The notes under the pieces: model-generated
What the model saw: only the letters and a program-made list of their open reading frames with translations
What the model was told of the DNA's origin: nothing
Databases searched by the model: none
Made by a program: the position numbers and the translations under genes
In this document: one piece after another, positions 1 through 64,000 of the stretch
How positions within the stretch are numbered: the first letter of the stretch is position 1
How the letters are laid out: each line of letters starts with the position of its first letter
Source of the DNA: [Phialemoniopsis] sp. UDSM-2020
Taxonomy: Eukaryota; Ascomycota; Sordariomycetes; Thyridiales; Thyridiaceae
Direction: 5' to 3'
DNA: 64,000 nt
Assembly: GCA_018873225.1 (NCBI GenBank)
Contig: JAEILZ010000001.1
Span: forward strand, 4,960,001-5,024,000

Positions 1-1797
1 CTTCAACCGTACCTTGGCTCTTAGTGTCCTGCTGATTGCCATCTCGACTTTCAACTATGGCTTCGACAATCAGGCCTTTGCGAGCACGCAGGCCATGGAC
101 GCGTTCCAGAGACAGTTCGGCACGCTGAACCCCAAGACTCAGGAGTACTACCTCGAGCCATCGTGGCTGTCTCTGTTCAACAGTCTGAACTACATTGGAC
201 TTGCTTGCGGTACGTACTGAACCCATGGACTCTTTGTCAAATTTCGCTTCTAACAGGGCTTGTTGCGCAGGTGTATTCATCGGAAGTGTCATCTCTGCTC
301 GATTCGGCCGAAAGTGGTGCATGGCAACCATGAGCGCCTACGCGCTCGTCACCGCGACCATCGCCGTCACCTCCAAGCACAGAGACCAGATCATGGCGGC
401 GCGCGTGCTGAACTACGTCTACGTTGGCATGGAGTTAGCTGTCATCCCGACGTATCAGTCCGAGATTGGTAGGCATCGCTATACGTTCCCTTTTCATGCA
501 GCAGCTAACGAATTTCTTGAACAGTCCCATCGTCGGTCCGCGGTCTGGTCGTCGGTAGTTATCACATGAGCTTGGTCCTTGGAGGTCTGGTTATCAACTC
601 GGTATGCCTCGGTACCTCCAAGATCCAGGACAACCGCGCGTGGCGCATCCCCGTCGGTCTCTTTTACATCGTCCCGTCCATCATCTTGGCCGGCATCTTC
701 TTCGTGCCCGAATCGCCTCGATGGCTCCTCCGACAAGATCGCGTCGAGGAGGCCAAGGCCAGTCTGAGGAGGCTGCGCCAGGGCCCCTTCACCGACGAAC
801 AGATCGACTACGAGTTCCGCGAGCTCCAGTACTCGCTCGAGATGGACCCGGAGCAGGGCAAGTTCCTCGAGCTCTTCAAGGGTAGAAACCTCAAGCGGAC
901 TGCCATCGCAGTAATGATAAACATGTTTCAGCAGGCCACTGGACAGGCCTTCGCGTCTCAGTACGGCGCAATCTACGTCAAGTCTCTGAAGACCATCAAC
1001 CCATTTGCCTTTGCGCTCATCACATCCTCCCTGAACGTCATCATGACTGTCATCCTGCTGCCTATTGCCGATCGCGTTGGCAGGAAGTAAGTGATATGTT
1101 TCCAATTGTGGATTGCGCTGGAAATTGTAGCAAGCTAACATTATATCTCTTAGGCCCTTGCTCATGGCATCCTCGGTCATCATGGCCTCTGCTCTCCTCA
1201 CTATGGGTGGCCTGGGCACAGCCAGCCCAATCACAGTCCCCGAGAAGCAAGGAATTGTGGCTATGGTGGCTGTCTTAGCTGTCGGTTTCGCTACTGGATG
1301 GGGACCAATGACATACGTTGTAACATCCGAGGTATCCGCCCTCCGCCTCCGCGACCACACCTCCCGTCTCGGGTTCGGTGTCAACGTCCTGTTCAAGTAG
1401 GTCTCACGCCGTCACCCAGCTTTTCACAAAATACATAGAGAGCTCGTATACTAACAGCCTCATCCGCAGCTTCCTCGTAAACTTCTCCATCCCCTACCTC
1501 ATCGACGTCAAGTACGCCGGCCTCGGCAGCAAGGTCGGCTTCATCTTCGGCTCGATCGCCTTTTGCGCCCTCGTGTGCACCTACTTCTTCGTGCCCGAGT
1601 GCAAGGGCAAGACCCTGGAGCAGATTGATCTCCTGTTCAACAACGACATCCCTCTGCGCAGCTTTGGCAAGACGGATGCGGCTACCATGATGATGAATGC
1701 TACGGATATGCGCAAGGCGCAGGACGAGCCTACGGATGAGGTCGACCTGGAGGCCGGCAAGACCAATGGCACTTCAACCGCCCACCGCGAGTGCTAG
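1..1797 (+). CDS. MFS sugar transporter, 5' end outside window
   Basis: Proton-coupled sugar (hexose or alpha-glucoside type) permease of the major facilitator superfamily, expected in the plasma membrane. Exons: <1-209, 271-468, 525-1086, 1154-1396, 1470-1797; all phases agree. Visible family motifs are GRK after the second membrane segment, PESPRWLL before the central loop, QQATGQ at the start of the second half, ADRVGRK, and PECKGKTLEQID at the end of the last membrane segment. The reading frame is already open at base 2, so the start codon and first residues lie upstream of the window. The C-terminal tail is short and acidic. Substrate cannot be read from sequence. Family assignment is firm. 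Confidence 0.93.
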
Positions 1798-3429
1798 GTG
1801 CTTCGCTGCACGCACCTGGACATCTCTGTAGAACTGGACCTGTCATTAGGAAGCCTGAAGAGGTCGTCTGACCTCGCACTCCTCAGAATCAAGCACTTGG
1901 CGCTGCCATCTATTTGTAACACAAATTATTCAAACCAACATCTCTAGGTCGAGTAATTGATAAGCTATACGCGGTCTTGATGCAGTGGAAGCCTGGGCGC
2001 TCCCCACGCTGTACGCCGGCCGAAAGGGATCATCGGCCGAGTGCTCATCTTTCCCCTATTATCAATATGTTTGTCAGTCCTGTAAAGATGCTGCGCCCTC
2101 CATCATGAATGTGTGACAGGTCAAGTCCCAAGACCTTGACTGCAGCTCCCTTTACGCCCAAGGCAGAAGCACAAGAGAGTGCTTGGTGCGGAGGAATACG
2201 GCGGCACGGTACAGTCGGATATCAAATCGGCCGCACCGGTCAGCACGACGGCCGTTGGTTGTATGCGAGCGGAGTCGCACCGCATATGTCCCCCCTCCTT
2301 TATGGGAGGGTGTGCCGGCAGTTCGCCCCCGGCCTATCACCGTCCACCACTTCGGAAATAAAAACGAGAAATCCTTGCAGGCAGCTGTCTGGGCATGCAT
2401 ATATAACGGTTTGGGCAAAGAGCATAGACACCGAGACGGATTGACCCCCAACGTTCATGTGCGGGGAAACTGTTTGACAGATTGATGGAGTGCGGTGCAG
2501 CCACTATGCGAGCCGTTCATGTATTGATGCTGTTACACGACTGCTTTTGCCACCCTCGCCGAACAGCTCATCCCGACGGAAGATCCCACTCGGATCATCA
2601 GATGGCCAATAGGATAACTCAATTGACCCGGCGGTTATGCACTAGACCCTACATCGTCGTGATTGGATAGGAAGTGCATCGGTCTTGCTCTTAATCCAGC
2701 CCACTCGCGGTGAAGGGCGAGTGAAGAATAGGCCATCGATTCCAAGTTCCTATGCCTTGAACAGGATGCTCACAAACGTGCAACAACCCATTGGTGATTC
2801 TCTGAGGTTGGCATGGTCCTGTATCAATGGTAGACGCAGAAAAAAGCTGTAGACAAAACAGACTGCTGATGCATGTAACCAACTCCACACACCTAATACA
2901 ACCCTCAGTGCATATTCGAACGTCCAACCAACACGACTATCCCTCGATGGATGTATAATAGACTCCTGTTATGCGGGGAGGCATTACGTCGTCGTCCTGT
3001 TCAGCCGTCGCATTCCATACCCAACGTCACCGGCTCGGCCATAAATCCTCCCGCCGGACGAGGGGCCCAGACCGAGCAGCGATATCTGAGAGGCCACACG
3101 CATATCATACAGTAGGTCATTGGCGGCTATGCATCTTGAAGTGAGGGGTTCGTTGAGGAGAAGCAGATCATGATGACATCCATTGAGTAGTAGAGAGGAT
3201 AGCATCGGCACTTGCGTTACATGGAGGGAGAAGTAGAATTGAGGGGCTTCATGAGACGCAAGCGTGAGAATGGGAGGATACATGTACATAAGATCTGGTG
3301 CCTCGACTGCTCTGCTTGTAGACCCGTCTTACACCTTGTACCCTCCGATTGCTTCCTGTCATAACATTCGTCCATTGACTAGTTTGTGTATCAGGTTCGA
3401 GTGTCTGCAGGTCTGCATCATCGTTGACA
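1798..3429. other. Intergenic, 1.6 kb
   Basis: Spacer between the sugar transporter and alcohol oxidase, both on the plus strand, so it should hold the AOX promoter. Near 2018-2041 there is an imperfect CGGCC/GGCCG inverted arrangement of the kind zinc-cluster regulators bind. A TATA-like run (catatataa) lies near 2400 with no convincing gene behind it. I see no coding sequence that holds up. Confidence 0.5.
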
Positions 3430-5979
3430 ATGAGTCTCCCTGAGGAGTTCGATATCATCGTGTGCGGTGGTGGAAGTTGTGGTTGTGTGGTGGCAGGACG
3501 TTTGGCGAACTTGGACCACAATCTCAAGGTGCTCCTCATCGAGGCCGGTGAGAGCAACTTGAACAACCCATGGGTGTTCCGTCCCGGCATCTACCCCAAG
3601 AACATGAAGTTGGACTCCAAGACCGCTTCGTTCTACGAGTCCCGTCCGTCTAAATGGCTTGCCGGGAGGAAGGCGGTGGTGCCCGCTGCTCACATCCTTG
3701 GTGGTGGTTCCTCGATCAACTTCTTGGTAGGCTTCCGAGAACAGACGGCTCGAGCTCCTGAGCTGACACTTTCAGATGTACACTCGCGCATCTGCGTCGG
3801 ACTACGATGACTTTCAGGCCAAGGGGTGGACCACCGAGGAGCTTCTGCCTCTGATGAAGAAGCATGAGACGTACCAGCGCGCAAGTCACAATAAGTCAGT
3901 GATAGCATCCCGCGGAATAAGCTAGGACTAATTGTCTTCAGGGAGGTGCACGGATTTGAGGGCCCCATCAAGGTTTCTTTCGGCAACTAGTAAGTCATAA
4001 GATCTCTTGCATCATGAAGATCTGTTTGGTCCACTAACGCCTACCAGCACCTACCCGATCAAGGATGACTTCCTTCGCGCCACCGAGTCCCAGGGCATCC
4101 CGACCGTGGATGACCTTCAGGACCTTCACACAGGCCACGGCGCCGAGCACTGGCTGAAGTGGATCAACCGTGATGTATGAGCCCTACACACTGCTCAAGT
4201 CTCAGGATGAGCTAACACCTAGGCAAGACCGGACGGCGCAGTGATAGCGCGCACGCTTACATTCACGCCACCCGCGCTGTCCACTCGAACCTGTACCTTG
4301 CGTGCAACACCAAGGTCGACAAGGTTATCATTGAGGATGGCAGAGCCGTCGCGGTGCAGACAGTGTACGTAATAATATCACTACCAGTCCATCTAGCTTG
4401 GAGATACGCTACTAACATCAATGTTAAGCCCGACCAAGCCACTCCATCCGAACCAGGCCAAGACTCGCATCTTCAAGGCTCGCAAGCAGATCGTCGTGTC
4501 GTCCGGCACTCTGTCCTCTCCCTTGGTTCTCCAGCGATCTGGAATCGGTATGATCAGATCATGCTCTGCGAAGTGATGACAAAGCTAAACGAAGATGACA
4601 GGTGACCCTGAGAAGCTCAAGGCAGTTGGTGTAGAGCCGATCGTCGACCTCCCTGGTGTTGGTCTCAACTTCCAGGACCACTACCTGACGTTCTCCGTGT
4701 TCCGTGCCAAGCCTGAGACGGAGAGTTTCGATGACTTTGTCCGTGGTGTGCCCGAAGTGCAGAAGAGTAAGTCCCAATAAGTGTCACTGCCATATAGTTT
4801 GGCTAACGCATCGCGACAGAGGTCTTCGATGAATGGGCTCTCAAGGGCACCGGCCCGCTGGCCACCAACGGCATCGACGCCGGTGTAAAGATCCGCCCTA
4901 CCGAAGAAGAACTGGAGGAGTTCAAGACTTGGCCTACACCCCACTTCAATGATGGTTGGGAGTCGTACTTCAAGAACAAGCCTGACAAGCCCGTCATGCA
5001 CTATTCCGTCATTGCCGGCTGGTTTGGCGACCACATGCTCATGTAAGAGAGATGTACTTTCATCACCAGAACCGACTAACTCCTGTCCCCCCGCATCACA
5101 GGCCTCCAGGCAACTTCTTCACCATGTTCCACTTCCTAGAGTACCCCTTCTCGCGCGGCTCCACGCACATCAAGTCGGCCGACCCGTACGCCACGCCCGA
5201 CTTCGACACGGGCTTCATGAACGACGAGCGCGACATGGCGCCCATGGTCTGGGGCTACATCAAGTCGCGCGAGACGGCGCGCCGCATGGACGCCTACGCG
5301 GGCGAGGTGCAGAACATGCACCCCTTCTTCGACTACGACTCGCCCGCGCGCGCGCACGACATGGACCTCGAGACGACCAAGCGCTATGCGCTACCGGGCA
5401 ACCTCAGCGCCGGCCTGCAGCACGGGTCCTGGAGCGTGTTCGTGCCCGAGGCGGACAAGGTGCCCGGCGTGGAGATTCTCAACAGTAACAAGGCGCACGT
5501 GAGGAACGACCTCAAGTACTCGAGCAAGGATATCGAGGCGATTGAGGAGTGGACCAAGAGGCATGTCGAGAGTACTTGGCACAGTCTCGGAGTAAGTTGA
5601 GATCCGGACCGGGCTGTCAGACTATGGCTAACACGTCGTTTTACACAGACTTGCTCCATGGCGCCTCGTGAGGGCAACAGTATCGTAAAGCACGGTGTTC
5701 TCGACGAGCGCCTGAACGTCCATGGCGTCCAGGGCCTGAAGGTGGCGGATCTTAGTATCTGTCCCGACAATGTCGGCTGCAACACGTAAGTTTCATCTTG
5801 TATCATGAATAGGTATCACATACTGACTCCAACACACAAGTTACTCGACTGCACTTCTGATTGGCGAGAAGGCTGCGATGCTGGTGGCCGAGGATCTGGG
5901 CTACTCCGGCGAGGCCTTGGAGATGAAGGTCCCTGATTACCATGCTCCAGGGGAGACTCGTCTCCCATTCCGAGTTTGA
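3430..5979 (+). CDS. aox1: Alcohol (methanol) oxidase, GMC family
   Basis: FAD-dependent oxidation of methanol and short alcohols to aldehyde plus H2O2, normally in peroxisomes. Eleven exons: 3430-3726, 3776-3894, 3942-3989, 4048-4174, 4228-4364, 4429-4547, 4602-4766, 4820-5042, 5102-5591, 5649-5785, 5841-5979; they give 666 residues, close to the roughly 663 of yeast methanol oxidases. The N-terminus carries the FAD motif GGGSCG, then GRLANLD, a glutamate-ending strand (LLIEAGE) and LGGGSSINF. The C-terminal half keeps the catalytic His (WHSLGTCS) and Asn (DNVGCNTYST). Resemblance to methylotrophic-yeast AOX is continuous along the length, which separates it from generic GMC enzymes. Odd: the last residues (LPFRV) are not a recognisable PTS1. 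AATAAA follows at 6200. Confidence 0.96.
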
Positions 5980-6357
5980 GCTGGAAAGGGTACTCTCCTG
6001 AATGCTGCTGTGGTTTATGTTTTATAACGACTTTTGCCCTCATGCCCACCAGATTGATTACCTGAACACGGGGCCCCCTCTGCGGTCTCTCAATTGACGA
6101 GGGTGGTTTGCTTGGAATTTGTGCTTTATGCTAGTTTATTCAATGTTACGTACTATGTCTTTATGTACAACTCGCTCATGTGCCAAACTGACCCCCGAAA
6201 ATAAAAATTCGTAAATGCAACTTGGTATAAGTGTGTGGATTCAAAGTATGTCCAATGCACCAAAGACAAAGTGTGTATATGCTGCGATGCTATGATTCTC
6301 ATCACTGTTCATTATATGCGATTGGGCCCGCCGAGCAGAATTGACAGTCGACTTCGG
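5980..6357. other. Convergent 3' spacer AOX/GH45
   Basis: 378 bp between the stop codons of two converging genes. It holds only presumed 3' UTRs; the AATAAA at 6200-6205 fits the AOX transcript. Confidence 0.6.
6200..6205 (+). terminator. Poly(A) signal, AOX
   Basis: AATAAA in an A-rich stretch about 220 nt after the AOX stop codon. Confidence 0.4.
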
Positions 6358-7803
6358 CTAACTCGAGAGCAGAAGAGCCATGACCACCGATGCAAGAAGG
6401 GTAAGGACAAGAGGCAGTTTCCTGTCACGACGATATTAGTCAAATTGTATGAACAGGAGCTTATATGCAAGTGTAACATACTGGTTGGAGTCACTCTTCG
6501 AAAGCGGTTGAGATGTTGTTTGTGCTGCGGCTGTTGGGGCCGATGAAGACGTCGACGTCGATGAGGTCGCAACGTTGTTGTTACTAGAGCTCTTGGTGCC
6601 AGATGTACCAGAGCTGGAACTTGACTTCGGCGCAGAGACAGAGCTGCTTCCGGCAGTAGCTCCATATCCATCGGGCAAAGACTCATCATCGTCAGCGGCG
6701 CTGGTGGCGGCTGGTGTGCTATCGGTGACTGTAGTGGGTACGGCGACGAGGGCCGACTCGGATAGGCATTGCCAATAGTCTATAAGGCCAAGACGATCAG
6801 TACGGGAGACTGGCACAAGTATGAGATCGGGTATTCTTGATCCAGCTTACATTCGTTCTGCCTGGTGCAAACGCTTCCGGAAGGGCACTATTTAGCGACA
6901 GATACGTCAGCGAAAGTTCTCCCGAACGATGCTCGTCCTCGAGACGACTTACAAACTTGGCAGCCTCCCACCCGTACCCATCACACTGCTCATACAGCGC
7001 TGCTGTCTCGGACGGCGCCGGCGCCGTGACCGATGTCTGCGCAGGCATCACGAACGCCGGGTACGACGCATCGTCATCGCGCTTGCATCCAGACAGCGCC
7101 GTCAGTTCCGCCGGGCACTGCACCTGCTCGAACGCGACGTCCGGGTTATCGGCGTCGAGGAACCAGTCGAAGCGCCACTCACAGCCGGCGCGCAGGGCCG
7201 AGGGCAGCTGCTCGCACTGCGACCGGTCCGAGATGCCGCCGTACTGGGCGCCGGGGCTGCTGCCGTACTGCGCGACGCAGCCCGAGAACAGGCCCTGTCC
7301 GCCTCCTGGCATCTGCAGGTCGAAGTGGTTGCCCGTCAGGTCTGTCCCGGTGTTGATGGACTGGACGACCATCTTTTTGCCTTTTACTTTTCCGGAGGTG
7401 AATGTGACGCTGCAGAGAACATTGTGTTAGCTGGAGTTTTGCTTGAGGATGCAGCGATGGGCACTCACGAGTAGCAGGCGCAACACCAGGTCTCTTCGGA
7501 GCCGCCGATGAGAGCGGTGCCTGCGAAGCCGTATGATACCAACTCGTTTATGGCCCACGGCGAGGCCTTGGAGCACATGAACGATGACCCGCCCGCACAT
7601 CCGGATGTTGTTTGAGCGTCAAATATTTGATTGTCGTTCTTGTCGCATGTGAGCACCGGCTGGCTGACTGCCGCTTTATCGGGCCATGCACACGAAGGCT
7701 TGCAGCAATCCCAATATCTCGTCGAGTGTCCAGTTCCAGAAGCTGCATTCCCACCAAGAGGCAGTGCCGCAACGGCGACAGACAGCAGAGCCCGGCTACG
7801 CAT
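6358..7803 (-). CDS. GH45 endoglucanase with CBM1 and GPI-type tail
   Basis: Secreted endo-beta-1,4-glucanase. Exons on the minus strand: 7803-7469, 7409-6953, 6887-6851, 6779-6482, 6421-6358; in frame, 396 residues. Signal peptide about 1-20. The GH45 domain follows ([12 protein letters not shown]), with expected catalytic Asp32 and Asp142 (NHFDL). [11 protein letters not shown] and QVQCPAEL are also family motifs. A linker leads to a CBM1 at about 251-282 (EQCDGYGW ... CPSGSVC ... YYWQCL), split across exons 2, 3 and 4; exon 3 is only 37 nt. Then come about 90 Ser/Thr/Ala-rich residues and, through the last intron, a hydrophobic end ([17 protein letters not shown]) that looks like a GPI-attachment signal. 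Without splicing that intron the protein would end in a non-hydrophobic tail. Cellulase call firm; GPI tail likely. Confidence 0.93.
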
Positions 7804-8890
7804 CGTGGATCGTAGCTATTGTTCCCTCCGCAAGACCGATGCGAACATCAGCAAGTAGCACAATCTCAAAGTCGTGATGTATCTTGGTCTTCGAAAATCG
7901 TTCAATTTACTTCCTCGGTCGGGGTATTAAATGACTGGAATGGTGGCGCACATCGAGCCTCAAGCCACCCTGATCTTCAGGGTCCTCGCGAACTTGGAGA
8001 TCGCATCTTTATTATCTGGTCATCTAGTCTACTCTGACTCGCCTCACACATGGCGCGCACCGCCTCGGGCGCCATGATGTCGGCGGCAACAGAAAGGTCC
8101 TTTTATTCAAGCCCAGCGCCCTACGACGAGCTAGGCACCTGTCTTCTGGCGCCTGAGAGGTAGAAAGGTCTGTTTGGCGCAGCCCAGGCGACTCATGGCG
8201 GCTGTCGCGACAACGGAGCGTGGTCCGCCGCGAGTCAGGACCCTGTCTCGCCAGGGCGCTGGTAGCTATGGCGATTAAGGTATTAAAGTTTGTTGGTGTC
8301 AGATCGCGCTACAGAAGCGCTAAGCCCTGGGCTTGAGATTCTATACTAGAGAGGAGCCGGCCCCGATGTCGTCGACACCGGATGCACCAGTGTCGGGTGG
8401 GCGTCAAGACCAAATCCCCGCGCCACCTACGCAGATGGCTACAGCAAGCTCTTTGGAATCCTGAGCCATGTACAAAGAGACGCGCGCTCTAGGGCATAAG
8501 GGTCCAATGGGAAGCTCCAGTGAGTTGATGGTCTGGGCCACGGGAGAGGACAAGTCGGTGCCGTGAGCCGAGTGGCACGGTCTCGCCCACAGGCACCGGG
8601 AATGCTACGTCTAGCCTTCACGCCAAGACACGGGGACAGCGAACTCTAGAAGGAATCAGTGCTGACGCTCATTCATCAACAGCAGATTGTAGAGGTCAAT
8701 TCAGTAACATTGGATTTGGGTGGCGAATGTCTGCCCCTGGCTATCAATAGGCTGGGTTACACAATGAACGGCAAGAACGCGCATTCCCGTGAGACCACGG
8801 CAGCTCTCCCATATGGTCTCCACGTGCAGGCCAGATCTCCCCTCTCAAAACGAGACACGATGATGACGCGATAAACTTTGTCGCCCCAAC
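7804..8890. other. Intergenic, 1.1 kb
   Basis: Upstream region of the GH45 gene and downstream of the SDR gene, both on the minus strand. No coding sequence, RNA gene or clear repeat seen. Confidence 0.5.
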
Positions 8891-9898
8891 TCACTCCTCA
8901 TCGGCCGGCAGGCCAACCATGCGCAGCGAGTCGGTCCAGAGCTGTGCCGCCTTCTCCGGGTTGTACGTTACGCTGCTCGTCGCCGTGCTGACAATGTTGC
9001 CGTCGTCCTCACCCGCAGGCGCCTCGACGCAGTCGGCCAGGTACTTGCCGCCCCTGCCCTCCCATTCTTTACCGATGGCCGCGACCAGCGTCGTCGCCGC
9101 GCCCTGCTCCGTGCTCTTGATGATGGGTAGAAACTGCGGGTTGCTGCCCATGGCCTTGACCTCGGCCTGCGGCAGGTGCCGGATCAGCCCCGTGTGGATG
9201 TTGCCCGGGTGCGGCGACGTCGCGTGCAGGCCCCTGGCACCGTACCGGCGCTCGATCTCGGCCGCCGTGTAGGTATTGGCCGTCTTGGACTGCGCATAAG
9301 CCGTCCAGGGGGCGTACCCGCCCTTCTCCCAGTTGTAGTTGTCGGGTTCGTTGATCCCCTGGATGCGATGCGCCGAGGCGCCGACAAGGACGACGCGCGA
9401 GTGGAAGTCCGGGGTGGACCCGGCGAGCAGGGCCGGCTTGAGCAGCTGAAAGAGCAGGAAGTGGGATAGGTGGTTGGTCGCGAACTGCATCTCGTAGCCG
9501 TCGGCCGTGAGCTCGCGCTGCTGGACGGCCATAACGGCCGCATTGGCGACGAGCAGGGAGATCCTGTCGGTCAGGGCGAGGATGTCGGCGGCGGCGGCAC
9601 GCACGCTGGCGAGCGAGGACTGGTCCATGTGCACGAGGTGCATCTGCTTGTCGTCGAAGATGGCACCGAGGGCGGAGCGCCCCTTCTCGAGGTTTCGGGC
9701 CGTGAGGATCAGGGTGACGCCCGTGGCGGCGAGGGCGCGCATGGTCTCGACGCCGATGCCCGACGAGATGCCCGTCACGACGGCAGTCTTGCCGACGAGC
9801 TTGCCCTCCATGTCATTGTCCTTGACGATCTGCATGGCGGTCGGGCGGGCGTCGCCGGGCCCCTGGGGGTTGGCGTGAGCTGCGGCGTATCGAGACAT
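8891..9898 (-). CDS. Short-chain dehydrogenase/reductase
   Basis: NAD(P)-dependent oxidoreductase of the retinol-dehydrogenase/WW-oxidoreductase-like subgroup, with a Rossmann fold. One uninterrupted frame of 335 residues, about the usual length. Cofactor motif TGISSGIG at 42-49; structural NAG-type motif present as VANAA at about 118-122; catalytic Ser about 175 (VGASAH), Tyr201 and Lys205 (YAQSK). Two in-frame Met codons (22 and 30) could also start it; I kept the first because the frame is open and no better context decides. Substrate unknown; this subgroup often sits in secondary or xenobiotic metabolism. Confidence 0.93.
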   Translation of the reverse strand: MSRYAAAHANPQGPGDARPTAMQIVKDNDMEGKLVGKTAVVTGISSGIGVETMRALAATGVTLILTARNLEKGRSALGAIFDDKQMHLVHMDQSSLASVRAAAADILALTDRISLLVANAAVMAVQQRELTADGYEMQFATNHLSHFLLFQLLKPALLAGSTPDFHSRVVLVGASAHRIQGINEPDNYNWEKGGYAPWTAYAQSKTANTYTAAEIERRYGARGLHATSPHPGNIHTGLIRHLPQAEVKAMGSNPQFLPIIKSTEQGAATTLVAAIGKEWEGRGGKYLADCVEAPAGEDDGNIVSTATSSVTYNPEKAAQLWTDSLRMVGLPADEE

Positions 9899-11974
9899 TG
9901 ATGTGGATAATAGTCTGTGAGCTGAGGATGTGGTAGTTGTGTGCTTGCAAGGAGTTGGGTATCATGCGTTTGCTATGAGAATGGTATTCTTTATGTCCAT
10001 CATTGTCGGCAGACTTGTTGCTGCTTTAAATACTCCAAGAGAAACATGTCGACGACTCCTCTTCGCCATCGACAACGACTTCAAGCTGGTTAAGTCCATG
10101 AAATAGGCTATCATCTAGCACCGAAAGGTTGTTCAATAGGCTATGGGAGGCCATCAAAGATCTTAATTCCGTGTATTTTGCTACGATTTGTTCAGTCAGC
10201 ATCTGGTGCTGTGGAATTAAGCCCTGTGTAAAGGCGTCAAAATACTACGGGAGCGGGCGTGGAGGTCGGCCCGTATTAAGAGTACATACACTGCCAGACT
10301 TCAAGGGTAATTTCAGTGCAAAAGCCCTTTGCCGCTATGTACACTTTGGGCAAATAAAGCCACTTACACGATGTCCTACTCGTGGTGCTCTGATACGGAA
10401 GCGGAGCGACAGATTTTGCTCCGGCTCCGTCCCGGAGCCTCGAGATGCGGAGGGTGACTTAATTACCGCTTTGGGCTAAGGCGTGGTGATCTTAAGTCCG
10501 GCCACTGCAGCGAAACGCGAAACATCCGCCAATTCGGGAGCCAAGGCCTAAAACACATTGTCCGGATCTGGAATCATCAACGGGAGCGACAGGAGCCGCG
10601 AGTTTGTTCAGTGGAACACAGATGCTGTCAGAACCTTACGTAGAGTTGCACAATGATCGTGCAAGAATTGAAACTATTTCCGCTCCAGCTACGGAGTCTC
10701 CCGGACGGCACCGCCATATCTGTTTATTTAGATGGGAGTGCCTCCCCGCAGGTCGTGAGCTTGACTTCCCGTACCAGAGGGTGCCTCCGATCTTCATGTT
10801 CATGTTCAAAGCCAGCAACCCTCGTCCCTGATTCATGAAAGCAAGGACTGTGAGAGCATCCCGCCTCTCGACTTACACTACACCACCACCGCGAGCATCA
10901 CAAAAACATAATCACGAATGCATCTCGTGGTCCTAACTAACAGCAAGTCAGGCCTTGAGGTGAAGAGCGTCGCAGGACTGGGACATGCTCGGGAGTTTGT
11001 GAACGAGGGTGAGATGGATGGAAATACCTGTAAGAGCCACGGCTCGTCTTCAACGAGCCTTTTGCTGGCCTAGGATCTCGTCGCGTATCACCAGCACTGC
11101 TGCAAACTCATTTCCAATCTTCAAAAGAGAGCATGGAGCTGGGGTCCTCGTCGTAATCTGAGTCAGATGAAGTGGCTTGGCAGAGTCCGGTCCGGCACCA
11201 TCGTGTGCTTCGATCCTTCGGCGCCTACGTAGGTAAGACACGATATACGAGACGCGTGAGAAACGATCCTCTCAAACAGCAAGAAAGCAGGTACGCAATG
11301 CTCAATTGAGAGGCCAGTCGGTTGGATCTCTCATTGAGCAACTTACCGACAGCTCACGATCTATGGAAGTGGCGGTAGGGCTGCCGAGCTGCCCAGGTGG
11401 TCTTACAGGCGTGTATTTGGCCGTTCGGGGCTTAGCGCTGCTCCAGGACTGCAGTGGCTGTCCCCTGTAGCTGTCTAAGCTGGCACTAAAACCAGCACAC
11501 CACTGACTCCCGCCAGACGCTGACTAGAACCTTGCTGCTTTTTTGGCGGGTCTCGGATTTATCTGGCGTCACTAACGTCCGCGCCGTCATCATCAGCCCC
11601 GTCCCCCATCTTTTCAATTCTTGAACACGACTCGACTGCCAGCCCTGACCGTCGTCAGGTCTTGTACGAAGCCTTGGTAATCGCGAAGGATGAAGCATTC
11701 TCAGCGATAGAGGCGATGAGAAGACTCAGGTTCTGGCTCATGCAATGATTTATATGCTTAGACTGCTGTCTCTGTCACCGTCTTAGTTCGTCAGCAATGA
11801 AAATCTCGGAGTTAACAACATTTGAGCTGAAACAGCACTGCAAATACACGCCAACGACATTCCCGGCTAGCCGACCAGAAGAGGCAATATTGTCATTGTG
11901 TCCTCTCTCTGGCCCGACCAAAAGGGGCAACATTGTCACTCTCTTGCCTGTCGCGCACCCGCTCGACGCAAGAT
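9899..11974. other. Intergenic, 2.1 kb, divergent promoters
   Basis: Lies between the divergent SDR and bZIP genes. Around 10395-10460 and 10680-10710 there are repeated CGGAG/CTCCG words in both orientations, possible zinc-cluster sites. Open frames here are short and have no family resemblance. Nothing else seen. Confidence 0.45.
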
Positions 11975-13118
11975 ATGACCGATCCAGACACCAGCGCGGC
12001 CGACGCCGAGGCCCAACGGCGCCAGCGCAAGAGGATACAGAATAGGATAAACCAAAGAGCTCATAGTGAGTCTCAGCCCTACCCCCCACATGAACCCTGT
12101 GCGGTCCGGAGAGGGAGCGGCAAGGGCCGCCCGCCATGTGTGACCCAATGGATGGACTGACCCACGCCCCGTCGTGTGATGTATAGGACAGCGCGCGCAG
12201 GCCGAACGTGGAGAGCCCGCCAAGAAGAAGCAGGGGCAGCTCCAGCCTTTCCAGGTCAACAAATGGCGGCTCGAGGACGAAGAGTACGAGGCTAACCGCA
12301 AGGAGCGCGCCGCCGCCGCCGAGAAGAACAAGGTCCTCGTGCGCCGCGGAGGTCGGTCAACCTGGGAGACCAACCCCTACTGCAAGGTCTCACCCGTCCT
12401 GTTCAACCTGCACCAGGACGGCACGCCCATCTGGGTGACCCAGCAGCAGTACCTGCGGCCAGACGGCGCCAACCCGAGCGGCGACCACCTGCTCAACCTG
12501 ATGAACTACAACGTGACGCGCGGCCTATCACAGAACAAGCGGGCCGTCCGGTCCATGGCCAAGTACACCATCCCCGCCGGCGAGGCCGGGCTCGGCGGCG
12601 TTATGCCGAGCGACATCGTCTTCCCGGGCTTCGCAACGGTCAGTGACCCCACGCCGCAGCTGCCGGCCACGCTGGCGCCGACGCACAAGCAGCAGACCGT
12701 GATCCACTCGACGTGGATCGACCTGATCCCCTTCGCGCGCATGCGCGACAACCTGATCCGGTGGGAGGCGCACTTCGACCACTTCGACTTCGCCATGGAC
12801 CTGACGGGCATGTTCTCGACATGGCGCGCGCTGCCCATCTCCAACTCGGCCTCGGGCAAGCCCGTGTCGCGCAGCGTGCGCGTGCTGCTGCCCTACAAGG
12901 AGGACGAGGTGACGGCCGACCGCAAGGGGCTCGTCGTGTGGGGGGAGCCGCACGTCCTGGGCAACTGGGAGGCGACGCCCGGGTTCTACATGAAGTGGGG
13001 GTGGGCGGCCGAGGGGTGCGACGAGCTGCTCGAGTCCACCAACAAGTGGCGGCGGATCCGGGGCGAGGAGCCGCTCCGGCTGGCGCCGGTAGTGGAGGAG
13101 ACGGAGGAGACGGGGTAG
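11975..13118 (+). CDS. bZIP transcription factor, DUF3425 type
   Basis: Predicted nuclear transcription regulator. Two exons, 11975-12065 and 12187-13118, with a 121-nt intron inside the basic region; 340 residues. The basic region is RRQRKRIQNRINQRAHR followed by RAQAE. It has the N-x7-R spacing of bZIP DNA contacts, but no long leucine zipper follows. The C-terminal half has the DUF3425 pattern: HSTWIDLIPFARMRDNLI, then FDFAMDLTGM, and VVWGEPHVLGNWEATPGF near the end. Fungal proteins of this build are common and mostly uncharacterised. The start is the first ATG that leaves the basic region near the N-terminus. Confidence 0.88.
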
Positions 13119-14456
13119 GCTCGGGTCAGGGGAAGATTTGGGGTAGGAACCACGGGAGTACATATACATACACACGATTTGATGGAAGGAACAAACTAAC
13201 GCGGCGTTGGGGGTCTATTGAGTTTAAGACTTGTTTGGTTAGACAGTGCCGTCATAGGAACAGAAATCACAACTATTATCAGTACTTATGCTGAGCCCAA
13301 TACACTTTGTCAGAGCAACGAAGTGTGCCTTTGCCCATCGGAAGAAGTAAGTAGAGTTCCTAAACATTAGACTACAAATCCCGAGATTTCTGAGTGACTG
13401 AGAGTTGGAAGTCATATTTCTAGTTTTATCACAATTACGATACGCAAATAAACAATCCCACTTGACAGCTGTTGAAGATCTGAGGTACGTAGATCGTCCA
13501 TTAGGCAATGTTACAACACTCATACTCATGCTGAATACTTTCCAGAGATGGACCCCAATCAGTTCTGAGCACAGGGGAAATCATGGCTCGGGCGGATGTT
13601 CAAGCCTGTGGGTGTCATGGGCTAGCATTTTATGGCTACGAAGCCCTGATTCCGGCGGGTGATTAGGACCTGCTTGGTTTAGTAGCGAGTGTAGTCTTGA
13701 TCATGACATCAAAAAGACGTCCTACACCAATGCAAGACAATCGGGGATGCATGTATTTGGCCCAGTTGGTCTGGTGATACTGTTAAAGGAGGAAGTGTGG
13801 TCCTGTACCTCTGTATCTTTTTGGCCCCCACAAGAAGGTGAGTGACAGCTGCATAGGTGACGAGATGCCAGCTGGCGTCGCGCCGACCACCTTCGCAAGA
13901 GTGCACAGACCACCAGCAACCACTTCCGCAAGCGGCCTAGCGTGAAGCAGCCTCCCATTGTCGCCTTCAGCCGTGCGTCGAACCTCCTGGACAAACAAAA
14001 AAAACTGCTAGTGAGGCGCTGGAGGAGCTTCGAGGCAGCTAAACCTCTCCTCTCCCTTCCTTTGCACTTCTCACCACCTCTCCATCCTCACCCCAGTCCT
14101 GGTCAACGTCTGGTGTCTCATCTCGCGACATCAAACAGCTGAGGGTTTATTGCATTTACGACTTCTTGCATTTCAGTTTCTTCATTTCTTCGCATGCGCG
14201 CTGCCCCCTTCCCCTGTGACAGCAGAGAGGGCATCGCGCGTTGTTGCGCGCCTGGGTCAACCTCGAATTTCTAATCCACCCTCCGGACTTCCCACCCCAC
14301 GACCGCATCCCCGATCGACCCTCGACGACTTTCTCTCTCTTTCGACATTCATTTCATCGAGACTTGCGCTGCCAAGCCCGTCGGTTCTCTTGGTCAGCTT
14401 GATCGGTCGGATAAGATTTCGGCTTCTCATCATATTCGCCTCACTTTGCCGTCAAT
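13119..14456. other. Intergenic, 1.3 kb, with RPB2 leader
   Basis: From about 14040 to 14420 the plus strand is strongly pyrimidine-rich (CTCTCC, CCTCACC, TCTCTC runs), the usual look of a core promoter and 5' leader for highly expressed filamentous-fungal genes. The rest shows nothing I can name. Confidence 0.5.
14040..14420 (+). promoter_or_regulatory. CT-rich promoter/leader of RPB2
   Basis: Dense C/T tracts on the coding strand end about 40 nt before the RPB2 start codon. No TATA box is visible, which fits a housekeeping promoter. Confidence 0.45.
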
Positions 14457-17400
14457 ATGGCCGACTACGACGATGGCTACGAGTACGAGGCGGAGGACTA
14501 TGGCGATGAGGGCGACGAGAGCATCACCCCCGAGGATTGCTGGGCGGTCATCTCGGCCTACTTTGACAAGAAGGGTCTCGTCTCCCAGCAGATCGACTCT
14601 TTCAACGAGTTCACCACGACGACCGTTCAGTCGCTTGTCGATGAATATTCCCACCTGACCCTCGACCAGACCAACCCTCCCTCCACCGCCGACCGAGTCA
14701 TCAAGATGCGCCGCTACGAGATCAAATTCGGCAAGGTTTTGGTTTCCAAGCCCACCATGTCCGAGGCCGACGGTCAGCTTTCGATGCTCGTGCCTTACGA
14801 GTGCCGTGATCGAAATCTGACCTACTCGTGCCCCCTCTACGCCAAGATCACCAAAAAGGTATCTGTCGCTATCGAGGAGCCCATTGAGGAGGACGAGCTA
14901 GACCCCGAGCAAAAGGCGGAATACATTGCCACTGGCGAGCTGCCCACGCGGTATCGATGGGAGGAGGAGTCGAGTGATGATACCGACGCCGGAAAGGACA
15001 AGCAAGGCAACGAGCGAGATAGAGTCTTCATCGGGAAGCTGCCTATCATGACAAAGTCTAAGATCTGCCATCTTGAGCAGGAGAACGAGGACGGCCTCTT
15101 CCTTCTCAACGAGTGCCCTTACGACCAGGGTGGCTACTTCATCATCAACGGTTCCGAGAAGGTTCTGATCGCCCAGGAGCGCTCCGCCGCCAACATTGTG
15201 CAGGTCTTCAAGAAGGCACAGCCCAGCAAGTTTTCGTACACTGCCGAGATTCGCAGCGCCCTCGAGAAGGGTTCGCGTCTGATTTCGTCGCTCGCCATCA
15301 TGCTGCTGAACAAGCCCGACACCCGACAAGGCTTTGGTCACACCATCCAGTCTACCCTACCTTACATCAAAGACCAGCTGCCCATCGGTATCGTCTTCCG
15401 TGCACTTGGTGTCGTCTCCGACGAGGATATCCTGAACCACATTTGCTACGACCGAAACGATAGCCAGATGCTGGAGATGCTCCGGCCCTGCATAGAGGAG
15501 GCTTTCTGCATCCAGGATCGAGAGGTGGCTCTGGACTTCATCGGCAAGCGTGGCCAGAACGCCCAGGGTATCAGCAAGCGCGACCGTGTCCGTGCCGCAC
15601 GCGATATCTTGCAGAAGGAGATGTTGCCTCACATCTCTCAGAGTGAGGGCTGCGAGACCCGCAAGGCCTTCTTCCTCGGGTACATGGTGCACAAGCTGCT
15701 GCAGTGCGCTCTCGGTCGCCGCGATATCGACGACCGTGATCACTTTGGAAAGAAGCGTCTGGATCTTGCCGGTCCTCTTCTGGCCAAGCTCTTCCGTAAC
15801 ATCATCCGCAAGATGACCTCCGAGTTGATGACGTATCTGAGGCGTTGCATCAACGACGGCAAGTATTTTGACCTCAACGTCGGCGTGCGCCACCAGACCT
15901 TGACCAACGGTCTGAAGTACTCCCTCGCCACTGGCAACTGGGGTGACCAGAAGAAGGCGATGAGCTCAACTGCTGGTGTGTCGCAGGTGTTGAACCGATA
16001 CACGTTCGCGTCAACCCTGTCTCACTTGAGGCGTACCAACACTCCCATCGGTAGAGATGGAAAGCTGGCTAAGCCGCGCCAACTGCACAACACTCACTGG
16101 GGTCTCGTCTGTCCGGCAGAGACGCCCGAGGGACAGGCTTGCGGCCTGGTCAAGAACTTGTCTCTGATGTGTTATGTCAGTGTGGGAACCCCGGCAGAGC
16201 CCATTGTGGAGTTCATGATCGCGAGAAACATGGAAGTCCTTGAGGAGTACGAGCCGCTGCGATATCCCAACGCAACCAAGATCTTTGTCAACGGTACGTG
16301 GGTCGGTGTGCACCAGGACCCGAAACATCTTGTCACGCTGGTGCAGGGACTGCGACGTAAAGGAGTTATTAGCTTCGAGGTCTCCCTGGTCCGTGATATC
16401 CGTGACCGAGAGTTCAAGATCTTCTCCGATGCTGGCCGTGTCATGAGGCCGTTGTTTGCGGTCGAACAACAAGACGAGGGCGAGAGCGGTGTCACCAAGG
16501 GCTCACTCATCCTGACCAAGCAGCACATCGCGAACCTCGAGCACGACCAGACAGTGGCCAAGGATGATGCTTGGGGATGGGACGGACTGGTCAAGGCAGG
16601 TGCCATCGAATATTTGGACGCCGAGGAGGAGGAGACCTCCATGATCTGCATGTCTCCCGAGGATCTGGAGACGTACAAGCTGCAGAAGGCGGGTATCGCT
16701 GTGGCGGACGAGATTGGCGACGATGACCTCAACAAGCGTCTCAAGACCAAGATGAACCCAACCACGCACATGTACACCCACTGCGAGATCCACCCCAGTA
16801 TGCTGCTGGGTATCTGTGCCAGCATCATTCCCTTCCCGGACCACAACCAGTCCCCCCGTAACACCTACCAATCCGCCATGGGTAAACAAGCCATGGGCTT
16901 CTTCCTGACCAACTATTCTCGGAGAATGGATACAATGGCCAACATTCTCTACTACCCCCAGAAGCCCCTCGCCACCACGAGGTCTATGGAGTTCCTCAAG
17001 TTCCGTGAGCTGCCCGCCGGTCAGAACGCAATCGTCTGCATCGCCTGTTACTCTGGCTACAATCAGGAAGATTCCGTTATTATGAATCAGAGCAGTATCG
17101 ACCGTGGACTGTTCAGGAGTCTGTTCTTCCGCTCCTACACCGACTCTGAGAAACGGGTCGGTATCAACATTGTCGAGAGGTTCGAGAAACCGTTCCGCAG
17201 CGATACGCTACGTCTCAAGCACGGCACATACGACAAGCTGGATGAGGACGGAATCATCGCACCTGGTGTCCGTGTGTCGGGTGAGGATATTATCATCGGC
17301 AAGACGTCGCCCATCAACCCCGACAATCAGGAGCTTGGCCAGCGCACGCAGGCACACGTCAAGCGTGATGCCTCGACCCCCTTGCGTAGCACCGAGAGCG

Positions 17401-18305
17401 GCATCATCGACTCCGTGGTCATGACCACCAACCAGGACGGTCTCAAGTACGTCAAGGTCCGTGTCCGCACGACCAAGATCCCGCAGATCGGTGACAAGTT
17501 TGCATCTCGTCACGGTCAGAAGGGTACCATCGGAGTTACGTACCGACACGAGGATATGCCCTTCACGCGCGAGGGCATCACCCCCGACATTATCATCAAC
17601 CCTCACGCCATTCCGTCGCGTATGACCATCGCCCATTTGATCGAGTGCCTGCTCAGCAAGGTCTCAACACTCAAGGGCATGGAGGGCGACGCGACGCCGT
17701 TCACCGATGTGACGGTCGACTCGGTGTCGACGCTGCTGCGGCAGCACGGCTACCAGTCGCGCGGGTTCGAGATCATGTACCACGGGCATACGGGCCGCAA
17801 GATGCGGGCCCAGTGCTTCTTTGGCCCGACGTACTACCAGCGCCTGCGGCACATGGTCGACGACAAGATCCACGCCCGTGCGCGCGGCCCCGTCCAGATC
17901 ATGACGCGCCAGCCCGTCGAGGGTCGTGCCAGGGACGGTGGTCTGCGTTTCGGAGAGATGGAACGTGATTGTATGATTGCCCACGGCGCCGCGGCGTTCT
18001 TGAAGGAGAGGCTGTTCGAGGTCTCGGACGCGTACAGGGTGCACATCTGCGAGATTTGCGGCCTGATGACGCCCATTGCGTGAGTTCTTTCCCCGTCCAA
18101 TAAAAGTGAGGAGTCTGCTTGCTAACATTCTGTGATCACCAGAAATCTGACCAAGCAGTCGTTCGAGTGCCGGCCGTGCAAGAACAAGACCAAGATCGCG
18201 CAAGTGCACATCCCCTACGCGGCCAAGCTGCTGTTCCAGGAGCTGGCTGCCATGAACATCGCGGCGAGGATGTTTACGGACCGGTCTGGTGTTTCGATCC
18301 GCTGA
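14457..18305 (+). CDS. RPB2: RNA polymerase II second-largest subunit
   Basis: Core catalytic subunit that, with RPB1, forms the Pol II active site. Exon 1 is 14457-18079, one intron is 18080-18142, and exon 2 is 18143-18305; 1261 residues, close to the family's usual 1220-1260. Conserved pieces include an acidic N-terminus, [19 protein letters not shown] in the lobe/fork region, [18 protein letters not shown], and [12 protein letters not shown] in the hybrid-binding domain. The C-terminal zinc site has paired cysteines (CEICG and CRPCKNK), and the only intron falls between the two pairs. This is a standard fungal phylogenetic marker. AATAAA lies at 18742. Confidence 0.99.
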
Positions 18306-19220
18306 GTGTGTGCTGTTACCTTGCTGGTAACGTGTGAAGAAAGAGAGAGGCGTGTGTGTGCGTGTTGCCTTTTTTTCTGCTGGGTTTACGTCGAAGGTGG
18401 AAAGGAAAGGACGGAAATGTTGCATTTTCAGTGGCGTTCTTCTTATATCTTTTTACAACCCCTTTTTGAGCTTTCTCCCCGTCGCTATACTATGATGAAA
18501 AAGAAAAGACTGCGAAGGGGTGTGCTCTTCTACGAGGAGAGAGACAGAGAGAAGGATGGGAGGCAACAAGGCGGCGCCGCGAGATGTTTATAAGCTGCAG
18601 TGGCGAGGAGCCAGGGGCTGGGGGAGGAGGACCCAAGAACAAGACACGAGAGGCTTGTTTGCGCAAGTTTCACGAATCTTGAAAGGGCTGGTGCCTTTGT
18701 TTTCTTGGGGCGTCATTAATCTTTGTACCACCATTGGAAGCAATAAACAAAAAGAATGACATAAATTGAGACATTGAATATAACTTGGTGATGTTGCAAA
18801 GACTTGGCTTAGGGCTCAGGTTGTCTTCTCGGTTCCAGATGTGAATGATGTGCTTATGGGTATTAGTCTATTCGTGGTAATGGAGATTCGTTATAGAATA
18901 TTCTGTACAGGAGAAATGATGGTACAGATCTGTAGTACATGTAAAAGTACAGGATTTTACAAGATGAAGCCCGTCTAAATGCCGTGACGGGATTCCGCCC
19001 AGAGAATGATCCCACGCGGCGGATTGGCATCGCATCGCCTTCCTCGAGCCTTTTCCAATATCCACCACAGACCGAAGGCACTCCCCATCTGTCGAAATAT
19101 GCTCCCCACAGTAGACCTTCTCTTTTCTCCTCCCTTATGTTTGTCTGGTATGTACACTGCCGATTCGTTGTTGTCGTCGTAGGGTTATCATATTTATACA
19201 CAGCCTAGGGCTCCCCGATG
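18306..19220. other. Convergent 3' spacer RPB2/PET117
   Basis: Long T-, GT- and purine-rich 3' flank of RPB2 ending near an AATAAA, then the 3' flank of PET117 from the other strand. No coding sequence seen. Confidence 0.5.
18742..18747 (+). terminator. Poly(A) signal, RPB2
   Basis: AATAAA in an A-rich context about 440 nt after the RPB2 stop codon. Confidence 0.4.
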
Positions 19221-19600
19221 CTACCTCCCTGGCCCGCTATTACTACTACTGCCCGGACTACTGCTGTCCATCTCGCCCGTCGAGTCGCGCACCGTCTGCT
19301 CCTGCTTGTACTCTGCCTCGAGAACGCGCTGCATGTCGAAGTCGAGCTGGCGCTCGCGCTTGATGCGCTGCTGCTCGAGGTCCCTGACGACACCTTCGTG
19401 CATAGCCTATGATTATATCTGTTAGTTGGAGCGCAACGTCTAGGGAGGCCCAAGGGATGCTGAGGTTCGGAGGGGCATGGAGGAGGAGATAATGACAACT
19501 GTACCTCTTTCTCAAACTTTTGGCGCAGGTGGACCATGGAGATCATGCCGACGGCGAAGACGGACATGCCCGCCAGGGTGAGTTTGGAGGCGCGGGACAT
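19221..19600 (-). CDS. PET117: Cytochrome c oxidase assembly factor Pet117
   Basis: Small mitochondrial inner-membrane protein needed for complex IV assembly and heme a synthesis. Exons on the minus strand: 19600-19505 and 19406-19221; the join is in phase 0; 93 residues. The start is SRASKLTLAG followed by one hydrophobic segment (MSVFAVGMISMVHL), then HEGVVRDLEQQRIKRERQ. That is the classic order of a short membrane anchor followed by a charged helix. The Ser/Gly-rich end is low complexity. Length suits the family. Confidence 0.9.
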
Positions 19601-20099
19601 AATTGTGGATAATTAGAGACAGCAATTGAGGAGGTGTCCGGTCGACGGTGTAGGCTGTGCAAGGGAGAGCTCGGGAAACCCTTCGAGTTGTCGAGACAAG
19701 AGGTCGTCGATTGTCAATGTCGGTGGGCTGACTGGAGAATCTCTACACAGCGGCAGCGCACAAGCAGACGCCGACAGAGCCCGGAGCTTGGGTGATGTAA
19801 CTATTTCTGCCAGTCTTTACCGCCCTTCTTTATCGATTGCCTTGCCTGGAGAAGCAGCTGACGGAGCTCGAGCAGCTGCCCCACTTGGTGTGGATAACAG
19901 GTGCACCTGCCACTGACGAGCCTCAATCTACAGGTGGACAAACGACGTCGTTCGAGATTCCCCGGATTCATCATTCTATCTGTCGCATCCATATCTCGAC
20001 ACCGACCCCGTATTTGCTCCGACGAGACGAACCTCCGCTGCTTCCTGAGCTGTCTCGCATCAGACCACCACCTCAATCACAAGAGCATACAGAACCAAG
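19601..20099. other. Shared promoter PET117/VMA10
   Basis: About 500 bp between two divergent housekeeping genes, presumably a bidirectional promoter with both leaders. Nothing else seen. Confidence 0.5.
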
Positions 20100-20925
20100 A
20101 TGGTGCGTGCTGCAATTATCCCGCGAAGCTTGGGGCCGGCCCGGACTACTGGCCTTGACCGATGATAGCCATGAGAGAAGCTCAAGCAATGCTGACTGTT
20201 CTTTTACACAGTCTGCCCAGAACTCGGCGGGCATCCAGACCCTGCTCGATGTACGACAGTTCCTTCCCCTCGCTCCTACCATTCTGTTCCCGATAGCATC
20301 AGAGGGAGGCAGCTTGGTTGGAGCTTCACAGTGAACCCCGGAAGTTGACAAACATGCATCTAGGCTGAGAGGGAAGCTTCCAAGATTGTCCAGAAGGGTA
20401 AGTGTTCCACGAAACTCTCTATCCCACGCGGTTCGCACGCACAAGCTAACTGACCCTTCTTTCTCTTACAGCTCGCGAATGTATGTTACCCTGCTCGGCT
20501 CCCCGATGACGCAGGAGAGACCCCCATACGCAAGCGATGACGAGAGAGACTAATACAAAGCCCTCGACCAGTCCGGACGAAGCGCGTCAGGGAGGCTCGC
20601 GACGAGGCCAAGACGGAGATAGAGGCGTATAAGGCGGAGAAGGAGGCCGAGTACAAGCAATTTGAGTCCGAGGTGCGCTTATGATTTCCATCTCCCCCTA
20701 TCTCCGACCGCGCGACTCGGAAGGACGGTACGCATACTGACGTTATCGACTCGGGAATAGCACACCCAAGGCAACAAGGCGGCCGAGGACGAGGCCAATA
20801 AGGAGGCCGAGGCCAAGATCAAGGAGATCCGGGCCGCGGGCCAAAAGGGCCAGGACAAGGTCGTGCAGGACCTGCTCAAGGCCGTGTTTGAGGCGCAGCC
20901 TGTAGCGCCGACCGAGGTTGCGTGA
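20100..20925 (+). CDS. VMA10: V-type ATPase subunit G
   Basis: Peripheral-stalk subunit of the vacuolar proton pump; it pairs with subunit E as a long coiled coil. Six exons: 20100-20102, 20212-20250, 20364-20397, 20472-20480, 20572-20672, 20761-20925; 116 residues (yeast Vma10 is about 114). The conserved start SAQNSAGIQTLL leads into AEREASKIVQKA and then an almost uninterrupted charged helix (TKRVREARDEAKTEIEAY). The first exon is only the ATG, and exon 4 is 9 nt. All phases agree. Convergent with the CTNNBL1-like gene. Confidence 0.93.
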
Positions 20926-21255
20926 GGACGTGGTTGATGCGTATAGGAGATGATTATTGATACTATGCCGGGATTGGAAGGGTGTGAGAGTGAAGCTATC
21001 CGGCGAATACTCAAGGCTGGTCTCGATGTCGTACCTATCGCTTGATTGATGCAACGGCCGACATATCAACGGCATGTCAGTCGGCGACAGATGGCGAGTA
21101 CTTGAACATGTGTTTGTACAGTTTATTTAGACAATGCAAGAGCCGCACTACTGATAACTTCAGTCTCCCTCCAACTCTTAAAACGGGGTATTCTATCTTT
21201 GACCATTACCTGATGCCAATCTATCCGCTCTGCACTAGACCAAAATTTCCGTCAG
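20926..21255. other. Convergent 3' spacer
   Basis: 330 bp between the stop codons of VMA10 and the CTNNBL1-like gene. Only 3' flanks; nothing else seen. Confidence 0.5.
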
Positions 21256-23203
21256 CTATTGCAGAAACTCGACCAGCGTAGACAACATCTCCTTGGTCTC
21301 CCGCCCCGCCTCGTCCTCGACGTCTACCCCGTCAATCTGCTCCTGTATGCTCGCCCTCAGCACCTCGAGCGTGTCGTCCCTGTCCGCCAGCAGCGCCACG
21401 ATTTTCTTCCGCGCCCCGTCATCTTCAGCCACGAGCCACGCGAGTATCACGTCGATCGTCTGCAGGCAGTACAGCCCTGCATCCAGACGTCGGGAGAACC
21501 AGTCCGCCGCCATGACCTCCTCCTCATCCTTATCGCCGCCGAGCTGTCTCCGCTCCTCCTCGATCCGCCGGTCCGCCTCGCCCACACGCGCAGCATAGGT
21601 GCGCCGCAGGCTTACCAGCCGGCTCGTCTTTTCGTACTCCTTCTCGACGAATTTCGCCAGCGCGCGCACGCGCTCGGCCGAGTCGGCGGGCAGCAGGCGC
21701 AGCATCCACGCGAAGATGCCGACGAGGTGCTCGACGACCTGGCCCGCGTCCTGCTTGTTCTTCATGAATGCTGTAAACAGTGTCTTGAGGCCGCCGGCCT
21801 CGACGACGCGCTTGCACACCTCCGGACCGTTGCCGACGGCGTGGTCGAGCAGACGCAGGGCCATGGGACGCGAGGTCTTGCCCTCTTTGACCATGATGAG
21901 GCACAGCTCGACACCCTCGGCCTCGAGGAAGCGCTGTTTGCCCTTGCCCGTGTCGTCGTCGACGATGGAGGTCAGGGCCTCGAAGAGATCTGCTACATAT
22001 TCTTCCTCCTCGCCGCCCTTTTCCGGGTCTCGCCTGCGGTAGGGGGCTACGAGCTGCAGCATGACGTCCACGGCGTCGACGCTCTCGAGCGAGGCTATCG
22101 CGGCGCGGTTAGCCGGCGCCGATTGTGCTAGGATGGCGAGGATCTCGGCCGCGTACTGCTTGTTCTGCGACACTGCGGACTCGGCCTTTTGTATGCGCGC
22201 CAGGAGCCACTTGAGCAGCCCCTCGTCTTTCCCGATCTGCTCCGCCGTCGCGGCGCGCGAGCACAGGTTCTCGACGACGCCGAGGCAGTAGTACACGCCC
22301 GACCGGTCCGCCTCGTCGGCGTCCTCGTCGAGCCGCGACAAATTGCCGACCAACAAACCCACGACGTCGGCCTCGAGCAGTGCGTCCGCCAGCGCGCCCC
22401 ACTCCGCGTCGGAGGCGGCGACCTCATTGTCCTCGGCCGTCAGCTCGCCGACGATCTGCGCCGCCGATATCGCGACGTCGGTGTTGTCGTGCGCGAGTAA
22501 AGACGCTAGGCTCGCGGCCGTGCCTAGGGAGGCGAACTCAGGGTACAGGGAGGGGTGGTCGGCGAGGATGGACAGGGCGCGCACGTCGGCGTCGAGCTCG
22601 GCCTCGGAGTCGATGAACTTGGCGGGCTGGCTCTCGAAGCGCGCGCGTAGCTCGGCGTTGCGGTTGATGCGCTTCTCGAGAGACAAGGCGGTGCGGCGGA
22701 GCCACGCGCTGTCAATCTTCTCCTCGGGTGGTGCTGTGTCGTCGCCGTCTTCTAGGTAGTCTAGCACCTCTGCCTCCTGGCGCGTGATGCCGCCGCCGAA
22801 GAAGCGCCCGCCTTCCTCGTCGTCTGCCTCGTCTTCTTCGTCATCTGGTCGAGAGGGCCCATAGTCGCCGTCGTCTTCGTTGTCGGGGCGTGAGGGGCCT
22901 GCTTCGGTGTCGTCGTTGTCGTCTTCTTCGATGCGGGCGTGGCGGCTCGAGTGCCCGTTTGGTGAGAGCTTGGCTGATTTGTAGATCTCGTCTGCCGGGC
23001 GAGCGGTAAGGTTAGTAAAGGGGTATGGAGAAGGTCGGGCGACAAGCGGATGGGGGGAAGAGAGCTTACTGGGATCTCGGAGAGGTTCAAGCTTGCGTTT
23101 GCTGGGCAAGCCCTGCGAGGCAGTCAGTGAGGTTGCTTTGGCAATTGGGGAGGGCAATTGGGACGGGATGACCGACCTTGAATAGCTCGTCGACGCTCGT
23201 CAT
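21256..23203 (-). CDS. CTNNBL1: Beta-catenin-like protein 1 (CTNNBL1)
   Basis: Armadillo-type nuclear protein associated with the spliceosomal Prp19/CDC5L complex in other organisms. Exons on the minus strand: 23203-23177, 23112-23070, 22991-21256; 601 residues. The N-terminus is MTSVDELFK joined to GLPSKRKLEPLRDP and NEIYKSAK, the conserved start of this family. A strongly acidic stretch follows (EEDDNDDTEAGPSRPD and EEDEADDEE), then helical repeats: SLYPEFASLGTAASLASLL, AAQIVGELT, YCLGVVENLC and ADWFSRRLDAGLYCLQ. The second intron (78 nt) is a multiple of three with no stop, so retention would insert 26 residues. Confidence 0.92.
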
Positions 23204-23706
23204 TGTCGCTCCGCCGGAGATTGTACCTGGGCGAGGGAGAAAGAGTGCTTGTCGAGGGCGTGGGTATGGGCTGAGGCGACAGGCTGAGGCTGAATGGCAT
23301 CTCGAATCGGCGCTAGGATGGAATTTTGGCGGATCAATCGACGCTGGAGCTCGATTAGGGCCGTAAGGCACATTGACAATGCGCACTGTCTGCGTGCCGG
23401 TGTCAGAGCGGGGCCAGCACAGTACATTAGCTTGTCACGGCATTGCGCCTTGACTGGCTGTGCTCAATTGATCCGTCTCACCAAGGCGGCCTCTTCTTCT
23501 TACCTAGACTCATGCAGTTATCGTCTTGCAGCAACTAACGCAGGCAGGCAACGTGTTATGAGTAACCTACAAGACTCACTCATATAGGCTACTGTGACTC
23601 AAGTGTTTCGTGGTCCTTTTTAACTTGGTTTTCCATAGAGAGGAGGTCGCATACAACTTTTGATTATTATCAACACAAATCGAAATTCAAACTCGTCACC
23701 GCAAGT
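23204..23706. other. Shared promoter CTNNBL1/phosphatase
   Basis: About 500 bp between two divergent starts. No coding sequence or named element seen. Confidence 0.5.
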
Positions 23707-24622
23707 ATGCCGCCTACTGCAGTTTTGATACGCCACGCACAAGCGTTGCACAATGAAACAAATAAGTCTACCTAGGTCTCATGTATTTTCGTATACGTTC
23801 ACAAATACTGACATCTCATTACAGGACTATGAGATCCACGATCCAGATCTGACCGAGCTAGGCCGGAATCAAAGCAAGGAGCTCCGAGAGAAGCTCATTC
23901 AAAGCTTGCCTGGCCAGCTTGATGTTGGTCTTATTCTCGTCAGCCCGATGAGGAGGACATGCCAAACCGCCCTGATAGCCCTCGACTGGTTGATCGAGCA
24001 AGGTGTGCCGATACAGGCTCACGCGGGCTGGCAAGGTGAGTCACCGTTGCTATATCTTTACCATGCCTTCTTTCTCTCCTTTGCAACACATATCGCTCTA
24101 CGGACTGGCTTTAATCGACTCAAGATCGCGCCTATCCAACAAATGCACAAGTCCGCCTACTGTCAACAATCCTTACTGACCTCCAGCCTAGAAAACTCGT
24201 CCAAACCCTGCGACTCGGGCTCCGACCTCGAAGGCCTCAAGAAGGAGTTCCCGACCATCGACTTTTCTCACGTCGACCCGGTCTACCCAGACAAGACCTC
24301 CCCCGCCGGCGCCCACTATGCTTTTACGCGTGACGCCCTGCTCAACCGTGCTCAGGCATGCGCGCGAGATTTGTATGAGCGGCCGGAGAAGGCCGTCGTC
24401 GTGGTGTCGCACTCGGGCTTTCTCAGACAGGCCCTGACGGGCTGCTTCTGGTTTAACGCCGACTACCGCATTTTCGACATCAAGAAGGAAGATGATGGGA
24501 AGTTTGAGCTGGAGCAGTGGGAGCAGACGGCCAAGGGCGGCGGAGGCATGGGCTGGAGCTGGACCGAGATGGTGGAGCTTGGGGACGGGCTGCCTGTGCC
24601 GGATGAGGTGCCGCCTCAGTAG
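23707..24622 (+). CDS. Histidine phosphatase; exon 1 donor abnormal
   Basis: Phosphoglycerate-mutase-like (histidine phosphatase) enzyme, substrate unknown. Exon 1 from 23707 encodes the catalytic motif LIRHAQALHN. Exon 2 is 23825-24035 (IHDPDLTELG, SPMRRTCQTA) and exon 3 is 24192-24622 (KPCDSGS, second catalytic region VVSHSGFLRQ). The second intron, 24036-24191, splices normally. The first does not: exon 2 must begin in phase 0, which requires exon 1 to end after AAT at 23763, where the next bases are AAGTCT. The only nearby GT (23766) leaves the wrong phase and leads to a stop. A canonical GTAAGT lacking its first GT would look exactly like this. With that join the product is 232 residues. 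It may be a damaged allele, a non-canonical intron or a sequence error. Confidence 0.8.
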
Positions 24623-25282
24623 ATAAGTTGGTGAGTGATTGGGTCTAGATTTTGCTTTCGCGGTTCAGATATACATACAGTAGACGCGATAGATATTGAG
24701 CACCTGGCGATGGTATTCTGCCTCATCGGGCCCCGGCCATAAAACACAGCGTGCATCTCTCAGCCTTCCCATCCCGGCAATGCAACACACCATGCCAGTA
24801 TCTGGCTGTGATTTGCGAAGACATTTTCTCCATTAATACATAACCAACCGGAAACATAACCAGGTTGCTCCGTCCATTCACGTCGGTGCCTTGTTCCCGC
24901 CTCTGCCTTGCGCGGGCCTGCTCGATTGGCCGGCTCAGCCTCCGTGCATGAACAAACTGCAGCTTCGGCCAACAGCAATTGGCCCGACCTCTGGGCCCCG
25001 GCCAGCAGAGCTGTGCAGCTTGAATCATGCAGAATCCAGTGCGTGCGACCCAACAACTTTCAGTGAGATCCCCGCGCCAACATGTATTTTTGAGCCTGTT
25101 AGAGGCCTCAAAGCGTTGTGCTCGCCTCGCTTTCTGAATAAGAATGTGCTGATTTTCCCGCCAGCTTCGGCTAGTTTTGGTCGTCGCCTGATTTCATAAC
25201 CATGGCTTCGACTTTATCTGTCTTTTTGAGCACGAAGAAGTAGAAGTGATTGCGATTTGACCCTCTTTTGCACTTGAGAGCA
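24623..25282. other. Intergenic, 660 bp
   Basis: Tandem spacer between the phosphatase and the next plus-strand gene. Nothing recognisable seen. Confidence 0.5.
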
Positions 25283-26537
25283 ATGCCGGCTCGAACGGTC
25301 ACCCACTTCTCCGACAACCGCCTCCCGAGGAGGCACGGCCCGCCGCAACGATCACCGGTGTCGGCGCCGGCGCCGCCGGCATCACTGGCTGGTCGGATCC
25401 GGTGGCTCCCGCCCAAGATCGAGATCCCCACCGGCGTCGACTGCTCGTCCATCGACCTCGACGACGACGCCTACAACCACCCCGTCGTGATCCTCTCTGC
25501 GACGATACCGCACGACCGCATCATCGAGGTCCTCATGGTATGTTTGTTTCCACAGACTCCCCCGAAACCGAGGACTACCCTACTAACTCGCCATCTTTAC
25601 ACAGGTCACATCCTTCCGCGAAAGGGACCTCGAGGCGCACTTCCGCGAGCCCCACCGCCGGCACCTCTGGGCCGAGCACCTGCCCATCCACCCATCCAAG
25701 CCGCACCCGACCCTCGACGGCGTCCTGCTGCGGCTTACCCCGGGCTGCAGGCCGCTCAAGAAGAACTCGTACATCAAAATCGCCAAGCGCGTTAGTCTGC
25801 CCGTCGATGCTTTACGTTGGTACGACAGGGGCAACGACAACACGGCGCTGGGCGCGGCGTCGTACCGCGTTTTGGCCGAGAGGTGCGGATACGCTGCCGT
25901 CGAGACGACGCTGACGAGAGAGGAGATCCTGCGCAAGGAGGTTAAGGCCGATGTCGATGCTCTCTTCAGGCAAGTAGGGATCATGCCGCGCAGGACTCCG
26001 TCTCTGACGGAGAGGCCGCCTGCGCCTGGACATGCACGCGTCCACAGATTGGCCCCGGCGTGCAGCTACTCAGACATGGTCGCCGGGCAGCGGCAGCCCT
26101 CGAGTCCCAGCCGGTACACGCCTGCTGACCGTCTTCGTCTGCCTGGTTCTTACCCGGCAACGACGCAAGCAGCGACCGAACGGACGAGGCTTTGGAGCGG
26201 TAGTACTACTGCGTGGAACCAGACGACCTACGGCGCCATATCCAGTCACCGCGGCGCTGAGTCGGGTCCAGCCAAGAAAGGCGGGCCGTCGGTGTGGATG
26301 CAGATCCTGCGCTTCCTGGGCCGGGCGGTGGCTAGCACGACGCTGTGGTTCTGGGATCGGAGCGGGTACATCCTCGCTTGGGTGGCGCTTGTTCTCCTAT
26401 TCTATGCCACGGCCTGGTGTGTGGTCAAGGGGATGGAGCTTGTGGAGGCCGGGTGGGCGTGGCTGTCTGCTGGTGTGTCGGGGGCGATCGAGGGGGTCGT
26501 GCATTGGTTCAAGAATCTTCTGGGGATCAAGGGATAG
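25283..26537 (+). CDS. Hypothetical protein with one C-terminal membrane segment
   Basis: Not recognised with confidence. Two exons, 25283-25537 and 25605-26537, phase 0; 395 residues. The N-terminal 80 residues are Pro/Arg-rich. A compact region follows with YNHPVVILS, VTSFRERDLEAHF, HLPIHPSKPHP, LKKNSYIKI and ALGAASYRVL, a pattern I associate with uncharacterised fungal proteins. It vaguely recalls the PemK/MazF-like HPVVVLS strand, but that is only an impression. A disordered Ser/Thr/Arg-rich part comes next, then one hydrophobic segment (YILAWVALVLLFYATAWCVV) about 50 residues from the end and an amphipathic tail. Likely membrane-anchored. Confidence 0.7.
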
Positions 26538-26771
26538 GCTGAGATATCTGAGGGAGGAGGCGTTTGTAGGATTTTGTCTTTTGACCAGAGAAGATTGTAT
26601 ATTGGAATTAGAGAAGGAATCTATCCTCTTCAACACCAGTATCTGGGAGATTCTCATAAAATGCCCGCATCTAATGCGCCGTCTTGAGAAAGGAAAGTAG
26701 AATGATGCTAAATGATTGATGCTAAAGTACATGATAGTCCTACACCATAGACGAACTAATAGGGCTCATCA

Positions 26772-27197
26772 TCAGTTGTAAACCTTGGGCTTGTCATCAG
26801 GCGGCGGGTAGAGCCAGCGATAGATCCACCTGGCGTAGAAGATGGTCTCCATGGTGCCGTAGATGCTCAACGCCACGAGAATGACAATCTTGGTGCGGCG
26901 AGTGGCACCGAGCTGGTCGAGGAAGCCCAGCGGGTTGAACTTCTCTTTAGGTTGGGCCTGATCCTGGCTTGACTCCTGAGACGACGCATTGGTCTTGGGC
27001 GTCGTCTTTGGTGACGAGCTAGGCTGTGAGTTGCGGAGTGTGCGTTGACTGCCGAAGGGCCGTTGGACTTGGAACGTCTTTGAGTATGTGGCAGAGAGCT
27101 GACGAGGGTTGAACAGGGATCTCGTTGATCTCCTCGTGACCTGCAATGTGGCGGGTGAAGAAGCCATGCCTCTGATGAAAGCTGTCGGTGCAGCCAT
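26772..27197 (-). CDS. Small predicted mitochondrial membrane protein
   Basis: Not assigned to a named family. One exon, about 141 residues from the Met at 27197; an in-frame Met at 27278 would add 27 residues that do not look like a targeting signal. The N-terminal 60 residues are rich in Arg, Ser and Thr and nearly lack acidic residues, as in mitochondrial presequences. A Ser/Gln/Lys-rich segment follows. Near the C-terminus are one hydrophobic helix (KIVILVALSIYGTMETIFYA) and RWIYRWLYPPP. Convergent with the gene ending at 26537. Confidence 0.72.
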   Translation of the reverse strand: MAAPTAFIRGMASSPATLQVTRRSTRSLFNPRQLSATYSKTFQVQRPFGSQRTLRNSQPSSSPKTTPKTNASSQESSQDQAQPKEKFNPLGFLDQLGATRRTKIVILVALSIYGTMETIFYARWIYRWLYPPPDDKPKVYN

Positions 27198-27668
27198 GCC
27201 GAATGTAGTGGTGGAGTCTTGGCTAACAATATGGTGTGAAGGTATGACAGGGTCAACACTGTGTTGAAAGTTGATCAAAAAAACCTGATATAGTCGTATA
27301 GTATGTAGGAAAGAGTTCTGGAGGAAGCACGAGCTGAAAAGAACAGAAAATGAAGCAGTCGAAACATATGCCTCCTTTAATACAGCCGAGGGCAGAGAGG
27401 GCCGACTTTGGGTGAGGCAGCTCGTAAAAATCCCAATCCGGCAATGCCGCCTCTGAGAGACCCGCTCGTAATAAGTGCCCGATGCGGTCTAGCGCCACCA
27501 TTTGATCTCTCTCCTAGAACTTCCGACTACCACGACATTGGGCATGAGCTGCGGCTGGAACACATGGTTCGGGCAGAAACCTCAATCGCCGGGAGGCTGG
27601 CATCTCCCTTACGTGACACTTTTCAACGACATATGCACTGAACAGCGGCAATCTTGGGGGGAAACAGC
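27198..27668. other. Divergent promoter region
   Basis: About 470 bp between two divergent starts. Nothing recognisable beyond presumed promoters. Confidence 0.45.
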
Positions 27669-28668
27669 ATGGATAATGCAAGAGACACCCCGACAAGTCC
27701 CGTTGTCGAGATTGCTCCAGATGGCGATCTGATTCTCAAAGTTGGGCCCGAGGAGGCAAGGCTTCGTGTTCATTCCATGTTGTTGACAGTCGTCTCGCAA
27801 CCTTTCGCCGCCATGCTGGGGCCAGACTGGAAGGAAGGCCGTGATTTGCGCGATTCCGATGGACCTGTCGAGATATCATTGCCCGAGGACGATGCAACTG
27901 CATTGAAAATCATGTGTTCTGTCATTCACCATCAGAATAACGACATACCTCAGACCCTCGCTGCAGGCGATACTCTCGCAATTGCCGTCACCGCAGACAA
28001 GTATAATTGTCTTCATGCCCTGAAATTTGCGAGCGAAAGCTGGCTTCGACCCTCTGGGGACGACGCCGGCAATCTGATGCTTCTCGCTGCTGCGGCATAT
28101 CTATTTCAGAACGCACGCGCATTCAAAGAGATCACGAGAGTATTGGTACTTGACTATGGTGGTTCTTATCTTGCTCTCTCATGCGAAGATGTTGAATCTG
28201 CTATGACGTGGAGGGTCTTCTGTAAGCAACTCCATGATCCGTTTGAACATACGACTGACAGGCAAACGGTAAGGTCTACTAGAAGAGCAGAGAGCGGTTG
28301 CAAGGCTGAAGGTGGCAAATATGCTCCTATCAGGGGTAAATGCTGGGCTCTGTGCTCACAAGTGTGGATGGACAAGCAAATATGCATATGCATATGTCAA
28401 ACTCTTGGAGAGAAAGGATCTCTGGCCAGCAGACTTATCCCACACCACTATCTCCAAGATACTAGAGTCAGTAGAGAGGATGCCCAATCCAGTTCCGGAA
28501 GAAGCAAGCACTGCATGTACCTATGAGTACAAGCATGCCGCGCCAGCATACAGGAGCGACCGTAGTTACAGTCTGGACGAATTTGACAAGAGTATCGGGC
28601 TTTGTCTACACTGCGTTCGGTCAGGGGGTCTAAATTCTAAGTGTAGCCAGCCCTCCCATAGCTCTTAA
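27669..28668 (+). CDS. BTB/POZ domain protein
   Basis: Predicted protein-interaction or Cullin-3 adaptor-like protein. Two exons, 27669-28221 and 28274-28668, 315 residues. Residues about 15-125 match a fungal BTB fold: GDLILKVGPEEARLRVHSMLL, then FAAMLGPDWKEG, ISLPEDDATALKIMCSVIHH and ADKYNC. A helical region follows (EITRVLVLDYGGSY, then WRVFC joined to LLEEQRAVARLKVANM). The acceptor at 28273 (gtaag) was chosen because an earlier AG at 28261 would put a stop in frame. The Cys-containing C-terminus has no known motif. Many fungi carry large families of such genes. Confidence 0.85.
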
Positions 28669-28948
28669 GATCAATCGTGATGGACATGTGTCCTGATGTG
28701 ACAAGGAATGGAGGTTGGGGAAGCTTGCTGATCCTGACATTGTGATCTTGGGGGAATTGCAATACATTTGGGCATCGTCTTCCAGCTCATTACTGCTTGG
28801 TGATGATGTTAGCAATTTCTGGCTATGTATTTGATGGTCCCTGTCATAGCAGAGCTTCATAAGGCCTACTTGCCCAAGCAGAACTAAGAAGATGTTCGTC
28901 CCCGCCCTCCGCTAGCTTCACTCAGAAATCCCCCAACTCGTACCAGAC

Positions 28949-29227
28949 TCAGATGTGAGTACCGTCGGGCCCGATGCAGCCAGTCGGCACGGTGGTGCTG
29001 CACTTGCCTATATTCCCGCAGTCCCGCACTAGGCGCCAGGTGTTTTGCGGTGTGCAGACATACCACTTGCACGTGTAGGCGAGGCCTTGGGAGTCCGTGA
29101 CGCCGTGGAACCACTGCCAATTGCGATCCGTGCAGGCGGGCAGGCCGGCCGAGATGAGATCCTTGGGCCCGGCGGCGGGTGCGGCCGCGGCAAGGGCGGC
29201 GAGGAGTGGGATAGCGTAGAGCTTCAT
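28949..29227 (-). CDS. Small secreted cysteine-rich protein
   Basis: Predicted extracellular protein of 92 residues from the Met at 29227 (an in-frame Met three codons upstream is possible). A clean signal peptide (MKLYAIPLLAALAAAAPA) precedes a mature part of about 75 residues with six cysteines: ACTD, YTCKW, VCTP, DCGN, KCST and GCIG. It is also rich in Trp (WQWFHG, KWY, TWR). No known domain. The size, signal peptide and even number of Cys fit a fungal effector or surface-active protein, but function is unknown. Confidence 0.75.
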   Translation of the reverse strand: MKLYAIPLLAALAAAAPAAGPKDLISAGLPACTDRNWQWFHGVTDSQGLAYTCKWYVCTPQNTWRLVRDCGNIGKCSTTVPTGCIGPDGTHI

Positions 29228-30280
29228 GATGATCATTTCTTTATGCTTGAAGAAGTGTTAGCTGTTGGTTTAAAGATCTGAATGTTGGGAGGACGACTAG
29301 CAGCAAAAGCTTGCAAATTTCGTGAAGAGAACCGATGATGTTTGAGAGTCTGATCAGAGCTGATTTGCCTTGATGCTCTCTTGCCACTTCATATCTGGAA
29401 CGACGGCCTCTGTATTTTCATAACTTTCTGCAACATGAGTCCGAGTCACGGCATACAAAGCATTCATCAGCGTTCGAGTGACACGCAGAGTGTGTAGACT
29501 GTCTGAAGCGTTAGTGGGTAGCGAGTCTTTGTCCACTCATCAGGTGGGCTCAGCTCCTGAAATTAATGACAAAGAATGTCATCGTAAATTTAGGTTAGTG
29601 AAACAGTATATGTCAAAGGATAACGCAAAATACGAGTTGAGGCAGATCTGTTGGTTGTACATGAAGTAGATAAAGACCCATCTGAGCGCAATGATCCAAT
29701 ATGAAATAATAATGAAGGTGACTCCAACGTTAGTTGAGAATCGTCAGCCGAAGGCAAGCTCCACCGATTACAAAGGAAAGAATTTCTTTGCCGTGTCACC
29801 CCAGTGTACATACGCAGCATGCAGCGTATTGATGCGTATCACTGTAGGGCTGGGCCGCGGGCACCGATCCATTTCCTTAGCGGCCGGATGTTGTCGGATT
29901 TTATCTAAGCTTACGATCTCACTGAGACACTGCCGTTTTCTGACGAAAAGTACGACTGACCGGAGTGGAGCCACAGTAATCGGGAGCTTAACTCCAAATC
30001 CGGGGCAGCCCGCCAAGACATGAGACACGGCAACACTCACTAACCCAGCTTCCGGGCTTAAGTCCGACTCTCCTTTTATCAACTGTAACAAATTCTGCAG
30101 CCAGAAGCTGAAGCAGGAAAAGTATATAAGGAGAAGAGAAGATGTCTATGCAAGCAGTCATGAGTTTCAAACCGCACTCCAACAGCTACGACCTGTTCTC
30201 ACTGCGAACCAAAGCAGCACCTTTGATAAACAGCCCCATCCAACACCAACACCAGTAAATCACAAGCCCTACCATACAAC
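29228..30280. other. Divergent promoter region, 1.05 kb
   Basis: Between the small secreted protein (minus) and the aldo/keto reductase (plus). Holds a good TATA box at 30123-30130; no coding sequence stands up. Confidence 0.5.
30123..30130 (+). promoter_or_regulatory. TATA box of aldo/keto reductase
   Basis: TATATAAG about 150 nt before the start codon at 30281, followed by a purine-rich stretch. It suggests a regulated rather than housekeeping promoter. Confidence 0.6.
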
Positions 30281-31342
30281 ATGACCGCAACCGGTACTCC
30301 GACCCAGCCCGTCACGGGCATGGGCTTCCTCAACTTCACATGGCGGCCCGAGATCACCCCCGACGAGCAGGCCTTCGCCTGCATGAAAGCAGCCATCGCC
30401 GGCGGCGCCACCCAGTGGTCCTCGGCCTTTGGCTACGGCCCGCCCGACAACCCGGGCGCGGGGCTCCAGCTCCTGAGCCGCTACTTTGAAAAGTACCCGG
30501 AGGACGCGCCCAAGGTGACCCTCTTTGTGCGCGCCTGCTTGGCCGTGCCCCTGCGCCCGGTGACCAGCCGCGCCGAGGTGCTCGCCAGCGCCGCCGAGTG
30601 CAACGCCCTGCTGCGCGGGTTCAAGAAGATGGACGTCTTTGGCCCTGCGCGCATGAACGATAAAGAGGTCCCCGTTGAGGAGACGTGCGGTGCGCTCAAG
30701 GAGTTGATTGAGAAGGGCGAGATCGGGGCCGCGGGCCTGTCCGAGGTTGGCGCCGAGACGATCCGCCGCGCGTGCAAGGTGGTGCCCATCGTTGCTGTCG
30801 AGGAGGAGTTCTCGCTGTGGAGCACCGAGATACTGACTAACGGCGTTGCGGATGTGTGCCGTGAGAATAATGTGGCCATCTGGGCGTATGCGCCGCTGGG
30901 ATATGGCTTCCTGACGGGCCAGATAAGGAAATTCGAGGATATTCCCGAGGGCGACTTGAGGAGGATGGTTGGGCGGTTTCAGGGCGAGGTATGAGATTGG
31001 TTTCAAGAGCCCTTTGCTAGAGAATGCGTGCCGCTAACAGTAATCGGACAGAACTTTGACAAGAACCTCGAGCTCGTCGACAAGGTCAACGAGTTTGCTG
31101 CCCGCAAGGGCGTCAAGCCCGCCCAGCTGGCGCTGGCTTGGATTCGTGCGCACTCCAACGTGGACAACTGCGGCACCATTATCCCTATCCCTGGGACTAC
31201 GTCGCCTGCCAAGGTTGAGGAGAACTGTAAGGCTGTGTCGCTCTCGTCCGAGGAGAAGGCGGAGCTGGATGAGATATTAGCGTCGTTCTCAGTCGTTGGC
31301 CATCGATCTATCCCAGAGCTGCCAGATATCTGCTGGACGTAG
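30281..31342 (+). CDS. Aldo/keto reductase (pyridoxal reductase-like)
   Basis: NADPH-dependent carbonyl reductase of the AKR TIM-barrel fold, closest in pattern to fungal pyridoxal reductase (Plr1) relatives. Exons 30281-30988 and 31052-31342, phase 0; 332 residues. The barrel start is GMGFLNFTWRP; the active-site Tyr is at about 52 (FGYGPPD), followed by SRYFEKYPED. GLSEVGAETIRRA, YAPLGYGFLTG and PIPGTTSPAKVEEN mark the later strands and the cofactor site. Odd: the position of the catalytic Lys, usually after the KVxLxV strand, is Arg84 (LFVRACL). Substrate unknown. Confidence 0.93.
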
Positions 31343-31796
31343 TGTAAGGATGTGATTTGCGAGACATGAGGATATGTCCATTAGCACTCAAAGACGAACG
31401 GTAGTCACAACTATCTTCTCCTCGTTGATCCTGCTCTGAGTGTGTTAAGGGATGTGAGAAAATAGGAGTAGATCTGCGATTGAATTCACACAAATTCATA
31501 TGCATAGCTGAGACTGTGTGGCGTTCTTGGCAGGCTTGGCTCGTTGCTCTATCACCTGGAGTTGGCTTTCAGCCCCTCCTCCCTGGTCAAGCGCCCAAAT
31601 CAAGGCTTTCTCTCCGTCAAGCGGGTAAGACAACACCGAGATCATCTTGCTATCCAAGTCGACAGGCAAGTTGCGTCGTGGTGAAAACCTTTGCGGAGAG
31701 AATCATCCAAAGGACACTATACCAAGCCCATAGCTGCTCCCGTGTCTCTTCTACTGATGCCACTTTCATCTTCATTTTCATTGGCTTGACTTCGCT
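31343..31796. other. Intergenic, 450 bp
   Basis: Tandem spacer with the presumed promoter of the AIF-like gene. Nothing else seen. Confidence 0.5.
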
Positions 31797-33152
31797 ATGC
31801 TCCGAGAGACTCTTTACTACCTGCTACCAGGCCTCTTGATTGTCTGCAGTGCTCTTGTGTTCCGACGGCTCTCGCCCAAGGAGAAGAAGCCTCAGGTGCT
31901 CACTGACACAGGCATAACACCCTCAACCTCGACCCATACAGTGGTCATCCTCGGCGCTGGCTTCGCGGCCGTGCCATTGGCCCACCACCTGCTGAAGCAC
32001 ACGCCCTCATCGGTGGGCCTGCGCGTGATCATGGTCAGCCCCAACGACGAGATGCTATGGGTCTACGCCACGGTGCGCGCCATCCTGCCCGACGGGTTCG
32101 GCGACGACAAGATTTTTCTTCCCTTCGGACCCGCATTTGCCAACTACCGCACATCTAGTTTCGACCATCTTCTGGGTGTAGCAAAGAGTCTGGACCCCGA
32201 CACGAACCGCGTAACGATCGCTCTGACGGGACCAGACGGAGACGGCCAGCAGCAGGAGCGCACTATCGACTACGATACGCTCATCATCGCCACTGGGTCA
32301 TCCTTCAAGGAGGGAATGCCATTTAAGAACCTGGCCGATACGCCTTCCACAAAGCTAGCGATCCAAAGCCTACGCAAGCAGATCGCGACTGCCCGATCGA
32401 TCGTTGTGGCCGGTGCAGGGCAAACGGGTGTTGAGATAGCCGGCGAACTGGGCCAGGAGTACGGACTTTCAGGCAAGAAGGATATAATGTTGATAGCTGA
32501 CGACTCACTACCGCTGAGGCCAGATATCCGCAAAAATGTACGCCAGGCGGCGGCTCGGGAGCTGGCCGAGCTGAACGTCAAGATAGTAGCCAATACACGC
32601 GTCGTGGATGCTATAAAGACCCCGACTGGCGGTCACTGCCTGACACTGCAGTGTACTACAAGCAGAGGCGACAAGGTTGACAAAATGAACACAAGCACCA
32701 CATTAACAACGCTGGAAACAGACCTCTACATACCCTGCTTCGGCGTGCAGCCCAATACGAGCTTCCTCCCAGCGGCCATGCTCGACCTGGACGGCCGGGT
32801 CAAGGTCGACCGTACCACCCTCCAGGCCGCGGGCTACGAGAACATCTTCACCCTCGGCGACGCCAGCAACGCCCAGAGGGCCGAGGGCAACAACGCCGAG
32901 GCCCAGCTATGCTACCTGGGCCCGGCTCTGCAGCGCCGGCTCGCGGGGCGCGTCGCGGGGGCGCCCGCGTATAAGCCCGACGACAGTACCATGTTCGCCG
33001 TCTCCATCGGGCCGTACCGCGGCACCGGCCAAGCTGGTAGCTGGCGCCTGTGGGGGTGGATCGTCCGGGCCTCGGTGGGCAAGCATTTGGGTACCGACTA
33101 CGCACCGGACATTGCGGCGGGGAGGAGGACCGTAACACAGACGAAGTGGTGA
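31797..33152 (+). CDS. AIF/FSP1-like FAD oxidoreductase
   Basis: Pyridine nucleotide-disulfide oxidoreductase family member resembling AMID/FSP1 (AIFM2) and AIF, probably an NAD(P)H:quinone-type enzyme. One exon, 451 residues. The N-terminal hydrophobic stretch (YYLLPGLLIVCSALVF) suggests a membrane anchor. The first dinucleotide motif is VVILGAGFAAVPLA (about 49-62), followed by TLIIATGSS. The second motif is IVVAGAGQTGVEIAGEL, and the C-terminal FAD motif is IFTLGDAS. These are in the right order and spacing. No cysteine pair of the disulfide-reductase type is evident. Homologues are linked to cell death or ferroptosis resistance elsewhere; here that is inference. Confidence 0.9.
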   Translation: MLRETLYYLLPGLLIVCSALVFRRLSPKEKKPQVLTDTGITPSTSTHTVVILGAGFAAVPLAHHLLKHTPSSVGLRVIMVSPNDEMLWVYATVRAILPDGFGDDKIFLPFGPAFANYRTSSFDHLLGVAKSLDPDTNRVTIALTGPDGDGQQQERTIDYDTLIIATGSSFKEGMPFKNLADTPSTKLAIQSLRKQIATARSIVVAGAGQTGVEIAGELGQEYGLSGKKDIMLIADDSLPLRPDIRKNVRQAAARELAELNVKIVANTRVVDAIKTPTGGHCLTLQCTTSRGDKVDKMNTSTTLTTLETDLYIPCFGVQPNTSFLPAAMLDLDGRVKVDRTTLQAAGYENIFTLGDASNAQRAEGNNAEAQLCYLGPALQRRLAGRVAGAPAYKPDDSTMFAVSIGPYRGTGQAGSWRLWGWIVRASVGKHLGTDYAPDIAAGRRTVTQTKW

Positions 33153-33839
33153 GCAAGAGAGGTTGCTTGCTATAGAGCGCTTCTTTCGCTGCGTATGTCT
33201 GTTGTGATTGCGAAATTAGGCAAAGAGATAAGATTGAACTAGGAATTGTTTGCTAGATCTGGTCGTAGAATGCATTGAGGGATATTGGATAAAATCTGAA
33301 TCTTTCACCATTGCTCATCACCTCCTCGACTTTCACTGCTCTGAGATTCTGGAGAGGTCATGTCTTTTCAGCTGATCGTTTGTTGCCCCAAAGTCTCTGT
33401 CTTGCCTTGGCATCTGCCTTATGCAAGCGTCTCCAGTCGAATCTGACGTGCCCTCACCGTGGCTGGGTCGCCACCCATGCAAGAGTGCACTTGTCCACTC
33501 AGACCGCCTTAAACTGCGCAGTTCGGCGACGATCAACGAAAATGCAACTAAGGATAATTTTGATTCGAGTGTCGCAGAAGAGTGGAGTGCCTAATGTCTG
33601 CCTTGGCTCAAAGTCTGCAGTTGTGGCTGTTTTCTTGCATGGATGGTGCCAGCCTTGTGCTAGACGAAGCCAATCACCAGCCGGCTAGGCTTGTGGGCGA
33701 TACGCGGGGTGCCCCGAAAAGCTTGGGTATTCAGCTCCTCTTCCTCTCACAAGGCCTGTTCCCATTCCTCGTTCTCTCATCCACTTTCCTCCACCCTCCC
33801 CCACTCTATTTGCTTCCACTCACCAGCAACGAGATCAGG
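33153..33839. other. Intergenic, 690 bp
   Basis: Promoter region of the large patatin fusion gene, C/T-rich from about 33735 to 33820. No coding sequence seen. Confidence 0.5.
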
Positions 33840-36800
33840 ATGAACTTGGCGACAGAATCGTCGATCTGCTCCGGTGTCAGCGGAGAAGATATGGTGGATC
33901 GATTCGAGAAGATTGCAAACTTGAACCGAGGTGCGGCTCTGAGTGACGATGGCCTGATGCTTGCAGATTCCAGATATCAAGAATTGGAAATATGCGAGTT
34001 GTAACCTGTGAGTCTCCAAGCCTTCTTTGTCGGTGAAGATCTATTTCTAACAATGATCTGGTAGTGTAGCGAAATTAGCAGACCAACTTAAAATCAGCAG
34101 GGTGTGTCGCATTTGCCGTACGATCTCTGTTCCTCGTCGGCTCGTATTTTGTCAAGGTTGCGGACGGGCGAGGGAATCAAAACGGCCCGCACATAGAACG
34201 TGTCTTGCACGGTCTCGTGACCACCGTCTTCACATGGACGAAGAGGATGAAGGCGACTCTGATACAGAACCCTGCGAAGAAAGGGAATTTCGGAGATTTG
34301 TGTGGACCCATTGGTTGTTCGACTCCAGTCTGCTTGACGAGGCAAAGTTGGCATCTTTGCACCTGGACGGGCTGTGGTCAACCTGGTTCGGAGTTCCGCG
34401 TGACCAGAAAGGAAACTATCCCGAGCTGCTTATCTATCCACGCCTTGATTCCCTTCTTTCTGAGGCAGTAGATAAGCCAGCAAGACAGTATCCGAGGGTT
34501 GTCTCCTTCGTCGGCGACACTGGATCAGGTAAGAGTACCTTGATCAGATCAATCATTCTCATGTCTTCTCCAAAAGACCCACCGGATTTCAGAGCGCCTA
34601 TTCCCGGAGCTAGGGATGATGTGTTCGACTCCACGAGCAGTGATGTACACGTTTTCGCTGATCCCGGGACTATATCATCAGAGGATCCGCTGGTCTTTGT
34701 TGGTAAGATTCACTCTGACGGCTTCTGCAGCTTCCACCACCTGACCGAATATAACAGATAGCGAAGGGTTCTCCGGCTCAGACAATCCTATATCCCGCAA
34801 GATTTTCTCCGAATCTGGCAGAGATATCGATAACGATATTCGCCTTACGGACGAGAACGCTCGAACTGCGTACGAACAATACTGGGATCACATGGAAACT
34901 GCCACACAGAAGATCGAATTGCGTTGGGGAGAGATGGGATACGCCGATGATCCTTCTGATGGACCCGGGACTGTTACAACGGAAACAAGAAGGAAGGTCG
35001 TCAAACACGTGTACCCTAGGCTTCTGTATGCATTTTCAGACGTCATATGCTTTGTATCCAGCAATCCCAAGTAAGGACGCCCGCTTCTACAAATCCCTAT
35101 TTGCTAGCTGACCTTTGAGAAAGAGCCTCCCACGGTTTCTTAGAGACATTGTTTGCTTGGGCAAAGGATGGTCATGAAAAGACACTGAATCAGCGTATTC
35201 GACCGAGGTTGATCATCATTCTAAACAAGACGGAGCCGGAATCGCACGCTACACTATTTAATGACAAGGAGGCTGCCTCCAGGCTTCTTCGAAGCTTCGA
35301 AGGTTCAGGCAGGTTCGACGAACTTCGGCGGAGATGGAGGCGGCGAGGGAAAACCATCAGGACGGCAGAAGAGCTTGTTCTATGCTACTACGACTCCTTT
35401 CGCGTCATCTCTATCCCTACCTACCATAAAGACCCGACCACAGCAAGTCAGATCGCGAAACAGATCCACTATTTGTACACGCAGATTCGAGCTGTTTCCG
35501 ACATGATTCGAAATAAGCGGATCGCAATGAGCATGGACCTTGATGTTGCGAATCTCGAAGCGTACCTTACAAAAGCCGCTACTGTACTTGGGCAAGACTA
35601 TAAAGACTCTGTTGACTTTCACCAAGTCACAGACGGGGATACGATTCTCCCAGACTCTTGCGGTGACCACCTAATGCAAGTACTCTGGAACATGGCAAAA
35701 GCCCGAGAACTTCATCGAACAGACAAGATTGGGGGCGAAGCAAAACTCATGAAAGACATGGTTCCGTACCTGGCTGCTTGCGTCTCTCTACAGGTGGAGA
35801 TACTAAGGCAACGTATGTTTCGATGAGTTTTTCGATGAATCAACTCGAATTGGCTTGCTAATATTGAACAGCCATGGAAGCTGAAGCAAAGCGGGATCAA
35901 CTATTCGGCGAAGCCAGAAAAGGCCTTCAAGAGTTTCGAAACAAGTATTGGAGGTGTGAGTTTCAGAACGAGTCGGGCCGAAGGTGTACAAATTACCTGG
36001 AAAGCCACGATAAAGGCCATCAATTCCTCTCCAAGCGACGTGAAAGCTGGTCCAGCCGCGTATCCGACGATCTGGACGACACAGTGGCTAACGGCCGGTA
36101 CCAGAGCTCATGCAATGTTGATGCTCTGGTTGATGGATTGTGGGAAGAGTTCTCCCATCTTTCCAGAGAACAAGACACTCACCGACAAATGATCTACGCT
36201 GCAAGGCACGGCGGCCTTGTCAAAATCAGTGGCCAGCGTACCTGTATGTCTTGTCTATCCAGATGCCCGACCAACATGCTTCCGTGCCATCCTTTGCAAC
36301 ACGGTATCTGTGAGAATTGTATCTACTTGTTCAGTGAGCCGGGTCACAGTGACTCGTTGGCTTATCTACGAGAGTGTCCACTAGGCTGTCGGTTTACTGT
36401 TACTCCTCCATGGACAATTCGCGTCAAGCCAAAGCCTGCTGGTGCCCGTATTCTAAGTCTTGATGGGTGAGTCTTATCTACCCTACCCTAACCCTAAGCT
36501 TCAAGAGTGCAATTAACCTTAAAATAGGGGTGGCGTTCGTGGAATTGTCGAGCTAGTCATATTGTCTGAGATTGAGAAGACCATAGGCTTGGGCATACGT
36601 ATTCGAGACCTCTTTGACTTGGTCGTCGGGACCAGTACCGGTACGTGGCATGCCTAGCCTTTTGAGGATATGGAATAACATTTGAAAGGTGGGATAATTG
36701 CGTTGGGCGTGTTTGAGAATGAATGGAATCTCACCCGCGCCAAACGCATTTTCAGATCTGTGGCTAAGAGAGCTTTCACACTTAGACCACGGTTGTCTGT

Positions 36801-37917
36801 GCCAATGGTTTCCAGCCTTATCGAACCATTCCTCGACCACAAATACACCAATGCAGGGATCGAAACTACTCTTCGAAGCTATCTGGGCGAAGACTACCTC
36901 TTCGGCCAGTCGCAGGCTCGATCGTCAACCTCATTTTCCTTTTCAGAAACTAGGAAGCACGGAGACGCGGTCAAAGTCGGAGTGGTGACATGCGCACAGG
37001 GAAGAAATCATCCCGCGCTGCTGGCAAACTATTCGCGTAACGTCGGGTGTAAGAATAAGGAAGGGCGAACAGGTACGTGATCCATAGATTCCGTTCCGAT
37101 GAGCACGAGAGACTTACAAACGCGGCCAAAGTGGACGACTACCTTCATCGGGCAGACCGTCAGAAAGATGACTTTAACATCTGGCAGGCGTAAGTGATCG
37201 CGTCTCCCCTCCCGCAATACGTTTTGGCGCACTGTTCTGATCTTATGTAGAGCACGTGCAACCTCTGCTGCACACACTCTTTTCAAACCATACTATCATC
37301 GCGCGACAGACAGGGAGTATGTGGATGGGGCCGTGGTCCGGAATAACCCAGTCGCTCTTGCTTATGCCGAAGCGAAGAAGATCTGGAGCTCATCCAAGCC
37401 ACCCGACATCATCGTTTCCATCGGCACAGGCATTATGGTGGACGAGGATGGCAAGTTCGTGCGCGAGGACACTCGAATGCAGAACCTGAGGAAGATACTG
37501 CCTGGAGGCCTCCGCGAGAAAGTGGAAGTCGGGCTCGACATGATCCAGTCAACACTTGACTGCGAGCGCGAATGGACCAAATTTGAAAAAGAGCTTAGTG
37601 GTAGGCTCCGTCAGAATAGCCACCGGCTCGACGTTGCACTCGCTCGCAAACCTCCACATCTCGATGACATTGAAAGCCTCATTCCACTCGGGGACGAGAG
37701 CCAGGACTACCTATCGTCGAGCTTTCGATTTCACGAGGTTGGTCCCGACGGAAGATCTAGGAACAAAGTGATCAGGCATGTCACCCCTGGTCGATTTGAC
37801 CGGCAATTTCTTGAAAGCAAGGTCGAGTTTGAGATCTCCCCTGGACGCTATGAAAGACGGGTTGAGGTGCAATTTCCGGCCCGTGGGATGAACTGGGAGC
37901 CTATTTCAGGGTTTTGA
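33840..37917 (+). CDS. Zinc ribbon - P-loop GTPase - RING-like - patatin fusion
   Basis: Predicted intracellular multidomain phospholipase. Nine exons: 33840-34000, 34065-34702, 34758-35070, 35124-35812, 35872-36466, 36528-36640, 36689-37072, 37132-37189, 37251-37917; 1205 residues, all phases closed. Order: short N-terminus; Cys pairs at about 68-71 (CRIC) and CQGC; P-loop GDTGSGKST at about 204-212, with DSEG as likely switch/Walker B and LIIILNKTE as a GTPase G4-like motif. A cysteine/histidine finger follows at about 725-770 (CMSC, CPTNMLPCH, CENC). The C-terminal patatin domain starts at about 793 with oxyanion motif GGGVRG, nucleophile Ser835 in GTSTG and Asp1009 in VDGAVVRNNP. ARATSAA and VSIGTG are further patatin motifs. 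Exon 8 (58 nt) is the least certain join. Both catalytic residues are present. Confidence 0.88.
36481..36496 (+). repeat. Telomere-like CCCTA(A) repeats in an intron
   Basis: Three degenerate CCCTA/CCCTAA units in a row at the start of the fifth intron of the patatin fusion gene, matching the complement of the fungal telomere unit TTAGGG. Short, so chance is possible. Confidence 0.35.
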
Positions 37918-38602
37918 TTGAGATGACAATCTTAAGAATGAGACGACTGGTATGACATAAGTCATTCTTTGATCCTGTGAAGCCACTAGGCTAATATTCC
38001 CACATCACTTCTAAAGTCAATATACGAGTGGACATTTGACTCATCCCCTTGAGCGTCAAAACTGGACTCATTCATACCCCCGCCCAACGAGGACACTCAA
38101 TCAATGACTTGAATATTCACAATCCATCCCAGACGCTACTAAAACAATCAACATCGCACAACGTATGTACCCTTGAAAACTTTTATATAGGATCCCTGCA
38201 GAAATCTAGCAGATTTATAAGATTAACAACATCCTGACCGGGGTTGCTTTTGAATGGTGAAGAAGAATTTCATTGACTTCACACCCGGTCGATATGAATC
38301 TGTCCGGGTCTCGATAGGTTGCGCCTTGTCAGCTGATGAAGCGCACACGAGCGCATGATCTACCCTAGGGTGTCTGGTAATCCCCCTTCGCTATCCTCCG
38401 CCTCAGCCTTGTAACACTCTGCCCGCGACGCATCGGATTGATTCCATACACACCCTTTGGGGTGATCTTAGCTAGAAATGGGTTTTGGCGAAAAATAATA
38501 AACCAGAAAGTGTCGGAGTCGCTGACCTTTCCCCGATCTTTTTTCCTAAACACGATTGCACTTTCAATAGTTTGCTTACGTAATACCACCCCGGCACTAC
38601 CC
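37918..38602. other. Intergenic, 685 bp
   Basis: AT-richer spacer after the patatin fusion. No recognisable coding sequence. Confidence 0.45.
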
Positions 38603-38872
38603 ATGCCTTTATCAACTGAAGCTTCAATCGCGCTGGCAGCTTTATTTCTCATGTGTATTCCCGGTGTTTTGATTGCCAAATACCTAGGAAAGAAGGGCTA
38701 TCTTAAGTTTCTCGGATATCAACCTGCGAGAGATGAGCTGATGTCCCCTGAGGATGCAGCGGAACTTGGTGTCCTGCTTGAGCCGTCTGGTACCCCAGAA
38801 ATCGATCAGTTGTCTCAACATGACGGTGCAGATTACAGTGCAGATCAGGGATGGTTGGAACATGTAGGTTAA
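38603..38872 (+). CDS. Small membrane protein, doubtful
   Basis: An 89-residue frame from the Met at 38603 with one hydrophobic segment near the N-terminus (SIALAALFLMCIPGVLIAKYL) followed by a charged, acidic tail. No family recognised. Kept because the membrane helix plus KKGYLKFLGYQ looks protein-like, but a chance frame is quite possible. Confidence 0.3.
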   Translation: MPLSTEASIALAALFLMCIPGVLIAKYLGKKGYLKFLGYQPARDELMSPEDAAELGVLLEPSGTPEIDQLSQHDGADYSADQGWLEHVG

Positions 38873-39223
38873 ATGCTTGTCCCCGACTTAGCACTGTTAG
38901 CTAAGAGACTTTGAAGTGCATACATGAGATAGAGACTACCCGTACTACAAGGAAGACGTGGGTTCGTCGTCAACCGAATGAGACACAAACCGTTTCACGA
39001 GACCCTTAGGCAGTGTTCTCGAGATTTGGAATGTTGCGATGTCCCTACCTGGCTTATCAACCAGATCAGTGGTGTTCAATTGCAAGTTGGTAGGCAAGGC
39101 CATCAAAGGTCCTCTGGGTAGACTTGTGGCTCAAGTCATGATGAAGCTTGTAGATCGGTGCGGTGAGGACTCGAGGAACTTTTAGGTCTGATATTCTGTG
39201 ATATCTATTTGATATTATCAGAT
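38873..39223. other. Convergent 3' spacer
   Basis: 350 bp between the doubtful small gene and the end of the subtilase. Nothing seen. Confidence 0.45.
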
Positions 39224-42086
39224 TTAGCTTTCATACTTGATGTTGAACGGCGGAAGCTTGATAGTATCATAATCCGTCGCATTGTTCCGATCTCCAAAGA
39301 TCCGCAAGGCCCTCACGAGGAAAGCATACTTGCCGGCCGGCAACACCGTCCCCTCCTGCGTCATCCCCGTGAACGGCGACACAAAGTACCGCCGCGGCAC
39401 CCACTCCGCCGGAAACGCGCCGATGCTACCCACAACCTCGACGCCGAGGACCTCCGTCGTCGGCACCTCCACCTCCGTCTCGAGCGCGACGATATCACAC
39501 CGCAGCACCGCCGTTCCGGCGTCAAGTTGCATCACCGCAGCAGGCAAGTTAGGCAACGGGTTTACCCCTTCGGCCGGCAACACCGGCGACGTCGGCGGCA
39601 CCAGCGTAAAGTTGGAGTTGGCCGGGCTCGGCGCGAGGCTAAAATCGCTGTAGCGGAAGAGGAAAGTGCGCTCCGGGTCCAGCGTCTTGGGCGCCGCGTA
39701 CATGCTGCCCGCCACGCCGAGGTACGGCACCGCTAAGTTCTCCCCATTTGTCCCGTTGAGCGTGACGTACCCGCTGTACACGGGTAGGAGCTTCTCATCG
39801 AGCCCCTTGGGAGGGGTGGGGCGGATGATGAGGTCGGCGGAGCCGCCTGCCGGGATGGTGATCTTGTCGGATGAGAAGCTCAGGCTGGCTGCTGCGCCCT
39901 TGGCGATCGGGTTGGGGAAGGACGCTGGGTATAGCCTGTCGTTGGTGTAGGTGTACATCGTCAGTGCGGGCGCGTGGCCTACAGCGAATGTCACGGCATC
40001 CTTGCCCGTGTTTCGCAGCGTAATGGTCGCGCTGTCGACGAAGTGATCTGTGTCGTTGAACGATATACTCGACGGGCTCAGCACCGTGAATGTGTTGGCC
40101 GCGTTGAATGCTTGGACCAGACCGGCGCCTTGCTGCGGTACAGGCGCGAACTCGGGCACGACGCCGTCAACGCCGAGGAATTTCTTAGCGTGTGCCGTCG
40201 ACGAGAGCAGGCCCGTCAGCGTCGCGGGATCCTTGATCCCACGTGCTTGTATCAACAGCGCCATGATGGCCGCTGTCTGCGGCGTGGCCATCGAGGTTCC
40301 CGACGCTACTGCGAAACCACCGAGGTCCAAGGGGAAGGTGGACAGGACATCGCCGCCGACAGCCGCGAGGTGCGGGTAGACATCGACTTCCCAGGTTGGG
40401 CCCCAACTAGTGAAATAGTTGACGAGATCACCGCGGAGTGCGCCGCCGGTGTTGGTGTAGGAGATCGCGATGGGCGGCGCGACGACGGGGTCAGTGACCT
40501 TGACGAGGATAGGAGTGCCAGTGGTCAGGAGCTGGCGCCACTCCTTGCCCTGCTGGGCGGTGACCATGCCTATGCCCTTGAGAGAGGGGAAGTCGCCGTC
40601 GCTGAGAACGGGGGAGAAGGTACTGAGAACTGTCTGTTAGCTCCGGCATATAAGAAGGTGGACCGGGAGTACTTACAAGCTGTCGGTGTAGTAATACAGC
40701 ATGATATACTCAGCCCCCTTAGCAACGAGATTGTTAGCAGCAACCCACGACCCGCAAATACCATACTCGACAAGCACAATCTTGCCGCTCAGGTCAGGCG
40801 TGTCGTCCGACAGCGCGCCGCCGCAGACGTTCCAGCTGCCGTCGGCCGTGTGCTCGGGCGTCACAACCCACAGCGGTAGCGTCACGTTGGGATACTTGGG
40901 CCGGCCCTCCTTCCAGCCAAACTCCGTCTTGTTATCACACCCAGGTCCGACCGCGGCCCGGCCCTTCACCAGGACGAGCGGAATCTCGCTGTTCTCCACC
41001 GACGCGACAGCTGTCACGCCGTGCCCGTCGGCCGCTGTACTCGCGTAGAACAAGCCCGCGCCGCCGTCGTTGCCCGCCGCCACGGTGCACGGCACGCCCG
41101 CGTCCACGATGCGCGACACCGCCACCGCCCAGGGGTCCTCGGCCCACCCGGAGCTGCCGCCGATCGAGCACGTGATAATATCGCAGCCGTCCTCGTACGC
41201 AGCGTTGAAGGCCGCGACGAGGACGTCGGTCGCCGTGTTGTCCGCGCACCCAAAGACCTTGTACATGCCGAGCTCGGCGTCGGGCGCGGCGCCCGAGAAG
41301 CCCAGCTCGTTGAGTTCACTCCGGGCACCGATGATGCCGGCCACGTGGGTGCCGTGGCCCTGGCAGGTGTCGATGGGGTCCGGGTCCGGGTGCGGAGCGT
41401 TGAAGCCGTCGTAGGCGTCGCCGACGAGGTCGGTGCCAAAGGAGATGGGGCAGCCCGGGCCGAAGCAGCCGCCGAGCGCCGGGTGGCGGTAGTCGACGCC
41501 CGTGTCGATGATGCCGATACGCACGCCCTTGCCTGTGATTCCCTGGGCGAGGAGCTTGTCGACCTGGGTCTGGACGTGCGTGGACAAGGTGCTGTTCAGT
41601 GCGCCGTCTGCTCTGCGGGCTAGCCTGGAGGGTGCGGATGGCTGGGTGATATTGTTTTGGTCCAGCCCGGCTGGTGTGATTTTAGAGTCTGGCAGAGGCA
41701 CGACGCGGACTGGCCAGACTTTCTTGACGGCGGGGACGCTTGCGATTTTCATGGATGTCTTGACGGGGTCTACGTCGATGCCCTTGTCTAGCTGAAAGGA
41801 GGATCCCCTGAACAGCGAGTACGACAACGTCATGCGCTTGGAGGCCGGAAGGCCTTTGCTGTGGAGATCGTTGTAAAACGACGACTCGTCATTCTGCACT
41901 TTCATTAGTGCGTGGCAAGTAATTGGGGGAGTGGCAGCTGCTGACTTGACCATCGTTGAACTCGACGATGTATGCGCCTGGGACGGTGTCGGTCCTCTTG
42001 TTAGGGTCATACCCGACAGGAAGTGCAGCAAAGACAGAGTGCGCCGCCAGAGCCAGGCTCAGCAACCCGGAGCTCCAGCGAACCAT
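39224..42086 (-). CDS. Secreted subtilisin-like protease (Vpr type, PA insert)
   Basis: Extracellular serine endopeptidase of family S8. Exons on the minus strand: 42086-41946, 41893-40677, 40622-39224; 918 residues. Signal peptide about 1-20, then an I9-type propeptide (PGAYIVEFNDG). The catalytic triad is Asp177 (GIIDTGVDYRHP), His230 (GHGTHVAG) and Ser563 (GTSMATP). Between His and Ser, after the AGNDGGAG oxyanion region, sits a protease-associated (PA) domain (GKIVLVEYGICGSWVAANNLVAKGAEYIM shortened: start GKIVLVEYG, end KGAEYIM). The C-terminal 270 residues have beta-sandwich (Fn3-like) character. The start at 42086 was chosen because it gives the signal peptide and has a TATA box about 90 nt upstream. 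The acceptor at 40623 was chosen for phase. Confidence 0.95.
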
Positions 42087-42697
42087 CCTAGCTAACGTGT
42101 TAACACACTGAGTAGCAGCTTGCGGCAACTGATGCTTTGCCAGCGACACACAAGCATCATCGTGGCTCGGGGTTTTCTTTTATAACCTGGGGAGCGTAGC
42201 ATTTGCGAGTTTATTCCCGACTTTTAGGTGTTAAAGCCTGTCTCGAGAGGGAAGGTTACTTCACTCTTGACAAAGGGACCGTCCCAAATTGCAGTCGTAA
42301 TAGTAAGATTGTGGGTCCATCACCGACTGACAGGGGCTTAATCTGCGGTTGTCGTTACATTGTCCCTGAGGGCCCCCTGGCAGTACCTAGAGCTAGAGTG
42401 GAAGTTGCCAAGCTGCCCAGCACGCCATAGCGGTGGCCAAGATCAACTAAGCTTCCTTGGGAGTAAACACCAGAAACTGCCTAGATGTACTCCGATTGCT
42501 CTTCTCTGATCCACAGCCCAAGGCATCTAGTGCCTTATGAACCTCATTGAGCCACCTAGGAATTCCCAGCCTGCGACTACCATACTTTTTGCGGTTGGCT
42601 CGTATGAAATCTTTGATTCTCGATCAAAGCAAAGAACCAGTGAAATTCATCTATGGCCGGCTCTGTGTACAGGACCAGCCACAGACTAAGGGCCAAC
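42087..42697. other. Intergenic, 610 bp
   Basis: Upstream of the subtilase and downstream of the next minus-strand gene. Holds the subtilase TATA box; otherwise nothing seen. Confidence 0.5.
42177..42184 (-). promoter_or_regulatory. TATA box of subtilase
   Basis: On the minus strand this reads TATAAAAG, about 90 nt before the subtilase start codon. Confidence 0.6.
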
Positions 42698-43558
42698 TCA
42701 TCCTCGGTTGCAAGCAGAATCAGGGTATCGCTCCGCCATCGCCTTCTGGACTGCCTCCAAACACTCCTCTTTGCGGTAGGACTCCAAGTCCGGCCAGCCA
42801 TGCTGCCGATAGATGTCCCGAAGCATCGAGACCAAGCCCTCTGGGTTCGACACCCACGCGTCGCTGAGCACGGAATGGTGACTGATCTGTATCCAGTGCA
42901 GCTCCACGAACTGGGCCTTGAGGATGTCAAAGAACTTAGGTATGGTCCAGGCCATTGCGCTATAACGCCAGTCTGCCTCATCCTCATTTACATCCTCGCC
43001 TGGCTCGTACAAGACAGATTCTCCGTAGTATTGACGGCGAATCCTCTCGGGACAGTTGTCCTCTTCCCAGTGCACGATCCCCAGTTTCGTATCGAGTATC
43101 ATGACAGGCTTCTCCCGCCCTCCCTGGGTCAGGCCGAAGACGTCAGGGGCATGGGGAGCGCGTTCGACAAACTCGGCACCTTCAGTGATGAGCCAAACCT
43201 CTCGGATGCGGTCATTAATTAATTCGGTATCAGCAGTGAAGGAAGCCATCATGTCTTGCCAGTCTGCGAAGTTATTTCCCGGGGTCACTTCCACGTCATC
43301 GTCCCAGTTGTCAACCATGCGGACATAGGGCAGGTACGAGAGAAGCGATATAACCTCGTCCGATTTGCCGAGCAGCCCAGGCTCGCTGTTGCGTATGGAT
43401 GGCCAGCCCTCGGCCGGGGGATAGATGACCTGCGCTTCATCCATGTACATCTTGGTAAGAAACTCATAGTAGTTTGTTATGGCGGCAATGGTGGCCGCCC
43501 GAGAGTAAGTGGTGACGTCGATATGCGCCATGTTCGCGTCGTGCCGACAAGTTCGCAT
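42698..43558 (-). CDS. Hypothetical protein, 286 residues
   Basis: Not recognised. A single open frame; the start may instead be the Met at codon 10 (43531). The sequence is soluble, acidic and rich in aromatic residues: TNYYEFLTKMYMDEAQV, YPPAEGWPSI, LLSYLPYVRMVDNWDDDVEV, WEEDNCPERIRRQYYGES and FFDILKAQFVELHWI. The WP and YPP motifs and the overall look match uncharacterised proteins that are scattered among plant-pathogenic ascomycetes, but I cannot name a family. No signal peptide or membrane segment. The 861-nt frame with balanced composition supports a real gene. Confidence 0.78.
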   Translation of the reverse strand: MRTCRHDANMAHIDVTTYSRAATIAAITNYYEFLTKMYMDEAQVIYPPAEGWPSIRNSEPGLLGKSDEVISLLSYLPYVRMVDNWDDDVEVTPGNNFADWQDMMASFTADTELINDRIREVWLITEGAEFVERAPHAPDVFGLTQGGREKPVMILDTKLGIVHWEEDNCPERIRRQYYGESVLYEPGEDVNEDEADWRYSAMAWTIPKFFDILKAQFVELHWIQISHHSVLSDAWVSNPEGLVSMLRDIYRQHGWPDLESYRKEECLEAVQKAMAERYPDSACNRG

Positions 43559-44037
43559 TTGATTTAAAACAACTGATGCCTGGAAAGAGAAGAGTGCGGG
43601 CCAGCGGTGGGGTTATAAAGCTGTGTCTCTTGGCATGTGCATGTGATGAGCTGGGTTACATTATTGCCTAGGTTTCGTGGCATTGATTGTTACAGTTGTC
43701 ACACTCAGGCTTTGACTTGTGACGAGGACGTGTATCTACGAGCACGTTCACTGACTGAAGAGTCTCAAGACATTCAAGTATGGCAGCGATGACGCTATGA
43801 ACGAATGAACGGCTCTTTTTAAACTGTGTGAGAGTACTGGGTAACAAAATGATATCATTTAGCCTATCGAAAAAGAGCCCAACGCTTTGAATGCCGGCTT
43901 ATGTTCCCATGCTTGTGAAATGTGATTATAAAAGAAGAGAAGAGAAGTCGAGAATTTTGCGTCCAGGATTCCTCTTGCGCAAGAAGAAGATCCTTCCCTC
44001 TCCCTCATCCAACGTGTTGTGTGGCTGCGGCGGCCAT
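43559..44037. other. Intergenic, 480 bp
   Basis: Tandem minus-strand spacer holding the promoter of the hypothetical gene and the 3' flank of the transporter. Nothing else seen. Confidence 0.5.
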
Positions 44038-45926
44038 TTAGACCAGGGTCTTGGGCTCCTTGGCCTCGTGGACGTCGGTGGTGTGGCCCTCGGTGGTCTC
44101 GCCGTAGTTGATGCGCTTCTCGACAGCGGCGGCGGTCTTCTCGTTGAGCGACTCGTCCTCGAACACTGTTCCATCATAGTCAGTAAAGAAGTCCTAGTAT
44201 ATGTCAAGAAGGGCAGTGGGAGCATACTGAAGGCAAGCTCCTCGAGGGTGCGGTTGTAGGTCTCGGGGTACAGGGTGTAGACGATGCAGAACTCAAAGAA
44301 GATCCAGCCGCAGTAAATGGCGAGGTACCTCCACTTGATGGCGGCGAGGGCGATCGAGTTGACGTTGGTCGAGAAGAAGCCGGCGAGCTTGCCAAAGATC
44401 TGCTGGGTACCGATACCGCGCGAACGCATCGCGTAGGGCCAGACCTCGATCAGGTAGGTGTAGGTCAGGGCGTTGTTGCCAATGTTGTAGCAGGGCGAGT
44501 AGGCGAAGTACCAGATGAGGGCCGAAATGCCGGCCGACGTGTTCTTCTGCTTGAGGTCGACGGCGTGCTGCAGGCGCTCGAGCGAGATGGTCATGGCGAC
44601 GAAGACGGACAGCATGAGCAGGGCCGAGGTCATGAACATGACACGGCGGCGGAAGCGCGTGATGATGAGGGCGGCAGCGGTGGCGTTGATGAAGCCCCAG
44701 CAGGCGTTGGCCAGGTTGATGCGCGTCTTGGCGTAGGTGGAGGTGTAGCCCATCATGTTGAAGAGCACGTTGGAGTAGTAGCTCAGGAGGGTGTTGCCGG
44801 ACAGCTGGGTGAAGAGGCCGATGAAGACGGTGATGAGGACACGGCGGCGCATGGCGGTCGTCTTGAACAGCTCCCACCAGGACTGCTTGGAGACCTCCAT
44901 CTCGACGCGGATGGTCTCGCGGATCTGGGCGATTTCGGCCTGGACCATGAGCGAGTTGGCGTCGCCCTCAGCGTGGTACTTGACGAGGATGGCGGCGGCC
45001 TCATCCTCGCGGTCCTTGGAGACGAGGAAACGGGGCGATTCGGGCAGCAGGCTGGAGACACGAGTGTTAATACCGGACCCTCAACAATGCCTCGCGGGCC
45101 CATCACGACTCGACTTACAAGACGGTGCAGATCTGCAGCAGCGAAGGGCAGATCTGAAGAAGAGAAGGCAGACGCCAAGCCCAGTCGCTCTTGATGTCGG
45201 TGGTGCCCAGAGCGATGGCCGAAGCCAGAATCTGTCCGATGAAGTAGGACGAGTTGAACATAGAGGTCAGGACGGCACGCTCCTTGGGGTAGCCCAACTC
45301 TCCGATAAGGGCAGAGCCGGAGATAATGGCGAAGAGAATACCCATACCCAGGATCATGCGGGCAACGATGTACATGCCGACTGCGTGATGATAATGTTAG
45401 AAATCGCACGGATGTCCCGAGGCAACGGAGAAAGACACATACCGTGCTGGGCAAAGCCTTGGAGGAGGGCACCGACGACCATGATCAGCGAGCCGAGCAT
45501 GATGGACCACCGGCGACCATACTTCTCGGCGAACCAGGGAGCAATGGGAACGGCAAAGATGGAACCGAGCTGGTAGCACGAGTTGACGAAGCCAAGCAGA
45601 CCGGGCTCGACGCCAATCTTGCCATCCTTATCCTTCCAGCCACCACCCATGTCTAAAGTCTCGCATCTTAGCAATCACTCATCAAACAAATCGAGGGACC
45701 TGACGGGCCCCAAGGAGCAGCCTGGCTTACACTTGAGGAAGGGGTCGGCGAACTGCAGCGTGTTGATGAGCTGCGAGTCGAAACCCGAGGTCATCTCGAC
45801 ACCCATGCAGCAGAAGAACAGCCATATGTACATGAGGCGCAGGTTGGGCTTCTTGTACCATGGCGTCTTGTCCTCCTCGACGAGGCGAGTGACGATGGGG
45901 TCGGCGGTGTGTCCGACGTTGACCAT
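44038..45926 (-). CDS. MFS sugar transporter, lactose-permease type
   Basis: Plasma-membrane sugar:proton symporter of the lactose/galactose/cellodextrin-like subgroup. Exons on the minus strand: 45926-45731, 45652-45443, 45380-45119, 45051-44228, 44165-44038; 539 residues. Motifs: GFDSQLINTLQ in the first membrane segment, AEKYGRRWSI, ARMILGMG, PESPRFLVSKDRE before the central loop, FTQLSGNTLLSYY at the start of the second half, IEVWPYAMRSRGI, and YPETYNRTLEEL with MFEDESLNEK at the end. The order fits the 12-segment fold. The tail is short and charged. The paired PSLLQIC words before PESPRF are normal for this subgroup. Substrate is inferred only from resemblance. Confidence 0.94.
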
Positions 45927-48529
45927 CTTGGGCGACTTTTGGCTGGTGTTGCTGTCGAAAAAAAGAGTGATGGCGTTTACCGTGTCTCAGCTTGCCGCGC
46001 GCTGTGCAACTGCTTGCTAGTCAAAGCGAGTTGCGGGTTGGAAGAAGGTTTGAACTGCGCGTTGACAGGACGAAGAGAAGGGACGGGAACGAGCTGAGAT
46101 TGACAGACGCGGAGCGTGCGCCCGGGGTTATGTACAAGTCGGCAAAACGTCTGTTCACCATAATTATCGATCCCGTGTCTGTCTCCTACCCCATTGGGAG
46201 TGTGAGCCCGTGGGGATCGAAGAGAGCCCAGTGAGTGAGTGGGCAAAAAAGTATGAGCGTAAGCCCGGCCCGGCCATCAGACCCCCTTTTCCTGTCTGGG
46301 GATCATCGGTCCAAGGCCTGGTCCTGGACTGACCGGGGCGGACTTTGGCTCGCTCGTCTCGTCTGGACAACCATAAAAGTCTGCGTCGCCAAGACACCAA
46401 CGACACCTCGCTTCCCACCCTCCAAAGTTACCCCAAATGCCAAGCGGGCCATCTGGAGCCCCAGGGTGTATCGGCCCGTACACACGCCGTCCCAGGTCGT
46501 TGGGGCTTCGCCGCACGCGTGCTTGATTTATCCGCGTGCTGGGCAGTATACCCGCGCTGCAACTTATTGCCTCCAGTGGCATGGTATGCTTTTACAGTAC
46601 ACGAGTGGTCAATTGGTCGACGTATCTCTTCAATGCTTTCATGCCGGGTAAAGGCGCGCCAAGCCCTCTGGCGAGACAGGGTCATTACAGCAGGAACAGG
46701 CAATCAGTGCAATAGGACCGTCAGCGCATATTGGAGTCCGTGCCGTCCTGCATTCGAAGCATCCTCCCCCAGTTTCCAGAATGCGACTAGAGCCCAGATC
46801 AGTGTCGCAATTGGCAAGGCGTACTCGCAGGGGGTGTGGCCAGCCGCCATCGCGCGAATCGCGATGAGGGAAAAATAGGACAAGAATCTTAATGCTGTGC
46901 CTCTCGGTACTTTATCTGCTAGCTTACTCGATGGCTTCAAAAATCTTCTGGAGTCAGGCCGGTACTTGGCAGTCCAAGTTCCCAAGTGTGGTCGCTAGTG
47001 AAGTTCCACGAATGAATTTGGCCGAGGGAGAAAACCACTTCTTTTGGGGTTTTCTCGAATCCCATTGCTCAGCGAGTCAGTTCCACGCGGAGAGACCGCA
47101 TTATTTTCCCCATACCTCGTGTCTCGACCGAGTGTGGGACGCTGGAGTGGCGGACCGCCCAACCGAATATTGGACCGTGAAGGATCGACTGCCCGTGCTG
47201 ACGGCAACTTCGGCTCACGGGCGAGACAGCGCTGGGATTGGCTGAATCCTTTCCCTTTCAGCGCCTGGACCAGCAGCTCGGACTGTTCTTCACTCACCTC
47301 GTGGTGTCTCCCCTACCGATCCAACCAGACGCGATTCTCGTCCCATCCCATCCACCCCCTGCTAGCCACGCCCAGCCCAGCTAGACGCAAACTGTCAAAA
47401 GTCTTCTCCTGCCCCTTCAAACTTGGACAGTCTTGGCAGAGGAATCGACTACACACTACATCCACATGTGTGCATGCACAAACGAGATCACTTGGGATCA
47501 TCGAGACGACCAATCCGTACCTACATACAGCGTGCACCAGCACCAGAAAACCAAACCAACCATCTCCACAGGCAGTGTTTTACACTAGGCATCCGCGGAG
47601 ATGATCCCCGGTGCCAAGATCGCGGACTTAAAAGGTTGCCAGATTTAGCACCATGTTTCGAAGAAACATTCTGTCAGACGAACATTCCACCATGCACCAT
47701 CAGAGAACCAACAGCATGGTTGCGTAAATTAAACACTCAACCTGGAGAGCGGGAAGCGTAATAATAACGAGGTAATATCGAGCTAATCAATGCATGGTAC
47801 AGGGCCGGGCTGCCTGCCTCTGCTGCTGCTTTGCACAGACGAAATCGTGACGACAGGGGGACCCCTTCACCCTGCGTTGTATTGCGTGCTTTGCAGATCA
47901 TTGTTGAGGCCCAAGAGATATTTATGATTTCGCCTTGCCACTAATTATCATCTTCTGCTGGCTGGCACCCTGGAGATTGTTTAATTCACGGTTCAGCCTC
48001 GCAGTGATGACATGCGGCACCCAATACAGGTAAGGCACATTCTTTATTTCTTCCCAGGTCGCGGCAATGGGCTTGCCGGGTGATGATCTTTGCCCGACAG
48101 GACAGACTTCGATCGTCTCGGATGCTACAGAATCGAAAGTCCAGAATGTTCCTCACCTGATGATATTCCACACGGCGTTGTCGGGCACAAGCGGAGTACG
48201 GGCGATCTGGCCCAGGGTCCTTGATCGTCCACGAGCCAAGACAGCGAACTATCCGGCGATGCCTAGTGTGCACGTTTGTCTCGCAGTCCCCACGTTGCAT
48301 TGTCTTCTCTGGCCATCTGGGCTGGCACACCTGCTTCCCCAGTCTTGTCCCTCTAGAGGTTAACTCCTCCGATGGGGTGGAACTCGCGAAAGAAACGTGA
48401 AAACGCGCCACACGTATGCCTCGTCCTGTCTGCATCCTCGGTCCCGGTAACCGAAAAATGAAGGACCTCCCCAGTCCCTAGGCGGAATCCTTCTTGCAAG
48501 AGCGCAAGATTTTCATTGTTATTCTTTTC
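45927..48529. other. Intergenic, 2.6 kb
   Basis: The longest spacer in the window, between the lactose-permease-like gene (which starts here, reading left) and the end of the F-box/LRR-like gene. Several frames of 90-180 codons exist on both strands, but none shows a domain, clean splice structure or consistent composition. Probably a long regulated promoter; a non-coding transcript cannot be excluded. Confidence 0.4.
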
Positions 48530-50231
48530 TTACGCCAAGCCCCATCTCTCGAGGTTAGACCCAGGATGGCCCGCCAGCTCCTCCCACATGCTCAGTTTCC
48601 AGTCCAGCTCCCGGGGCCTCACCTCTTTGTCCTCTTCCGAGTCGAAGGACTCTATGACGGCCTCGCCGTCGACGTATCGCACCCTCCAAGCGCACCAACC
48701 ACCCCTCATCTCGATCCGGATGTACCTCAGCTTTCCGTTGCCCCCCGGGGCGACGAGGCATTCGGCGAAAGACGTGGGAGGTCGTTCTTCGCCCGCGAGA
48801 GCGACCCATAACGACTCCAGGTTCTCCATGTCTCGGATCTTTTCAAACTTGTCCAAGTCCCATTCTGCGTGCCCCAGGAATGTGAAGGCGGTCAGCGAGC
48901 TGAGCTTTGGGAAGTACCAGGCCAGGTCGTCTACGAGGTCCGGGATGGCCAAGCTCCGCGGCCGGAGAGGGTTCTGGGTTATCCCGCTGGTCCTGTCTTC
49001 CGAATGATATTCCTCGGGAACCTTGTCGACGAATAGGTTCATAATGTGGTGGTACGAGCCGGTCGATCCCGTGGAGTCCATCGCGCCGCGGTAGTCGAAC
49101 GCGAGGTCTAGTCCCGACACCCAGTCCCTGTCGATGCCTTTGCGCAGGAATTCATCCATCTCAGTATCGAAATGGCTGAATCCGAGGGACCGTAGGCTTG
49201 GAAGCACGCTGGGTTGGAGAATCTCGGTGGCAATGAAGGCCCCGTGCACGATGCGTAGGTAGTAGTTGTCGGTATGCACGTGGAGGGCCTCCAACGCCGC
49301 CAGGTCCGTCAGCATGGACAGATATTGCTCCGCCGTCTCCAACTGCGGCAGGGCCCGCGAGGGCTTGCACAGATACATCGACTCGTTGAGATACAGCGAC
49401 TTGAGCCTCAGCGGCGTGCCCCCGGCCCCCTGATACTGCACGCAGAGATGTTGCAAGAGGTCGTGCGCGTGCCTGCTCAAGTTGATCTCGTTGGCCGATA
49501 GACTGAGGTGAGTGAGGAGCGGAGCCGTCTTGCAGACGTGGATCACGAGCTGTGGCGGCTGGTTCGAGGCCGCCTCTGCATGGTGATAATGGAAGGAGGT
49601 GAGGTGGGAGAAGCTCCATGTAAGACTGGTCCTGTTCCTTGTCATGAACGCTGCGGCAGCCTGTGGTGTCTCACTTGACACGTCGGCTTGATGAGCACGT
49701 ATTTGTAGTGACCGGAGACGCGGACATGCCTCGTGAAGACATCGTAGGAAGGAGAGCGGTATCAGGGAGCCCTTCCATCTAGACACTCTAGTCAGCCGTC
49801 TGCTCAAGGGTCACTTATAGCCTGGTCTTGCGGAAGTTGTTACCTGAATGTGTGTAGACCCGTGGCATTTCTGAGCAGAGCTGACAAAGTGCTACGCTGG
49901 ACATTCAATGTCTCGTCATCCTCATTGAGCATCACATCTGCAAATATGTTAAGCGTCTTGAGGCATGTCAGCCAAGGCACATGCGATAAGTCGTGCGTCT
50001 GCGAGAGGAACAAGTCCTCGTAAGTGATCCATAGCTCTTCGTACAGTCTGGGCGAGAAGATCTGGTGGAAAGTCTTGTTGACTAAGCGGAGATGACGGAT
50101 TGATTGTCGGCAATGAACCTATTTGGTGTGTGAGCAGCCATCTGGTATTCTTCACCAGAAATCCTTCGTACCTGATCACATAGCGAATGCAACAGCTCTG
50201 GTGTCGAAAAGAAAGATTGCGACGCCGACAT
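48530..50231 (-). CDS. F-box/LRR-like protein, hypothetical
   Basis: Probably an adaptor with leucine-rich repeats. Exons on the minus strand: 50231-50172, 50118-49844, 49778-48530; 527 residues. The N-terminus (STPELLHSLCDQ joined to VHCRQSIRHLRLVNKTFHQIF) resembles a degenerate fungal F-box, with leucine and RLVNK spacing typical of it. The rest has irregular leucine-rich units such as CPRLRSLQIR, LTHLSLSANEI, LKSLYLNES, LEALHVHTD, LPSLRSLGFSHF and FPKLSSLTAFTFLG. The acceptor of exon 3 is ambiguous: an AG nine bases upstream is also in frame and would add three residues. F-box call moderate. Confidence 0.78.
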
Positions 50232-50697
50232 GATTCTGCTCAAGATCTATCAAGCGCATTGTTTCCTCAAAGAGTTGTGATGAAGCTGGGCGCGTTTTCA
50301 GCTGCGTGCGCGGGGGTGGAGATATGCGGGATTAGCATCAGGCATGCTGTGAAACACCCCTACCCCTGCATATTATGTACGCACTAGCCCTTCACGGCTG
50401 ACTGATCTCGAACACTACCATTCATTCATCGCATCAAGCAACCCGAGAACGAACTTAAAATAACCCAAGAGTTGTAATTATCGCCCTGGAGTTTCGTGAT
50501 TTCGCGCATGAGCGAATACAGGGGCTATCTTAATAGAAATGACCAGGTACCCATCTCGGTAGTAAGTGAAAGCTTCTTGCTAAAGAGATTTGCATGCACA
50601 ACAGGTTATGATACTTGTAGAGAATCGACGTTATTGTCCATTAACTTGATATGCAGAAAAATAAAATCAGACTATGTATTCGACTGAACAAGATTAT
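50232..50697. other. Intergenic, 470 bp
   Basis: Tandem minus-strand spacer, AT-rich toward 50697. Nothing recognisable. Confidence 0.5.
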
Positions 50698-51284
50698 CTA
50701 ACCAAAGGCTGGCTCCTGCTTGGCGCCGTCCTGAGCGCCGAGGTAGCTGACCCTGTCCTTGCAGTAGAACTCGACCTCGATCTTGTTGTCGAGGCTGGCC
50801 TTGCCATTGTCGAGACCGCCGGCCTTTATGACGATCAAGCCAGCCATGACGTCGAGCTTCGTGTACAGACTAGAGCCGCAGGTCGGGCAGAAGAAATGGC
50901 GGTTGTTCTTGCCGGACGCACCAGTGACATCGTAGTGCTTAGGGGTTCCTGCTAGATTGTCAGCCCACATAGACTGTCAGTTGCACCCCCAACTCCATCT
51001 GACATACCCTTGGTGACCTTGAACGAGTCCTCGGGAACTACGGCGTTGGAGGTGTAAGGACCGCCAGTCCACTAAAATCACTGTTAGAAGTGCTGAGGAA
51101 GCATGTCTAAGCTCAAGCAAACTTGCCTTTTGGCAGTCGAGGCAGTGACAAAGAGCCGTCACCTTAGGCTCGCCTGTGCTGTTCTTAGTAGCCACAAGGT
51201 CAACACACCTCTCTCACCAGTGAACCTACTCGAGCTCTCGTAGGCGATCTCGCCGCACATACAGCTTCCTTGTAGAGCGGCCAT
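50698..51284 (-). CDS. GFA/CENP-V-family zinc protein
   Basis: Member of the glutathione-dependent formaldehyde-activating (GFA) family, small zinc-binding proteins; enzymatic role in fungi is mostly unproven. Four exons on the minus strand: 51284-51226, 51178-51127, 51071-51008, 50948-50698; 141 residues. Zinc ligands follow the family order: GSCMCGEI near the start, CHCLDCQKWTGG in the middle and FCPTCGSSLY later. The intron 51126-51072 begins with GC (AAG|GCAAGT) and ends TTTTAG, so it is a GC-AG intron; all other joins are GT-AG. Length is standard for the family. Confidence 0.9.
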
Positions 51285-52067
51285 GTTTTATCGTTTCTGA
51301 AAGATGATACAGTGCGTTTTGACTTGAGTCTTTGCGAACTAGAGAGCGATGAGATGGTGTTCGTCGGGATGTCGTCAACGATGCGGGGTGAAGGATGCTA
51401 GTTATAAACGATGGAGCGCACAATAAATTTAGTGCCCGCGCCTAGGCTCGGAGACTCGGAGGTCCCAGCATCCATAGCGGCTTGTCCTAGCCAAAGGAGC
51501 AAGAAAGTGGGTTATTCTGGTGTTGAATAATCATTTAAACACTTCAGCCCCGCTTACTTCGGGCTTCTGAAGCATTTGAATGGTTGGTCCTTCCCACTCG
51601 CCCGACGAAGTGGGCTAATCGAACAGTTACACCACGTCATTGTGTGCAATAACTCGAGAACTCTATGCATTGAATGCGTTCTCGGCGTCTTGTTAAACTT
51701 CATGTTGGAATAGATCGGATCTATGTTAACAACGGACACGTAATCAGGGCACAGTGTGTTGATCAGACATAGTAGCTTTCGATTCTTTTTCTTTCTTCTC
51801 TCCTTTGATATACGGAGCATCGAAGCAAAAGTCAAGGGTGATCTAAGCGGAATAGCGATCTAACGACTGATAATTATTTGCCTCGGATGTCGATTTTCTT
51901 TCTGTGATCAGATGGGACGTGTCCTTGTTCTCCTTTGTCTAGAAGCCATAGGCGAGCTCTTGCTCTTCCATTCAATACTAGCTATGAATTTGACAGATTA
52001 CTTGTTCTCTCTTCCGGTGCTCATCCTACTCTCTAGATATCAAACTCTTAGTGACTACAGCAATGCG
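51285..52067. other. Intergenic, 780 bp
   Basis: AT-rich spacer between GFA and the caspase-like gene. Short frames only; nothing recognised. Confidence 0.45.
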
Positions 52068-53006
52068 TCATTTTCCCTGGCGAGCGAATGCCAAGGGGAT
52101 TGAGATTGAACTTCCCCTTTGAAAGAGAGGTTGTGGATGTTCGACTTCGATTTTCCTGAGCTCCTGATTGTGTTTGTCCAACTCGGAATTGGAAGAGGCT
52201 ATTGATTTTTGAACCTGTTTGATAGCGTCCTCCTTGTCCTGCTGTGCCTTCTGGAGAGCCCTGATTTCGCATTCCAGCTTAACCTTTTGAGAATGAAGAG
52301 CAGCCATATCCTGTCCCAATTTGGCTCTATTCTGTTTACATGCTTGAATCTGTTTGGTCTTTGCTTGGAGTTGTTCAGTACGCATTGCTTTGATGGCAAA
52401 CTGGACTCTATCATAAAGGCTGTGGGCACTCAGTGATCTAGAGTTGCAGTCCCAGTCTTTGACTGCCCGTCCTATTGCCGGAGCCAGCTTGTCGTACGTG
52501 CTCTCGCCCCAGCTGGCAGCGGCGATCAATTCCTTCGCGTAGTCGCCATCGCCATGGAGTGAAGCCAGCCCTGCGCAACAGCAGTCAAGAATGACGAGGA
52601 CGGCACATCGCGCTTCCTCGATGATGCCTTTTACTGTGGACCACGGCATGGATTTGCCAGGATCTTCCCGGTGACTTGTATGATTTTTAGCTTCTCAACG
52701 TTGATAATAGGACAAAAGGCGTTTGACAAAAGCATCTTACCTCCAAAGGATCAACTCGTCATTTTCTTCCTTACCGTGCGCGTTCACGTAGATGACCCGA
52801 GGTGGAGTTCCCCTTAGGCGCTTTTGCAAACGTCTTCGAAACGATGGCAGGTCGCACACATCGAAGTGAAGACCCCCATCACAAGCGAGTCCAATCGATG
52901 CGAAACTTCTGGCAACTGTGTCATTCTCTTGGGCTTGGGATTCAAGGTCGGAATGTTTGAAGGAGAGAATGAAAAGTCTGCCGATAACTTTGGTGTTGCG
53001 GGCCAT
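52068..53006 (-). CDS. Caspase-like (C14/CHAT-type) coiled-coil protein
   Basis: Predicted cysteine protease of the caspase/metacaspase fold with a long coiled coil, a build seen in fungal cell-death and NLR-associated proteins. Exons on the minus strand: 53006-52741 and 52674-52068; 290 residues. The catalytic His is in VIYVNAHGKEEND (His77) and the catalytic Cys lies in VLVILDCCCAGLAS (Cys120-122; which one is nucleophilic needs alignment). LILW before the join and STVKGII after it match the caspase core order. From about 183 to 270 there is a heptad-like charged helix (KTKQIQACKQNRAKLGQ through NQELRKIEVE). It is shorter than a metacaspase and has no Pro/Gln-rich prodomain. Domain call fairly sure; protease activity inferred. 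Confidence 0.82.
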
Positions 53007-54289
53007 TCTCTGGCCGTTTTTTTGTAGTCAAGTGGAGAGTGGAGGACATGAGGGTGGTCTGTCTCTAGGCGCTGAACTACCTAAAGTAGGTAAGAGGTAG
53101 ATGGAGGTGCGGATGATAGGGGACTTTAATGTGGTTCAAGCCCCCTTCCCGCCACGTCAATGGCTGGCAAGGGTTCACAAAGGTTGTCAGAACTGGCTGG
53201 AGAAGATAAGGTAGCCGGAACTTGCTGGCCAAGGGGAATGTTCTCTTTTGGCCTGACAAAGGCCAACAAAGGTGGCGCCTGACCAGCAGACTAGGTACAA
53301 GTAGTCTGGACCTAGGTTCCTAGGTATCTGGTACAGTGCACCTTCAGGTGCAATCAAGTACTGTTAACCTACTATAGGGGATAACAGAGCCTCATGACTG
53401 TCGCTTCCGCCAGGTCAAAGGTCTGCATCTACCCTAAGAACGAGCCCTAGATGGCCAAGGAGGATTACCAGAACTAAGGTAGGTGCATGTAGCTGTCAAA
53501 GTGAGACTATTTTCATCCTTGGTTCATACACATCTTAGTTTTCCGGATAACCTCCTCTTAGGCGCGGTAAGAACACTTGGTTCTTGACTCCCCGAATAGG
53601 CAAACCAAGATGGCATACAATGATGCAAAACTCAGCGCGCTTTTAACATTTTTAACGGGGATCTGGTCTCTATCACTTGGAAACGAAGTTTAAGCATACT
53701 AGAGGTCCTAATTTTGGCCCTAGAGCTGAGTTGTTCTGGCGATCTTCACGCAACCCCTAGTGGCTCTGATTCAGGCGAGCGAAGGCTGAGCTCTCGAACC
53801 GTACAAACCCTTACTGTGGCTCTGGTCCGGCCCCCTCATGCATTCATCAAAATCTTGGCACGTAATCGCTTTTTTAATAACGATGCTGTTCGCTCATTGT
53901 CCATTCGTGCGTGGATAGCGTTGATCATGCGAAGACACCTGCACGTGAAGTCGGTCGGCGAGCTCGGGAGGAATTGCAAGACTCCGCCGATGCAGCTGTC
54001 AGACGAAAAATAGGTACCACAAAAAGAGCAAATAAGGAAAGCATCAATTGTGCTGTGATACTTTCCCCTACACGCTTCGCTAGCTTTAGTGGTCATCATT
54101 CAGAGCATTTTTGGCTCTGTGTCATGACGCACGGTACAGCAGATCGGCTCGAGCTTGTCCCGGCAGTAGTTAGAACGATCCCTCCAGGGCTGTTACCCCA
54201 CTCCGTTTCAGACGCCCCTATGACCTCCAGGGCTAATCCCGGTCGCGTAACTAGCGCATGACGCGTTTCACTGCCGGCAAAGTTTCCAT
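53007..54289. other. Intergenic, 1.3 kb, repeat-like words
   Basis: Divergent spacer between the caspase-like and Tse2-like genes. It is dotted with CTAGGT/CTAAGG-type words (about 53081, 53291, 53311, 53476) and a short perfect hairpin at 53337-53352. It looks like decayed repeat or mobile DNA, but no transposase, LTR or terminal repeat is recognisable. Confidence 0.4.
53337..53352. repeat. Short perfect inverted repeat
   Basis: TGCACCT and AGGTGCA arms of 7 bp separated by TC, within the CTAGGT-rich spacer. Function unknown; may be chance. Confidence 0.35.
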
Positions 54290-55015
54290 GTGTCGAAACA
54301 TCTCGCAACATTCGCCATGGCTTTGCCGTCCGCAAGGCCGGTTGCGACCTTCTTCACGGTATTTCCTAAGGAGTTGTTCAGAGTCAATCATGGCCCCAAT
54401 ATCAGATTACGGGTCAAGGATCCTCGCCGCGCCAAGTACGACATCATCGCCGACGAGAAAGGGCGGGTGCAGCCTAAACCGCCGGACACGAAGACTTGCA
54501 AGGGTAGGAACGTTCAAACCGGCCTTCGCGTGAATACGGCTGACGGTGTTAGCTCCAAATGGCCTGTATTTGCGACCCAACTCGCCTGGTCAGCAGACGT
54601 TGATGAGGTTGAACCCGAAAGTGGATGATATGAAGGTGTATGGTATCCCCAAGGGTAGGCGCAGTATCCTGGATCGATGATGCTGCCATGAGAACGCCTG
54701 TTAAGGTTGAACAGGAACCAAGGTCCCTAAGAATCTGATTCTTATACACGAAAAGACAGAGTTCTACTCCCTTCAGCCAGCAAGGAGTATGTCAGTCAAG
54801 AGTAGGTACTGGCATAACAGGCACGGGCTGCGCTCCATGAACAAACAGCTGACTGCACGCGCCGAAAAGGACTGAATGACGAACTTACGAAGCTGATGGA
54901 GACCAAAGGCAAGGTCTTCACCAAGTCCGAGTGGTTGTCGGCCTATCCCAAAGCTACTGATCACGGGGATGAAGGTGAGGCGGGATCATCTCCCGAGGGA
55001 GAGGCATCATTTTGA
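54290..55015 (+). CDS. Tse2-type ADP-ribosyltransferase-fold protein
   Basis: Predicted member of the fungal proteins related to the bacterial type VI effector Tse2 (an ADP-ribosyltransferase-fold toxin). Exons 54290-54503, 54553-54654, 54715-54801, 54870-55015; every phase closes, 182 residues, about the size of the family. No disabling break is seen. Supporting pieces are short: FFTVFPKELFRV near the start, a DEKGRVQP segment before the first intron, VYGIPKGT at the end of exon 2, and SLQPA before a C-terminal helix that begins LNDELTKLM. An in-frame Met at 54317 is an alternative start. There is no signal peptide, so an intracellular role is likelier than secretion. The family call is from pattern memory, not a search. 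Confidence 0.68.
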
Positions 55016-55371
55016 TGTGAAGGACAATTGCAACACCGCTGTACTGTAAGATATGGCAGAGTCAAATCTGATGTGAGGACCAGTCGTTCCCACTGGGCAG
55101 ACGTGAATGTTTTTAATTGGACTAAGGCACCAATCACGATAATTGGTCGTGTCGTCCTCGAGGGGCTTTCAGCAAGGCGGTTCTCGACTCGCATGCATGC
55201 ACTTCGCCCCGCGTCACTCGTCAGGCTGAGCCTAATCGTCCACATCCCTACATCGCGCAAGATGGGGGGGACAATCAATCTTCTCACATTCAAACTTGCT
55301 CCAGTACAGGCGCCATAGCGCTTCGTCTCCAGATCATTCTCAAAAGTACGATCGACCATCGTCACGAAATC
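55016..55371. other. Intergenic, 356 bp
   Basis: Short tandem gap between the Tse2-like gene and the fungal-N gene, presumably the latter's promoter. Nothing else seen. Confidence 0.5.
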
Positions 55372-58300
55372 ATGGCAGAAGCTGCGGGCTTGGCAATTGG
55401 TGTGCTGTCATGCGGGCTGCAGCTGTATTCGGGCATCGACAGCTTCATCCGCGCCGCAAAGGACCGGCGCCAAGAGATCTCCGACCTATCCTCCGCCGCC
55501 GACCGTCTGCAAACGAAAGTTCAGTCATTGCTGGGCACCTTGGCCACACTACCCGTAGGATACAATAGCCATGCAGGCGCCGTAACCTCAATTGTGGAGG
55601 CGTGGGTGGCGGACAAGAGTGACTTGGAGGCTTTCTTGGACAAGGTTTCCGGCTGCGATTCCTTCGTGGATAAGGCGAACTACTGGCTTAAGCATCGGAA
55701 GGAGCTTTCAGCGTTCAGGGATCGACTTGGCTTTCGAATCAATGAACTGACTCTCGCGTTGGATAGCCTAGGAATGTAGGTGGAACCTTGGCCTCAAACC
55801 CAACTTGGATCCTAGTCTGACCGTTATCACTGTGTAGTGGTCTACTTTCCGAGACTCGAGCAACTACTAACAAGACACTGACAGTTGCTGAAACTACGGA
55901 GGTTTCGATGCGAAGCGTTCTTGACCAGCTGCTCTATATGAAGAGATTCCATGCCACCACGTTCGATAGCATTTCCGAGCTTTCCAAGACGGCTATCACC
56001 ACCAGCAGACAGGTAAATAAGGTTGCCACTGATGTCACCGCCCTACATAACGATGTCAACCAAGTGCAGAACGGCATTGGTTGTCTACAAGACGATAACA
56101 AAGAGATTCTGGAACTCGTCCGGGAGATGGCTCTCAGTATCAGAACTTCGCATCTGACAAGCGCTGCGTCCCAAGAAGGAAGACGTGGCATAGAGCTGTA
56201 CAAGGACCTCATATCCAGCCAGATCACCGCTGCTAATGAGACACATGCTGTAGGTGCAGGATTTGAGTCGCTGATGTATGGATCATTGGCTGACAACCCG
56301 TACTCATAGCGAACCAATGCAAGGATGTGGACGGGGCGTATCATATCGAAGCCAAGTGACCAGCAGGCTCTTCTCAACACTCTGCATTTAACCGCTCAAA
56401 ATCAAGATGACATCCACAACTCGTTATACAGTTTGAATTGTACATGCAAGCCCCGGGAGGCTCGCCGTGTCTCTCAAGCTCGGTGGTGCTGGTTCGGCGT
56501 GTTTTCCGAACAAAGCGAGGGCATATGTCATAGCGAATCCTGTCCGATGTATCCGGTTCGAGTTGGTGGTCGGAGTAAATCAATTGGCCTCCGGATCCAT
56601 GGGATCTTGTCCAGTTCAATCACCCTGACCTTGGCACTGAGAACTGGCAGTGGAGGATTCTCCCTTGCACCAAACCTAAAGTACATCGCACTAGTCGACG
56701 AATTGCAACACCCTGCTTTTCGATTTATGGAAGAAGTGTTCTATCTGCCGCGGACCCCGTTCGATGTCGGAGATGCGAGGATGTTCATGGAAGTTGGCAT
56801 CGATCGCCTTATGCGCAGCATTCAGAAAAATGAATTGTCGCTTGATGTGCGCTCTCACCGCAAAGGTATCCTGGAATACGCAGTACAGGTATGTTCTCTT
56901 TATAATCAACCTCCATATTCATTTGGGACTGTATTGATCTTCCGCCGAAGTCAATTGGCTTCTCTCTACAATACTGCAACATATATCCTTGGGAGAAAGT
57001 CCAAGAAAGACCCCGAGCCGCCTACGCCCTCATCAAATACATTCAAGATAACCACCTTGGTGCTGTAGACACGCCTGCGTAAGCCATCCAGACATGCGTT
57101 TATGGTGTCCGGCACCCATTCTATTCTTACTGAAGCCGTTGAATGATTTCTTTTGCGAGTCATCTTGATTACCCCTGAGTAAATTCCTAGGCTGACTAAT
57201 GGCGAATTTAGTGTCCTTGAATACATTGTCAAGAACGTGACTCAAGCTGGGCACTTCTCGAGGAGGCTGTCGTCACTAACATTCTTGATGGACGGTAGCC
57301 CATTCGCACCCTATGTTTTCTTGGATGCATACTTATCCGACCACGTTCTACAAGAAAGTATGTCTATTTGGTAAGATGATATCGTCGAACGTTGTGACTA
57401 ACTGCTCGGAATCCTTTTGCCTCTAGAACACGAGGTAGGGCGACTTGGCACTGCCATCTTGCGCCGCTCCATTGCCGAACGAAAGCAGGCCCTTGAAGCT
57501 GAGCCAACCAGTCCGCTCCTGGCTATTGGGCCTCTTAAAACCGGACAGCTGAGCCTGTACTGGCCTGAGGGCTTAAACCTCATACTAGAGTATTTAATGC
57601 GGAGGGGGTACTGGAGAGATGTTCTTACCACCTTTCTTCAGTTTACTAGCCGTGCAATACAGTATACGCACCTCCTTGACTCAGAGCCAGGACCAGTCAG
57701 CGACTGCGGACGCTGCGCTTTATCGCAATCCTTCGACATCATAATCCAGTCCAAGTGCGGTATCCCGAGGTCGTTCATTCATTGGTTCTTGGCATGTCGT
57801 TGGCAACGAGACGCGATTCTGCACGAACTACGAAGACGCAGTGAAGGATTAAAACAGCTGGCGAAGCGGCATTTGCCCCATCGCGCAGTCGAGCGACTGC
57901 ACCTGCATAACGATACTCTGTTGGATAGTCGGGCCGCCGAGGTCGTGCAAATCCTCACCAATATGGGTATTCGCATCCCAAGAGACTTACTGCCTCCCTT
58001 GGAAGGACCTGACCTAGATACTGGTCGGTACCAGCAATCAATTTGGCATGCTTTTGTCCGCGAGACTCGCAGAGTCGAGGACAGTGCGGCCTGGCAGGCG
58101 ATATTTGACGCAGGCTTCAATGATATAGACTGCTACGACGATGATTCAATGACCCCACTGGCACGGTTGTTCTTCTACCGACACAGGAGGTGTCCAAGTT
58201 TAGCTCTTTGGTTGATAAAGAATGGTGCTCAGCTTCGAAAAGGAGTTAGCATGATGCACACCGCAACTCGACAAGCCACAATGACCCATACCACTGCCGC

Positions 58301-59150
58301 TCACTGCGTAGCGCGGGGTCTCGGCGAAGATGTACTCGAATATCCTTCGAATACGGATACCATTCTTATGAGGGAGGTTTTAAAGATGAGGGAGACAGAT
58401 CAATGCTCATGTGCTTGCGCACCAAACGGCTGTACTCCGCTGACATGCCTGATCGGAAGTCACGTAACTTGCTTTGCGCAATGTTATTCTGGCCGCTTAC
58501 GCCCCTTGCCTTGGTGGTTCATTTGGACAGACTTCACTAAGGCCTTCAGTCCTGTCACTCTCACAGAAGTCAAAGACAAAATCCGGCGCAAAGTTGCGGA
58601 AGACGTGACGAACCTGGAATTCGTTGGTGTTCAGTTCCCCGAGCTGACTACAATACTCGTGCGCATGCTTTCCATGAAAATTCTGGGAATACGACATACT
58701 TGCTGTCTCTACTTATTCGACTCTTTCGAGCCCCACGGTATGGATCGTTGGGATGATTATCAAGGTTTCGAGGAAGAAATGGAGCAAATGAAAGACGAAG
58801 ATGGCAATGTTCTGCAGGACTTTCATAGTTTGATGAATGAGTTTGAGCGGAGTATCAAGGATACCGAACTGTCCGCCCTGGACTTCATACTCGGGCCATG
58901 GTGGAACAGAATTTGGAAAGTAGCCCAAGACTGGGGTTCGACAGCACAGGACGGGTCGAATTGGGAAAAGGTCGGGGTGCACAAAGTGTGCGTGGGCCCC
59001 GAGCCCCCAACGAGACCGATGCCAGAATATGATATGAGCAGCTCTGAGGATCGCCGTCTCTACCTAACTCGACGGGTCGAGGAGATATTTGATCAGACAC
59101 AAAAGCTCCCGCGGCTGTTTACAGGGACTACGATGGAGAGAACGTACTAA
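55372..59150 (+). CDS. Large protein with fungal STAND-type N-terminal domain
   Basis: Uncharacterised 1130-residue protein. Six exons: 55372-55775, 55838-56249, 56310-56888, 56951-57078, 57212-57357, 57427-59150; in frame throughout. Residues 1-136 are a helical domain (AEAAGLAIGVLSCGLQLYSG, then FRINELTLALDSLG) of the fungal N-terminal type (PigL_N/NACHT-associated) found at the start of many STAND and ankyrin proteins. A heptad-like region follows (QVNKVATDVTALHNDVNQVQ). The middle has NCTCKPRE and FGAGGF-like GSGGFSLAPN, then YPWEKVQERPRAAY. The C-terminal 575 residues contain cysteine-rich pieces (CSCACAPNGCTPLTC) and TPL-type helices that recall ankyrin-like units, but I cannot see a clear NACHT/NB-ARC P-loop. 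Function unknown. Confidence 0.8.
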
Positions 59151-59748
59151 TCAACTGTTGCGGAGATTTTCGACACCCGAGGCACCTCTTCTATCTCTGC
59201 CTCCTGCTTTAATATTGCCACCGGGGCGACTGGATCTGGTGCAAGGTTGGCGTATAGGCGGGCGGCCTTTACCAATGGAGGCCAACAGGGTACTCATGGT
59301 CCGTATAGTGTCTGTCGTGATGCGGAGGAGCAATCATGTACCCGCCAATGGCAAGGCGAGAATTACTCAGGAAAAGTTTAGCGTGGCACCAAGCGAGCGC
59401 CGGTTGGACCCATGCCGGACAAGGCTTGTCTTGACCATCCGGGTGCCGCTGTGATTCGTGGTGCCACTTATACGGCTCTAGTGGGGCCAGGATTGTACGT
59501 ATTCTATGATTGAGGATGGCAAGAATAAGTGTTGAATGATAGCAGGTTAGGAAGATACATTGCGCGCGGGAAGGAAGGATCAGGGGTTGCGTGGTGGCGG
59601 TGGTGTGAGGACCCTTCTGGCACGTATAAAGCCGTCCGTACCCTGCTCGATTAGATTAGGAGGGGAAGAGTCTGGAACATTTTCCAATTCTATTAAACGC
59701 ACAGAAACATTAAATTCAAAATTGTATTGAAGTTTCAAGCGAGATATC
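59151..59748. other. Intergenic, 600 bp
   Basis: Tandem spacer carrying the CobW-gene promoter. Nothing else seen. Confidence 0.5.
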
Positions 59749-61454
59749 ATGGCGCCTGGACTGCTCGTGGACCCTCCTTCTAGCCCCGAGACGTCAACGA
59801 CGGTCAACAAGGCCGATAGACGTCTCCCGGTGACACTGCTGAGTGGCTTTCTCGGCGCTGGCAAGACAACGCTCCTCGAGAACATTCTCACTTCCCCAGA
59901 TCATGGCCTTCGTATCGGCGTCATCGTCAACGATGTCGGTGCTCTGAACATCGACGCAGCCCTCCTCTCAACGCACGATGTCACCCGCAAGGAGGAGCAA
60001 GTAGTCGCCATGCAAAACGGCTGTATTTGCTGCACTCTGCGTGGCGATCTGCTCGAAGAAGTTGCCCGTCTCGCCGCCGATAAGCAGGTCGAGTACCTCG
60101 TGATTGAGAGCTCTGGCGTCAGCGAGCCGATGCAGGTAGCTGAGACCTTCTCTGAAGAGTGAGTGGAAGCCCCTCAACTCGCCCATGATTGCATGTCTGA
60201 CCTGTCCCGATCAACAGATTTGCAGAAATGCACATCGCCGCAGGGCACGACCTTGAAGCCGAGACCGAAGGCGATATCGAGAGCAACAAGCGCCTGGCCG
60301 CCATCCTCAAGTCCGGCGGCCTGTCCCGCGTCGCGCGCCTCGACACCTGCGTCACGCTCGTCGACGCCGTCAACTTCATGCAAGATTTTGCGACCGCGGA
60401 CTTCCTCGTCGACCGGCAGGGCGACACAGTGCCCGAGGAGGACGACCGCAACATCTCGGATCTTCAAGTCGACCAGGTCGAGTTTGCCGACGTCGTCGTT
60501 ATCAACAAGTGCGATCTCGTCTCGAAGGAAGAGGTCAATCGCGTCAAGGGCGTGATCAACAAGCTCAACCCTGACGCCAAGACAGTGACGACGGTCAAGT
60601 CACGTCTGAACCTCAAGGACATCCTAGACACTAGGCTCTTCTCGTATGAGAAGGCGGCCCTTGGTGCAGGGTGGCTGAAGAGTCTGTCGGAAGAGATCAG
60701 CCCCGAGACAGAGGAGTATGGCATCGGCACATTCGTATACAGGGCTCGAAGGCCGTTTCACCCTGAGAGGCTCTGGGAAACAATCAAGTCGGTGTTTGTT
60801 GTCATTCAAACCGAGTACCAACTCGAGGGAGAGGGTATGGAAGTCGACATTGAGAACGACGATGAAGAGGAGGAAGACGAGGATATGGAGGTGGATGAGG
60901 AAGAGCAGCCCCAGCTCGACCCCAAAGCTCGTCTGGCTTCTAAGATGGCAGATGTAACCTTTGGCCCGCTTCTACGGTCTAAAGGCTTCTTGTGGCTTGC
61001 TACGAGGTCATCTTTGGTAGGTCTCAGGCTCACATTCTTTGTCACTCATACCGTGCTAACTCCATGTCCTTAGTTCGGCGAGTGGTCTCAAGCAGGCGTC
61101 ATGCTCACGATCTCGGGCGGCGACCGCTGGCGTTGCGAAGTGCCCGAGGACGAATGGCCCAAGGATCCTCAAGTCCGAACGGCCATCACCCGCGACTTCG
61201 AGGGCCGATGGGGTGATCGGCGTCAAGAGCTCGTCTTCATCGGTCAGCAGATGCGCACCGGCGGGGAGGAGCGTCTGCGTAAAGCGATGGACTACTGTCT
61301 TTTGAACGACGAGGAGTTCGCAGCCTGGGAGAAGGCCATGGAGACCGAAGATCCCGACTCCACACTGGCCGACATCTTCGAGGACGGCTTCGAGGATTGG
61401 CTTGATGCCAGCCACGAAGGACATGATCATGGTGACGGAGGTCATAAGCACTAG
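59749..61454 (+). CDS. CobW/G3E GTPase, zinc-chaperone type (ZNG1-like)
   Basis: Metal-chaperone GTPase; relatives deliver zinc to methionine aminopeptidase. Exons 59749-60158, 60218-61016, 61074-61454; 529 residues. P-loop [10 protein letters not shown] at about 33-42; the zinc-binding CxCC motif is GCICC (Cys92, 94, 95); ESSGVSEP is the switch/Walker B region; NKCD is the G4 motif. The CobW C-terminal domain begins with [19 protein letters not shown]. An acidic stretch ([12 protein letters not shown]) is inserted within it, and the protein ends with a His-rich tail ([13 protein letters not shown]) likely to bind metal. The N-terminal extension before the P-loop is short and lacks a clear targeting signal. 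Confidence 0.93.
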
Positions 61455-62426
61455 CGCCTTGCATGCATCCCGAGTATGTGAATCACTATGTAGGCTATGC
61501 TTTACCCGGAATGTAACCAAAAGTTCATGCTTGTCAGCGTCTTCATCTGATCACTCCAGTCTTTGCACTTTGAAGTGACGTTCGTTTTGACTCGTCCATG
61601 CCCAGACCAAGCGTTCCCGGTATTCCGACGCCATGCCAGATCTAAGCCTGTCGTATCACATTCGTCATCCTTGAGCTGGAGTCTTATCCTTGTCGGGACT
61701 TTTGTCTTTCACCGACCGACGCCCCCGCGTACTGCAGTACCTGCCTATTCCCGGCTTCATGGATGACCTGCATCGGCGTTCCTGGCCCTGAATATGTTTC
61801 AATTTGGAGAAAGCAATAGTCCGCCGCCGTTATTGGTGGACCGGCTTGGCTCCTTTTGCGGGGTCAGTCGCCTTGGCTGACAGGCAGCGCGCATCGGCCA
61901 TGGATATTGGAAACAGAAGGTGACTTCTCCCGGAACTGGCGTCGAGATTTGCCGAAGGATTAGCTCGTTTGGGCCCGTACAAGACCCGGAAATTGACCCC
62001 TTGGGGAAGGGGGAAAATCGCACGTTCGGACTCGACAAGGTGGTGAGAGGCCTGCGGGGCGCTGGGGTTGCATTGTCGGACCGGCGCCAGGGCTTACATC
62101 TGGGTAGGAGTGCGCAACTCAGGCTGATGTGTCGACAATAAGTGGCCATCCCTGCTTCTCGAGATCCACGATCGGACCCGCCCCTCCGTTTCCGCATCGC
62201 AGGAGCAGTAGCCTACTGGATGAAGTGCGCGGTGAGAAACCTTACTCATCCCGCAGCGAATGAGGAGTCAATGGCAAAACGTGGGGCAAGAAGACGAATG
62301 TGGATTATATATTGAGCCATTGTGTCAAGTCTTAAGCCCCGGGTCTTGGTTCTTTGGTGCCAGACGGTTTGATCACAGCTGAACATTGTATTTCCCCAGT
62401 CTCGACTTTCGTGCTTCGCTGTAGTC
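61455..62426. other. Intergenic, 970 bp
   Basis: Tandem spacer with the presumed promoter of the epimerase gene. No coding sequence or named element seen. Confidence 0.5.
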
Positions 62427-63832
62427 ATGAAGTTCGCGAGTGTCCTTCCCGTGCTCGCGGGAGCCGCTCCTGCTTTTGGTCAGGTCAACATCAAGCCCGA
62501 CGAGGATGGTCGCTACACCATCTCTGCCGACGGTATCAAGGCGCAGGTAAGGATATGAGAAGTGTCAGCTCGCCAAGGGACGGATTTACTGATACTTGCT
62601 AGTTCATCCCGTACGGCGCAACCCTAACCAACTTGTTTGTCAAGGATAAGGACGGAAAGGATATCGATGTGGTCCTTGGCTACGACAACACTTCATACTA
62701 CCGTACGCGTCACTGCTGACTTCAACACTGAAGACACCACTAACAAACCGCACAAAACAGCTGTCGACCCTGGCCACCCCGTCTACAACGCCATCCCCGG
62801 ACGTTATGTCAACCGTATTGGCAAAGCCACTTACACCCTCGACGACAAGAAGTACGAGACCGAGGCCAATGACGGTCCCAACACCCTCCACAGCGGAACC
62901 AACAACTGGTCTTACCGCGTGTGGAACATAACGGCCGCGGAGAAGGATTCGATCACCTTCTCCATCACTGATCCTGGCTTTGCCGAGAAGGGCCTGCCCG
63001 GTGAGGTCGACGCCTCGGTCACCTACAGCGTTGCCAACAGCACCTGGCACATCAAGATGGTTGCTGCGGCACCGGAAGCCCGAACCCGTCAGTGTTCTCA
63101 TCACACGAGCCTCCCGTTATCAGTGAACTGACATTTATGTGTTGTTTTATAGCCCTCATGCTCACCCAGCACACCTACTTCAACCTCGACGCCTACAAGA
63201 ACCCCGTCACCGGCAAGATCTGGAACCACACGCTGTACATGCCCCGGGCCAAGCGCTGGCTCGAGGCCGGCGACGACGCCGTCCCCACGGGCAAGGTCCT
63301 CCCCGCCGAGCCCAACAGCATCAACGACTTTGCCAGCGCGTCCGACCTACAGCTCGGCCACGCCTCGGGCGATCCCAAGTTCAGCGGCAACTGCGGCGGT
63401 GGCGGCGCATGCGAGGGCTACAATGGCTACTTTGTCTTTGACGACTCGACCGAGAAGGGCAAGGCCGACGAGCCCGACGTCACCCTAGCTAGCACGTTCT
63501 CTGGCGTGCGCGCCGAGCTGCGGACCGACCAGGCCGGTGTGGTCATCTACACTTGTAACTGGATGGACGGGTCGGCGGACCTCAAGAGCACCCAGGGTCT
63601 CAAAGACAGGAAGAAGGTCGAGCGCAGCTCTTGCGTCGCCATTGAGGCGCACGATTGGGTTGACGGCATCAACCAGTAAGTTTCTGCCTTCTGTTCTGTC
63701 AGCAAGATGGTATTGTTGAACCGTGCTAATCCTTGTCATAGTCCCGAATGGAAGCGCCTTGATGCCCAGATTAAAGGTCCTGGCGAGAAGTATAGCTGGG
63801 AGAGCTCCTGGTCTTTCGGGCTTCTCCAGTAA
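62427..63832 (+). CDS. Secreted aldose 1-epimerase (mutarotase)
   Basis: Interconverts alpha and beta anomers of aldoses, linking extracellular sugar release to uptake. Exons 62427-62546, 62603-62702, 62761-63087, 63153-63675, 63742-63832; 386 residues. Signal peptide about 1-19 (MKFASVLPVLAGAAPAFG). Family motifs: FIPYGATLTNLFV, VVLGYDN, GRYVNRIGKATY, TLHSG with the expected active-site His region, LTQHTYFNLD with the second His, and a late acidic residue region (CVAIEAHDW). The order and size match galactose mutarotases; the signal peptide puts this one in the secreted fungal subgroup. AATAAA is 73 nt after the stop. Confidence 0.93.
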
Positions 63833-63904
63833 TGTGTCTGCCAAAAGTCCACAAACGGAGATCCATGTACATAAAGAGAGCAACGCATCGAGGGCAATCC
63901 ATGA

Positions 63905-63910
63905 AATAAA
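63905..63910 (+). terminator. Poly(A) signal, epimerase
   Basis: AATAAA in an A-rich run 73 nt after the aldose 1-epimerase stop codon. Confidence 0.5.
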
Positions 63911-64000
63911 AAGAAAGGTGTCAGACTGTAACTTGTGGATGCAACTTTTATATCCGTGATGAGACTGAAGCCTTTCATTTAGGTTCAGGGAAATGAGTGA

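Follow-up and report, generated by a model that had tools for sequence, protein, structure and literature searches.

The genome assembly analysed comprises 44,176,824 bases in 11 contigs, and the stretch studied (C1:4960001-5024000; 64,000 nucleotides in all, hereafter the window) carries three adjacent genes flanked by a GFA-family gene on one side and a CobW-family gene on the other (Table 1). The positions and strands given for the three genes by an earlier sequence-only reading were confirmed: a gene for a caspase-like protein (gene 1) lies on the minus strand, and the genes for a Tse2-type protein (gene 2) and for a protein with an N-terminal domain, a coil and a degenerate ankyrin-type part (gene 3) follow on the plus strand. 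When introns are allowed for, all three genes look intact. The GC content is 0.48-0.52 across the three-gene stretch versus 0.547 for the whole window; GC3 is 0.53 in gene 1, 0.64 in gene 2, 0.57 in gene 3 (computed from 708 codons of the first and last exons) and 0.69 in the CobW-family gene.

Table 1. Positions of the genes, introns and spacer at the locus in the window, and of the genes at the Tse2-type locus on C7.
Feature	Position	Strand	Structure and remarks
GFA-family gene	50698-50970	minus	flanks the three genes on one side
Gene 1, caspase-like with coiled-coil tail, 290 aa	52068-53006	minus	exons 53006-52741, 52674-52068
Gene 1 intron, 66 bp	52675-52740	minus	GT-AG; donor GTAAGA, acceptor CAAG
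Spacer, single-copy, no clear repeat family	53007-54316	none	repeat, RIP, Rfam and Pfam searches
Gene 2, Tse2-type (PF18648)	54317-55015	plus	exons 54317-54503, 54553-54654, 54715-54801, 54870-55015
Gene 2 introns	54504-54552, 54655-54714, 54802-54869	plus	GT-AG; same sites and phases in the C7(+) paralogue
Gene 3, N-domain/coil/degenerate-ankyrin-type, 1130 aa	55372-59150	plus	six-exon stop-free model
Gene 3 exons	55372-55775, 55838-56249, 56310-56888, 56951-57078, 57212-57357, 57427-59150	plus	
CobW-family gene	60201-61070 (frame)	plus	flanks the three genes on the other side
Tse2-type gene on C7	L030:4503-5130	minus	points away from the plus-strand copy
Tse2-type gene on C7, C7(+) paralogue	L030:5480-6295	plus	three introns
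N-domain/coil/ankyrin gene on C7	L033:124-3317	minus	about 2 kb past the plus-strand copy; Ank_2

The spacer between genes 1 and 2 had been described as dotted with repeats, a description that was not confirmed. Only weak two-copy matches were found between 52900 and 55400 (two families of 19 nt, with second copies at 79%, and two inverted pairs, at 79% and 82%), and the sequence from 53010 to 54310 matches nothing but itself genome-wide. No 1-kb step of the window exceeded the usual RIP thresholds; the TA/AT ratio of the spacer, 1.08, was the highest among the six stretches compared. Rfam gave no match in the window, and the open frames of the spacer gave no convincing match in Pfam.

Removal of the single GT-AG intron of gene 1 restores one frame, with a His motif (VIYVNAHG) in exon 1, a Cys motif (VILDCCCAG) in exon 2 and a coiled coil after it, the latter being the sole confident part of the single-sequence structure model. 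The spliced core was matched by the EACC1-associated caspase model of NCBIfam (NF047832; E 3e-6, 26.9 bits, residues 71-129) across both motifs of the dyad, with a score that lies far under the cut-off of that model (140). No caspase was found in gene 1 by Pfam scans, and the genome-wide search with PF00656 gave five matches, gene 1 not among them. Genome-wide, gene 1 has a single significant relative, at C1:1484530 (E 0.0013, 30%; alignment score of 105 versus a maximum of 48 in 500 shuffles), where a His motif, IIYYGGHA, is found in one frame upstream of the exon; a match on C4 at E 0.36 is confined to the coiled coil. The protein search with gene 1 gave none at E 0.001 among 682 candidates, a word-seeded search of a kind that can miss distant kin. 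The caspase-like label of the sequence-only reading thus stands as far as one weak model, the His and Cys motifs and one paralogue carry it, and the Pfam caspase models do not add to it. Because of the NF047832 match, the two motifs and the C1 relative, there is good reason to read gene 1 as a putative diverged caspase-like protein. Given this kinship and the presence of both motifs, its product would most likely be a cysteine protease of the caspase-like kind, in which the coiled coil would bring copies together and might thereby switch the protease on. The named systems with EACC1-type caspases are bacterial two-gene sets (PMC7159879), whereas gene 1 is fungal and has a coiled-coil tail.

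The assignment of gene 2 to the Tse2-type family is firm: in the profile search of the genome itself, which reads through introns, it scored 43.4 bits with PF18648 (cut-off, 26.6), exon 1 with its intron alone reaching 21.8, under the cut-off. A protein search for the family gave 89 hits at E 0.001, each carrying a PF18648 listing; 76 were named and 13 unnamed. The named ones, from genera including Whalleya, Metarhizium, Purpureocillium, Tolypocladium and Fusarium, are all taken here to be ascomycete on the basis of genus names. Together with the short GT-AG introns, this company marks the genome as evidently that of a filamentous ascomycete. Members of the family, mostly ascomycete proteins of about 150-170 residues whose names indicate no function, are widespread in ascomycetes; among the literature titles searched, none on fungal Tse2-type proteins was found. 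Gene 2 belongs, as a diverged resident copy, to an ascomycete family that carries the Tse2 ADP-ribosyltransferase domain, and its product, using NAD+, probably modifies a target within the fungal cell itself.

For gene 3, the length of 1130 residues stated earlier was borne out by an uninterrupted model with five introns, of which introns 3 and 4 are unsure, ranking top among 90 stop-free combinations without independent support. Neither NACHT, NB-ARC nor any other P-loop NTPase was found by Pfam scans of the exons or of the 1130-residue model, and because no NTPase was found the STAND-type (NLR) label proposed for gene 3 does not hold by this test. Gene 3 had no Pfam match of its own and was not found by the PigL_N search. 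Its N-domain is, however, related to those of two paralogues, one on C6 (26% identical, E 9e-11) and one on C4 (32% over 47 residues, E 1e-7); the former N-domain matched SesA at E 2e-4, under the gathering threshold, and the latter gave no SesA match. The evidence for the N-terminal helical domain proposed earlier is thus indirect and goes through the C6 paralogue. Modelled as a single sequence, the first exon gave an unspecific helical bundle (best pLDDT, 78.5; one of five models confident). Ankyrin repeats are present in the C4 and C6 paralogues, which align to the C-terminal part of gene 3 at 27-30%; in gene 3 itself, no ankyrin or other C-terminal repeat model of Pfam was matched. Gene 3 may be compared with fungal NLR/STAND proteins that have ankyrin repeats and an N-domain of the SesA or HeLo-like kind. 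The likeness lies in the relation of its N-domain to that of the C6 paralogue, with its SesA match under the threshold, and in the repeats of its paralogues; the difference is that no NACHT or NB-ARC was found. As judged from sequence, it resembles a STAND receptor minus its nucleotide-binding switch; such an NLR-like protein, in which a coil connects a helical N-domain to a C-terminal part of ankyrin type, is probably a sensor or scaffold.

As for the neighbourhood of the C6 paralogue (L029:3370-7092, plus strand), a gene with SesA-like and NB-ARC/NACHT domains (L029:7682-9901, plus strand) lies about 600 bp downstream of it, and the N-domains of the two match weakly (25%, E 2e-4).

The relatives of the three genes lie apart in the genome: that of gene 1 at 1.48 Mb on C1, those of gene 2 on C7 and those of gene 3 on C4 and C6. 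In the searches of this one genome, no second locus was found that joins two of the three families; the neighbourhoods considered around the relatives were 8 kb on C1, 10 kb each on C4 and C6 and about 28 kb on C7, with L031 on C4 left out. The spread of the families also differs, since the database with 89 proteins of the Tse2 type gave zero for gene 1 and likewise for gene 3 (none at E 0.001 among 7994 candidates, again in a word-seeded search that can miss distant kin). Because the relatives are dispersed, the family spread is unequal and gene 3 lacks an NTPase, the earlier proposal that the three genes form an effector/sensor/executioner set is unsupported. Nothing that was found shows the genes working jointly, and the locus is therefore probably an ordinary run of quickly evolving genes. 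We accordingly consider it likely that three separately evolving, apparently intact neighbouring genes are located in a GC-poor stretch, rather than a dedicated three-part system; the genes are real and belong mostly to the families named before, and the likeliest reading makes them separate fast-evolving neighbours. A role in programmed cell death may be proposed from kinship for each gene singly, and this would be a guess.

Besides the word-seeded protein search noted above, two points were counted against the reading as separate genes. Small gene clusters often make up fungal cell-death sets (PMC12881547). Of the clusters treated there, those of the het-S/nwd2 type and the protease-gasdermin clusters are like the present locus in having a few neighbouring genes from families with cell-death kin, and unlike it in that no NLR is present here and that the combination does not recur in the genome. 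The other point is the Tse2 locus on C7, where a gene with an N-domain, a coil and ankyrin repeats is also found, about 2 kb off.

This C7 neighbour is one ground for the view that genes 2 and 3 are a conflict pair, gene 2 being the toxic component, gene 3 its sensor or restrainer and gene 1 a bystander, which we regard as unlikely. Genes 2 and 3 are on the same strand, with 356 bp from the stop of gene 2 to the start of gene 3, and overexpression of bacterial Tse2 in yeast is toxic, although in co-culture its action was limited to bacteria (PMC6617251). The chance of such a neighbour at two of two Tse2 loci was estimated as about 0.0002 to 0.006 on the assumption that an ankyrin gene spans 3.5 kb and that the genome has 73 to 400 ankyrin loci (the lower figure is a minimum, the count of clusters formed by about 150 of 179 matches, one of them entered twice, 150 of 506 candidates having been scored); this estimate was framed post hoc and ignores the clustering of fast-evolving genes, which weighs against the pair. 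Moreover, the two ankyrin neighbours show no kinship to each other (the C7 gene compared with gene 3 by BLASTP), the two loci differ in orientation and spacing, and on C7 a further open frame separates the Tse2-type gene from its ankyrin neighbour. The C4 and C6 paralogues of gene 3 are without a Tse2-type gene, because genome-wide only C1 and C7 carry any, C7 being the only place outside the present locus. The ankyrin neighbour at both Tse2 loci is a faint lead for a Tse2/ankyrin pairing. A true pairing of genes 2 and 3 would mean a fungal conflict system with a Tse2-type domain at its core, from a family that is widespread in ascomycetes without a known role. The lead also carries a more general idea, which we hold to be highly doubtful: each fungal Tse2-type gene would supply the toxic half of a self/non-self or anti-invader locus, its partner being an NTPase-less N-domain/ankyrin protein that evolves fast and senses or restrains it. 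The two Tse2 loci of this genome would then have arisen as separate pairs, and the caspase-like gene of the present locus would have been added as an executioner.

Separate evolution of intact genes was also weighed against decay, that is, against gene 2 being a pseudogene in a degenerating block. In the six-frame reading, gene 2 matches the family piecewise in two frames, with four stops within the PF18648 match, and of the 47 columns that at least 85% of 72 relatives conserve (those of 150-200 residues among the 89, 17 being dropped) it keeps 32 when scored exon by exon, versus 44 in the C7(+) copy. The stops and frame changes, however, sit in three GT-AG introns that agree in position and phase with those of the C7(+) paralogue, so that gene 2 reads as a gene, not a wreck; it was this agreement that overturned the pseudogene as a candidate. 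A CTGAC branch-type motif is present in introns 1 and 3 of both gene 2 and the C7(+) copy and in intron 2 of neither, and the acceptor of intron 3 is AAG, not CAG or TAG, in both. All four exons of gene 2 are open, and genes 1 and 3 read as intact too. In the C7(+) copy, the mechanical open frame of 260 residues hides the three introns, and it exceeds the common length of the relatives because these introns are in frame. We therefore regard the six-frame stops as introns and not decay, and decay of the block as rather improbable. The three introns in common fit an old resident gene, and gene 2 is apparently an intact but diverged member of the family, more diverged than the C7(+) copy.

The reading in which gene 3 senses, gene 1 cleaves and gene 2 kills draws on three adjoining families that have relatives in systems of cell death or conflict and on the fact that fungal cell death usually involves small clusters, one of which has a caspase-like CHAT protease that activates gasdermin (PMC12881547), and is set aside as very improbable in view of the dispersal, the unequal spread and the lack of an NTPase in gene 3 described above. 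Three separate neighbours are thus preferred here.

Elsewhere in the window, a second GC-poor stretch (34057-37914, plus strand) contains one frame with a partial patatin-like match (E 3.5e-5, under the gathering threshold). A gene for a subtilase-type peptidase, with Peptidase_S8 and Fn3-like matches, is located at 39227-42058 on the minus strand, and the gene for the second-largest subunit of RNA polymerase at 14415-18080 on the plus strand, where seven of the seven Rpb2 domain models match.
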